NCBI GenBank assembly: GCA_905618885.1
Contig: CAJQTC010000011.1
Coordinates: 1-46,019, forward strand
DNA length: 46,019 bases
DNA from: an uncultured Pelagibacteraceae bacterium
GTDB lineage: Bacteria; Pseudomonadota; Alphaproteobacteria; Pelagibacterales; Pelagibacteraceae
Direction of reading: 5' to 3'
Position 1 is the stretch's first letter; every line of letters begins with the position of its first letter. The notes below the pieces were generated by a model that was not told the DNA's origin, made no database searches, and was given only the letters and a program-made list of their open reading frames with translations. The translations under genes were made by a program, and so were the position numbers. Shown piece by piece: positions 1 through 46,019 of the stretch.

Positions 1-35
1 ATTAAATTATTTAATCACTTCTAAATAGATTAAAG

Positions 36-1115
36 TTATAATTTTAACCCCGGACCTTTTAGGTATTTAGCATCAGGGTCTAAAGGCCATCTTGATTTAG
101 CAATAAAATCTAAATTATTGAATAGTTTTTTTTTATATCTTTTGATTCCTGCCCAGGCAATCATGGCAGCATTATCTCCGCAAAACTTTAGGTTGGGAAA
201 AAAAGGAACAAAATTCATTTCTGTACAAACTTTAGTTAAATTTTCTCGAATAGACTGATTGGCAGCAACACCTCCAGCTATAATAAAAGATTTTTTTCCT
301 ATTAAAGAAGTCTTAACTTCAAATTGTTTCATTGCTACTTTTGTTTTTTTTACTAAAATATTATTTACAGTGTGTTGAAAAGATGCAGCAAGATTATATT
401 TTAGTTGTTGGTCACCGTTAATATTTTTACTTTCTCTTAAGACAGCTGTCTTGAGACCCGCAAAAGATAAATTACATCCTGCTCTATTAATGATCGGTTC
501 AGGTAATTTATAAAAAGTTTTATCGCCTAGTTTTGAAAACTTTTCAATATTAGGACCACCAGGGTATCCTAAGTCTAACATTTTTGCAGTTTTATCAAAT
601 GCCTCACCTAATGCATCGTCAATAGTTGTACCGAGTTGCTCGTATTCCCCAATATCTTTAACTATCAAGTATTGCGTATGACCACCAGAAATTAATAAAA
701 GTAAATATGGAAATTCTATTTTATTTTCTAAACCCGGACTCAAAGCATGCCCCTCAAGATGGTTCACAGCAATAAAGGGTTTACTTGCAAAAGCTGCTAT
801 AGATTTCCCTATGTTTAGACCTACTGTTAGACAAACGATTAAACCAGGACCGGCTGTTGCAGCCAAACCATCCATATCATCAATTTCTAGTTTGCTTTCT
901 ATTAATGCTCTATTAATAATAAAATCTATATTTTCAACATGAGATCTTGCAGCAAGTTCAGGCACCACACCGCCAAATTTTTCATGTTCTTTTATTTGAC
1001 TAGAAACAATATTTGATAGTATTTTCGCAGTACCATCATCATTTTCTTGAATTACTGCTGCTGCAGTTTCATCACAACTAGTTTCTATTCCTAAAAAAGT
1101 AATTTTTTTTTTCAT
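36..1115 (-). CDS. tsaD: tRNA N6-adenosine threonylcarbamoyltransferase TsaD
   Basis: TsaD transfers the threonylcarbamoyl group to A37 of ANN-decoding tRNAs, working with TsaB/TsaE in the cytoplasm. The 359-residue product has the family opening FLGIETSCDETAAA, the metal-binding HLEGH motif (His119 and His123), the ISGGHTQ segment around residue 142 and a C-terminal GGVAAN segment typical of the ASKHA-fold Kae1/Gcp family. Length is normal. It is transcribed away from hemC with about 60 bp between the two starts, which must hold both promoters. The tsaD-hemC neighbourhood is common in alphaproteobacteria. No SD-like sequence is obvious before the ATG. Confidence 0.97.
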   Translation of the reverse strand: MKKKITFLGIETSCDETAAAVIQENDDGTAKILSNIVSSQIKEHEKFGGVVPELAARSHVENIDFIINRALIESKLEIDDMDGLAATAGPGLIVCLTVGLNIGKSIAAFASKPFIAVNHLEGHALSPGLENKIEFPYLLLLISGGHTQYLIVKDIGEYEQLGTTIDDALGEAFDKTAKMLDLGYPGGPNIEKFSKLGDKTFYKLPEPIINRAGCNLSFAGLKTAVLRESKNINGDQQLKYNLAASFQHTVNNILVKKTKVAMKQFEVKTSLIGKKSFIIAGGVAANQSIRENLTKVCTEMNFVPFFPNLKFCGDNAAMIAWAGIKRYKKKLFNNLDFIAKSRWPLDPDAKYLKGPGLKL

Positions 1116-1176
1116 TAATTTACGAACTCAATATAAGAATAGTATAAAATAGAATTCTTAAAAATATAAATTAATA

Positions 1177-2097
1177 ATGAAAAAAATTGTAATTGGAGCA
1201 CGTGGTAGTAAACTTTCTTTAGCTTACGCAGATAAAGTAAAAAAACTACTATTAGAAAGAGAACCTAATATGACCAATAACCTTATTGAAATTCAAAGTA
1301 TTACAACCTCAGGGGACATATTTCACGATAAAAAACTTTCAGAAATTGGTGGAAAAAATTTATTTTGTAAAGAAATTGAGGAGAGTCTCTCAAAAAAAAA
1401 AATAGATATTGCAGTACATTCTTTAAAAGATATGGCCTCTGAAGAAATAGAAAGCTTAAATATTGCTGCTTATATTGAGAGGAATGATCCAAGAGATGTT
1501 TTTATTAGTTTTAAATTTAACAATATTAAAGAACTAAAAAATAAAGTTATAGGATCAAGTTCTAGAAGAAGAGACCTGCAATTAAAAAAACTTAATAAAA
1601 ATATATTAATTAAGAATATTAGAGGAAATATTGACACAAGAATTAAAAAACTTAAAGATGGTCTTTACGATGGTATTGTTCTTGCTTCAGCTGGTGTTAA
1701 AACTTTAAAATTGGAAGAAAATATAAAGCACATTTTCCCCTTTAAAGAAATGTTGCCTGCCGTCGGTCAAGGGACTATCGCTACACAGTGCCGTAGAGAA
1801 GATGTTAATATGAACAATTTGTTAGCTAAAATTGATCATAAAAAAACAAGGCAATGTGCAGTAGCAGAAAGAAGTCTTCTTAAAGCGATTGGTGGAGATT
1901 GTGATACTGCAGTTGGCGGTTTAGCTACAATAGAAAATAATAAACTTACTCTTTATGCCCAACTATTCTCCGATGATGGAGTAAATATTTTTAATTACAA
2001 GAGGACAGGAAGCAAAGAAGAAGGATTTAATATTGGGAAATTAGTTGGAGTAGAACTTTTAAAACAAGCGGGAACTAATTTTAAAAAAAAAAAATGA
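1177..2097 (+). CDS. hemC: Porphobilinogen deaminase (hydroxymethylbilane synthase)
   Basis: This cytoplasmic enzyme polymerises four porphobilinogens into hydroxymethylbilane for haem synthesis. The protein (306 aa, normal length) has the ARGSKLSLAYA start, the VHSLKDM substrate-binding motif, the SSRRRDLQL arginine cluster and the cofactor-loop cysteine Cys242 in GGDCDTAVGG, which should carry the dipyrromethane cofactor. It heads the operon hemC-hemD-mscS-yggT-folD. The last four codons before TGA are a run of 12 A (2083-2094) that also supplies the A of the hemD start codon, so the stop and the next start overlap as ATGA. Haem made here is also needed by the ccm genes downstream in the window. 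Confidence 0.97.
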   Translation: MKKIVIGARGSKLSLAYADKVKKLLLEREPNMTNNLIEIQSITTSGDIFHDKKLSEIGGKNLFCKEIEESLSKKKIDIAVHSLKDMASEEIESLNIAAYIERNDPRDVFISFKFNNIKELKNKVIGSSSRRRDLQLKKLNKNILIKNIRGNIDTRIKKLKDGLYDGIVLASAGVKTLKLEENIKHIFPFKEMLPAVGQGTIATQCRREDVNMNNLLAKIDHKKTRQCAVAERSLLKAIGGDCDTAVGGLATIENNKLTLYAQLFSDDGVNIFNYKRTGSKEEGFNIGKLVGVELLKQAGTNFKKKK

Positions 2098-2801
2098 ATA
2101 TTTTAATTACAAGACCACTTATCGATGCCGAAGACTTAATGGAGAGCTTTTTTAACGATGGACACAAAATTATTCATTTACCTACTTTAAAAATTTTATC
2201 AGCTAATATAGATCCAATTAACCCAAATAATTTTGATGCTTTTATTTTTTCTAGTGCAAATGCAATTAGAAATCTTAAATTAATTAATATAAATAAAAAT
2301 TTACACTGTTTTTGTGTTGGCTCTATTACAGAAAAAATTGCAAGACAATCTGGTTATATTAACACTTCTTCTGCAGGTGGAACGGTTAATGCATTAAAAA
2401 ATCTAATAATGATTTCAGATAAAGTAAATAAAAACTCTAAAATTGCATATTTTTGTGGAGATAACATTTCGTACGATTTAGATTCTGAATTAAAAAAAGA
2501 AGGATTAAAAATAAAAAAAATAATTAATTATTATTCTGAAATCATCACTGATTTAAATACAGAAAATAAAAAATTGATAGAGCGTTATCCACCCGATTTT
2601 GTCTATATATACTCTTCTCGAAGTGCAGAGAGTTTTATTTCTATAGCCAAAAACTACTCTTTAATAGGATTAATGACACAATCTATTATTATGTGTATAA
2701 GTGAAAAAGTTGCCGATATTTTTAGATCTCAAGGATGGAAAAAAATAGAAATTTTTAATCCTGGAAACGAATTGTCAAAATTAGAAAGTTTAAGCCAATG
2801 A
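2094..2801 (+). CDS. hemD: Uroporphyrinogen-III synthase
   Basis: HemD closes and inverts hydroxymethylbilane to uroporphyrinogen III, the step after HemC. The 235-residue product starts MNILITRPLIDAEDL, typical of the family (ILxTRP), contains FDAFIFSSANAIRN in the first domain and VYIYSSRSAESF in the second, matching the two-lobed HemD fold. HemD is poorly conserved, so identity also rests on its position: it overlaps hemC by 4 nt (ATGA) and the next gene by 4 nt. In many alphaproteobacteria hemD is followed by a mitofilin-like gene and hemY; here an MscS-type channel follows instead. Confidence 0.9.
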   Translation: MNILITRPLIDAEDLMESFFNDGHKIIHLPTLKILSANIDPINPNNFDAFIFSSANAIRNLKLININKNLHCFCVGSITEKIARQSGYINTSSAGGTVNALKNLIMISDKVNKNSKIAYFCGDNISYDLDSELKKEGLKIKKIINYYSEIITDLNTENKKLIERYPPDFVYIYSSRSAESFISIAKNYSLIGLMTQSIIMCISEKVADIFRSQGWKKIEIFNPGNELSKLESLSQ

Positions 2802-3880
2802 ATATATTAGAAAATTTTAAAGATTTATTCTTAGATGTTTGGAAAGACGGAGTGTCTGGAATAAACATTTCAGAAATAATAATAGCTTTAGCAATTTTTA
2901 CTTTCTTCCTTTTTCTGAGAGGGGTATTTTCAAAATTTGTTGTTAAAAAATTAGAGAAGTATGTTTCTAAATCAACTAATGGTTTCGATAACTCTCTCGT
3001 GTATTCAATGGAAGGGCCCGCAAAATTTTTCCCAATCGTACTGGGATTTTTTATTTCAACAAGCTATTTAACTGTGGAAAGTGGTATCGTCGATGTAATT
3101 AATAGATCTTTAATTACTATATTGATTTTTTGGACTTTTCATCAAGTTATCGAACCATTTTCTGCAGTTGTTAAATTAGCAGGAGGTCTACTGTCCAGAG
3201 ATTTAATTAATTGGATTATTAAAGCAATAAAGGTATTAATTTTAGTCTTAGGATTTGCTGCTGTATTAGATCTCTGGGGAATAAAAATTGGCCCAATTAT
3301 CGCTGGACTAGGTTTATTCGGTGTGGCTGTCGCTTTAGGAGCTCAAGATTTGTTTAAAAATTTAATTTCTGGCATATTGGTACTAGTTGAAAGAAGGTTT
3401 CAAGTTGGTGACTGGATTTTTGTGGAAGGAGTAATTGAGGGAACGGTAGAAAATATTGGCTTCAGATCTACTGTGGTGAGAAGATTTGATAAATCTTTGG
3501 CAACAATTCCAAATTTTCAATTTGCAGAAAGAGCTGTAATTAATAATTCACAAATCACGAATAGAAGAATTAATTGGATAATTGGAGTCGAATATCGAAC
3601 CACGGGTGAACAGCTAAAAAATATTAAAGATCAAATAGAAAATTACATAAGAGGTAACAAAGATTTTGCTGTAAATGATAATGCAATCTTATCTGTTAAG
3701 ATCGATCAATTTGCTGCTAGTTCAATCGACATAAAGTTAATATGCTTTACTAAAACTAAGCAGTACCAGGAGTGGATGAACGTTAAGGACACTCTTGCCT
3801 TAGAAGTGAAAAATATTGTCGAAAAAAACAAAGTTTCTTTTGCTTTTCCGAGTACTTCAATTTACGTAGAAAAAAATTAA
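2798..3880 (+). CDS. MscS-family small-conductance mechanosensitive channel
   Basis: Likely inner-membrane channel that opens on hypo-osmotic stress. The 360-residue protein has an N-terminal hydrophobic helix (about residues 24-46), further hydrophobic helices near 75-115 and 138-160, and then the MscS pore-lining helix GLFGVAVALGAQDLFKN, with its Gly/Ala-rich TM3, followed by the beta-domain sequence GDWIFVEGVIEGTVENIGFRST. The C-terminal cytoplasmic domain is short. It lies in the hem operon (ATGA overlap with hemD; its TAATG overlaps the yggT start), so it is probably cotranscribed without a functional link to haem. MscS family membership is clear; ion or osmolyte preference is not visible. 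Confidence 0.92.
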   Translation: MNILENFKDLFLDVWKDGVSGINISEIIIALAIFTFFLFLRGVFSKFVVKKLEKYVSKSTNGFDNSLVYSMEGPAKFFPIVLGFFISTSYLTVESGIVDVINRSLITILIFWTFHQVIEPFSAVVKLAGGLLSRDLINWIIKAIKVLILVLGFAAVLDLWGIKIGPIIAGLGLFGVAVALGAQDLFKNLISGILVLVERRFQVGDWIFVEGVIEGTVENIGFRSTVVRRFDKSLATIPNFQFAERAVINNSQITNRRINWIIGVEYRTTGEQLKNIKDQIENYIRGNKDFAVNDNAILSVKIDQFAASSIDIKLICFTKTKQYQEWMNVKDTLALEVKNIVEKNKVSFAFPSTSIYVEKN

Positions 3881-4170
3881 TGAATTCTATAATTATTTTA
3901 CTTAATGATATTGTTAGACTCTACATTTGGGTTTTAGTTATTAATGCAGCAGCAAGTTGGTTAGTAGCTTTTAATATTATTAACACAAGTAATCGTTTTG
4001 TTTACTCAGTTCTAGAAATTTCACACAAATTAACTAACCCACCGCTAAAGATTATTCGAAGCTTTATGCCAAATCTGGGCACGGTAGATATTTCACCAAT
4101 AGTGCTTATTTTAGCTTTAGTCTTTTTAAGAAATTTTATTAATGAAATATTTTATAAAGTTGCACTTTAA
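3880..4170 (+). CDS. YggT family membrane protein
   Basis: A 96-residue membrane protein with two hydrophobic segments (about 3-25 and 65-90) joined by a loop carrying the YggT signature SHKLTNPPLKIIRSFMPNLGTVDISPIVL. YggT-family proteins are linked to cell-shape or envelope stress and to ion tolerance, but the molecular role is unsettled. The start overlaps the previous stop by one base (TAATG) and folD follows after 2 nt, so it is translated as part of the hem-folD operon. Confidence 0.9.
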   Translation: MNSIIILLNDIVRLYIWVLVINAAASWLVAFNIINTSNRFVYSVLEISHKLTNPPLKIIRSFMPNLGTVDISPIVLILALVFLRNFINEIFYKVAL

Positions 4171-4172
4171 GA

Positions 4173-5009
4173 ATGATATTAGACGGAAAAAAAGAAGCAG
4201 CGCTATTAAGAGAAGAAATTAAAAAAGAAATTTTAGAAATTAAAAAAAAAACTAATCAATCCCCAGGCTTATCCGTCATTCTAATTGGTGATTTTGCACC
4301 AAGTCAAATTTATGTCAAAAATAAAGAAAAAAACTCTAAAGAAGTCGGAATTACTTCTGAAGTTATTAAATACTCAAAAGAAGTTAAAGAATCAGAAATT
4401 TTAGAAAAAATTGAAGAACTTAACAACAATAACAGCGTTTCTGGAATTCTTGTCCAATTACCTTTGCCCGCTCATATAAGTAAAGAAAAAATCATAAATG
4501 CAATCAAACCTTCTAAAGATGTAGATGGATTTCATCCAATGAATGTTGGAAACCTTTCGTCAGGATATAAAGCTATAATCCCCTGCACGCCTTTAGGGTG
4601 TTTATTATTAATCAAAAAAGCAGAAAAAAATTTAACAGGTAAACATGCCGTCATAATTGGAAGGTCCAATCTAAATGGTAAACCTATAGCGCAACTTCTT
4701 CTTAAAGAAGACTGTACGGTTTCAATAGTTCATTCAAAAACTAAAGACTTGAAGTCAGAGTGTCAGAAAGCTGATATTTTAATTGCAGCAGTTGGTGTTG
4801 CAAATTTAGTCAAGGGAGATTGGGTAAAAAAAGATTCTATTATTATTGATGTTGGTATAAATAAAGTTGCAGATAAAATAGTAGGAGACGTTGACTTTGA
4901 ACAAGTTAAAAACAAAGTTAAAGCTATAACTCCAGTGCCTGGCGGCGTAGGCCCAATGACTATTGCATGTCTTCTAAAAAATACTTTAGATTGCTTTAAA
5001 GCTCGTTAG
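4173..5009 (+). CDS. folD: Bifunctional methylenetetrahydrofolate dehydrogenase / methenyl-THF cyclohydrolase FolD
   Basis: FolD interconverts 5,10-methylene-THF and 10-formyl-THF, supplying one-carbon units for purines, formyl-methionine and C1 oxidation, which is prominent in SAR11. The 278-aa protein carries the catalytic-lysine region YVKNKEKNSKEVGI, the PLPAHI loop, KDVDGFHPMNVG, the Rossmann segment GRSNLNGKPIAQLL and the C-terminal TPVPGGVGPMT signature. Length is normal. It is the last gene of the plus-strand operon, and its final 14 nt overlap the 3' end of the convergent psiE-like gene. Confidence 0.97.
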   Translation: MILDGKKEAALLREEIKKEILEIKKKTNQSPGLSVILIGDFAPSQIYVKNKEKNSKEVGITSEVIKYSKEVKESEILEKIEELNNNNSVSGILVQLPLPAHISKEKIINAIKPSKDVDGFHPMNVGNLSSGYKAIIPCTPLGCLLLIKKAEKNLTGKHAVIIGRSNLNGKPIAQLLLKEDCTVSIVHSKTKDLKSECQKADILIAAVGVANLVKGDWVKKDSIIIDVGINKVADKIVGDVDFEQVKNKVKAITPVPGGVGPMTIACLLKNTLDCFKAR

Positions 5010-5382
5010 TTTTCTTACTATCTATTTTAAGATATTTACTATTTCTAAACCTTACTACAACTGTAGCGATAGACACGATTAGTATTGCAAGTGCTATATA
5101 AATTAAGTTTGCAGGGTCACTATTTTTGTCTTGAAGAATTATATATCTAGCAAGAGCAGTAATTGCGATTACAAGAGGATAGGTAATTCTTACCGCTCTA
5201 GTTTCCCAATATGATCTGACCAAACCAAGAACTTCTATGTAAATAAACATTAACAATAAATCAGCTAATCCAATAGTTTTTGTTTCATACATAACCGACA
5301 GTTCTACAAAGAACGCAATTATAGTCGCCACTAAAACGGCAAGTACTGCAACTAATTGAATATTTCGAATCGCTGAATTCAT
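4996..5382 (-). CDS. PsiE-like phosphate-starvation-inducible membrane protein
   Basis: A 128-residue protein with four predicted membrane segments (approximately 8-28, 38-56, 68-85 and 95-113) and the pattern LLLMFIYIEVLGLVRSYWE with RITYPLVIAITALARYIILQ, which resembles PsiE (phosphate-starvation-inducible E). The biochemical function of PsiE is unknown. It sits downstream of argG on the same strand (21 nt apart) and its 3' end overlaps folD by 14 nt tail to tail. I infer the family from motif recall; no Pho-box search was possible. Confidence 0.75.
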   Translation of the reverse strand: MNSAIRNIQLVAVLAVLVATIIAFFVELSVMYETKTIGLADLLLMFIYIEVLGLVRSYWETRAVRITYPLVIAITALARYIILQDKNSDPANLIYIALAILIVSIATVVVRFRNSKYLKIDSKKTNEL

Positions 5383-5403
5383 ATAAATAAACTTATCAGA
5401 CTT

Positions 5404-6585
5404 TTAAGATTTATTTAACTGTTTTGAATGAAATTTAATAAACTTTTCTATTCTAGTTTTATTAAACGTCTTATTTTCCTCAAATGATACTTGTTCCATC
5501 GAATAAGCCTTGCTTGATGTACGTCTAGACATAATTGTTATATTGCCTTTATAGACCTTAAGAACAACAACGCCATTAACTTTATTTTTATTTTTATCTA
5601 TAATTTTTTGTAAATTAATTCTTTTTTTTGAAAACCAGTAGCCATTATAAACAAGCTCAGCATAAGCCACCATAACTCTTTCTTTTTTGTGCATTGTTTC
5701 TTTATCTAATGTGACTGATTCCATAGCTCTATGAGCATCATACAATATAGTTCCTCCTGGTGTTTCGTAAACACCTCTTGATTTAATTCCTATAAATCTA
5801 TTCTCAACCAGATCGACTCTACCCACTCCATTTTTACCTGCAATTTGATTTAATTTTTCTAATAAGTTCGCGGGGGTAAGTTTTTTTCCATTTACTGAAA
5901 CAGGTTCACTATTTTTGAAAGCAATTTTAACAATTGTTTTTTTATTTGGGGCGTTTTCGGGAGAGATTGTTCTTTGAAAAATAAATTCTGGTGCTGAATT
6001 TTTGGGATTTTCTAAAGCCTTACCTTCTGTTGATGTATGAAAAAGGTTATCATCTACTGAAAAAGGAGGTGCTCCTTTCTTATCTTTAGGTATTGGAATA
6101 TTATTTTTCTTTGCATATTTGATTAAATCTGTTCGTGAAGCTAGGTTCCATTCTCTCCATGGCGCAATAACTTTTATTTTTTTTCCAAAAAAAGCATAAC
6201 CTAACTCAAATCTAACTTGATCATTTCCTTTGCCCGTAGAACCATGAGATACAGCATAAGCACCATATTTTTTTGCTATTTCAATTTGTCTTTTTGCTAT
6301 TAAAGGTCTTGCGATAGAGGTTCCCAACAAGTAGGCGCCTTCATATAAAGCGTGTGCTCTCAACATAGGAAATACGTAGTCCTTAACAAAAATGTTTTTA
6401 AGATCTTCAATAATTATTGTTTTAACACCAAGTCTTTTTGCGTTTCTAATAATTTTTTTCTTATCAATAACTTGACCAATGTCAGATGTGTAAGCAATAA
6501 TTTCTGCTTTATAGTTTTCTTGTAACCATTTTAAAATTATCGAAGTATCAAGGCCACCAGAGTAGGCTAGAACTATTTTTTTCAT
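5404..6585 (-). CDS. argG: Argininosuccinate synthase
   Basis: ArgG ligates citrulline and aspartate using ATP, the penultimate step of arginine synthesis. The 393-aa product has the PP-loop AYSGGLDTSIILKWL at the N terminus, SHGSTGKGNDQVRFE (ATP/citrulline binding), APWREW and a C-terminal SRRTSSKAYS region, all standard for the family; length is normal. It follows the IalB-like gene by 7 nt on the minus strand, so the two are probably cotranscribed. argH is not in this window. Confidence 0.97.
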   Translation of the reverse strand: MKKIVLAYSGGLDTSIILKWLQENYKAEIIAYTSDIGQVIDKKKIIRNAKRLGVKTIIIEDLKNIFVKDYVFPMLRAHALYEGAYLLGTSIARPLIAKRQIEIAKKYGAYAVSHGSTGKGNDQVRFELGYAFFGKKIKVIAPWREWNLASRTDLIKYAKKNNIPIPKDKKGAPPFSVDDNLFHTSTEGKALENPKNSAPEFIFQRTISPENAPNKKTIVKIAFKNSEPVSVNGKKLTPANLLEKLNQIAGKNGVGRVDLVENRFIGIKSRGVYETPGGTILYDAHRAMESVTLDKETMHKKERVMVAYAELVYNGYWFSKKRINLQKIIDKNKNKVNGVVVLKVYKGNITIMSRRTSSKAYSMEQVSFEENKTFNKTRIEKFIKFHSKQLNKS

Positions 6586-6592
6586 TAATTAA

Positions 6593-7093
6593 TTAACTAC
6601 AATTTTTCTTCGCTGTTTCATACGCCTTAGAAAAACCTATCATCGAATAGTGGTCCACTGTTTGTGAACCTTTCGGTTCATTAGCTATGAGCATTATATT
6701 AGATGCTTTTTTCATTAGTTTTATAAATTTTTCCTCTCTTTTTTCGTCAGCTATCCAAGCAAAATCTTCTTTAGAAAAGAAAGTATAGTTATTTTTACCT
6801 GATTTGGCCTTTACTGTAGACATTTTATAAATATGCCCACTGGTAACACTAACTTCGTTTTTTATATTTTCCTGAGGTCTAAAAGTTACAAATAGTTTTG
6901 AGGATTCTCTTTTAAAATTTTTTGGTGATCTTGTTTTAGGTTTTGACTGTGCAAAGCAAATTTTACCTTGTGCAGTATTTGCTGTAAAAGCCTGCCAGTC
7001 TTTAAACTTCCCAGTAGAAACAGGATTGGCTGCGAAACTTTTCGATGTAAATAAAACGATAATCAAAATTAAAAATATTTTTTTTAAGCACAT
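6593..7093 (-). CDS. Secreted IalB-like (invasion-associated locus B family) protein
   Basis: A 166-residue protein with a clear signal peptide (residues 1-21, ending SKSFA) and a periplasmic domain containing FKDWQAF near the start, KICFAQSKP with a Cys, and the C-terminal signature SMIGFSKAYETAKKNC, all consistent with the IalB family of alphaproteobacteria. The two cysteines could form a disulfide. IalB is named from Bartonella invasion, but the family is widespread in free-living alphaproteobacteria, where its role is unknown; no invasion function should be inferred here. It lies between the aldo/keto reductases and argG on one strand. Confidence 0.8.
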   Translation of the reverse strand: MCLKKIFLILIIVLFTSKSFAANPVSTGKFKDWQAFTANTAQGKICFAQSKPKTRSPKNFKRESSKLFVTFRPQENIKNEVSVTSGHIYKMSTVKAKSGKNNYTFFSKEDFAWIADEKREEKFIKLMKKASNIMLIANEPKGSQTVDHYSMIGFSKAYETAKKNCS

Positions 7094-7139
7094 AATAAAA
7101 TTTTTATACTAAATTAAATTAATTTCAACGTTTTGACGA

Positions 7140-8180
7140 CTACGGCGTGGGATTAGGATTATTTGAGTGGATTAAATTAATTTTTTCAACAATTTCCTCG
7201 TTAAGCTCGATATCTGCAGTTCCAATATTTTCTTTTAGCTGTTCCATGGTTGTTGCTCCAATAATATTACTTGTTATAAAAGGTCTTGAATTAACAAAAG
7301 CAAGTGACATTTGAGCTAAAGTAAGTCCATTTTCTCTGGCTAATTTGAAGTAATCATCGACAGCCTTCTTCGCGTTATCTTCTTTGTATCTAGTCCAAAA
7401 GTTTCCAAATAATCCAATTCTAGAATTTTTTGGTATTTGATTGTCTCTATACTTTCCGGAAAGATAACCTATTGCTAGAGGTGAATAAGCTAGTAAACCA
7501 ACTTTTTCTCTACATGAAATTTCAGACATTCCAATATCATAAGCTCTATTCAATAAATTATAAGGGTTTTGTACAGAAACTATTCTTGGAAGATTTAGTT
7601 GCTCTGCCACTTCTAAAAATTTAGACAATCCCCAAGGTGTTTCATTCGAAACTCCGATGTATTTAATTTTACCTTGATCAACAAATTTTTTTAAAGCTTT
7701 TAGAACAGATTCCAAATCATTCCATTTTCCCTCACTTGAGTCGTGTTCGTAATTTCTTTTGCCAAAATAATTAGTACTTCTTTCTGGCCAGTGTAATTGG
7801 TAGAGATCGATATAATCAGTTTGCAATCTTCTTAGACTACCATCAACAGCAATAGCAATATTTTTTTCAGTATAATTTCCGCCACCATTTCTTATCCATT
7901 CAACTCCCGGCCCAACCATTTTAGTTGCTAAAATAATTTTTTCTCTTTTTTTACTTTTTGTAAACCAGTTGCCAATAATTTCTTCAGTTTTACCGTGTGT
8001 TTCTCGTCTCGGTGGAACAGCATAAACTTCTGCTGTGTCAAAAAAATTTATACCTTGCTCAAAAGAATAATCCATTTGCTCAAAGCTTTCTTCTTGAGTA
8101 TTTTGTTCACCCATATTCATTGTTCCAAGACAGATCAAACTCACGTCTATATTTGTATGGCCTAACTTTTTAAACTTCAT
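7140..8180 (-). CDS. Tas-type NADP-dependent aldo/keto reductase (copy 1)
   Basis: A 346-residue TIM-barrel oxidoreductase of the aldo/keto reductase superfamily, closest in motif order and length to E. coli Tas. The catalytic tetrad is present: Asp48, Tyr53 (AEVYAVPP), Lys87 (ATKMVGP) and His130 (YQLHWPERSTN). The phosphate-binding end contains NIIGATTMEQLKENI. Its physiological substrate is unknown. It lies 47 nt downstream of a paralogue of identical length, so this is a tandem duplication whose copies have diverged; both keep all catalytic residues and are probably functional. Confidence 0.92.
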   Translation of the reverse strand: MKFKKLGHTNIDVSLICLGTMNMGEQNTQEESFEQMDYSFEQGINFFDTAEVYAVPPRRETHGKTEEIIGNWFTKSKKREKIILATKMVGPGVEWIRNGGGNYTEKNIAIAVDGSLRRLQTDYIDLYQLHWPERSTNYFGKRNYEHDSSEGKWNDLESVLKALKKFVDQGKIKYIGVSNETPWGLSKFLEVAEQLNLPRIVSVQNPYNLLNRAYDIGMSEISCREKVGLLAYSPLAIGYLSGKYRDNQIPKNSRIGLFGNFWTRYKEDNAKKAVDDYFKLARENGLTLAQMSLAFVNSRPFITSNIIGATTMEQLKENIGTADIELNEEIVEKINLIHSNNPNPTP

Positions 8181-8227
8181 AATGCGTAATTACTTTATTT
8201 TTATTTAACACTAAAGACTTATTTATT

Positions 8228-9268
8228 CTAAGGAGCTGGATTAGGATAGCTATGATGTATTAAATCAATTTCATTAATAGTTTCATCATCTAGTTTGATA
8301 TCTATACTTTCAATATTTTCTTTTAGCTGTTCCATAGTTGTTGCACCAATAATATTGCTAGTTACAAAAGGTCTCGAGCTGACATATGCAAGAGCCATAT
8401 GCGTTAATGACATATTTTTCTTCTTAGAAAGTTTATAATATTCATCAACTGCCTCGTAAGCTTTGTCTTTTCTGTATCTCCCCCAAATATCTGCGTACAA
8501 ACCCATTCTTGAATCTTTAGGCATCTCGTTATTTCTATATTTACCCGACAAGTAGCCAAATGCTAAAGGTGAGTAAGCAAGCAGACCAACATTCTCTCGC
8601 ATAGAAATTTCTGACATGCCAACATCGTAAGTTCTATTTAAAAAATTATATGGATTCTGAACTGATACAATTCTTGGTAAATTTTTAACTCTATTTAATT
8701 TTAAATATTGTGAAAATCCATAAGGAGTTTCATTTGATATACCGATATGACGAATTTTTCCTTGTTTAATAAATTTTTCTAATATTTTTAAAACAGATTC
8801 AAATTCATGCCACTTTTTTTCATTTTCATCATGTTGGTAATCAAGTTTACCAAAATAATTTGTATTTCTTTCTGGCCAATGTAATTGGTATAGATCAATA
8901 TAATCTGTCTTTAGTCGTTTTAAACTCTCATGAAGAGCAGACTCTATTCCCTTTTCGTAGTATTCATTACCTCCACCTCTTATCCATTTAAATCCAGGGC
9001 CAGTAATCTTTGAGCCTAATATAATCTTATCTCTATTTTTTTTTTGTAAAAACCAGTTACCAATGACTTTCTCTGTTTTTCCATACGAATGGTCCATAGG
9101 AGGTGTCGCGTAAAGTTCCGCAGTGTCAAAAAAATTAATACCCTGTTCTAAAGCATAATCCATTTGAGCAAATCCATCAGTCTCAGAATTCTGCTGCCCC
9201 CAAGTCATAGTCCCTAAACATATTAGGCTTACCTCTAAATCTGTAGCACCAAGCTTTTTAAATTTCAT
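8228..9268 (-). CDS. Tas-type NADP-dependent aldo/keto reductase (copy 2)
   Basis: A paralogue of the neighbouring 346-aa reductase, with exactly the same length and motif layout: FFDTAELYATPP (Asp and Tyr), GSKITGPG (Lys), YQLHWPERNTN (His) and NIIGATTMEQLKENI near the C terminus. Differences from copy 1 are spread along the sequence, so this is not a recent duplication. It is the first gene of the minus-strand group and diverges from the BI-1 family gene across 97 bp. Substrate unknown; the family reduces aldehydes or ketones with NADPH. Confidence 0.92.
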   Translation of the reverse strand: MKFKKLGATDLEVSLICLGTMTWGQQNSETDGFAQMDYALEQGINFFDTAELYATPPMDHSYGKTEKVIGNWFLQKKNRDKIILGSKITGPGFKWIRGGGNEYYEKGIESALHESLKRLKTDYIDLYQLHWPERNTNYFGKLDYQHDENEKKWHEFESVLKILEKFIKQGKIRHIGISNETPYGFSQYLKLNRVKNLPRIVSVQNPYNFLNRTYDVGMSEISMRENVGLLAYSPLAFGYLSGKYRNNEMPKDSRMGLYADIWGRYRKDKAYEAVDEYYKLSKKKNMSLTHMALAYVSSRPFVTSNIIGATTMEQLKENIESIDIKLDDETINEIDLIHHSYPNPAP

Positions 9269-9328
9269 AAAATTCTAATATTTTTTGGAGTTAATTAGAA
9301 TTAAGCAAATAAGTAAAGAAGACAGGTA

Positions 9329-9356
9329 TTGAAAAATTTTAAAAAACTCTTATATT
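9329..9356 (+). promoter_or_regulatory. Candidate sigma-70 promoter of the BI-1 gene
   Basis: TTGAAA at 9329-9334, a 16-bp spacer and TATATT at 9351-9356 match the -35/-10 consensus well. The start codon is at 9366, so transcription would begin about 1-4 nt before ATG, and no SD sequence is present. AT richness makes chance matches common, so this is a prediction. Confidence 0.5.
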
Positions 9357-9365
9357 GTTAGATAT

Positions 9366-10118
9366 ATGGAATTTAATAAACAAAGTACGGCAGCAAAATC
9401 CTCAACTTCAGAAGAAATAATTGATCAAGGCTTAAGGGCCTACATGCTTAAAGTTTATAACTACATGGGATCAGGAGTTCTTTTGACTGGTTTTGTAGCT
9501 TTATTATTTTTCAAGCTTGCTGTTGTTACTGGTGAAGCTGGTGAGATAATGGGCTTAACTAACTTTGGAACAACTATTTATACTTCAGGTTTAAAATGGG
9601 TTCTTATGTTGGCTCCGTTGGGAGTAGTTTTTTATATGAGTTTTAATATTGCAAAAATGACTGCCGCAAAAGCTCAAACTACTTTTTGGGTATTTGCAGC
9701 TTTAATGGGAGCGTCTTTATCTTCAATTTTTTTAATGTACACAGGTGCTAGCATAACTAGAGTATTTTTTATTACAGCAGGAACTTTTGGGTCAATGAGT
9801 ATTTATGGCTACACTACTAATAGGGACTTAACAAAACTTGGTTCATTTTTGATGATGGGCCTTTTTGGAATTATTATTGCATCAGTAGTTAATATTTTTA
9901 TGAAATCTTCAATGATGTACTTTGTAATATCAATTTTAGGAGTTTTAATATTTGTTGGCTTAACCGCTTACGATACTCAAAAAATTAAAAACAGGTATAT
10001 TGAAAGTGATAGTGGAGAGCTAATGGGAAAAAAAGCAGTTATGGGTGCCTTAACTCTTTACCTAGACTTTATAAATTTGTTTTTAATGTTATTGAGACTT
10101 TTCGGTCAAAGAAGATAA
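9366..10118 (+). CDS. Bax inhibitor-1 / YccA family membrane protein
   Basis: A 250-residue inner-membrane protein with seven hydrophobic segments spread from about residue 30 to 245 and the BI-1 family signatures FVGLTAYDTQKIK near residue 200 and LTLYLDFINLFLMLLRLFG at the C terminus. Bacterial members (YccA, YbhL) modulate FtsH or act as pH-sensitive calcium-leak channels; which applies here is unknown. It is a single-gene unit between divergent aldo/keto reductases and the convergent DUF2794 gene, which begins on the other strand one base after its stop. Confidence 0.93.
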   Translation: MEFNKQSTAAKSSTSEEIIDQGLRAYMLKVYNYMGSGVLLTGFVALLFFKLAVVTGEAGEIMGLTNFGTTIYTSGLKWVLMLAPLGVVFYMSFNIAKMTAAKAQTTFWVFAALMGASLSSIFLMYTGASITRVFFITAGTFGSMSIYGYTTNRDLTKLGSFLMMGLFGIIIASVVNIFMKSSMMYFVISILGVLIFVGLTAYDTQKIKNRYIESDSGELMGKKAVMGALTLYLDFINLFLMLLRLFGQRR

Positions 10119-10466
10119 TTATTTTACCGCTTTTAAATTATTCCATCTAGTTTTTTCTATAAGGCTTAAAAGATCATTAGACTTTTCTAATACATTTCCA
10201 TGCTTATCTTTAATATAAAACTTTTCATTGTAATTTTTTGGTTTTAGATTTTTTAAGATTTTATAAATTGGTTTTTCAGAGGCTCGCTGATAAATATCAA
10301 AAGAAATTTCTCTAGGACCAACAGACAACCCGTAGTCTTTCCAAGTTCCGTTTGAGACCATTTTTCCATAAAGATTTAAAATAGTTTGAAGTTCTTTTTT
10401 TACAAAAAAAAATTCTTTATTGTTATTATTAGAAACATTATTTACAACTAATCTTAGGTTTCTCAT
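10119..10466 (-). CDS. DUF2794 family protein
   Basis: A 115-residue soluble protein matching the alphaproteobacterial DUF2794 pattern: FFVKKELQTILNLYGKMV, then GTWKDYGLSVGPREISFDIYQRASEKPIYKI, and a short C-terminal GNVLEKSNDLLSLI. Function is unknown. It overlaps the upstream yciB/ispZ-like gene by 4 nt (ATGA), so the two are translationally coupled, and it ends directly against the BI-1 gene on the other strand. Confidence 0.85.
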   Translation of the reverse strand: MRNLRLVVNNVSNNNNKEFFFVKKELQTILNLYGKMVSNGTWKDYGLSVGPREISFDIYQRASEKPIYKILKNLKPKNYNEKFYIKDKHGNVLEKSNDLLSLIEKTRWNNLKAVK

Positions 10467-11008
10467 ATTTTATGCTTATTAATTAAAAACATTTGAAAAC
10501 CAGTAAAAACAAAAGTTATTGGAAGAATACCCCAAACTTTGAAATTTACCCAAAATTCTTCTGCTTGCGTTCTCCAAACATATTCATTTAACAAAGCTAG
10601 TGCGAAGAAAAAAAACATCCATCTTATTGTTAATGCCTTCCAGCCTTCATCAGATAAAGCTATAGATTTACCAAGCATTTTTTTAAGAATGTGTTCTTTG
10701 GTAAAAAATCTTTCAAAAGCTAAAGCTAAACCAAATAAAATATTTATTATGGTCGGTTTCATGTAGAGAAATACTGGATTATTAAAGTATAATGTAAGAC
10801 CACCAAAAATGGATATAATTATGCCTCCGATTAGAGGAATGTAAGGAATTTTTTTTTCAACTATGTAGCTAATAAGAACAGCGATTATAGTTGCAATAAT
10901 AAGAGGTGGTATGGCAGCACTTAAGTTTTTCCCACTTTTAGAGTAAACAACAAAGAAGATTAATAAAGGGCCAAAGTCAGTAATAAACTTTAATAAAGAC
11001 TTATTCAC
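10463..11008 (-). CDS. yciB: Inner-membrane septation protein A family (YciB/IspZ)
   Basis: A 181-residue membrane protein with five or six hydrophobic helices. It begins LLKFITDFGPLLIFFVVYSKSG and ends WGILPITFVFTGFQMFLINKHKI, both typical of YciB/IspZ (the FxDFxPLLxFF start is diagnostic). Related proteins help keep envelope and septum synthesis in order in enterobacteria and Shigella. It is cotranscribed with the DUF2794 gene and diverges from hspQ across about 78 bp. Confidence 0.92.
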   Translation of the reverse strand: MNKSLLKFITDFGPLLIFFVVYSKSGKNLSAAIPPLIIATIIAVLISYIVEKKIPYIPLIGGIIISIFGGLTLYFNNPVFLYMKPTIINILFGLALAFERFFTKEHILKKMLGKSIALSDEGWKALTIRWMFFFFALALLNEYVWRTQAEEFWVNFKVWGILPITFVFTGFQMFLINKHKI

Positions 11009-11051
11009 ACACCAATTATAACATAAATCTATTTTAAAATAAATTTATATA

Positions 11052-11079
11052 TTGATTTTTAATTAAAAGTTACTATCTT
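11052..11079 (+). promoter_or_regulatory. Candidate promoter of hspQ
   Basis: TTGATT at 11052-11057, a 16-bp spacer and TATCTT at 11074-11079. The ATG is at 11087, seven bases after the -10 box, so the predicted transcript would start at or next to the start codon. No heat-shock-type (sigma-32) consensus was evident. Confidence 0.4.
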
Positions 11080-11086
11080 AAAACTA

Positions 11087-11407
11087 ATGGTCGCAAACAT
11101 CGCAAAGTTTTCTATTGGAACAATTGTAAGGCATAAACATTTTGATTTTCGTGGAGTAATTTATGATGTTGATTTTGAGTTTAATAATTCTGAAGAGTGG
11201 TATCAATCTATTCCAAAAGACGTAAGGCCCAGAAAAGATCAGCCGTTTTATCACCTATTAGCTGAAAGTGATGATGTAACTTATGAAGCCTATGTTTCCG
11301 AACAAAATCTTTTAATGGATAATTCAAAACAGCCAGTTAAACACCCTCTTATAAATGAGATTTTTGTTGGCAAAAAAGGATCAAATTACCTCAAGTTATC
11401 TAACTGA
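11087..11407 (+). CDS. hspQ: HspQ / YccV-like hemimethylated-DNA-binding family protein
   Basis: A 106-residue protein of the YccV/HspQ family. It has AKFSIGTIVRHKHFDFRGVIYDVD at the N terminus and QPFYHLLAESDDVTYEAYVSEQNL in the middle, matching the beta-barrel core of HspQ (compare KFGIGQxVRH and PWYHVV in the E. coli protein). HspQ is a specificity factor for Lon protease in Yersinia and was first described as binding hemimethylated oriC DNA. It is monocistronic, with 187 bp before ccmC. Confidence 0.88.
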   Translation: MVANIAKFSIGTIVRHKHFDFRGVIYDVDFEFNNSEEWYQSIPKDVRPRKDQPFYHLLAESDDVTYEAYVSEQNLLMDNSKQPVKHPLINEIFVGKKGSNYLKLSN

Positions 11408-11486
11408 TTAGTAAAGAACCGCCACAAATTTAACAATATTAGATCAAATCTGCGACAAACTATTAAATTAAAATTTTTGAAGTTAA

Positions 11487-11543
11487 TGCCTAATTGAGAA
11501 ATTATTTACTTCTTTAACTCCCTCAATATTCTCAATTAGGCAA
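11487..11543. repeat. 14-bp perfect inverted repeat in the hspQ-ccmC gap
   Basis: TGCCTAATTGAGAA (11487-11500) is repeated exactly as TTCTCAATTAGGCA (11530-11543) with 29 bases between. An RNA in either direction could form a long hairpin. A second CTCAAT at 11523-11528 offers an alternative partner for ATTGAG in the left arm. There is no clean T-tract after either arm, so it is not a standard terminator. The rest of this 187-bp gap also has GCCACAAA (11421) and GCGACAAA (11452), 31 bp apart; I attach no function to these. Confidence 0.8.
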
Positions 11544-11594
11544 AACAACCTTCTTTCTTTAAAACAGAAATTAATATATTTAACTTACATCAAG

Positions 11595-12302
11595 ATGTTT
11601 AAATTTTTTTCATCTACAAGTATTTATTCTTTAATCCATAAATTAATTAATTTTATAAATTCAATATTCTTTTTAATTCTAATTATTGGTTTAACTTTTG
11701 CTTTAGTCCTATCACCACCAGATTATATTCAAGGTGACTCCGTCAGAATTATGTATGTACATGTACCTGCTGCCTGGCTGGGATTAGCATGCTTTGCTTT
11801 TATTACATTCCTTTCAATATTCAATTTTGTTTTTAAGATAAGAAATTTTTATTTTATTAATAAAAGCATAGCTCCAATCGGTTTACTGTTTACTTGTCTG
11901 GCAATTGTTACAGGTTCTTTGTGGGGCCAACCAACTTGGGGAACTTGGTGGGTTTGGGACGCTAGACTAACATCCATGTTTGTGTTGATGTTATTTTATG
12001 TCTTTTATATTTCAGCATTCAAGCTCCTAGACAAAGAAGAGACAATTGTAAAAGTTTCATCAACTATCGCAATTATAGGCTCGATAAACCTACCCATTAT
12101 TAAATATTCAGTTGAATGGTGGACAACGCTTCATCAGCCAGCAAGTATAAAAATTGCAGGATCAAGCAGTGTACATCCAGCAATGCTGCTCCCGTTGTTA
12201 GTAATGTTATTGGTTTTCTTATTGTATGGTGCGTTAATTTTTCTGATGAAATATAAAACAGAAATCATTAGAATAAAGAAAAAAAACATTAAAAGAATAT
12301 GA
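11595..12302 (+). CDS. ccmC: Haem exporter/handling membrane protein CcmC
   Basis: CcmC presents haem to the chaperone CcmE on the periplasmic side during c-type cytochrome maturation (system I). The 235-aa protein has six membrane segments and the tryptophan-rich WWD haem-handling loop GQPTWGTWWVWDARLTS, flanked by the haem-ligand histidines in MYVHVPAAW and in TLHQPASI. It is the first gene of ccmC-D-E-F-G-H and overlaps ccmD by 4 nt. ccmA and ccmB, which normally precede ccmC, are not here. Confidence 0.96.
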   Translation: MFKFFSSTSIYSLIHKLINFINSIFFLILIIGLTFALVLSPPDYIQGDSVRIMYVHVPAAWLGLACFAFITFLSIFNFVFKIRNFYFINKSIAPIGLLFTCLAIVTGSLWGQPTWGTWWVWDARLTSMFVLMLFYVFYISAFKLLDKEETIVKVSSTIAIIGSINLPIIKYSVEWWTTLHQPASIKIAGSSSVHPAMLLPLLVMLLVFLLYGALIFLMKYKTEIIRIKKKNIKRI

Positions 12303-12532
12303 TTATAGAATTTATAAAAATGAATGGATATGGACTTTACGTCTGGTTATCTTTTAGTATTGTATTATTTTCTTGTGCAGTATTTTATTTGAAGACAAAA
12401 AAAACCTTAAGAAAATATGAAAATGATTTTTTAGTCGAACTTCAAAAATTATCAGTAGAAGAAAAAAATAAAGCTTTGGGAAATTCTAAAGTTGCACAAC
12501 AAATATTAGCGGCAAACTCTAAGATGAATTAA
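12299..12532 (+). CDS. ccmD: CcmD small haem-exporter subunit
   Basis: A 77-residue single-span protein. The segment MNGYGLYVWLSFSIVLFSCAVFYLKTKKT (the first 20 residues carry the signature) matches the CcmD pattern of GxYVWxSY followed by one membrane helix and a basic cytoplasmic end. CcmD helps release haem-loaded CcmE from CcmC and CcmAB. The start chosen gives the ATGA overlap with ccmC; an internal ATG seven codons in is possible. The C-terminal soluble tail (about 40 residues) is longer than in many CcmD proteins. Confidence 0.85.
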   Translation: MIIEFIKMNGYGLYVWLSFSIVLFSCAVFYLKTKKTLRKYENDFLVELQKLSVEEKNKALGNSKVAQQILAANSKMN

Positions 12533-12543
12533 AAGCATTTTTA

Positions 12544-12972
12544 ATGCTTACCAAAAAAGTTAAAAATAGAATATTATTTTTAGTATCTATTTCTATTTTA
12601 TCGCTAGCGGCAGTTTTTTTTATTATAAAATCTTTAAATAAAAACATTCTCTACTTCTCGACACCAACTGAAATAAAAAAAGAGGAAGATATTGTTATTG
12701 GAAGAGCAATGCGCGTTGGTGGAATGGTTAAAAAAAACTCTATTATCATAAACGAAAAAAATATTCAGTTCATTGTTACAGACTTCAAAAATGAAATATT
12801 AATTAGTTATTCAGGAACCGTTCCAAATTTATTTGCCGAAGGTAAAGGCGTTGTTGCCGAGGGTAAACTAAATGATAAATTTTTTTTTATAGCTGACAGA
12901 ATACTCGCCAAGCATGATGAAAAATATATGCCACCTGAAATAAAAAAAATGTTAGAGAATAATGTTAAGTAA
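12544..12972 (+). CDS. ccmE: Cytochrome c maturation haem chaperone CcmE
   Basis: CcmE binds haem covalently in the periplasm and passes it to CcmF/H. The 142-aa protein has an N-terminal membrane anchor (about residues 9-29), an OB-fold domain containing RVGGMVKKNS and ISYSGTVPNLFAEGKGVVAEGKL, and the haem-binding motif AKHDEKYMPPE with His124 as the covalent ligand and Tyr128. Length and layout are normal. It overlaps ccmF by 11 nt. Confidence 0.96.
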   Translation: MLTKKVKNRILFLVSISILSLAAVFFIIKSLNKNILYFSTPTEIKKEEDIVIGRAMRVGGMVKKNSIIINEKNIQFIVTDFKNEILISYSGTVPNLFAEGKGVVAEGKLNDKFFFIADRILAKHDEKYMPPEIKKMLENNVK

Positions 12973-14849
12973 TATTGGAATAATTTTAGTTTACTCAATT
13001 TTAGCTCTAAGTTTCTTAATTATTTATAATGCTTATCTTGACTTAAAAACTATAAACAAAACTGTTAAAAAAATTATTTATAAATTAAGTTTATTTCAAA
13101 TTACATTTACTATTTTAAGTTTTCTTACTTTAATGCTAGGATTTATAAATTCTGATTTTTCACTTATTAATGTTTATGAAAATTCTCACATCACCAAACC
13201 TCTATTTTATAAAATAGTAGGTACTTGGGGCAATCATGAAGGTAGCCTATTGTTGTGGGTTAATATTTTAGTTTTATTTTCCTATTTATTTTTAATTTTT
13301 AATTACACACATAATAAAAAATATAGACTGTATACTTTAATTTTTCAAAATATCTTAATCATAGGATTTGTTCTTTTTTTATTATTTAATTCAAATCCCT
13401 TCAATTCTATTTATCCAATTCCACTTGAGGGATTAGGATTAAATCCCATACTTCAAGATCCAGCACTAGCGATTCATCCGCCGCTTCTTTATATCGGGTT
13501 TGTCGGTTGCTCAATTTATTTTTCTGCAGCTTTGGGTTCATTACTTTCTGGTTATGATGGTAAATTATTTGCTAAATCAATAAAAGTTTGGGTTAAAACT
13601 TCATGGTGTTTTCAAACTCTTGGAATTATCGTAGGGTCTATTTGGGCATACTACGAGTTAGGTTGGGGGGGGCTTTTGGTTTTGGGACCCCGTTGAAAAT
13701 GCTTCGTTACTTCCTTGGTTCGCCATTACAGCTTTAATGCATTCATTAATTGTACTTGAAAAAAGAAATGCCCTTTATTATTGGGTTATAACACTTTGTC
13801 TTTTAACTTTTATTCTAAGCGTAACAGGTACATTTTTAGTTAGATCTGGAATTTTAAATTCAGTCCATACTTTTGCAAGCGATCCTTCTAGAGGAATATA
13901 TATACTTATATTTTTATCATTTATGATTTTTGCAGCGTTAATTATTTTTTTTACAAAACATAAGAAAGAAACTTATGATTTTAATTTAAAAAGCAAAGAG
14001 ACTTTTATTTTAGCAAATAATTGGTTTATGGCTTTTTTCCTTGCAACTGTATTAATAGGAATGCTTTACCCAATTTTTCTTGATGTATTGAGTAATATAA
14101 AGATTTCTGTTGGACCCCCATTCTTTAACATTGTTATTATTCCTTTAGTTGTCCCGCTTTTATTTTTAATGGCTATAGGACCAAAATTTGGTTGGATTAA
14201 ATCAAAAAATAAAATTTTTTCCAGAATTTTATTTCTTATTCTAGGATCTATAATAATAAATCTATTTATTTTTTATTTTTTTGGCAAGTACAGTTTTTTG
14301 TCTAATCTAATTTTTATAGCTTCAATATTTCTAATTTTAAACTCACTTTTAGATATTAAAAGATTTAGTATTAACAAAAACAAACCTGAACTATCAAGAA
14401 TTATTTCCCACCTAGGTTTTGGTTTACTTGTATTTTTTATTGGTATCAATCATCAATTTTCTCTTGATGAAGATTTTAATTTAAAAGTGGGTGAAATAAA
14501 AAAAACAAATAACTATGAAATTAATTTTGAGAGCATAAAAACAAAAGAAAGTAAAAACTACAAAGCAATTATTGGTAATTTTAAATTAACAAATCTTAAA
14601 AATAATTTAGTTGAATATCTAGATCCTGAAATAAGGATTTATTCTAACCCTGAAACTTTGACTTATGAAGCTGCTATAAAAACGAAAATTACTTCAGATC
14701 TTTACTTAACAATGAGCAATGTATCCAGGTCAGATTATTATAATATTAAGTTCCAAAAAAAACCTTTCATGATTTGGATTTGGATCTCTGCTTTAATGAT
14801 TGCCCTAGGCAGTTTTATACATTTAATTTTTAAAAAAAATGAAAGTTAG
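12962..14849 (+). CDS. ccmF: Cytochrome c haem lyase subunit CcmF, interrupted by a +1 frameshift
   Basis: CcmF, with CcmH, attaches haem to apocytochromes c. As read, the frame from 12962 stops at 13696, and the rest of the protein lies in another frame (open through 13737 to 14849). Removing one G from the eight-G run at 13665-13672 gives a continuous protein of 628 aa, a normal CcmF length, and restores the conserved WWD loop as GWGGFWFWDPVENASLLPW. The N-terminal part has WGNHEGSLLLWV and DPALAIHPPLLYIGF; the C-terminal part has GTFLVRSGILNSVHTFASD, so both halves are intact and well conserved. The break may be an assembly error, polymerase slippage or real inactivation. Overlaps ccmE and ccmG by 11 nt each. 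Confidence 0.93.
13665..13672 (+). other. Eight-G homopolymer at the ccmF frameshift
   Basis: An uninterrupted run of eight G in an AT-rich genome, placed inside the codons for the Gly-Trp-Gly-Gly of the CcmF WWD loop. Seven G would keep the frame. This is the longest G run I noticed in the window. Confidence 0.95.
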
Positions 14850-15357
14850 TATTTTAAAAATAATAATTTTTAGTTTAGTTATTTTTTCTCTTTTTGTTTT
14901 TTGGCAGGGGTTAAAAAAAAATAACAACTATGATACTAGAAGTCTTATTGGAGCTAGAATTAGTAACTTTCAATTTACTGAAATAAATAATGACAATAAA
15001 TCAATTTCAGAAAAAGATTTAAAAAATAATAAATTTACATTAATTAATTTTTTTGCCTCATGGTGCGCTCCCTGCAGAACTGAACATAAATATTTATTAG
15101 ATTTATCAAATAAAAAAATTAATATTATAGGTGTAAATTTTAAAGATAAAAAAAAGAATGCTAATAACTTCCTAAAAGAATTAGGCAATCCTTACAACTT
15201 TGTTGGAGAAGATTCTGATGGGAAAGCTTCAGTTTTATTTGGTGTTTATGGAATTCCAGAATCTATATTAATTGACAATAACTTAAATATAATAAAAAAA
15301 GTTATTGGTCCGATAGATCAGAATCAATATAATGAAATTTTAGATTTGATTAAATGA
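14839..15357 (+). CDS. ccmG: Thiol:disulfide interchange protein CcmG/DsbE
   Basis: A membrane-anchored periplasmic thioredoxin that reduces CcmH or the apocytochrome CXXCH cysteines. The 172-aa protein has an N-terminal anchor (residues 4-23), then a thioredoxin domain with FFASWCAPCRTEH (Cys76/Cys79) and the cis-proline region GVYGIPESILID. GVNFKDKKKNANNFL matches the CcmG-specific insertion. It overlaps ccmF by 11 nt and ccmH by 4 nt. Confidence 0.95.
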   Translation: MKVSILKIIIFSLVIFSLFVFWQGLKKNNNYDTRSLIGARISNFQFTEINNDNKSISEKDLKNNKFTLINFFASWCAPCRTEHKYLLDLSNKKINIIGVNFKDKKKNANNFLKELGNPYNFVGEDSDGKASVLFGVYGIPESILIDNNLNIIKKVIGPIDQNQYNEILDLIK

Positions 15358-15731
15358 AAATTAAAAAAATTATTCTTATTATTTACTTTTTCTTCTACGT
15401 GTCATTGTCCGCGAATGAAAAATATTCAGAAGTATCAGAAATTTATAAAAATTTGAGGTGTTTAATTTGCCAAGGTCAGTCAATTGCCGATTCTAACTCA
15501 GACTTTGCGGTAACTATAAAACTTGTAGTACAAGATTTAATTAGTGAAAAAAAAACTAATGATGAAATTTATACTTTTTTAATTAGTAAATATGGAGAAT
15601 GGATTGTTTACCAACCATCTTTTAACAAAAATAGTTTTCTATTATGGACATTACCCTACGTTGTATTAGTTCTTGGTGGTTTTATTATTTTTTTTATAGT
15701 ACGAAAAAACAAGCATAATAAGGTTAATTGA
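15354..15731 (+). CDS. ccmH: Cytochrome c maturation protein CcmH (CcmL-type)
   Basis: A 125-residue protein with a signal peptide (about 1-20), the redox motif LRCLICQGQS (Cys36/Cys39) that interacts with apocytochrome c, and one C-terminal membrane helix (about 96-116). ISKYGEWIVYQPSF is the usual segment before the helix. It lacks the TPR-containing CcmI domain found fused or adjacent in some bacteria, and no ccmI follows. It is the last gene of the ccm operon. Confidence 0.94.
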   Translation: MKIKKIILIIYFFFYVSLSANEKYSEVSEIYKNLRCLICQGQSIADSNSDFAVTIKLVVQDLISEKKTNDEIYTFLISKYGEWIVYQPSFNKNSFLLWTLPYVVLVLGGFIIFFIVRKNKHNKVN

Positions 15732-15769
15732 ATGTGTACTTTTTAAACTTTAGGTAGTATTTTCAAAAA

Positions 15770-16552
15770 ATGAAAAAGTTAACTATTTTTTTTATAATCA
15801 CAGTTTTTTTGGCAAACACACATGCATTTCCTGCTGAGAAGAACAGAAGTCTGCTGGAAAAATTATTTAACAAAGACCTCCCAGGAGGTGAAGCCTCAAG
15901 ATCAAATAAGGAGAATAAAATTTTAGATCAAAAAACTACAGATACAAAAAATAATAAACCTTGTGAAAAAAAAGTTGGCGGAAGGAGTATTTTAGAAAAA
16001 GTATTTAATAGAGATTTATTAGGAGGAAATGCCAGAAAAAATTCTAAGAAGGAATGCCTTTCCTCAAGCAAGCAAGTAAAATTAAAAAAAAATAAAAATT
16101 TTTTTGACACAAACAGTAATCGTCAAAACCTTTCAGTTTACACGGGAACCTTCGACACAATTGATAAAGTAGGAGACGACAAGACAACCCTAATGGGAGT
16201 AGAACATAAAAATGAAAATTTATTCCGTGATACTTGGATCGGAAGGTTCTCGCCTACTACCGGAGCTTTTGTCACAAAAAAAAATTCAATTTATTTATAC
16301 ACTGGGATAGAGACAGATTATAATCTAGGCCCTATAAATATATCGCCAAGCTTTGCACCTGGATACTATGAAGCTGGGGATGGAAAAAATTTAGGTAGTG
16401 CACTTGAATTTAAATCTGAAATAAAAGTTGGAATAGATTTATTCAAAAATACCAACCTTGGTTACAGTTATAGCCACATCTCAAACAACGACTGGGGCAG
16501 TGTAAATCCAGGAACTGACAACCAAACATTAAATTTTTCTAAAAAGTTTTAA
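15770..16552 (+). CDS. PagL-like outer-membrane protein (lipid A 3-O-deacylase / acyloxyacyl hydrolase family) with duplicated N-terminal motif
   Basis: A 260-residue protein with a signal peptide (1 to about 22). The C-terminal half looks like a small beta-barrel and ends in Phe. The segment YSHISNNDWGSVNPGTDN near the end matches the PagL active-site pattern: His236 and Ser238 have the H-x-S spacing, and Asp250 stands where PagL has its catalytic Glu (His+14). PagL removes a 3-O-acyl chain from lipid A. Between signal and barrel lies an unusual region: residues 26-44 (RSLLEKLFNKDLPGGEASR) recur at 72-90 (RSILEKVFNRDLLGGNARK), separated by a charged linker. I do not know this repeat from any family. 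The gene ends 6 nt before the lldD-like gene. Confidence 0.68.
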   Translation: MKKLTIFFIITVFLANTHAFPAEKNRSLLEKLFNKDLPGGEASRSNKENKILDQKTTDTKNNKPCEKKVGGRSILEKVFNRDLLGGNARKNSKKECLSSSKQVKLKKNKNFFDTNSNRQNLSVYTGTFDTIDKVGDDKTTLMGVEHKNENLFRDTWIGRFSPTTGAFVTKKNSIYLYTGIETDYNLGPINISPSFAPGYYEAGDGKNLGSALEFKSEIKVGIDLFKNTNLGYSYSHISNNDWGSVNPGTDNQTLNFSKKF

Positions 16553-16558
16553 TTAAAA

Positions 16559-17707
16559 ATGTCTATCAAGGATTGTTATAATATTGAAGATTTTAGAAAA
16601 TTAGCAAAAAAAAATTTACCATCACCAATTTTTCATTACATTGATGGCGGTGCTGACGATGAGACGACCCTCAAAAGAAATACAGAATCGTTTTCTAAAT
16701 GTGACTTAATACCAAATATTTTAGCTAGCGTAGGTGAACCGGACCTTTCAGTTAATGTTTTTGGACAAAAAATTGATATGCCTTTGTTTCTATCACCAAC
16801 CGCAATGCAGCGATTATACCATCACGATGGAGATAAAGCGTCGGCTAGAGCAGCTGAAAAGTTTGGAACTTTTTATAGTATGTCAACAATGGCAACTTCA
16901 TCTATTGAAGAAATTTCAAATATTTCAAGAGGGCCAAAATTATTTCAACTTTATATACATAAAGACCAAGCACTCACTGATAATTTAATAGACAGATGTA
17001 AGAGCTCTGGGTTTAAGGGTTTATGTTTGACCGTTGATACAGTTGTAGCGGGAAACAGAGAAAGAGATCACAGAACAGGTTTCACAACCCCTCCAAAACT
17101 TACTTTAGAAAGTCTAATGAGTTTTGCTGCTCATCCAACGTGGACTATGAACTATCTAACTCATGGAAAATTTGAATTAGCAAACGTCGCCCATTTTACC
17201 AAAAAAGGCTCAAGTATAGCAAAGGGTGTAATGGAATATATTAACGAGCAATACGATCCAGCGATGAGCTGGAAAGATGCAGAGTACTGCGTCAAGCGGT
17301 GGAAGGGTCCATTTGCTTTGAAAGGATTAATGTCAGTTGAAGACGCAAAGAAGGCAGTTGATATTGGTGCTTCCGCAATAATGCTTTCAAACCATGGCGG
17401 CAGACAATTAGATGGTTCGCGGTCACCTTTTGATCAACTACCTGCAATTGTTGATGCTGTTGGAGGAAAAATTGAAATTATTGTAGATGGCGGAATTAGA
17501 AGAGGCACACATGTTTTAAAAGCCTTAGCTATGGGCGCAACAGCATGCAGTTTCGGAAAAGGTTTCTTGTTTGCTTTAAGTGCCGGAGGTCAGAAGGGAG
17601 TAGAAATGGTTCTACAAAGAATGAGAGATGAGATTAGAAGAGACATGATTTTAATGGGGTGTAAAAGTATAAAAGATTTAAACCCAAGTAAAATTATTTA
17701 TAGATAA
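16559..17707 (+). CDS. FMN-dependent alpha-hydroxyacid dehydrogenase (L-lactate dehydrogenase LldD-like)
   Basis: An FMN TIM-barrel enzyme that oxidises an L-2-hydroxyacid (lactate, glycolate or a relative) to the 2-oxoacid. The 382-residue protein begins NIEDFRKLAKKNLPSPIFHYIDGGADDE, typical of LldD, has PLFLSPTAMQR, the LTVDTVVAGNRERDHRTGF segment, the catalytic histidine His279 in SNHGGRQLDGS, and the FMN-phosphate site VDGGIRRGTHVLKALAMGA. It shares the region with glcDEF and an NAD-type 2-hydroxyacid dehydrogenase. Substrate choice within the family cannot be read from the sequence; electrons probably go to a quinone or cytochrome. Confidence 0.9.
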   Translation: MSIKDCYNIEDFRKLAKKNLPSPIFHYIDGGADDETTLKRNTESFSKCDLIPNILASVGEPDLSVNVFGQKIDMPLFLSPTAMQRLYHHDGDKASARAAEKFGTFYSMSTMATSSIEEISNISRGPKLFQLYIHKDQALTDNLIDRCKSSGFKGLCLTVDTVVAGNRERDHRTGFTTPPKLTLESLMSFAAHPTWTMNYLTHGKFELANVAHFTKKGSSIAKGVMEYINEQYDPAMSWKDAEYCVKRWKGPFALKGLMSVEDAKKAVDIGASAIMLSNHGGRQLDGSRSPFDQLPAIVDAVGGKIEIIVDGGIRRGTHVLKALAMGATACSFGKGFLFALSAGGQKGVEMVLQRMRDEIRRDMILMGCKSIKDLNPSKIIYR

Positions 17708-17786
17708 GAAATTGTGTCAAAGTTTACTATATTAAAGAAAGTAAAATGCACTAATATTAATTAAAAAAAATTTAAATAGATTAAAT

Positions 17787-18950
17787 ATGAAATTAGCTAA
17801 AAATTTAGAAAGATTAGGTACAGAATCTGCTTTTAGTATAATGGCTGAAGCAAAAAAACTTGAAGCCCAAGGAAAAGAAATAATTCATCTTGGGGTGGGC
17901 CAACCTGATTTTAAGACTCCACAACACGTTGTAGATGCAGCCAAAAAAGCTTTAGATGATGGGCATCATGGATATGTTTTATCCAATGGTATTTTAGAGT
18001 GTAGGCAGGCAGTAACAAGAAAAATTAAAAAACTTTATAATAAAGATGTCGATCCAGAGAGAATTTTAATAATGCCGGGTGGAAAACCTACCATGTTTTA
18101 TGCAATTTCAATATTTGGTGAAGAAGGAGCTGAAATAATTCATCCTACACCTGGGTTTCCAATCTATGAGTCTATGATTAACTATACAGGCTCAAAAGCA
18201 ATACCTTATGATTTGACACAAGATAAAGATTTAAAATTTGATCCGGAAAAAATTTTATCTTTGATCACAGATAAAACTAGATTATTAATATTAATCAACC
18301 CTAATAACCCAACAGGAAGTTTTGTTGAAAAACCAGCGATAGATTTTTTAGCAGAGGGTCTCAAGAAATATCCACATGTTGCAATTTTAAGTGATGAAAT
18401 CTATAGCCGTCAAATTTATGACAATAAGGAAATGCCAACATTTTTTAATTATCCCGATCTACAAGACAGATTAATTGTTTTAGACGGATGGAGTAAAGCC
18501 TACGCTATGACTGGCTGGAGAATGGGTTGGAGTGTTTGGCCAGAAAAATTAATTCCACACGTAAATAAATTAATAATTAATAGTGTATCCTGTGTTAATG
18601 CACCTTCTCAGTTTGCTGGCATAGCTGCTTTGGATGGTTCGGATCAACCTATTCACGATATGATGAAGGAATTTGATAAGAGGCGTAAATTTATTCACGC
18701 AGGACTAAATAATCTACCAGGTGTTGAATGTAGTATGCCAGGGGGAGCTTTCTATGCTTTTCCTAAAGTAATAGGCACAGGAATGAATGGCTCTGAATTT
18801 TCTAAAAAATGCATGTATGAAGCTGGAGTAGCAATTGTACCAGGAACTGCCTTTGGTAAAACATCAATTAACTATGTAAGATTTAGTTTTGCAGCGTCGA
18901 TGGAAAATATTGAAAATGCTCTTGAAAAGATCAAAAAAATGCTTGAATAA
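17787..18950 (+). CDS. PLP-dependent class I/II aminotransferase (aspartate aminotransferase-like)
   Basis: A fold-type I aminotransferase of 387 aa. It shows the N-terminal GVGQPDFKTPQHV motif, INPNNPTGSF, the SDEIYSRQIYD segment, the PLP-binding Lys237 in DGWSKAYAMTGWRMGW, and the C-terminal substrate-binding Arg in YVRFSFA. This is the AspC/AlaA type. By position, between the two hydroxyacid-oxidising systems, it might aminate the glyoxylate or pyruvate they form, but that is inference. It has its own 79-bp upstream gap. Confidence 0.9.
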   Translation: MKLAKNLERLGTESAFSIMAEAKKLEAQGKEIIHLGVGQPDFKTPQHVVDAAKKALDDGHHGYVLSNGILECRQAVTRKIKKLYNKDVDPERILIMPGGKPTMFYAISIFGEEGAEIIHPTPGFPIYESMINYTGSKAIPYDLTQDKDLKFDPEKILSLITDKTRLLILINPNNPTGSFVEKPAIDFLAEGLKKYPHVAILSDEIYSRQIYDNKEMPTFFNYPDLQDRLIVLDGWSKAYAMTGWRMGWSVWPEKLIPHVNKLIINSVSCVNAPSQFAGIAALDGSDQPIHDMMKEFDKRRKFIHAGLNNLPGVECSMPGGAFYAFPKVIGTGMNGSEFSKKCMYEAGVAIVPGTAFGKTSINYVRFSFAASMENIENALEKIKKMLE

Positions 18951-18963
18951 GTAGTATTGTTTT

Positions 18964-18992
18964 TTGACCTAACGCTTTAAAAATTATAGAAT
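18964..18992 (+). promoter_or_regulatory. Strong candidate promoter of glcDEF
   Basis: TTGACC at 18964-18969, exactly 17 bp, then TAGAAT at 18987-18992: five of six consensus bases in each box. The glcD ATG is at 18999, six bases after the -10 box, so the mRNA would start at or beside the AUG. No SD sequence is present. Confidence 0.6.
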
Positions 18993-18998
18993 TATTAA

Positions 18999-20495
18999 AT
19001 GACAAATCTTCAAATGCCTAAAGTCGATAAATCAATTTTGTCTAGCAAAGATAAGATTACCTCAGACTTGAATCAAATTTTGAAAAGTGAGAACATTCTT
19101 TCACATGAGGATGAAATTAGACCGTACGAGACTGATGCTCTTGCAGCGTATAAACAAAAACCACTTTTAGTCGTCTTACCAGAAACAGTTAAACAGGTGA
19201 GTGAAATTCTTATGTACTGTAACGAGAATAAAATTAAGGTTGTGCCAAGAGGGGCTGGCACCGGCTTATCAGGAGGAGCTCTTCCTTTGGCAGATTGTGT
19301 TTTATTAGGTATGGGAAAATTTAATAAAATATTAGAAATAGATTATCAAAATAAATGTGTGGTCCTACAACCGTGTGTTACTAATTTAGCAATTACAAAT
19401 GCTGTACAGGATAAAAAATTTTATTATGCTCCAGATCCATCAAGTCAAATAGCATGTTCAATTGGTGGAAATGTTGCTGAAAATTCTGGTGGTGTGCATT
19501 CTTTAAAATATGGAGCAACTACAAACAATTTATTAGGCATTCAAGTTGTTTTAATGGATGGAACTATAGCAAGATTTGGAGGAAAAACTTTAGATTCCGA
19601 AGGCTATGATTTACTTGGATTGATGACAGGATCCGAGGGATTACTTGGAGTAATTACTGAGGTAACAGTTAAAATTTTAAAAAAACCGGAAGTAGCAAAG
19701 GCAGCTCTTATAGGTTTCTCAAGTATAGAAGATGCTGGACAGTGTGTGTCAGAAATAATTGCAAAAGGAATAATACCTGCAGGTATGGAAATTATGGACA
19801 AAGCCTTAACTAAAGCAACAAATGACTATTCAAAAGCAGGTTATCCTGTTGACGCAGAAGCTATGATGATTGTTGAACTCGATGGTACAGAGACTGAGGT
19901 TTCAGAACTCATTAAAAGAGTTGAAGACATTGCTAAAAAAAATAAATGCTCAAGTATAAAAATTAATAAATCAGAAGAAGAAAGACTAAAGTTTTGGGCC
20001 GGTAGAAAAGCTGCCTTCCCTGCTTGTGGAGATTTAGCTCCAGACTATATGTGTATGGATGGATCAATACCAAGAGGAAAACTTGCGGAAGTTTTAAAAG
20101 AAATTCAAAGACTTTCAAAAAAATATGAACTACCGGTAGCAAATGCATTTCATGCTGGTGATGGAAATCTTCATCCATTAATTATGTTTAACGCTAACGA
20201 CCCAGAACAACTAAGAAAAACTGAAGAGTTTGGCTCGGAAATATTAAAGTATTGCGTTAAAGTCGGAGGAGCACTAACGGGTGAACATGGGGTAGGTATA
20301 GAAAAAAGAGAATTAATGTGCGAAGCTTTTAACAATACAGATATTAAGCAACAAATTGACATTAAAGTAGCACTCGACCCAAATTCATTACTTAACCCTG
20401 GTAAGGTTTATCCTATACTAAGAAAATGCGCAGAAGAAGGAAGGGTTCATGTCCATGGAGGAAAAACAAAATTCCCAGACATTCCAAGATTTTAG
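18999..20495 (+). CDS. glcD: Glycolate oxidase subunit GlcD (FAD-linked)
   Basis: The flavoprotein subunit of membrane-associated glycolate dehydrogenase, which oxidises glycolate to glyoxylate. The 498-aa protein contains the FAD-binding PCMH segment VPRGAGTGLSGGALPLADC, PDPSSQIACSIGGNVAENSGG, and the C-terminal motifs NAFHAGDGNLHPLIMF and GGALTGEHGVGIEKR, all characteristic of GlcD. Glycolate from phytoplankton is a known SAR11 carbon source. It is the first gene of glcD-glcE-glcF and a candidate promoter abuts its start codon. Its last 47 nt overlap glcE. Confidence 0.96.
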   Translation: MTNLQMPKVDKSILSSKDKITSDLNQILKSENILSHEDEIRPYETDALAAYKQKPLLVVLPETVKQVSEILMYCNENKIKVVPRGAGTGLSGGALPLADCVLLGMGKFNKILEIDYQNKCVVLQPCVTNLAITNAVQDKKFYYAPDPSSQIACSIGGNVAENSGGVHSLKYGATTNNLLGIQVVLMDGTIARFGGKTLDSEGYDLLGLMTGSEGLLGVITEVTVKILKKPEVAKAALIGFSSIEDAGQCVSEIIAKGIIPAGMEIMDKALTKATNDYSKAGYPVDAEAMMIVELDGTETEVSELIKRVEDIAKKNKCSSIKINKSEEERLKFWAGRKAAFPACGDLAPDYMCMDGSIPRGKLAEVLKEIQRLSKKYELPVANAFHAGDGNLHPLIMFNANDPEQLRKTEEFGSEILKYCVKVGGALTGEHGVGIEKRELMCEAFNNTDIKQQIDIKVALDPNSLLNPGKVYPILRKCAEEGRVHVHGGKTKFPDIPRF

Positions 20496-21708
20496 CTCAT
20501 CAGTTCTAAAACCTAACAAAGAAAAAAATATAGCTGAAATTATAAAGCACTGTTATAAAAAAAATATTCCACTAGAAATTTGCGGTTCAGGATCAAAAAA
20601 AAATATTGGAAGAAATTTTCAATCTCAAAAAACATTAGATCTCACTAATTATTCAGGCATTATCAAGTATGAACCGGAAGAACTGTATATAAAAGTAAAG
20701 TCAGGTACTCCAATTAAAGAAATTAAGGAGACACTTGAAAAAAATAATCAACACTTAGCTTTTGAGCCCACAGATTTTGGCCCCTTGTTCGAAGGGCAAA
20801 CTAATGAAGGTACAATAGGAGGTGTACTCTCATGTAATTTTTCCGGGCCCAGAAGATTTAAAGTTGGAAGTGCTAGAGATCATATTTTAGGATTCAAAGG
20901 AGTAAATGGAAAAGGCGAAATTATTAAATCTGGAGGAACAGTAGTTAAAAATGTAACTGGATATGATTTAAGCAAAGTCATTACTGGGTCATTTGGAACT
21001 TTAAGCGTGTTTACTGAAATCTCAATTAAAGTTTTACCTAAACCTGACTTAACTAAAACTCTAGTTATAAGTAATCCTCATTTAAAAAAAGGATTAGAAC
21101 ATCTTAGCGTTGCATTATCTTCATCATGTGACCCGTCAGGGGCTGCATTTTATCCAGAATTTTTTCAAGACCAGTTTACATTTAACGATTTAACAACAAG
21201 AGGGTCAATTACAGCGATAAGAATAGAGGGATCAAAATTATCTATTGATGAAAGAATTAAACAATTGATTAATGAGCTTGATGTAGACAAGAAAGAAATA
21301 TCAATCTTAGATCCTGAACAGTCTAATATTTTCTGGGAAAAAACGAGATCTTTAAATGTCTTTTCAAATTTAAAAGACAATTTACTCAGAATAATTGTGC
21401 CTGGAAGCGAAGCATTTGATTTAATCAACAAACTGAAAATTTATAACATAAAGTATTTTATTGATTGGGGAGGAAATCTAGTTTGGCTACAACTAGATCA
21501 ATTAAATTCAAGCATCTTAAAAGCGATTAAAACTATAGTAAAAAATTTAGGTGGTTATTTAACGGTTATTAAGGTCGATGAAAGTTTAAAAGCATCAATT
21601 GATATTTTTACAATTGACGATGTTAAATATAAGATATCAGAAAAAATTAAGAAAAGTTTTGATCCTAAGAGAATTTTAAATCCAGGTAAAATGTATACAG
21701 GAATATAA
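20449..21708 (+). CDS. glcE: Glycolate oxidase subunit GlcE (FAD-binding)
   Basis: The second FAD-binding subunit of glycolate oxidase. The 419-aa protein has a shortened PCMH-type domain: LEICGSGSKKNIGR, LAFEPTDFGPLFEGQTNEGTIGGV, and GGTVVKNVTGYDLSKVITGSFGTL, plus the C-terminal FDPKRILNPGKMY. It starts inside glcD; a purine-rich SD (AGAAGGAAGGG) lies just before the ATG at 20449, supporting this start. A second in-frame ATG at 20455 is nearly as good. Its stop overlaps the glcF start by one base. Confidence 0.95.
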   Translation: MSMEEKQNSQTFQDFSSSVLKPNKEKNIAEIIKHCYKKNIPLEICGSGSKKNIGRNFQSQKTLDLTNYSGIIKYEPEELYIKVKSGTPIKEIKETLEKNNQHLAFEPTDFGPLFEGQTNEGTIGGVLSCNFSGPRRFKVGSARDHILGFKGVNGKGEIIKSGGTVVKNVTGYDLSKVITGSFGTLSVFTEISIKVLPKPDLTKTLVISNPHLKKGLEHLSVALSSSCDPSGAAFYPEFFQDQFTFNDLTTRGSITAIRIEGSKLSIDERIKQLINELDVDKKEISILDPEQSNIFWEKTRSLNVFSNLKDNLLRIIVPGSEAFDLINKLKIYNIKYFIDWGGNLVWLQLDQLNSSILKAIKTIVKNLGGYLTVIKVDESLKASIDIFTIDDVKYKISEKIKKSFDPKRILNPGKMYTGI

Positions 21709-23003
21709 TGCAAACAACCTTCTCTACAGAACAACTAAAAAATAAAAACAACAAATCAACAGAAGAAATAGTTCGTAAGTGTGTCCACTGTGGGATGTGT
21801 AATGCTACGTGTCCAACCTATCAAATTCTGGGAGATGAATTAGACGGACCAAGAGGAAGAATTTATTTAATTAAAGACATGCTTGAAAACAATAAACCGG
21901 GTAATGAAAAAATAGCTAAGCATCTGGATAGATGTCTATCGTGCTATGGGTGTATGACGACTTGTCCATCTGGAGTTAATTATATGCATTTAATTGATCA
22001 CGGCAGAAATCATTTGGAAAAAACATTTAAGAGACCAATAATTCAGAGAATTTTTAGAAGTTTTTTATCATTAACCCTGCCTAACCCAAAGGTATTTAAA
22101 ACCTTAAGTATACTAATTAATATTGTGAGACCTTTAAGTTTTATTTTTCCAGAGTTTATTAAAAACTCTATGAAATTAATGCCAGCTAAACTTCCAAAAA
22201 AAACTTTAAAAACACAAAAAATCTATTCTGTTACGAAAAAAAAACCAGTAGCTAGAGTTGCTTTACTTACGGGCTGTGTGCAGCGAGTAGTCTCTCCTGA
22301 AATAAATGAATCGACAATTCGTTTGCTTAACAGACATCATGTTGAAGTTATTGTGTTACCTGAGATAAATTGTTGTGGGTCATTAGATCACCATATGGGC
22401 AAAGAAAAAGCAGCTCATGAATTATTTAAAAAAAATATTAATCTTTGGTATGAAGAATATTTAAATAGTGGATTAACAGCAATTATTAGTAATACATCTG
22501 GCTGTGGCACTACATTAAAAGATTATGGATTTATTTTTAGAGACGATAAAGAGATGAAAAAAAAAGCAAAAAAAATTTCAGAATTAACTAAAGACATCAG
22601 CGAATTTTTAGATAACGATATTAAACTCAATTTTAAAAAAAATGAAAAGACTTACAAAATAGCTTACCATTCACCTTGTTCAATGCAGCATGGTCAAAAT
22701 GTTCACCAACAACCTATAAACTTAATTGAAAAGACGGGTAACGAAGTACTAAATATTCCAGAAGGTCACCTCTGCTGTGGATCTGCTGGAACTTATAATA
22801 TTCTTCAACAAAAGATTGCCAAGACATTATTAAAAAATAAAGTTAAAAATATTGAAAAAGTTGAGCCAGATTTTATTTCAACAGGAAACATTGGTTGCAT
22901 GAGTCAAATCTCTAGTGGTACAAATATACCTATTGTTCATACAGTTGAAATTATAGATTGGCTTACAGGCGGGCCGAAGCCCAACAAGTTAAAAAGTTTA
23001 TGA
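21708..23003 (+). CDS. glcF: Glycolate oxidase iron-sulfur subunit GlcF
   Basis: Carries electrons from GlcD/GlcE to the membrane quinone pool. The 431-aa protein has two ferredoxin-type 4Fe-4S motifs near the N terminus (CVHCGMCNATCPTYQ and CLSCYGCMTTCPSGV) and two CCG domains: LPEINCCGSLDHHMG and, nearer the end, EGHLCCGSAGTYN. All cluster cysteines are present and the length is normal. The start overlaps the glcE stop by one base, and its stop overlaps the start of the next gene (ATGA). Confidence 0.96.
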   Translation: MQTTFSTEQLKNKNNKSTEEIVRKCVHCGMCNATCPTYQILGDELDGPRGRIYLIKDMLENNKPGNEKIAKHLDRCLSCYGCMTTCPSGVNYMHLIDHGRNHLEKTFKRPIIQRIFRSFLSLTLPNPKVFKTLSILINIVRPLSFIFPEFIKNSMKLMPAKLPKKTLKTQKIYSVTKKKPVARVALLTGCVQRVVSPEINESTIRLLNRHHVEVIVLPEINCCGSLDHHMGKEKAAHELFKKNINLWYEEYLNSGLTAIISNTSGCGTTLKDYGFIFRDDKEMKKKAKKISELTKDISEFLDNDIKLNFKKNEKTYKIAYHSPCSMQHGQNVHQQPINLIEKTGNEVLNIPEGHLCCGSAGTYNILQQKIAKTLLKNKVKNIEKVEPDFISTGNIGCMSQISSGTNIPIVHTVEIIDWLTGGPKPNKLKSL

Positions 23004-23956
23004 AGAAAAAAATATTAATTACAAGAAAACTTCTAATAGAAAATGAAGAAAAGTTAAAAAAACTTTTTGACGTTAAATTAAACATTAAAGATGAATTATA
23101 TACATCAGATAAAATTATAGAATTATCAAAAGATTGTGATGGAATTTTAAGTGCTATTACAGATCAATTTAATAAGGACTTAATAGAAAAACTATCACCT
23201 TCAATTAAAATAATTGCAAATTTTGCAGTAGGCTTTGGTAATATTGATGTTAATGCTGCAGCAAAAAAAAATATTGTTGTTACAAACACACCTGAAGTCT
23301 TAGACGACTCTACTGCTGATATTTCAATATTGTTGCTTTTAGGAGCGTCTAGAAAAGTTTTAGAAGCAAGAAGAGCTGCAGAACTCCAAAACTGGAAGTG
23401 GTCTGCAGATTTTATGTTAGGTAAACAAATGTCAAATAAAAGATTAGGCATATTAGGCATGGGTAGAATAGGTAGAGCTGTTGCTAAAAGAGCCAGAGGA
23501 TTTAATATGGAAATTCATTATCACAATAGAAGTCAACTTTCTAAAGATCTTGAGGAAGGAGCTATTTACCATAAAACAGTTAAAGATTTATTTAATTGTA
23601 GTGATTTTTTATCTATTAATTGTCCAGCAACAAAAGAAACAAATAAAATAATTAACAAAGAAACAATAACGTTTCTTCCAGACAATGTCGTTATAGGGAA
23701 CGCTGCTAGAGGTGATGTTGTAGACGATGAGGCAATGATCGAAGCGCTTAAATCAGAAAAAGTTTTTGCTTTTGGTTTAGATGTCTACAATGGAGAACCT
23801 AAGATTCATCCTGAATATTTAAAACTAAATAATATTTTTTTATTACCTCATTTAGGTAGTGCAACTAAAAGAACCCGTTGGGACATGGCATATCGAGCCA
23901 CTCAAAATTTAGAAGATTTTTTTAGCATAGGTATGGCAAAAGACAAAGTAAATTAA
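23000..23956 (+). CDS. D-isomer-specific 2-hydroxyacid dehydrogenase (glyoxylate/hydroxypyruvate reductase-like)
   Basis: An NAD(P)H-dependent enzyme of 318 aa that probably reduces glyoxylate or hydroxypyruvate to the 2-hydroxyacid. It has the Rossmann motif GILGMGRIGRAVAKRARGF and the catalytic trio: Arg in NAARGDVVDD, Glu in YNGEPKIHP and His in LPHLGSAT. I place the start at 23000, giving the ATGA overlap with glcF and the family start MKKKILITRKL; an upstream in-frame ATG at 22958 would add 14 unrelated residues from within glcF. It may run against glycolate oxidase, recycling glyoxylate, or serve another substrate. Confidence 0.9.
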   Translation: MKKKILITRKLLIENEEKLKKLFDVKLNIKDELYTSDKIIELSKDCDGILSAITDQFNKDLIEKLSPSIKIIANFAVGFGNIDVNAAAKKNIVVTNTPEVLDDSTADISILLLLGASRKVLEARRAAELQNWKWSADFMLGKQMSNKRLGILGMGRIGRAVAKRARGFNMEIHYHNRSQLSKDLEEGAIYHKTVKDLFNCSDFLSINCPATKETNKIINKETITFLPDNVVIGNAARGDVVDDEAMIEALKSEKVFAFGLDVYNGEPKIHPEYLKLNNIFLLPHLGSATKRTRWDMAYRATQNLEDFFSIGMAKDKVN

Positions 23957-23979
23957 TACAACTTGTAAATGTATTAATT
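23951..23979. promoter_or_regulatory. 10-bp palindrome over the -35 position of the dctP promoter
   Basis: AATTAATACA (23951-23960) and TGTATTAATT (23970-23979) are perfect inverted repeats around a 9-base centre. The left arm covers the stop codon of the preceding gene. The centre lies about 39 bases upstream of the transcription start predicted from the TATAAT at 23992, a usual place for an activator or repressor. No T-tract follows, so it is not a terminator. It could be a chance AT-rich repeat. Confidence 0.5.
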
Positions 23980-23991
23980 AAAATACCCAAA

Positions 23992-23997
23992 TATAAT
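23992..23997 (+). promoter_or_regulatory. Consensus -10 box (TATAAT) of the TRAP transporter operon
   Basis: A perfect TATAAT. The 17-bp-spaced -35 position (23969-23974) reads ATGTAT, a poor match, and lies within the palindrome at 23951-23979. This suggests an activator-dependent promoter with a start near 24004 and a leader of about 115 nt. Confidence 0.5.
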
Positions 23998-24014
23998 CTT
24001 AATATTTAAACCGT

Positions 24015-24060
24015 CTTTTAGGGGGTATACAAAATTTAATTTATAGAGACTCCCTTTAAG
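24015..24060 (+). promoter_or_regulatory. Leader hairpin upstream of dctP
   Basis: CTTTTAGGGGGT (24015-24026) can pair with ACTCCCTTTAAG (24049-24060), giving ten pairs (one G-U) and two U-U mismatches around a 22-base loop. The G-rich tract stands out in an AT-rich gap. It lies near the predicted 5' end of the dctP mRNA, well before the strong SD (GGAG about 10 nt before the ATG). Could be a regulatory leader or an mRNA stabiliser. Confidence 0.45.
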
Positions 24061-24118
24061 TTTTGTGCTTAAATTATTTAACTTAAACATATGTTAACAA
24101 AAAAAAAGGAGACAAAAT

Positions 24119-25276
24119 ATGTCTAAAAAAGAAAAAACGTTAAAAGGAATTAAAACTCCTTCAAGACGTAAATTCTTTAAAGTAGCTGCAGCAACAGGTG
24201 CAGCAGCGGCAGCCTCAGTAGCAATGCCTAACATTGCATTTGGAGCGCCTATGACTTTAAAGATGCAAGCAGCTTGGCCTTCGGGAGCTAATATATTTTT
24301 CGAAATGGCTAGTGACTATGCAAAAATGGTAGGCGATATGTCTGGTGGAGAGCTTAAAATCGATCTTCAACCAGTTGGCGCTATTGTAAAAACTTCAGAA
24401 ATTGGACAAGCAGTAAGTTCTGGCGTAGTTGACATGGGTCACTGGGTGACTGCATATTGGTACGGAAAAAATGCTGCGGCTTCACTTTTCGGAACTGGAC
24501 CGTCGTATGGTATGTCATCTCAAGAAGTTATGGGATGGATGGAATACGGTGGAGGTAGAAAACTTTACGATGAAACTCTAGCCAAGGTTGGATTTGATTA
24601 CGTAGGGTTCTTTCATATGCCTATGCCAGCTCAGCCCTTCGGTTGGTTCAAAAAGAACGTAACTAAAGTATCTGATGTTAAAGGAATGAAATATAGAACA
24701 GTTGGTCTAGCGACTAACGTTTTAACAGCTATGGGAATGGTTGTAAGACAACTTCCAGGTGGAGAAATCCAACCAGCGATGAAAACTGGTTTGATCGACG
24801 CTGCGGAGTTTAACAACCCAACATCTGACTCACAGTTTGGTATGCAAGATGTTTCTAAGCATTATCACTTAGGAAGCTTTCACCAATCTCAGGAGATGTT
24901 CGAAATACCTGTAAACAAAAAAACATACAACAATCTGTCACCTGCTCATCAAGCAATTCTAAAGAATGCTGCTTATGCTGCTAACACTGATAACTATTTT
25001 AAAGCGTTAGTAAGATATTCAGCTGATTTAGCTAAGTTGATGAATGAACATAAAGTAAATGTTTATCAAACATCTGACGCGATCTTAGCTGAACAGTTAA
25101 AAGCTTGGGATAAAGTGATAGGTGATTTTAATAAGAAAGATCCTTTCTTTAAAAAAATCATAGACTCACAAAAAACATACGCTAAGAGAGTAATGAAGTA
25201 CTTGCTGATGAATCAGCCAAATTACAAATTAGCTTATGAAAATGAGTTCGGTAATATTAATAAAGTTAAAATTTAA
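24119..25276 (+). CDS. dctP: TRAP transporter periplasmic substrate-binding protein (DctP family, Tat-exported)
   Basis: The periplasmic binding component of a TRAP importer. The 385-aa protein opens with a Tat signal, SRRKFFKVAAATGAAAAASVA, so it is probably exported folded. The mature part shows WPSGANIFFEMASDYAKMV, the conserved GMKYRTVGLATNVLTAMG segment (the carboxylate-binding Arg is in KYR) and LPGGEIQPAMKTGLIDAAEFNNP, an arrangement like the 2-oxoacid/lactate-binding TakP subfamily. An organic monocarboxylate is therefore the best guess for ligand. It has a strong SD, its own leader, and a terminator-like hairpin behind it, consistent with higher expression than the membrane subunits. 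Confidence 0.93.
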   Translation: MSKKEKTLKGIKTPSRRKFFKVAAATGAAAAASVAMPNIAFGAPMTLKMQAAWPSGANIFFEMASDYAKMVGDMSGGELKIDLQPVGAIVKTSEIGQAVSSGVVDMGHWVTAYWYGKNAAASLFGTGPSYGMSSQEVMGWMEYGGGRKLYDETLAKVGFDYVGFFHMPMPAQPFGWFKKNVTKVSDVKGMKYRTVGLATNVLTAMGMVVRQLPGGEIQPAMKTGLIDAAEFNNPTSDSQFGMQDVSKHYHLGSFHQSQEMFEIPVNKKTYNNLSPAHQAILKNAAYAANTDNYFKALVRYSADLAKLMNEHKVNVYQTSDAILAEQLKAWDKVIGDFNKKDPFFKKIIDSQKTYAKRVMKYLLMNQPNYKLAYENEFGNINKVKI

Positions 25277-25294
25277 TTAACTTTAGAAAAAATT

Positions 25295-25324
25295 AAAAGG
25301 GGGCATATACAGTCCCCTTTTTTT
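25295..25324 (+). terminator. Rho-independent terminator/attenuator between dctP and dctQ
   Basis: AAAAGGGG (25295-25302) pairs with CCCCTTTT (25314-25321), an 8-bp stem with an 11-base loop followed by a T-run ending at 25324. It starts 18 nt after the dctP stop and 43 nt before the next gene. Partial termination would raise dctP message over dctQ and dctM. Confidence 0.8.
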
Positions 25325-25366
25325 ATATAGGATTTAATAAAAAACTGAGTTAACTTAAAATTGTTA

Positions 25367-25951
25367 ATGAGAAATTATATACATTTTGCAGATCATTTAA
25401 GTACAGCAGTAGGAAAAGCCTTTTCATGGTGCATTGTAGTATTAATGCTTGGTACTTGTTACGAAGTAGTAATGGCCTATGCATTTAACGCACCCACACT
25501 ATGGAATTTTGATTTTAGTATGCAGATGTATGGAGCAATCTTTATGATGGCTGGAGCTTATACTTTATCTACAGAAGCTCACGTTAGAGGAGATGTTATT
25601 TACAGACTATTTAAACCACGTACACAAGGATATATTGATTTTGTTTTATACTTTATATTTTTTTTCCCTGGAGTTTTAGCTTTAGCTTTTTATGGTTTTG
25701 ATTATGCCGCGTTAGCTTGGAAAATAAAAGAAACAAGCTGGAGTAGTCCAGCACAAATTCAAATTTACATGGTAAAATCTATGATACCTGCAGCGGGTGT
25801 TTTACTAACTATTCAAGGAATTAGCGAAGTTTTCAGATGCGTTATCTGTATTCAAACAGGTCATTGGCCAGCAAGACTAGTTGTTGCAGAAGAAACAGAA
25901 AAGATTTTAATGAGAACAGCTCAAGATGAGGATCAAAAAGATGTTATCTAG
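25367..25951 (+). CDS. dctQ: TRAP transporter small membrane subunit (DctQ family)
   Basis: The small four-helix integral membrane subunit that pairs with DctM. About 194 aa with helices near 15-37, 48-68 (MQMYGAIFMMAGAYTLS), 88-110 and 132-152. TEAHVRGDVIYRLF is the conserved EAHVRVD-like motif of the family. I start at the ATG at 25367; a TTG two codons earlier is in frame. No good SD is visible. The C terminus overlaps the dctM coding region by 11 nt. Confidence 0.92.
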   Translation: MRNYIHFADHLSTAVGKAFSWCIVVLMLGTCYEVVMAYAFNAPTLWNFDFSMQMYGAIFMMAGAYTLSTEAHVRGDVIYRLFKPRTQGYIDFVLYFIFFFPGVLALAFYGFDYAALAWKIKETSWSSPAQIQIYMVKSMIPAAGVLLTIQGISEVFRCVICIQTGHWPARLVVAEETEKILMRTAQDEDQKDVI

Positions 25952-27311
25952 TTTATTTACCTTAACCAACCCAGAAATAGCTATCATGATGATGGGAATA
26001 TTTCTCATGGCAGTTTTATTGGGATTCCCGATAGCTTTCACCTTAATGGCTATGGGCGTTGGTTTTGGATATTACGCTTATTTTGATCCTGCAAGAATGG
26101 ATCACTTATTTGATAACAGAATATTTTCCTTATTTGTTCAAAATACTTATACCGTCATGGATAATAACGTACTCACCGCCGTTCCCTTATTCTTATTTAT
26201 GGGTTATCTCGTAGAAAGAGCTGGAATAGTTTCAAGATTATTTTTTGCAATAAGATTAGCTTCACATAAATTACCAGCTTCGATGGCCGTAGCAGCTTTA
26301 ATTACCTGTACTTTATTTTCAACAGCTACAGGAATAATTGGTGCAGTGGTAACACTAATGGGTTTACTAGCTTGGCCAGCTATGGTCAAAGCTGGTTACG
26401 ATAAGAAATTTGCTTCAGGAATAATTTGTGCAGGTGGTTGCTTAGGAATATTAATTCCACCCAGCATTATGTTAATTGTATATTCTGTGATTGCTCAATT
26501 ATCTCCTTTGAGATTATTTGCTGCCGCTATATTTCCCGGATTACTACTCGCTAGTTTATACATATCGTACGCAGTTATTAGAGCGATGTTAGACCCATCT
26601 ATTGCTCCAAAACCTAGGGCAGAAGAAATTCCTCCAAGAGCTGAAATTTTAAAAGAAGTTTTAGTTTCTTTCTTACCTTTATTTGCATTGATTATGTTAG
26701 TACTTGGAACAATTTTAGGTGGCTTTGCAACTCCTGCTGAGGCCGCCGCTGTTGGTGCTTTTGGTTCAATAGTACTTTCTTATTTCTACAAGACTCTTAA
26801 ATGGAAAGCTTTTAAAGAGTCAGTTTTTTTAACAGCCAAAACTACCGCCATGATAATGTGGTTATTCATAGGTTCTTGGACGTTTGCATCAGTATTTTCT
26901 TATCTAGGAGGGCATGAAGTATTTGAACATTTCTTCAAATCAATGGATTTAGCACCTTGGCAATTTTTAGTTATTACACAGCTAATTATTTTTTTATTAG
27001 GTTGGCCTTTAGAATGGACAGAAATTTTAATTATCTTTGTTCCAATATTTTTACCGTTATTATCTATATACGGAATAAATCCTTATTTTTTTGCAATGTT
27101 AATTGCGCTAAACTTACAAACTTCTTTTTTAACCCCTCCAATGGCTATGTCAGCTTATTATTTAAAAGGCGTTCAATCTAAAAATGTTGAGTTAATGGAA
27201 ATATTTGCTGGAATTATGCCATTCCTAGGAATTGTTATTTTTGCAATGTTCTTAATGTATATGTTTCCAGGTATTGCTCTTTGGTTACCAGACGTGTTAT
27301 TCGCAAATTAA
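25941..27311 (+). CDS. dctM: TRAP transporter large membrane subunit (DctM family)
   Basis: The large sodium-coupled transport subunit, 456 aa with about 12 membrane segments. It shows NNVLTAVPLFLFMGYLVER, GIICAGGCLGILIPPSIMLIVY (the GxLIPPS motif) and GGFATPAEAAAVGAFGSI, signatures of DctM. I prefer the ATG at 25941 because GAGG lies 9 nt upstream; an in-frame ATG at 25926 would add five residues. With dctP and dctQ it makes a complete TRAP system. The TakP-like binding protein suggests a 2-oxo or 2-hydroxy acid substrate. Confidence 0.95.
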   Translation: MLSSLFTLTNPEIAIMMMGIFLMAVLLGFPIAFTLMAMGVGFGYYAYFDPARMDHLFDNRIFSLFVQNTYTVMDNNVLTAVPLFLFMGYLVERAGIVSRLFFAIRLASHKLPASMAVAALITCTLFSTATGIIGAVVTLMGLLAWPAMVKAGYDKKFASGIICAGGCLGILIPPSIMLIVYSVIAQLSPLRLFAAAIFPGLLLASLYISYAVIRAMLDPSIAPKPRAEEIPPRAEILKEVLVSFLPLFALIMLVLGTILGGFATPAEAAAVGAFGSIVLSYFYKTLKWKAFKESVFLTAKTTAMIMWLFIGSWTFASVFSYLGGHEVFEHFFKSMDLAPWQFLVITQLIIFLLGWPLEWTEILIIFVPIFLPLLSIYGINPYFFAMLIALNLQTSFLTPPMAMSAYYLKGVQSKNVELMEIFAGIMPFLGIVIFAMFLMYMFPGIALWLPDVLFAN

Positions 27312-27316
27312 AAAAC

Positions 27317-28654
27317 ATGATAGATATTTTTTCAATATCAACTAATGAATTGGTTGCTAAAATGAGAAGCGGAGACATCACAAGTGTTGAAGTATGTAAA
27401 GCCTATTTAGAAAGAATAAAAAAATACGAGAAAGATATCAAAGCTTGGTCGTTTTTAGATAAAAAAAATCTTTTAGAAAAAGCAGAAGAAGCAGATGAGT
27501 ACCGTAAATCTGGAAAACCACTAGGATCGCTTCACGGCCTACCGATAGCTATAAAAGATATTATAGCAACTTATGATATGCCAACTGAATGTGGTAGCGT
27601 TTTAAGAAAAGGTATTTCTGGTGCAGCTGATGCAGAAGTAGTTAATCTAATTAAAGGTGCAGGAGCAATTGTTATGGGAAAAACTGTGACAACAGAGTTT
27701 GCTTATTTTGATCCAGGTAAAACTACAAACCCTCATGATTACACGCGGACACCAGGAGGATCTTCAAGTGGGTCTGCTGCTGCCGTTGCAGCTCACATGG
27801 CACCACTAGCTATTGGAACACAAACCAATGGTTCTGTTTCAAGACCAGCTTCTTATTGTGGTGTTGTCGGTTATAAACCGTCATTTGGGTTAATTTCACG
27901 TACTGGTATCTTAAAACAATCTTTAAAACTAGATCAAGTAGGTGTGTTTGGAAAAACAGTAGAAGATGTTGCTTTACTTGCAAAAGTGTTAATTAAAAAA
28001 GATATTTTAGATGATGATACAATTCATTACGCAGCTGATGAAATGCTAGAAGTTTGTAAAAAAGGACCTATTTTTGAACCAAAATTTATATTTTATAAAA
28101 CTGCTAGTTGGAAAAAAATTAGTAAAGAATCACAAAAAGCTTTTGAGTTTTTATTAAAAGAATTTAAAAATAACGTAGAGGTATTTGATGAACCTTCTTA
28201 TTTTAAAGATATACCAAAATACCATCAGATTATTCACGAAACAGATATGGCAAATAGTTTTCAAGATTTTTATAAAAAATCTAAAAAGAAAATGGGTAAA
28301 AAATTAGTCGAGGCTATCGAGAGAGGGTTACAATACTCAGCAAAAGAATATGTCGAGGCTGTTGATTTTATGAAACAAAGTTATAAATCCTACAGTGAAG
28401 TTTTTGAAGACTACTATGGCGTTATAACACCAGCTTCAACAGGAGTTGCAGATAAAGGTCTGCTGTCCACAGGTAACCCGGAGCTTAGTACAATATGGAC
28501 TTACATGGGTTTACCTACAATCTCTCTTCCTTTACTTAGTGGAGAAAATAACCTACCATTAGGAGTTCAATTAATTGGTGACAAGCTTGATGATTTAAGA
28601 TTTTTAGCATCAGCAAACTGGTTAGAAAAAAATTGTAAGGAAAAAAATGATTAA
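27317..28654 (+). CDS. Amidase signature family enzyme
   Basis: A Ser-cisSer-Lys amidohydrolase of 445 aa. It has the catalytic Lys in GLPIAIKDIIATYDMPTECGS and the signature TPGGSSSGSAAAVAAHMAPLAIGTQTNGSVSRPASYCGVVG with both catalytic serines. It lacks a gatC/gatB context, so it is probably a free amidase, not the tRNA amidotransferase subunit. The start is the ATG at 27317, 5 nt after the dctM stop; an upstream in-frame start at 27281 would lie in dctM. Its position behind a TRAP importer suggests that it acts on an imported amide or on a product of the pathway, which is inference. Overlaps the next small gene by 8 nt. Confidence 0.92.
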   Translation: MIDIFSISTNELVAKMRSGDITSVEVCKAYLERIKKYEKDIKAWSFLDKKNLLEKAEEADEYRKSGKPLGSLHGLPIAIKDIIATYDMPTECGSVLRKGISGAADAEVVNLIKGAGAIVMGKTVTTEFAYFDPGKTTNPHDYTRTPGGSSSGSAAAVAAHMAPLAIGTQTNGSVSRPASYCGVVGYKPSFGLISRTGILKQSLKLDQVGVFGKTVEDVALLAKVLIKKDILDDDTIHYAADEMLEVCKKGPIFEPKFIFYKTASWKKISKESQKAFEFLLKEFKNNVEVFDEPSYFKDIPKYHQIIHETDMANSFQDFYKKSKKKMGKKLVEAIERGLQYSAKEYVEAVDFMKQSYKSYSEVFEDYYGVITPASTGVADKGLLSTGNPELSTIWTYMGLPTISLPLLSGENNLPLGVQLIGDKLDDLRFLASANWLEKNCKEKND

Positions 28655-28826
28655 TAAGTTAACAATGTTATTTGCAGTTGCTATGGCAATATTTTTTCTT
28701 GGCGGACTAGCAACCACGTTGACTAGGTCTATGATGATAGGTTTTTATGATGTATTGCCAGTATATATTTTTATGGGCATAGCAATTGGTATGATGTTAT
28801 ACGAAGCATATATTGAGACAAAATAG
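28647..28826 (+). CDS. Small 59-residue membrane protein of unknown function
   Basis: An ORF starting MINKLTMLFAVAMAIFFLGG and ending YEAYIETK, with two hydrophobic segments (about 6-22 and 36-52) separated by a short TRSMMIGFYD loop. A good SD, AAGGA at 28637-28641, sits 5 nt before its ATG, and it overlaps the amidase stop by 8 nt, so translation is likely. It fills the gap between the amidase and the EamA exporter. I do not recognise a family. A small transporter accessory subunit is possible but unproven. Confidence 0.7.
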   Translation: MINKLTMLFAVAMAIFFLGGLATTLTRSMMIGFYDVLPVYIFMGIAIGMMLYEAYIETK

Positions 28827-28841
28827 CAAACCAAATTAATA

Positions 28842-29738
28842 TTGAAAACATCAAAAAATAGCTATTTTCCTTATTTTCTATTATTAATCCATCCGGCATT
28901 TATGGCTAGCAATCTAATTGTAGCTAGAGGAGGTGTAGAGTACGTACCGCCTATATCATTAGCTTTTTGGAGGTGGTTTTTTGTTTTTCTAATATTAATA
29001 CCTTTCACTTATCAAACAATTTTTAAAAATATTAAGTATTTAAGAAGTGAATCTAAAAAATTAATTTTTCTAGGAGCAATGGGGTGTGGGGTTTGTGGTG
29101 TATTTCCATTTATAGCTGGATCAACAACGCCTATAGCTAATATGGGAATTATCTACACCTCTTCACCTATCTTTATAATACTAATTTCTTCTTACTTTTA
29201 CAAAGAAAGTCTAAATACTGTTCAGCTTTTGGGCTTGGTGTTATGTTTTGTTGGAGTTATTTCAATTATTGCTAAAGGTGATGTGAGTTTACTAATTGGT
29301 TTAAAATTTACCTCAGGAGATTTATGGATGTTAGGAGCTGCGGTAGGTTGGGCTTTATATGCTGTATTATTACATAACTGGAAAAGTAAATTTACTTTAT
29401 TCTCAAGGTTAACTATTATCGCTTTTTTTGGCGCAGTTTCTATACTACCTTTTTCTTTGGTTGAAAATTATTTTGTTAGACCGGTAATATTCAATAATAA
29501 TTTTTATTTCTGGACAATATTTGCCGCAATTTCTCCCGGCATAATAGCCTTTTCACTTTATGCTCAAGCACAAAAATATCTAGGTGCCTCAATCACTGGA
29601 TTTACTTTATATCTTTATACAGTTTATGGGGCTTTTTATGGGATTGTTATTTTTGGAGAGCAATTAAAAAGCTACCATTATTACGGAGCCGCATTAGTTT
29701 TTGCAGGAATGTTTTTTGTTAGAAAAAAAACTAATTAA
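28842..29738 (+). CDS. EamA/DMT-superfamily transporter
   Basis: A ten-helix drug/metabolite-type transporter, 298 aa, with the two EamA repeats. The first covers LLLIHPAFMASNLIVARG through about residue 138 and the second runs from GDLWMLGAAVGWALYAVLL to the C terminus, ending in a short basic tail. Such proteins usually export amino acids or metabolites. The start is a TTG at 28842; the first ATG (28900) would cut into the first helix, so the TTG start is preferred. It follows the 59-aa gene by 15 nt, and its 3' end overlaps ftsY by 4 nt on the other strand. Confidence 0.88.
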   Translation: MKTSKNSYFPYFLLLIHPAFMASNLIVARGGVEYVPPISLAFWRWFFVFLILIPFTYQTIFKNIKYLRSESKKLIFLGAMGCGVCGVFPFIAGSTTPIANMGIIYTSSPIFIILISSYFYKESLNTVQLLGLVLCFVGVISIIAKGDVSLLIGLKFTSGDLWMLGAAVGWALYAVLLHNWKSKFTLFSRLTIIAFFGAVSILPFSLVENYFVRPVIFNNNFYFWTIFAAISPGIIAFSLYAQAQKYLGASITGFTLYLYTVYGAFYGIVIFGEQLKSYHYYGAALVFAGMFFVRKKTN

Positions 29739-30652
29739 TTTAATTGAAAAAGACTTTTAGCAAAATATTCAGCATTAAAAGGATATAGATCAGTTTCTTT
29801 TTCTCCCATGCCTACAGCCAAGATTGGTAATTTATACTTCTTACAAATAGCTAAAATAATTCCACCTTTAGCGGTTGTGTCTAGCTTAGTAATAATCAGA
29901 CCTGTAATTTTTTGTACTTTACTAAATTCTTCTATTTGGTTTAACGCATTTTGTCCTGTGGTTGCGTCTAAAACTAAAATAGTTTCGTTGGGAAAAGAGT
30001 CGTCTATTTTCTTTAAAACACTGAATATTTTTTTGTATTCATCCATTAAATTTTTTTTATTTTGCATCCTTCCTGCAGTGTCTATTAGAGCTATGTCGAT
30101 ATTTTTTTTTTTGGCATAAGCTGCCGTTTTAAATGCCACTGAGGCTGGGTCACTACCTATTTCAGACTTAATAATATTTACATTTATTTTTTGAGACCAA
30201 AGTTCTAATTGTTCAATTGCCGCTGCCCTAAAGGTATCAGCAGCACCAAAAATTATGGATTTTTTATGATCTTTAAAAAATTTCCCAAGCTTACCAATCG
30301 TAGTTGTTTTACCGACACCATTAACACCAGATACGACGATAACTGTTGGGTTACTAGAATTTAAAGAAAGCAAATCTCTTTGGTAGGGAATTAGCGTTTC
30401 AGAAACTTTAGTAATTAAAATATTAATAATTTGACTCGAGTCTGCTAAGTTTTTATCAATTTTTAATTTTTCAAACTCTTTTTTTAACTCAGCAGCACTT
30501 TCAACGCCTACATCTGCACTTATTAGAAGTTCCTCAAATTGAGATAAAATTGTACTTTCTATATTTTTTTTTGAAAAAATATCTTTAATTCCTTTAGAAA
30601 AATTTAACGAACTTAGACTAAGACCTGATTTAAACTTATCAAATACACTCAT
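29735..30652 (-). CDS. ftsY: Signal recognition particle receptor FtsY
   Basis: The SRP receptor GTPase, which docks ribosome-Ffh complexes at the inner membrane. The 305-aa protein is a compact N-G domain form without a long acidic A domain. It has the P-loop GVNGVGKTTTIGKLG, GAADTFRAAAIEQL, DTAGRMQNKKNLM and TKLDTTAKGG. I start at the ATG at 30652, one base after the dapF stop; an in-frame TTG at 30664 would overlap dapF. It lies close to ffh, which diverges from the dapF-ftsY pair. Confidence 0.96.
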   Translation of the reverse strand: MSVFDKFKSGLSLSSLNFSKGIKDIFSKKNIESTILSQFEELLISADVGVESAAELKKEFEKLKIDKNLADSSQIINILITKVSETLIPYQRDLLSLNSSNPTVIVVSGVNGVGKTTTIGKLGKFFKDHKKSIIFGAADTFRAAAIEQLELWSQKINVNIIKSEIGSDPASVAFKTAAYAKKKNIDIALIDTAGRMQNKKNLMDEYKKIFSVLKKIDDSFPNETILVLDATTGQNALNQIEEFSKVQKITGLIITKLDTTAKGGIILAICKKYKLPILAVGMGEKETDLYPFNAEYFAKSLFQLN

Positions 30653-30653
30653 T

Positions 30654-31484
30654 TTAAATTTCAAGTTTAATTTTTTTAATATCTGAAACTGGACCCGTCA
30701 TAGAAATATTTAGGTTCTCATCTATTTTTATATTTAAACTTCCCTCATTAAATTTAATATCGACACTGTTTTCAGTCAGTTTTTTGATTGATGACGCAAC
30801 AGCTGTGGCACAAGCAGCTGTTCCGCATGCTTTTGTTAATCCAGCACCACGTTCCCAAACATTTACCGTGATATTATTTTTATCATTTACTTGTGCAAAT
30901 GTAACATTAATTTTTTCGGGAAATAGTTTGTGATTTTCAATTTTTGGCCCTAATATTTTAAGGTCATATTCAAAGCAATCTTTGACAAAAAAAATTATAT
31001 GAGGATTTCCCACATTAAGGCAAAATCCATCAGTAAATATTTTATCATTAATATTTAAAGTTATATTATCGTGATCTAATTTTTTTATTAATGGAATTTT
31101 TTCCCAATCAAATACAGGTTTCCCCATTTCAAGCTGTACATCAGAATCTCCAAAAATTTTTGCGTCAAGGAATCTATTACTTGTTTTTAATTTAATTGTT
31201 TTCGTGTTTAAATCTTTACTCAAAAAGTAAGCCACACATCTACTTCCATTGCCACACGCACTTACTTCACTTCCGTCTGAATTAAAAATAGTGACTGGAT
31301 AAGCTTTATTAATTTCTTCTTCAATAAAAATTATTTGATCAAATCCAATATTACGATGAAAAGATGTCCGATTGCCCAGATTGATTATTTCTTGTTTGGA
31401 TATATTTATTGACTTTATCCTTCTATCAACAATAATAAATTTGTTGCCTAAACCATCCATTTTAAAAGCATTAATCACTGGCAT
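30654..31484 (-). CDS. dapF: Diaminopimelate epimerase
   Basis: DapF converts LL- to meso-diaminopimelate for lysine and peptidoglycan. The 276-aa protein has the two catalytic cysteines in SACGNGSRCVAYF and KACGTAACATAVA, and FNSDGSEVSACGN. The N-terminal motif reads KMDGLGNKF, where most DapF have GLGNDF; the change is outside the catalytic pair and is probably tolerated. It is cotranscribed with ftsY, one base apart. The pairing of dapF with ftsY is common in alphaproteobacteria. Confidence 0.95.
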   Translation of the reverse strand: MPVINAFKMDGLGNKFIIVDRRIKSINISKQEIINLGNRTSFHRNIGFDQIIFIEEEINKAYPVTIFNSDGSEVSACGNGSRCVAYFLSKDLNTKTIKLKTSNRFLDAKIFGDSDVQLEMGKPVFDWEKIPLIKKLDHDNITLNINDKIFTDGFCLNVGNPHIIFFVKDCFEYDLKILGPKIENHKLFPEKINVTFAQVNDKNNITVNVWERGAGLTKACGTAACATAVASSIKKLTENSVDIKFNEGSLNIKIDENLNISMTGPVSDIKKIKLEI

Positions 31485-31509
31485 AATATTAGATTAGTAT
31501 AATTATTCG

Positions 31510-31538
31510 TTGACTTTTAAAACCCCAAATTGTAGCTT
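31510..31538 (+). promoter_or_regulatory. Weak candidate promoter for the ffh leader RNA
   Basis: TTGACT at 31510-31515 is a good -35. With a 17-bp spacer the -10 is TAGCTT at 31533-31538, only three of six matches. A start near 31545 would fit the first hairpin of the leader. Confidence 0.35.
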
Positions 31539-31544
31539 CATCCA

Positions 31545-31640
31545 CTTTCCGCAAATACATATGTTTTTGCGGTGCTCTTAGAAATAAGAGGATCGACACT
31601 AGTCAGCGAAGGTTCGCCCACTAGTGAGCTTGGCGTTGTG
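31545..31640 (+). ncRNA. Structured 5' leader of ffh (ffh motif)
   Basis: Three hairpins follow each other in a GC-richer stretch directly before ffh. H1: CCGCAAA (31549-31555) with TTTGCGG (31566-31572). H2: CTCTTA, GAAA tetraloop, TAAGAG (31575-31590), fully paired. H3: CACTAG (31597-31602) with CTAGTG (31621-31626), enclosing a TCA/CCA internal loop and the GCGAA-GG-TTCGC inner stem (31606-31617). A cis-regulatory RNA candidate upstream of the SRP protein gene was reported from Pelagibacter (Meyer and colleagues, 2009, as I recall); position and style agree. It lacks the GGAAGCAGC-type loop of SRP RNA. It ends about 10 nt before the ffh start, so it could control translation. Confidence 0.8.
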
Positions 31641-31650
31641 TGATTATAAA

Positions 31651-33015
31651 ATGTTTGAAAACCTAACAAATAAATTAGAGACTATATTTTCTAAGCTTAA
31701 AAAATCTCCCTCTTTAAATGAAGAGCAGGTTGATGCAGGCTTAAAGGAAATACGTTTAGCTTTATTGGAAGCTGATGTAGCACTTTCTGTTGCTAAAGAA
31801 TTTATTGAAAAAATTAGACCAAAAGCAATTGGACAAGAGATACTAAGATCAATCTCTCCAGGGCAAATGATAATTAAAATAGTTTATGATGAATTAGTAA
31901 ATTTTCTAGGAGGAGAAAATCAAAAACTTAATTTTAACTCTACACCCCCAGCATGTATTCTTTTAGTAGGCTTACAAGGATCAGGAAAAACAACTAGTGC
32001 AGCCAAACTAGCAAAGCTAGTAGCAAAAAATTATAATAAAAAAGTTTTATTAGTTAGCTTAGATATTTACCGACCAGCTGCACAAGAACAATTAAAAGTT
32101 TTAGCCGAAGCAAATGAAATAAATCATTTACCAGTAATTAATGGACAACAACCTATAGATATTACAAAACGTGCATTAAATGCAGCAACACTTAATGGTT
32201 CGGATGTGATTATTTTTGATACTGCTGGACGTACTCAAGTAGATCTCATGATGATGAATGAAATCAAACAAATCAAGGCACTTGTTAAGCCTACTGAAAC
32301 TATTTTAGTTGCAGACTCATTGACCGGTCAAATCGCAGCTAATGTTGCAAAAGAATTTGATAATGCCGTTGATGTTTCAAGCATTATTCTTACTAGAGTA
32401 GATGGTGATGGCCGTGGTGGAGCTGCTCTAAGCATGAAGCACATTACAAATAAGCCAATTAAATATATTGGTGTTGGTGAGAAAATTGATGACTTAGAAT
32501 TATTTTATCCAGAAAGGATAGCAAACCGAATTCTTGGAATGGGAGATGTTGTTTCTCTTGTTGAAAAAGCTTCTGAAGGCCTAGATGAAGAAAAGATAAA
32601 AAAAGCAGAAGAACAATTTAAAAAAGGTTTATTTACGTTAGATGATTATCTATCCCAAATTAGACAAATGAAAAAAATGGGAGGCATGGAAGGAGTTATG
32701 TCTCTTTTACCGGGAGTTAATAAAATTAAAGAACAAATGAAAAATGCTTCTATAGACGAAAAAATTATTATTAAAAATGAAGCTATTATTCTTTCAATGA
32801 CAAAAAAAGAAAGAGAAGACCCAAAAGTAATTAACGGCTCAAGAAAAAAGAGAATAGCTATTGGAGCTGGCGCTGATGTTTCAACAATAAATAAGCTATT
32901 GAAACAGTTTAAAATGATGACAGAAATGATGAAAAAGATGTCAAAAGGCAAAACAAACCCAGGATCATCCGGTGTTATCCCGGATGAATTATTAAATCAA
33001 TTAAAACTAAAATGA
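31651..33015 (+). CDS. ffh: Signal recognition particle protein Ffh
   Basis: The SRP GTPase that binds signal sequences and SRP RNA. The 454-aa protein has the N domain, the G domain with GLQGSGKTTSAAKLA, DIYRPAAQEQL, DTAGRTQVD and TRVDGDGRGGAALS, and the methionine-rich M domain (KKMGGMEGVMSLLPG, and MMTEMMKKM near the end). The start is ATG 31651; an in-frame GTG at 31624 lies in the third leader hairpin and would add nine unconserved residues. There is no SD between the leader RNA and the ATG. It heads ffh-rpsP-trmD-rplS. Confidence 0.97.
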   Translation: MFENLTNKLETIFSKLKKSPSLNEEQVDAGLKEIRLALLEADVALSVAKEFIEKIRPKAIGQEILRSISPGQMIIKIVYDELVNFLGGENQKLNFNSTPPACILLVGLQGSGKTTSAAKLAKLVAKNYNKKVLLVSLDIYRPAAQEQLKVLAEANEINHLPVINGQQPIDITKRALNAATLNGSDVIIFDTAGRTQVDLMMMNEIKQIKALVKPTETILVADSLTGQIAANVAKEFDNAVDVSSIILTRVDGDGRGGAALSMKHITNKPIKYIGVGEKIDDLELFYPERIANRILGMGDVVSLVEKASEGLDEEKIKKAEEQFKKGLFTLDDYLSQIRQMKKMGGMEGVMSLLPGVNKIKEQMKNASIDEKIIIKNEAIILSMTKKEREDPKVINGSRKKRIAIGAGADVSTINKLLKQFKMMTEMMKKMSKGKTNPGSSGVIPDELLNQLKLK

Positions 33016-33025
33016 AAGGAAGCCA

Positions 33026-33484
33026 ATGCTAAAAATAAGACTATCAATGGGTGGTGTTAGAAAAAGACCCATTTATAAAATCGTGATCGCAGACAGTAGA
33101 GCCCCAAGAGATGGAAGATTTATAGAAAAAATAGGATCTTTTAATCCTCTCTTACCAAAAGATAAAAAAGAGAGAATTTCTGTAGAAGCTGAAAGAGTTA
33201 AATATTGGATGAGCAAAGGAGCAAAACCAACATTGAGAGTCTCAAGAATTTTAGGTGAAGCTCAAATCATGCCAATGCCTAAAGCAGGAAACAATCCTTT
33301 AAAAGCTGTTCCTAAAAAAGACAGAAAAAAGAGTGATGATAAAGAAGCTCCTAAAACTGAAGCTGCTAAAACTGAAGCTCCTAAAACTGAAGCTGCTAAA
33401 ACTGAAGCTCCTAAAACTGAAGCTCCTAAAACTGAAGCTCCTAAAACCGAAGCTCCTAAAACTGAAGCTCCTAAAAAGGACTAA
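33026..33484 (+). CDS. rpsP: 30S ribosomal protein S16 with repetitive C-terminal tail
   Basis: S16 stabilises 16S rRNA folding in the 30S body. Residues 1 to about 85 are the normal core (MLKIRLSMGGVRKRPIYKIV, DSRAPRDGRFIEKIGSFNP). The 152-residue total is almost double the usual size because of a C-terminal tail: a lysine-rich linker, then eight APKTE/AAKTE pentapeptides and a final APKKD. Alphaproteobacterial S16 often has a charged Ala/Lys tail, but this one is a pure tandem repeat. A strong SD (AAAGGAAG, 33015-33022) precedes the ATG. The next gene is trmD; rimM, usually in between, is absent. Confidence 0.97.
   Translation: MLKIRLSMGGVRKRPIYKIVIADSRAPRDGRFIEKIGSFNPLLPKDKKERISVEAERVKYWMSKGAKPTLRVSRILGEAQIMPMPKAGNNPLKAVPKKDRKKSDDKEAPKTEAAKTEAPKTEAAKTEAPKTEAPKTEAPKTEAPKTEAPKKD
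33347..33481 (+). repeat. 15-bp coding minisatellite in rpsP
   Basis: Nine 15-bp units based on GCTCCTAAAACTGAA: units 2 and 4 change Pro to Ala (GCTGCT), unit 7 has one silent T-to-C change, and the last unit ends AAGGAC. The near-identical units suggest recent slippage or recombination. A second frame through the repeat is also free of stops. Confidence 0.95.
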
Positions 33485-33503
33485 AAAATTAGAAGTAATA
33501 AAA

Positions 33504-34205
33504 ATGTTAGATGTTAGAATTTTTACTCTTTATCCGGAACTATTTCCGGGCCCATTAGACATTGGTCTTTATAAGAAAGCGAGGAGTAAAAAAATTTGGT
33601 CTTTAGAAATAATAAACATTAGAGATTATTCGAAAGATAAACATAAAACAGTTGATGACACTCCGTATGGAGGTGGAAATGGAATGTTAATGAGAGCGGA
33701 TACTATTAGCGATTCTTTGGACAAAATAATCGGTAAAAAAAAAAAAGAAAAAATTATTTATTTATCACCAAAAGGTAAACAGTTTAATCAAGCACACGCG
33801 AAGAAATTTAGTAAATTAAAAAACTTAAACATTATTTGTGGACATTTTGAGGGAATAGATCAAAGAGTTTTAGAAACGCAAAATATTGAAGAAGTAAGCT
33901 TAGGAGATTATATTTTATCAGGTGGAGAAACAGCTTCATTTGTTTTTCTTGATGCTATCATCCGTTTATTGCCTGGCGTTTTAGGGAATAAACTTTCAAT
34001 TCGAGAAGAAAGTTTTGAAAACAATTTGTTGGAGTATCCACAATATACAAAACCTCAAGAATGGAAAAAAAAAGTACCCCCAAAAGTGCTTTTATCGGGA
34101 GATCACGCTAAAATTAAGGGGTGGCGTTTAGCTCAATCTGAGGCTATAACACGTCGCCTAAGACCAGATTTATGGCAAAAATACATTACTAGAAATAAAA
34201 AATGA
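33504..34205 (+). CDS. trmD: tRNA (guanine-N1-)-methyltransferase TrmD
   Basis: TrmD makes m1G37, preventing +1 frameshifting on proline, leucine and arginine tRNAs. The 233-aa protein has [18 protein letters not shown] at the start, [14 protein letters not shown], the knot-forming [10 protein letters not shown] and [11 protein letters not shown], all diagnostic SPOUT/TrmD motifs. I choose ATG 33504; the frame stays open upstream to 33333 through the rpsP repeat, but those residues (LKLLKLK repeats) are an artefact of the repeat. A run of 12 A (33735-33746) codes for a Lys tract in the protein. It overlaps rplS by 4 nt. Confidence 0.96.
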
Positions 34206-34687
34206 AAAATATTGAAGATATAAACAAAGCAGCGGTTACAAAAATTCTTGCAACTAAAAAAATTACAGATTTTAGTCCTGGAGATACCATAAAAGTCGGC
34301 GTTAGAATAGTTGAAGGAAAAAAAGAACGGATTCAGTATTTTGAAGGAGTATGTATCGCTAAAAAAAATAGAGATATTAATTCGTCTTTTACGGTAAGAA
34401 AAATTTCATTCGGTGAAGGTGTGGAGAGAACTTTTGCCTTATATAGTCCTGTTGTTGACTCAATTAAAGTTATTAGATCGGGCAAGGTAAGAAGAGCCAA
34501 ACTTTATTATCTAAGAGACAGAACGGGTAAATCTGCAAGAATAGCCGAGAAGATAAAGAAAAAAATTGGAATTGAGGTGGTTGCAAAATTAGATGATAAA
34601 TCCGAAATTCAAGTAGATCAAACTACTTCAGAATCTAAAAAACAAACTTCAAAAACAACTGAAGCTGAGATTAAAGAAAAAAAATAA
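34202..34687 (+). CDS. rplS: 50S ribosomal protein L19 with C-terminal extension
   Basis: L19 sits at the 30S-50S interface. The core (about residues 15-115) has [52 protein letters not shown] and [15 protein letters not shown], standard L19 sequence. The protein is 161 aa, about 40 longer than typical, ending in a Ser/Thr/Lys/Glu-rich tail. S16 in the same operon is extended in a similar style. Overlaps trmD by ATGA. Confidence 0.96.
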
Positions 34688-34697
34688 TTCATTTTTA

Positions 34698-36098
34698 ATG
34701 GGTAAAACTTTATACGATAAGATCTGGGATGATCATATGGTTCATCAGCAAAGTGATGGCACTGAACTAATATATGTCGATCGTCATCTAATACACGAAG
34801 TAACTAGCCCTCAAGCTTTTGAGGGGATTAGGCTGAATAAAAGAAAAGTAAGAAGACCTGATTTAACCTTAGCTGTTGCTGATCACAATGTTCCAACTAC
34901 AGATCGTGATAAAGAAATAGCAGATAAAGATTCGAGAATTCAAGTAGACACTTTAAGAAAAAACTGTGAAGAATTTTCTGTAGAATTATTTGATATGAAC
35001 GACAAGAGACAGGGGATTGTTCATATTATAGGTCCCGAACAAGGCTTTACTCAACCAGGTACAGTTATTGTTTGCGGTGATAGCCACACAGCAACACATG
35101 GTGCTTTTGGTGCCCTGGCTTTTGGTGTTGGAACTTCGGAAGTCGAGCATGTTTTAGCAACACAAACTTTAATTCAAAAAAAATCTAAAAATTTAAGAGT
35201 TAACGTAAATGGAAAATTACCTTTAGGAGTTACAGCTAAAGATGTGATCTTAAAAATTATAGGAACCATAGGCACTGCAGGAGGCACAGGTTATGTCATT
35301 GAATTTGCTGGTGAAGTAATTAGAAATTTAAGCATGGAAGAGAGAATGACTGTTTGCAATATGACAATTGAAGCAGGAGCTAGAGCAGGTTTAATAGAAC
35401 CAGACCAAAAAACATTTGACTATTTAAAAGGAAAACCAAAATCACCAAAAGAAGAAAATTGGGATAAAGCTTTAACATTTTGGAAAACTTTACATTCGGA
35501 TAAAGATTGTAAATTTGAGAAAGAAATTAATATTGATGCCAATGAAATAGAACCACTAGTAACTTGGGGAACTTCGCCTCAGGACATAGCATCTATAACA
35601 GGTATTGTACCCGACCCTGAAAAAGAGAACGATGAAGATAGAAAAGTTGCCATGTATAGATCTCTAGAATACATGGGTCTTGAACCTAATATTAAAATTA
35701 ACGATATAAAAATTGATAAAGTTTTTATAGGTAGTTGCACAAATGGTAGAATTGAAGACTTAAGAAATGCGGCAAAAATAATCAAAGGAAAAAAAATTGC
35801 AAGTACCGTAAGTGCAATGGTTGTTCCTGGTTCTGGTTTAGTTAAAGACCAGGCAGAAAAAGAAGGTTTAGATAAAATATTTATTGAAGCAGGTTTTGAG
35901 TGGAGAGAACCAGGTTGCTCAATGTGCCTTGCCATGAATGCAGATAAATTGAACCCTAGAGAAAGATGTGCTTCTACCTCTAATAGAAACTTCGAAGGTA
36001 GGCAGGGTCGTGGAGGAAGGACACATTTAGTAAGTCCAGCAATGGCTGCAGCTGCAGCGATAGATGGTCATTTAACCGATGTAAGAAAGTTTCAATAA
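34698..36098 (+). CDS. leuC: 3-isopropylmalate dehydratase large subunit
   Basis: LeuC and LeuD isomerise 2-isopropylmalate to 3-isopropylmalate in leucine synthesis using a 4Fe-4S cluster. The 466-aa protein has the [22 protein letters not shown] start, [21 protein letters not shown], the cluster cysteines in FIGSCTNGR and [13 protein letters not shown], and the [16 protein letters not shown] end. It begins 10 nt after rplS, so ribosomal and leucine genes may share a transcript. leuD follows after one base. Confidence 0.97.
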
Positions 36099-36099
36099 A

Positions 36100-36708
36100 A
36101 TGGAAAAATTTAGTTCGTTAAAAAGTATACCCGTACATATGCCACTATCAAATATTGATACAGATATGATTATTCCAAAACAGTTTTTAAAAACAATTAA
36201 AAGAACGGGTTTGGGAAAAAATTTATTTTATGAAATGAGATATGATGAAGAAGATAATTTAATAAAAAATTTTATTTTAAACAAAAAACCTTTCACAGAT
36301 TCCAAAATCCTCTTAGGTGGAAAAAATTTTGGTTGTGGCTCATCACGTGAACACGCTCCTTGGGCATTATTAGATTTTGGTATAAGGTGTGTTATAAGTT
36401 CTAGCTTTGCAGATATTTTTTATAACAACTGTTTTAAGAATGGAATTTTACCAATTGTATTAGATGAAAAAATTATTCAGGAACTAGCAGAATACTCAAA
36501 GAGAGAAACAGAAATAGAAATAAAAATTGAAACTCAAGAAATTATTTATGGAAACAAAATTGCTAAATTTGATTTAGATTCTTTTAAAAAAAAATGTCTC
36601 ATAGAAGGTATAGATGATATTGGATTATCTTTAGAAAAAGTTAAAAACATTCAAGACTATGAGGATAAAATAAATATTAACAAACCTTGGTTAAACAACA
36701 ATGATTAA
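36100..36708 (+). CDS. leuD: 3-isopropylmalate dehydratase small subunit
   Basis: The swivel-domain partner of LeuC. The 202-aa protein shows [16 protein letters not shown] and [28 protein letters not shown], both diagnostic, and [19 protein letters not shown]. Normal length. It starts one base after leuC and overlaps leuB by 8 nt. Confidence 0.96.
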
Positions 36709-37807
36709 AATCAAAAAAAGAAAAATTTTGTTATTACCAGGAGATGGAATTGGCCCAGAAGTAATATTTGAGGTAAAAAAAATCATTGAATGGTTTAATA
36801 AAAATAAATCATTAGACTTTGAAATAGAAGAAGCATTAGTAGGTGGTGCTTCTTTTGAAAAATATAAAAGTCCAATCACTGATGAAGTTTTTTATAAAGC
36901 TCTTGAAAGTGAAGCCGTTATCCTTGGTGCTGTTGGTGGCCCAAAATGGGATGGTCTAGAATTTTCTAAAAGACCAGAAAGAGCACTTTTAAAGTTAAGA
37001 AAGGAATTAAAATTATTTGCAAATTTAAGACCGGCTATATGTTTTAAACAATTAGTAGACGCTTCAAGTCTAAAACCTGAAATTATATCAGGTTTAGATA
37101 TTATGATCGTTAGAGAACTCACTGGAGGAATTTATTTTGGTGAACCAAGAGGGATAGTGCCAATAGAAAATGGAGAGCGAAAAGGAACAAATACTCACAC
37201 TTATACTACTAATGAAATTCACAGAGTGGCGCGTGTTGCATTTGAATTAGCAAAAAAAAGAAAGAATACAGTCACATCTTGTGAAAAATCTAACGTGATG
37301 GAAGCTGGTATGCTTTGGAGAGAAGAAGTTCAGGCATTGAGAGATAAGGAATTTAAAAAAGTGGAGCTTAAACATATGTTGGCAGATAATTGTGCTATGC
37401 AACTTTTAAGGGAGCCTAAACAATTTGACGTTATCGTAACTGACAATTTATTTGGTGATATTCTTTCCGATGAAGCAGCTATGCTTACTGGTTCTTTAGG
37501 TCTATTGCCCTCAGCATCACTTGGAGCTAAAGACAAAAATGGTAAGATGAGAGCGATGTATGAGCCTATACATGGTTCTGCGCCCGATATAGCAGGTAAA
37601 AATATTTCAAATCCTATTGCAAGTATTTTAAGTTTATCTATGGCCCTAAGATACTCACTAGAACTCGATGTTGAGGCAGATTTGTTAGATGCAGCTGTTC
37701 AACAAGTGCTTGATGATGGCCTTCGCACAAAAGATATTATGTCTGTAGGAAAAAAAGAAGTTAGCACTACTGTAATGGGTGATGCAATTATAGCTAAATT
37801 AAAATAA
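36701..37807 (+). CDS. leuB: 3-isopropylmalate dehydrogenase
   Basis: LeuB oxidatively decarboxylates 3-isopropylmalate with NAD, the third dedicated step to leucine. The 368-aa protein has [12 protein letters not shown], the substrate arginines in [37 protein letters not shown], the metal-site [19 protein letters not shown] and the NAD-binding [13 protein letters not shown]. It overlaps leuD by 8 nt. leuA is not in the window. Confidence 0.97.
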
Positions 37808-37819
37808 GTTGTTAGTATA

Positions 37820-38824
37820 ATGAATTTTGCAATAGTCGGTGCAACAGGTAATGTCGGTCGAAAGACTATTGATGTCTTAGAAAAATCAAAGCTTAAAATA
37901 ACAAATCTATTTTTAATTGCTTCTAGAAAAAGTTCAGGAAAAAAAATACCTTTTAAAAAAAAAAAGATTAAAGTCATATCTTTAGAAAATTACGATTTCT
38001 CTAAAGCACAGATAACTTTCTTTGCAGCAGGCAGTAGTGTGGCCAAAAAATGGGCTCCTATAGCAGCCAAAAAAACAATCGTAATTGATAACTCAAAATA
38101 CTTTAGAATGCATAAAGATATTTCTTTAGTGGTACCTGAAGTCAATGAAAAAGCTTTAAAAAATTATAAAAAAACTAATATTATTGCTAACCCCAATTGT
38201 TCAACAGCACAATTAGTTGTTGCACTAAAACCCTTGCACGATAAATTTAAAATTAAAAGAGTCGTTGTTTCAACATATCAAGCCGTGTCAGGAGCGGGCA
38301 AAGCACCTATGGATGAGTTATTTAGTCAAACTAAGAAATTTTTAAATGGAAAGAAAATAAAATCAAAATTTTTTACCAAACAAATTGCTTTTAATTTAAT
38401 ACCTCATATTGATGATTTTCTTAAAGATGGATATACAAAAGAAGAATGGAAGATAGAAAATGAAACAAAAAAAATTCTTGATCCAAAAATAAAAATGACT
38501 GCAACATGTGTTAGAGTTCCCGTAAGGACATCACATTCAGAATCTGTAAATATAGAATTTAAAAAGTCGTATACTTTAAAAGAAATTAAAACTTTATTAA
38601 GCAAAGCACCTGGATGTAAAGTAATTGATACACAAAAAAACGGTGGATACATAACTCCATACGAAGCGGAAGGAAGTTACTTGACTTATATTTCTAGAAT
38701 ACGAAAAGACAACTCAAAAAAAAATGCTTTAAATTTATGGGTAGTTTCAGATAACTTATTAAAAGGTGCTGCTTTAAATACGGTTCAAATTGCAGAAGTT
38801 TTAATTAGAAAGTATATTAAATAA
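37820..38824 (+). CDS. asd: Aspartate-semialdehyde dehydrogenase
   Basis: Asd reduces aspartyl phosphate to the semialdehyde, feeding lysine/diaminopimelate, threonine and methionine. The 334-aa protein has the NADP-binding start FAIVGATGNVGRKTIDVLE, the catalytic Cys127 in ANPNCSTAQLVVALKPL, YQAVSGAGK and the acid/base segment RVPVRTSHSESVNIEF with its His. It lies between leuB (12 nt) and sdhC (1 nt) and links to dapF functionally. Confidence 0.96.
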   Translation: MNFAIVGATGNVGRKTIDVLEKSKLKITNLFLIASRKSSGKKIPFKKKKIKVISLENYDFSKAQITFFAAGSSVAKKWAPIAAKKTIVIDNSKYFRMHKDISLVVPEVNEKALKNYKKTNIIANPNCSTAQLVVALKPLHDKFKIKRVVVSTYQAVSGAGKAPMDELFSQTKKFLNGKKIKSKFFTKQIAFNLIPHIDDFLKDGYTKEEWKIENETKKILDPKIKMTATCVRVPVRTSHSESVNIEFKKSYTLKEIKTLLSKAPGCKVIDTQKNGGYITPYEAEGSYLTYISRIRKDNSKKNALNLWVVSDNLLKGAALNTVQIAEVLIRKYIK

Positions 38825-38825
38825 T

Positions 38826-39209
38826 ATGTACGAAAAAAATCCTTTATCTCCTCATCTACAAATTTATAAATGGCATTTATCTATGATACTCTCAATAACT
38901 CATAGAATTATTGGGATAGTAAATAGTGTAGCTATGATATTGATTTGCGTATGGACCATCTCCTTCCTTTTTGGTGAAGCAAATTATGAAATTATAAAAA
39001 TTCTTTTTCAATCTTTTTTCGGTAAATTGCTTATTATAAGCTTGAGTTGGTCATTCAGTTTTCACATGTTAAGTGAAATTAGACATTTAATTTGGGATTT
39101 AGGTTACGGTTTTGATTTAAAAATTTCAAAAATTACGGGAATAATAACTATAATTGGTTCTTTGGCTTTAACCATTTTAATTTATTTACTTGGGAGAAAT
39201 CTTATTTAA
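38826..39209 (+). CDS. sdhC: Succinate dehydrogenase cytochrome b556 subunit SdhC
   Basis: The larger membrane anchor of complex II. The 127-aa protein begins with the conserved PLSPHLQIYKWHLSMILSITHRIIG motif, containing the quinone-site Ser23 and Arg27 equivalents, has three membrane helices, and carries the haem-b ligand His80 in FHMLSEIRHLIWDLGYG. Its length is normal. It is one base after asd and one base before sdhD. Confidence 0.94.
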   Translation: MYEKNPLSPHLQIYKWHLSMILSITHRIIGIVNSVAMILICVWTISFLFGEANYEIIKILFQSFFGKLLIISLSWSFSFHMLSEIRHLIWDLGYGFDLKISKITGIITIIGSLALTILIYLLGRNLI

Positions 39210-39210
39210 C

Positions 39211-39537
39211 ATGCATTATTCTACAAAAAAATGGTTAGCAATAAAATTTAGTTCAATTATTTTAATTCCATTGATGTTTTGGTTTATAGTTAATTTAGTA
39301 TCAATCTATGATGAAAGTTATACAGAAATAATCAATTTTTTTTCTAAAACTTCATCAAAAACCTTATATTCTTTGTTTTTAATTGCTGCTTTTTCTTTCT
39401 TTAGCCTAACGATTAGTGAAGTTTTTGAGGATTATATAAAAAATGAAAAAATTAAAAATGTCGCAACCAAAATGCTATATGTATTTGCTATAGTTATCCC
39501 ATTAATAACAATATTAAGTATACTTAGTTTAAATTAA
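39211..39537 (+). CDS. sdhD: Succinate dehydrogenase membrane anchor SdhD, lacking the usual haem-ligand His
   Basis: The smaller complex II anchor, about 108 aa with three membrane helices (roughly 12-32, 52-72 and 86-106). The position between sdhC and sdhA and the EDYIK motif (Asp74, Tyr75) identify it. In E. coli SdhD the second haem ligand, His71, lies 11 residues before the Asp of this DY motif. Here that place is Phe63, and the protein's only His is residue 2. The start is ATG 39211; an in-frame TTG at 39190 would overlap sdhC. Overlaps sdhA by one base. Confidence 0.88.
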
Positions 39538-41312
39538 TGAGAACTTATAAAATTATAGATCACGAATACGACGTTGTTGTTCTTGGAGCAGGTGGCTCAG
39601 GACTAAGAGCTGCGGTAGGTTTGTCAGAAGCAGGATTAAAAACGGCTTGTATCTCCAAAGTTTTTCCAACTCGAAGCCACACATCAGCTGCCCAAGGCGG
39701 TATATCCGCTGCATTAGGAAACATGGGTGAAGATGATTGGCGATGGCACATGTATGATACCGTAAAAGGAGCTGACTGGTTAGGTGATCAAGATGCAATT
39801 GAATATTTGTGTAAAGAAGCTCCAAGAGCAGTTGTTGAGCTCGAAAGATATGGAGTTCCTTTTAGCAGAACTGAAGACGGTAAAATTTATCAAAGACCAT
39901 TTGGTGGTATGACAAAAAACTATGGTAATGGAACAGTGCAAAGAACCTGTGCAGCCGCAGATAGAACGGGTCACGCTATACTTCACACCCTTTATGGACA
40001 AGCTTTAAAACATAATACAGAATTTTTTATAGAATATTTTGCTTTAGATTTAATAATGAAAAATGGTGAATGCAAAGGTATTATTGCTTGGAATTTATTA
40101 GATGGAACTATTCACAGATTTCGATCGCACATTACAATTATTGCTACAGGAGGTTATGGAAAGGTGTATCAAACAGCAACCTCAGCACATACTTGTACTG
40201 GAGATGGAAACGCTATGATATTAAGAGCAGGTCTACCACTTCAAGATATGGAATTTGTTCAATTTCACCCCACAGGAATTTACGGTGTTGGAACTTTAAT
40301 AACGGAAGGAGTGAGAGGAGAAGGTGGATTTCTTGTAAACAGCGAAGGTGAAAGATTTATGGAAAGATACGCACCAAACGCAAAAGATTTAGCCTCAAGA
40401 GATGTTGTAAGCAGATCAATGGAAATTGAAATAAACGAAGGACGTGGTGCAGGAAAAGATAAAGACCACATATATTTACACTTAGATCACCTTGATTCTA
40501 AAGTTATAGAAGAAAGACTTCCTGGTATATCTGATGCAGCTAAAACTTTTGCAAATATAGATGTAAGCAAACAACCGATACCAGTTGTGCCTACAGTCCA
40601 CTACAACATGGGCGGAATACCCACGAATTATAAAGCAGAAGTTTTAACACTTAATGGTTCAGAAAAAACTGTACCAGGTTTAATGGCCATTGGAGAAGCT
40701 GCGTGTGTATCTGTACATGGAGCTAATAGACTCGGTTCAAACTCGTTAATAGATCTTGTCGTTTTCGGAAGAGCTGCCGCAAAAAGAGCAGCAGAACTTG
40801 TTAAGCCAGGAACACCACATGAAGAAGTTTCTCAAAGTGAAACAGACAAGTGTTTAGATAGATTTGATAAAATACGTAATTCAAATGGTAACACGAAAGC
40901 ATCAGATCTTAGATCTTCAATGCAAAAAACTATGCAAACTAAATGTGCGGTGTTTAGAACTGAAAAAACCTTAAAACAAGGGATTGATGAAATTAGAAAA
41001 CCCCTTGATGGTATGAACGACTTATCTGTGCAAGATAAATCATTGGTATTTAATACTGATTTAGTTGAAACTTTAGAATTTGATAATTTGATTAGTCAGG
41101 CTCTAACAACAATGGAATCTGCATACCACAGAAAAGAGAGTAGAGGAGCTCACGCAAGAGAAGATTTTACAAAACGGGATGACAAAAATTTTATGAAACA
41201 TACTCTAGCTTGGCAAGATGGTGACAAAGTTACTCTGAAATATAGAGATGTTCATGCTAGAACATTAACAAATGATGTACAATATTTTCCACCAAAAGAG
41301 AGAGTCTATTAA
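39537..41312 (+). CDS. sdhA: Succinate dehydrogenase flavoprotein subunit SdhA
   Basis: Oxidises succinate to fumarate in the TCA cycle. The 591-aa protein has the FAD-binding [20 protein letters not shown], covalent-FAD His48 in [13 protein letters not shown], the substrate loop [52 protein letters not shown] and the C-terminal [13 protein letters not shown]. All active-site motifs are intact and the length is normal. The start codon overlaps the sdhD stop (TAATG). Confidence 0.98.
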
Positions 41313-41314
41313 AG

Positions 41315-42091
41315 GTGGTACAGATTAATTTACCACAAAATTCTAAAATCCTAAAAGGCTTATACTATAAAGACAAAACAAATTCTTCTAATTTAAAAAA
41401 AGTAAATATTTATAGATGGGAGCCATCTAATGATCAAAATCCAAGAATTGACACCTTCGAAGTTGATATGGGAAACTGTGGTCCTAAAGTTCTAGATATA
41501 TTGTTTAAAATAAAAAATGAGATTGATTCTTCTTTAACTTTTAGGAGATCTTGCGCACATGGAGTATGTGGTTCATGTGCAATGAATGTTGATGGTGTAA
41601 ATACATTATCTTGCATAAAATCTCATACAGATATTAAAGGAGAACTAAATATTTATCCTCTTCCTCATTTAAAAGTTATTAAAGATTTGATTGGTGATTT
41701 AAGTGGGCTTTATAAACAGTATGAGTCTATCCAGCCTTGGTTGAAAACAACACAAACAGGACAAGAAAAACAAGAAATTTTACAATCTGAGAAAGATAGA
41801 TCAAAATTAGATGGTCATTATGAATGCATACTTTGTGCATGCTGTTCTACATCTTGCCCTAGTTATTGGTGGAATGGAGATAAGTATTTAGGCCCAGCTG
41901 TTTTACTGCAAGCTTATAGATGGATAAACGATAGTAGAGATGGAGAAAAAAAAGAAAGATTAAAAAAAGTTGCTGACGAACTTAAGCTTTATAGATGTCA
42001 CACTATTATGAATTGCACAAATTCATGCCCAAAAGGCCTCAATCCAGCTAAAGCCATAGGTTCAATTAAGAAAATGCTTGCAACAACCTGA
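41315..42091 (+). CDS. sdhB: Succinate dehydrogenase iron-sulfur subunit SdhB
   Basis: Transfers electrons from SdhA to quinone. The 258-aa protein has the 2Fe-2S motif [24 protein letters not shown], the 4Fe-4S motif [17 protein letters not shown] and the 3Fe-4S region [17 protein letters not shown], all cysteines present. The start is a GTG at 41315, two bases after the sdhA stop. It ends the sdhCDAB block. Confidence 0.97.
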
Positions 42092-42115
42092 AACCTTAAT
42101 TAATCCATTACCTCT

Positions 42116-43609
42116 ATGAATATCATTGAACATTTCGTAAACGGAAAAAAGTTCTTAGGAGATTCAAAGAGAACGTCAAAAGTTTTTAATCCTGCTACTG
42201 GAGAACAATCTGCCGAAGTAAAACTAGCTTCGATTAAAGACATGAATAACGCTATAGAAGCCGCTAAGATAGCGTTCCTTACTTGGTCAAAAAAACCACC
42301 ACTGCAAAGAGCAAGAGTGATGTTTAAATTCAAAGAGATATTAGAAAAAAATTTTGAAGAATTAACTAAAATTATAGTTTCTGAGCATGGAAAAGTATTT
42401 GATGATGCCAAAGGAGAAATCACAAGAGGTTTAGAAGTTGTAGAATTTGCTTGTGGAATACCACAACTATTAAAAGGAGAATTCACTGAGAATGTTGGAA
42501 CTGATGTTGATAGTTGGTCTCTAAGACAGCCTCTTGGAGTTTGTGCTGGTATTACCCCTTTTAATTTTCCAGCAATGGTTCCAATGTGGATGTTTCCGGT
42601 TGCTATAGCATGTGGAAATACTTTTATCTTAAAACCATCGGAAAAAGATCCATCTTGTGCGATCAGATTAGCAGAATTACTTTTAGAAGCAGGATTGCCA
42701 AAAGGAGTATTCAATGTTGTAAACGGAGACAAAGAAGCTGTTGATTCTATAATTAACAACAAAGATGTATCGGCAGTTAGTTTTGTTGGATCAACACCAA
42801 TTGCAAAGTATATTTACGAAAATTGTGCTAAAAATGAAAAGAGAGTTCAGGCACTAGGTGGTGCAAAAAATCATGCTGTTATTATGCCTGACTGTGATTT
42901 AGAGCAAGCTGTAAATGGTTTAATGGGTGCTGCTTATGGATCAGCAGGTGAACGATGTATGGCACAGTCTGTCGCTGTTGCGGTTGGAGGTATAGGAGAC
43001 AAGTTAGTTGAAAGTTTAGCTAAAAAAGTTGAGTCCTTAAAAGTAGGATCGGGTATGGATAAAAAATCTGAGATGGGCCCACTTGTTACAAAAGAACATT
43101 TAGAAAAAGTAAAAGGATATGTTGATATAGGAGTTAAAGAAGGTGCTAAATTAATTGTTGATGGTAGAAATTTAAAATTGCAAGGATATGAGAGTGGTTA
43201 CTACATGGGAGGCTGTCTATTTGACCATGTTAAAAAAGATATGAAAATTTATAAAGAAGAAATTTTTGGACCTGTTTTATCAATTATAAGAGCAAAAAAT
43301 TTTGAAGAAGCCTTATCACTTGTTAACGAACATGAATTTGGAAATGGTGTAGCTATTTTTACAAGAGACGGTGACTCAGGAAGAACATTTGCTAGTAAGG
43401 TACAAGTCGGAATGGTTGGCATCAATATCCCAATACCTGTACCTATGGCTTTTCATAGTTTTGGCGGATGGAAAAGATCTCTATTTGGAGATCAGCACAT
43501 GCATGGGCCAGAAGGAGTTAGATTTTATACAAAATTAAAAACCATTACATCAAGATGGCCGTCTGGTTTAAGATCTGATCCAGAATTTGTAATGCCAACA
43601 ATGAAATAA
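42116..43609 (+). CDS. mmsA: Methylmalonate-semialdehyde dehydrogenase (CoA-acylating)
   Basis: A 497-aa CoA-dependent aldehyde dehydrogenase that converts methylmalonate or malonate semialdehyde to propionyl- or acetyl-CoA in valine, beta-alanine or inositol breakdown. It has GVCAGITPFNFPAMVPMWMFPVAIACGN, SFVGSTPIAKYIYE, and the catalytic Cys281 in AYGSAGERCMAQSVAVAVG, the MmsA-type sequence. It lacks the general-base Glu context of hydrolytic ALDHs (LGGAKNHAV instead of LGGKSP), as expected. It lies 24 nt after sdhB and 3 nt before mdh. Confidence 0.95.
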   Translation: MNIIEHFVNGKKFLGDSKRTSKVFNPATGEQSAEVKLASIKDMNNAIEAAKIAFLTWSKKPPLQRARVMFKFKEILEKNFEELTKIIVSEHGKVFDDAKGEITRGLEVVEFACGIPQLLKGEFTENVGTDVDSWSLRQPLGVCAGITPFNFPAMVPMWMFPVAIACGNTFILKPSEKDPSCAIRLAELLLEAGLPKGVFNVVNGDKEAVDSIINNKDVSAVSFVGSTPIAKYIYENCAKNEKRVQALGGAKNHAVIMPDCDLEQAVNGLMGAAYGSAGERCMAQSVAVAVGGIGDKLVESLAKKVESLKVGSGMDKKSEMGPLVTKEHLEKVKGYVDIGVKEGAKLIVDGRNLKLQGYESGYYMGGCLFDHVKKDMKIYKEEIFGPVLSIIRAKNFEEALSLVNEHEFGNGVAIFTRDGDSGRTFASKVQVGMVGINIPIPVPMAFHSFGGWKRSLFGDQHMHGPEGVRFYTKLKTITSRWPSGLRSDPEFVMPTMK

Positions 43610-43612
43610 AAA

Positions 43613-44572
43613 ATGAAAAAAAAAATATCACTTATAGGCGCCGGACAAATTGGAGGCACTCTTGCTCACTTAATAGCTCTAAAAGAGTTGGCCGATGTAG
43701 TTTTGTTTGATGTTGCCGAAGGAATAGCGAAAGGCAAAGCTTTAGATATAGCTCAGTCATCTTCAGTAGAAGGCTTTAACATAAACATAAGTGGAACTAA
43801 TAACTATGAAGACACCAAAGATTCTGATGTAATAATTATTACAGCCGGTGTTCCAAGAAAAGCAGGTATGACTAGAGATGACTTACTTGGAATTAATTTA
43901 AAGATAATAAAACAAGTAGCGGATGGAATTAAAAATACTTCACCAAATGCTTTTGTAATATGCATCACAAACCCACTCGATGTAATTGTGATGGCTTTAC
44001 AAAAATATTCAGGCTTACCAAAAAATATGGTTGTAGGAATGGCAGGAATTCTTGACACCTCAAGATTTAAATATTTTTTATCACAAGAACTAAATATTTC
44101 TGTAAAAAAAATAGAATCTTTAGTTCTAGGTGGCCATGGAGATACTATGGTTTCAATGCTAAATCACACTAAAGTAGATGGGAAATTAGTATTAGACCTA
44201 ATTAAAGAAGGTAAATTAAAAAAAGAATCTTTAGACAGAATTGTTCAAAGAACTAAAAGTGGTGGAGCAGAAATAGTAAAACTACTAGAAAAAGGATCGG
44301 CATTTTATGCTCCTGCTGCATCTGGTGTAGAAATGGCAGAAAGTTATTTAAAAGATTTAAAAAAACAATTACCTTGCGCTGCTCACTTAAAAGGAGAATA
44401 TGGTGTTAACAATCTTTACTTAGGAGTGCCAGTAATAATTGGAAAAAATGGAATTGAAAAAATTGTCACAATAGATCTAAATGACATCGAAAAGAAAAAT
44501 CTTGAACATTCAATTAGTGCTGTAAAAGAGTTATTCGATGCAGCAAAAAAAATTGACTCTTTTTTAGGTTAA
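43613..44572 (+). CDS. mdh: Malate dehydrogenase (lactate dehydrogenase-like type)
   Basis: NAD-dependent oxidation of malate to oxaloacetate in the TCA cycle. The 319-aa protein has [17 protein letters not shown], the substrate-loop [35 protein letters not shown], and the catalytic His175 in [11 protein letters not shown]. Arg pairs in [10 protein letters not shown] mark it as a malate, not lactate, enzyme. This is the usual alphaproteobacterial type. Its 3' end overlaps the convergent methyltransferase gene by 9 nt. Confidence 0.97.
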
Positions 44573-45253
44573 TTTTTTATAAATTACCAGAATACATTTT
44601 CCAAATCTATATCTAAGAATAAAATCTACAATTACGGTCAAAGGGGTAAATATTTTATCCCAAATAAATATTTTAAATCTAGATGGGTAAACCTCTTCTT
44701 TAAAAAAAATTTTATTTAGAGAGTATAAAAAATAACCTATTGTATCTAAAAATTTAATACTTACTTTTTCAAGTGATTGAAAATTCTTTTTAAAAAATTC
44801 AATTTCATATCTCCTGTAATGTCCAACCGCTTTATCTAAATTACTGTATATTTTTTGATGTGCCGGTACCATTATTATCAAAAAACCATTTTTATTTAAT
44901 TTTTTAGTTGCATTTAAAATCTCTTGTTCATCATCTTTAATGTGTTCAAGAACATGTAAATAAACTATGGAATCAAACTTTTCATCAATATCTTCTATAT
45001 TTTTACTTAGAATTTTAATTTTTGTATTATTTTTAAATTTATCTTTTAAATCCAAGATATTTTTTTCATCTAATTCAGTTAAAGTAATTGAATTAATTGT
45101 CTTATTTAAATAATTTTTAGTGAAACTTCCACAACCTGCCCCTACCTCAAGTATATTACCTTTAAGATATTTTTTGATAAACTTTAGACAATAAGTAATA
45201 TGAAAATTAGCATTATCAAATCTTTCCGTTACCGTTTCTGGATATATTTCCAT
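44564..45253 (-). CDS. Class I SAM-dependent methyltransferase
   Basis: A 229-aa methyltransferase. Motif I is [17 protein letters not shown] (about residues 34-50), followed by the acidic TELDE at the end of beta-2 and [19 protein letters not shown] (the motif IV region). [23 protein letters not shown] is a segment common in methyltransferases near glycan gene clusters. The acceptor is unknown. The C terminus has a hydrophobic stretch, perhaps membrane-associated. It diverges from a glycosyltransferase-like membrane protein across 49 bp, suggesting a surface-polysaccharide or lipid-sugar region. Confidence 0.85.
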
Positions 45254-45302
45254 AATAATATTTATTTCTTTTTATTTTGAATTAATCTATTTTATAAATT
45301 AA

Positions 45303-46019
45303 ATGTCAACATTTTCTTTTACAAAAAAAAAAATATCTAATTATTTATATTCGATTTTTATTGTCTGCTTTGCTTTTTTAATAAATTGGAATTATTCAAA
45401 ATATGGTGTTTTTCCAATGGACACATTTTTACAGTATGACAGTGCTTATAGAATATTGAACGGAGAATATCCGATCAGAGATTACTGGGTAGTGTCTGGA
45501 ATTTTTGTAGATATTTTACAGTCTGTTTTTTTCAAAATGCTTGGAGTAAATTGGTTTGCATATACTTTACACTCCTCTTTATTTAATTCAATTATTTGTA
45601 TTTTAACATTTCATATTTTAATTACGCTGAATCTAAAAAAAATATATGCTTTTTTTTATTCCATTTCTTTCGCTGTACTTGCCTACACAATAAGCGGAAC
45701 ACCATTTATAGACTTACATGCTACTTTTTTCTCTCTTATAGCGATTTATATAACTTTCTTGGCAACAATTAATCCAGAAAAAAAATTAAACTGGTTCTTA
45801 ATTGTTTTTTTTTTTTATATTTCATTTTTATCAAAACAAGTACCGGCATCATATTTGATAATAATCAATAGCTTGATAGTTCTTCCTTATTTAATAGTAA
45901 ATAAATATTTTAAACCAATAATTATAGTTTCTTTATCCGCGTCCCTTTTTCTCTGTTTAACCCTTTTGATACTAAAGATTACTAATATAAATTTTAATCT
46001 TTTTTCTATTCAATATCTA
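45303..46019 (+). CDS. Polytopic membrane protein, probable GT-C glycosyltransferase (ArnT/PMT-like), 3' end outside window
   Basis: An open frame of 239 codons that runs off the window, starting MSTFSFTKKKISNYLYSIFI. After a first membrane helix (about 14-28) comes a loop with DTFLQYDSAYRILNGEYPIRDYW, then VVSGIFVDILQSVFFKMLGVNW. This resembles the first periplasmic loop of polyprenyl-phosphate-sugar-dependent GT-C enzymes, where an Asp is catalytic. Several further membrane helices follow. Family placement is from pattern recall; exact function and full length cannot be seen. No SD is evident. Confidence 0.65.
   Translation, partial: MSTFSFTKKKISNYLYSIFIVCFAFLINWNYSKYGVFPMDTFLQYDSAYRILNGEYPIRDYWVVSGIFVDILQSVFFKMLGVNWFAYTLHSSLFNSIICILTFHILITLNLKKIYAFFYSISFAVLAYTISGTPFIDLHATFFSLIAIYITFLATINPEKKLNWFLIVFFFYISFLSKQVPASYLIIINSLIVLPYLIVNKYFKPIIIVSLSASLFLCLTLLILKITNINFNLFSIQYL

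Follow-up and report, generated by a model that had tools for sequence, protein, structure and literature searches.

The alphaproteobacterial ffh motif as a conserved structured leader that probably controls the ffh-rpsP-trmD-rplS operon

The ffh motif and its copy in a Pelagibacteraceae genome

In ribosomal protein leaders, a protein in excess lowers the expression of its own transcript, and the L19 leader of Firmicutes is one example of a ribosomal protein operon leader. The core hairpin of the ffh motif (Rfam family RF01793) has been in print since 2009, and in the available excerpts of Meyer et al. 2009 (PMC2704228) it is described as a single bulged hairpin unlike the portion of 4.5S RNA that Ffh binds, its transcript is reported from small-RNA metatranscriptomes and its function is left open. 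RF01793 is further listed on a plasmid of M. huakuii in an excerpt of PMC5596092. Plasmid copies were considered and set aside, as the two records inspected out of seven matching ones (Rhizobium sp. NLR16a p3 and S. meliloti pSymB) both carry the order dapF, element and ffh-rpsP.

The copy described here lies in a 46,019-nucleotide stretch of contig CAJQTC010000011.1 (assembly GCA_905618885.1, an uncultured Pelagibacteraceae bacterium), which is referred to as the window. The single Rfam match at gathering thresholds across the window is RF01793 at 31582-31634, with a score of 42.7 bits (the gathering score is 35) and an alignment spanning model positions 1-52 of 52. Besides the score, the window copy shows the covarying hairpin with two conserved loop cytosines and the place before ffh that characterize this family. 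The preliminary description had recognized a Pelagibacter ffh element from the letters and proposed a covariance search and an alignment of homologous gaps; the search returned RF01793 and the alignment revealed covariation in 60 SAR11 leaders. Because RF01793 matches and the leader covaries, that identification survives, and the leader is a real, already named element whose P2 hairpin is the core of the ffh motif.

Three hairpins precede ffh on the forward strand, as had been described; they can be read in the letters and covary in SAR11. P0 (31549-31572) pairs CCGCAAA with UUUGCGG and is kept in SAR11, and P1 (31575-31590) closes the GAAA tetraloop with CUCUUA and UAAGAG; both fall outside RF01793, since this model pairs P2 only. 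P1 can be extended by an alternative outer stem (31570-31595), in which CGGU at 31570-31573 pairs with AUCG at 31592-31595 and the CGG is common to the 3' arm of P0. P2 (31597-31626) consists of 7 bp, a C.C mismatch (31604/31619), an A.C apposition, 4 bp and the loop AGGU. It is followed by an unpaired tail and spacer to ffh (31627-31650), with position 31640 inside the tail, so that the last helix ends 24 nt before the ATG at 31651 and not about 10 nt before it as first estimated. Tail positions 9-12 (G, U, U and G) are kept in SAR11 and, by column counts, mostly also in OCS116/PS1.

Downstream on the same strand follow ffh (31651-33015; TIGR00959, 578 bits), rpsP encoding S16 (33026-33484; TIGR00002, 92.6 bits), trmD (33489-34205; named and its start chosen by eye from the list of open reading frames) and rplS encoding L19 (34202-34687; TIGR01024, 152.5 bits), with dapF as the divergent neighbour on the reverse strand (30654-31484; TIGR00652, 235.6 bits). 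A GTG at 31624 in the same list is unlikely as the ffh start, as it falls within P2 and the TIGR00959 alignment begins at residue 2 of the protein starting at ATG 31651. No SD-like word precedes this ATG, in agreement with the preliminary description; such a word is present in 14 of 88 SAR11 leaders and absent from 74. Scanning 31400-31700 gave no terminator-like site, and the promoter scan gave one site, the same as in shuffled sequences. The window S16 carries a long repetitive C-terminal tail of KTEAP repeats (33325-33481), and the S16 of an OCS116/PS1 locus (L181) carries one of EVAPAPA repeats (3722-3930). Many SAR11 contigs break off about 1.6-1.8 kb from the element, close to this repetitive tail.

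Covariation of the hairpins

Thermodynamic support for the fold is modest, and it is comparison that decides. The folding energy of 31545-31640 has a z of -2.94 (1 of 200 shuffles as good), that of 31530-31665 a z of -1.91, and P2 taken singly (31590-31640) a z of -0.55. For SAR11, an alignment A1 was built from the window and 59 of 77 distinct leaders; three loci at contig edges or with N (L015, L165 and L173) were left out of the SAR11 list, and one row (L086) was also dropped. Across P0, P1 and P2, 95.3% of the 1500 cells of A1 are paired, compared with 88.4% in shuffles and 36-46% in slid versions. Both sides changed in 10 of 25 pairs, a count reached by 14 of 500 shuffles, and the covariation score of 0.252 was reached by none of 500 (0.114 in shuffles, at most 0.091 in slid versions). 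Further pair types were no more frequent than in shuffles, 309 of 500 being as high.

The signal is strongest in P1, with 99.2% of cells paired and both-side changes in all six pairs, while P0 is paired in 98.1% of cells with both-side changes in two of seven pairs, and P2 shows such changes in two of twelve. By this comparison the hairpins are under selection as RNA structure. P1 together with its outer stem is likewise paired at 99.2% in SAR11; the outer stem and P0, which compete for the same bases, are both kept. The base common to the two helices changes with both of its partners (A1 columns 30, 51 and 77, corresponding to window positions 31551, 31570 and 31595): the combination is G-C-G in 46 of the 60 rows, A-U-A in 13 and another in one. 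These three positions vary together as though one base must fit both P0 and the outer stem, although a single ancestral change may account for this.

Across Alphaproteobacteria, alignment A2 comprises 70 sequences (the window, 9 SAR11, 11 OCS116/PS1 and 49 others) and uses 60 of 98 distinct non-SAR11 leaders; its pair counts cover P2 and not P1, because MAFFT misaligns the P1 arm. Both sides changed in 10 of the 12 P2 pairs of A2. The mismatch is nearly invariant, being C.C in 188 of 190 rows and U.C in 2, and, once a later set was included, C.C in 125 of 129 distinct helices with U.C in 4. The position beside it is most often A.C (135 of the 190 rows), with a standard pair in 38 (C-G 22, G-U 7, U-A 6, G-C 2 and A-U 1), A.A in 14 and other appositions in 3. 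Of 168 distinct leaders, 152 bear a perfect hairpin of 5 bp or more upstream of P2, versus 76.6 in shuffles, and outside SAR11 82 of 98 do, versus 39.3; at a threshold of at least 4 bp the counts (165 versus 140 by chance) are nearly equal.

Linkage to one operon and persistence in OCS116/PS1

RF01793 matched 169 of 197 SAR11-family genomes and 106 of 385 genomes in a sample of the alphaproteobacterial class. Model R1, built from A2, raised the latter count to 238 of 385, a figure that is not independent for the seed genomes because most R1 seeds come from the same sample. As for the 28 SAR11-family genomes without an RF01793 match, 20 were searched with Ffh and in none was the 5' end of ffh found, the only clear pieces covering residues 92-454 (G028) and 399-454 (G092); since the assemblies lack the ffh 5' end, these 20 misses do not count as losses. 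One genome (G203) bears two copies of the element (contigs C63 and C595); its assembly is 7% contaminated and is probably two mixed genomes.

Comparison ties the element to one operon. The gene next to it is ffh in 173 of 180 first loci, and of the other seven, four read straight into rpsP, two show by eye an Ffh-like N-terminus at a contig edge, and one could not be assigned. The 57 R1 places fetched from genomes outside the 106 are all directly upstream of ffh, with rpsP within the fetched stretch in 54. The 71 named R1 matches outside OCS116/PS1 stand 10-423 nt before ffh, which is the next gene in 71 of 71 with a readable start. Conversely, R1 matched at 76 of 80 named rpsP loci, missing L213 and L251 (both at contig edges), L224 and L231. 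An S16 linkage sample of 80 element-bearing genomes (79 of 97 class matches outside SAR11 and OCS116/PS1, together with the genome of the window) held the S16 gene in 78, and in 77 of these it lies downstream on the same strand, 1.4-5.1 kb from the element; the exception (G367) has its element at the edge of another contig than S16. The longest distances, 3.4-5.1 kb, occur in four genomes of one family (f23: G218, G349, G446 and G524), where extra DNA separates ffh and rpsP and the element remains before ffh.

This linkage to one operon also bears on the idea of a separate trans-acting small RNA, which accords with the Rfam type "sRNA" and with the transcript seen in small-RNA metatranscriptomes by Meyer et al. 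(PMC2704228, as excerpted). An element tied to a single operon, with no terminator-like site in 31400-31700, makes such an RNA highly improbable.

The spacing of the element speaks to its mode of action. The distance from P2 to the start of ffh is 21-31 nt in 88 SAR11 leaders and 17-292 nt in 85 others, and start-codon masking is therefore not a general mechanism. The same variability outside SAR11 weighs against a ligand-free leader, whose hairpins would shield the 5' end of the mRNA or aid ribosome loading on messages often without SD. A leader of this kind fits the scarcity of SD-like words in the window and SAR11 and needs no partner, so that the loss of Ffh would be harmless to it, but the near-invariant C.C mismatch and the conserved tail letters suggest a bound partner, and we regard the ligand-free reading as unlikely.

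Position alone cannot separate an ffh element from an rpsP-operon element, because ffh precedes rpsP nearly throughout: it is upstream in 74 of the 80 named rpsP loci, the other six being five OCS116/PS1 loci and one with too little upstream sequence. OCS116/PS1 can separate them. The four element loci leading straight into rpsP all belong to one family (f50), the sole family of its order, with nearest S16 neighbours labelled OCS116 cluster and PS1 clade. The analysis covered 18 genomes of this order, G245 among them (loci L181-L203). RF01793 was found in 14 of the 18 and not in the remaining 4. The gene directly following the element is rpsP at each of the 14 loci, with dapF on the other side in 13; dapF was not found at L192. 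At L181, the element, rpsP, rimM, trmD, rplS and leuC share one orientation, dapF and mtaB (named by eye) have the opposite one, and ffh is missing.

The SRP54 GTPase domain shared by Ffh and FtsY was found above cut-off in none of the 18 genomes, one piece of 20.5 bits in G579 falling below it, and the Ffh M domain and SRP RNA likewise went undetected in all 18. In 14 control genomes, the same searches found SRP54 in 14, the M domain in 14 and SRP RNA in 11. Only six of the 18 assemblies reach 90% completeness or more with no more than 5% contamination; each of these is without SRP54, M domain and SRP RNA, and five of them have the element. This marine lineage, which the search for the element brought out as one without detected SRP protein, receptor or SRP RNA, appears from its genomes to have lost the whole SRP pathway, and no title among the open papers searched concerned such a loss. 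P2 nevertheless persists there as a structure: among 12 distinct rows, two pairs changed on both sides, and none of 500 shuffles equals the fraction of paired cells or the covariation score, although 215 of 500 reach the count of such pairs. Since OCS116/PS1 keeps the element before rpsP, the element can act on the (ffh-)rpsP-(rimM-)trmD-rplS operon in the absence of Ffh, an independence that comparison establishes in this one lineage.

These results bear directly on the model offered in the preliminary description, autoregulation by Ffh binding to its own leader. In a fuller form of this model, free Ffh would repress ffh, and the element would have been repurposed in OCS116/PS1 after the loss of Ffh. 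The constancy of ffh as the next gene at the first loci, the 57 additional places and the 71 named matches speaks for it. Against it stand the compensatory changes in OCS116/PS1, where Ffh, FtsY and SRP RNA all went undetected, and the lack of likeness to SRP RNA: with a cut-off as loose as E<=10, 31500-31700 gave no SRP RNA family match, and the GAAA loop lies in P1, outside the Rfam core, and varies within SAR11 (AAAA, AAAU and UUAG also occur). Autoregulation by Ffh is accordingly judged quite improbable. An Ffh-binding mimic of SRP RNA finds no support either: there is no family match, and such a mimic would need Ffh in the genome, whereas 14 of the 18 OCS116/PS1 genomes have the element and neither SRP54 above cut-off nor the M domain turned up in any of the 18. 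An SRP RNA of the window genome, sought for comparison with the leader, was not found in that assembly, which is 57% complete.

A candidate feedback leader among known systems

The leader is probably a control element of the ribosomal operon and not a sensor of SRP, a preference that follows from the SRP-less lineage keeping the element before rpsP. At somewhat below even odds (roughly 0.45), the element would be the structured 5' leader of ffh-rpsP-(rimM)-trmD-rplS, to which a protein of the operon binds and feeds back, S16 being the first candidate. The operon-encoded protein would recognize the P1-P2 region, namely the C.C mismatch helix and the tail, and its excess would lower expression of its own transcript. 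More tentatively, competition between P0 and the outer P1 stem for the CGG could switch the SAR11 leader between two states. In its available excerpt, the 2024 review PMC10931766 states that information on how the trmD operon is regulated is lacking.

S16 is favoured for its gene position, as rpsP heads the operon when ffh is absent and lies downstream of the element in nearly all cases tested, which makes S16 the best but unproved candidate ligand. RimM cannot be the general ligand, because the window has no rimM between rpsP and trmD (33484-33489), whereas L181 does. L19, TrmD or a protein from outside the operon might bind in place of S16, given that trmD and rplS belong to the same operon in the window and at L181, but S16 is nearest once ffh is gone, a matter of position and not proof, and such a ligand is considered very unlikely. 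S16 is a secondary binder of 16S rRNA, a less usual kind of regulator, which counts against it. The feedback model is also weakened by element-rpsP distances of up to 5.1 kb, by the 4 of 18 OCS116/PS1 genomes without an RF01793 match and by the failure to find a convincing rRNA likeness: R1 scored nothing above 4.2 bits against E. coli rRNA, and scanning E. coli 16S and 23S for C.C helices yielded numerous items of the kind expected by chance, with one match of 8 letters near 23S position 579 set aside. A broader claim, that the ffh motif is unrelated to SRP and throughout Alphaproteobacteria binds S16 to give feedback on the trmD operon, with the competing SAR11 5' hairpin forming a two-state switch, would be doubtful on the present comparisons.

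With helix 8 of SRP RNA (Bacteria_small_SRP, RF00169) the element shares a helix interrupted by a small internal loop and capped by a short loop, and the 5' strand CA in SAR11. It differs from it in giving no family match at E<=10 and in being retained where SRP RNA was not found, and the partner strand and tetraloop of the helix 8 consensus differ from P2. Its resemblance to ribosomal protein operon leaders is that of a conserved structured 5' leader heading an operon with ribosomal protein genes; unlike those leaders, it has a ligand and feedback that are candidates only, and Rfam gives no ribosomal leader match at the window site. The closest relation is to the ffh motif itself (RF01793, PMC2704228), as P2 matches the full model above the gathering score, before ffh and in the same clade. 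The leader described here differs from that motif in the pairing of P0 and P1, which RF01793 leaves unpaired, in the published bulge, which is better read as one C.C mismatch beside A.C or a standard pair, and in its wider range with model R1, including its place before rpsP in OCS116/PS1.
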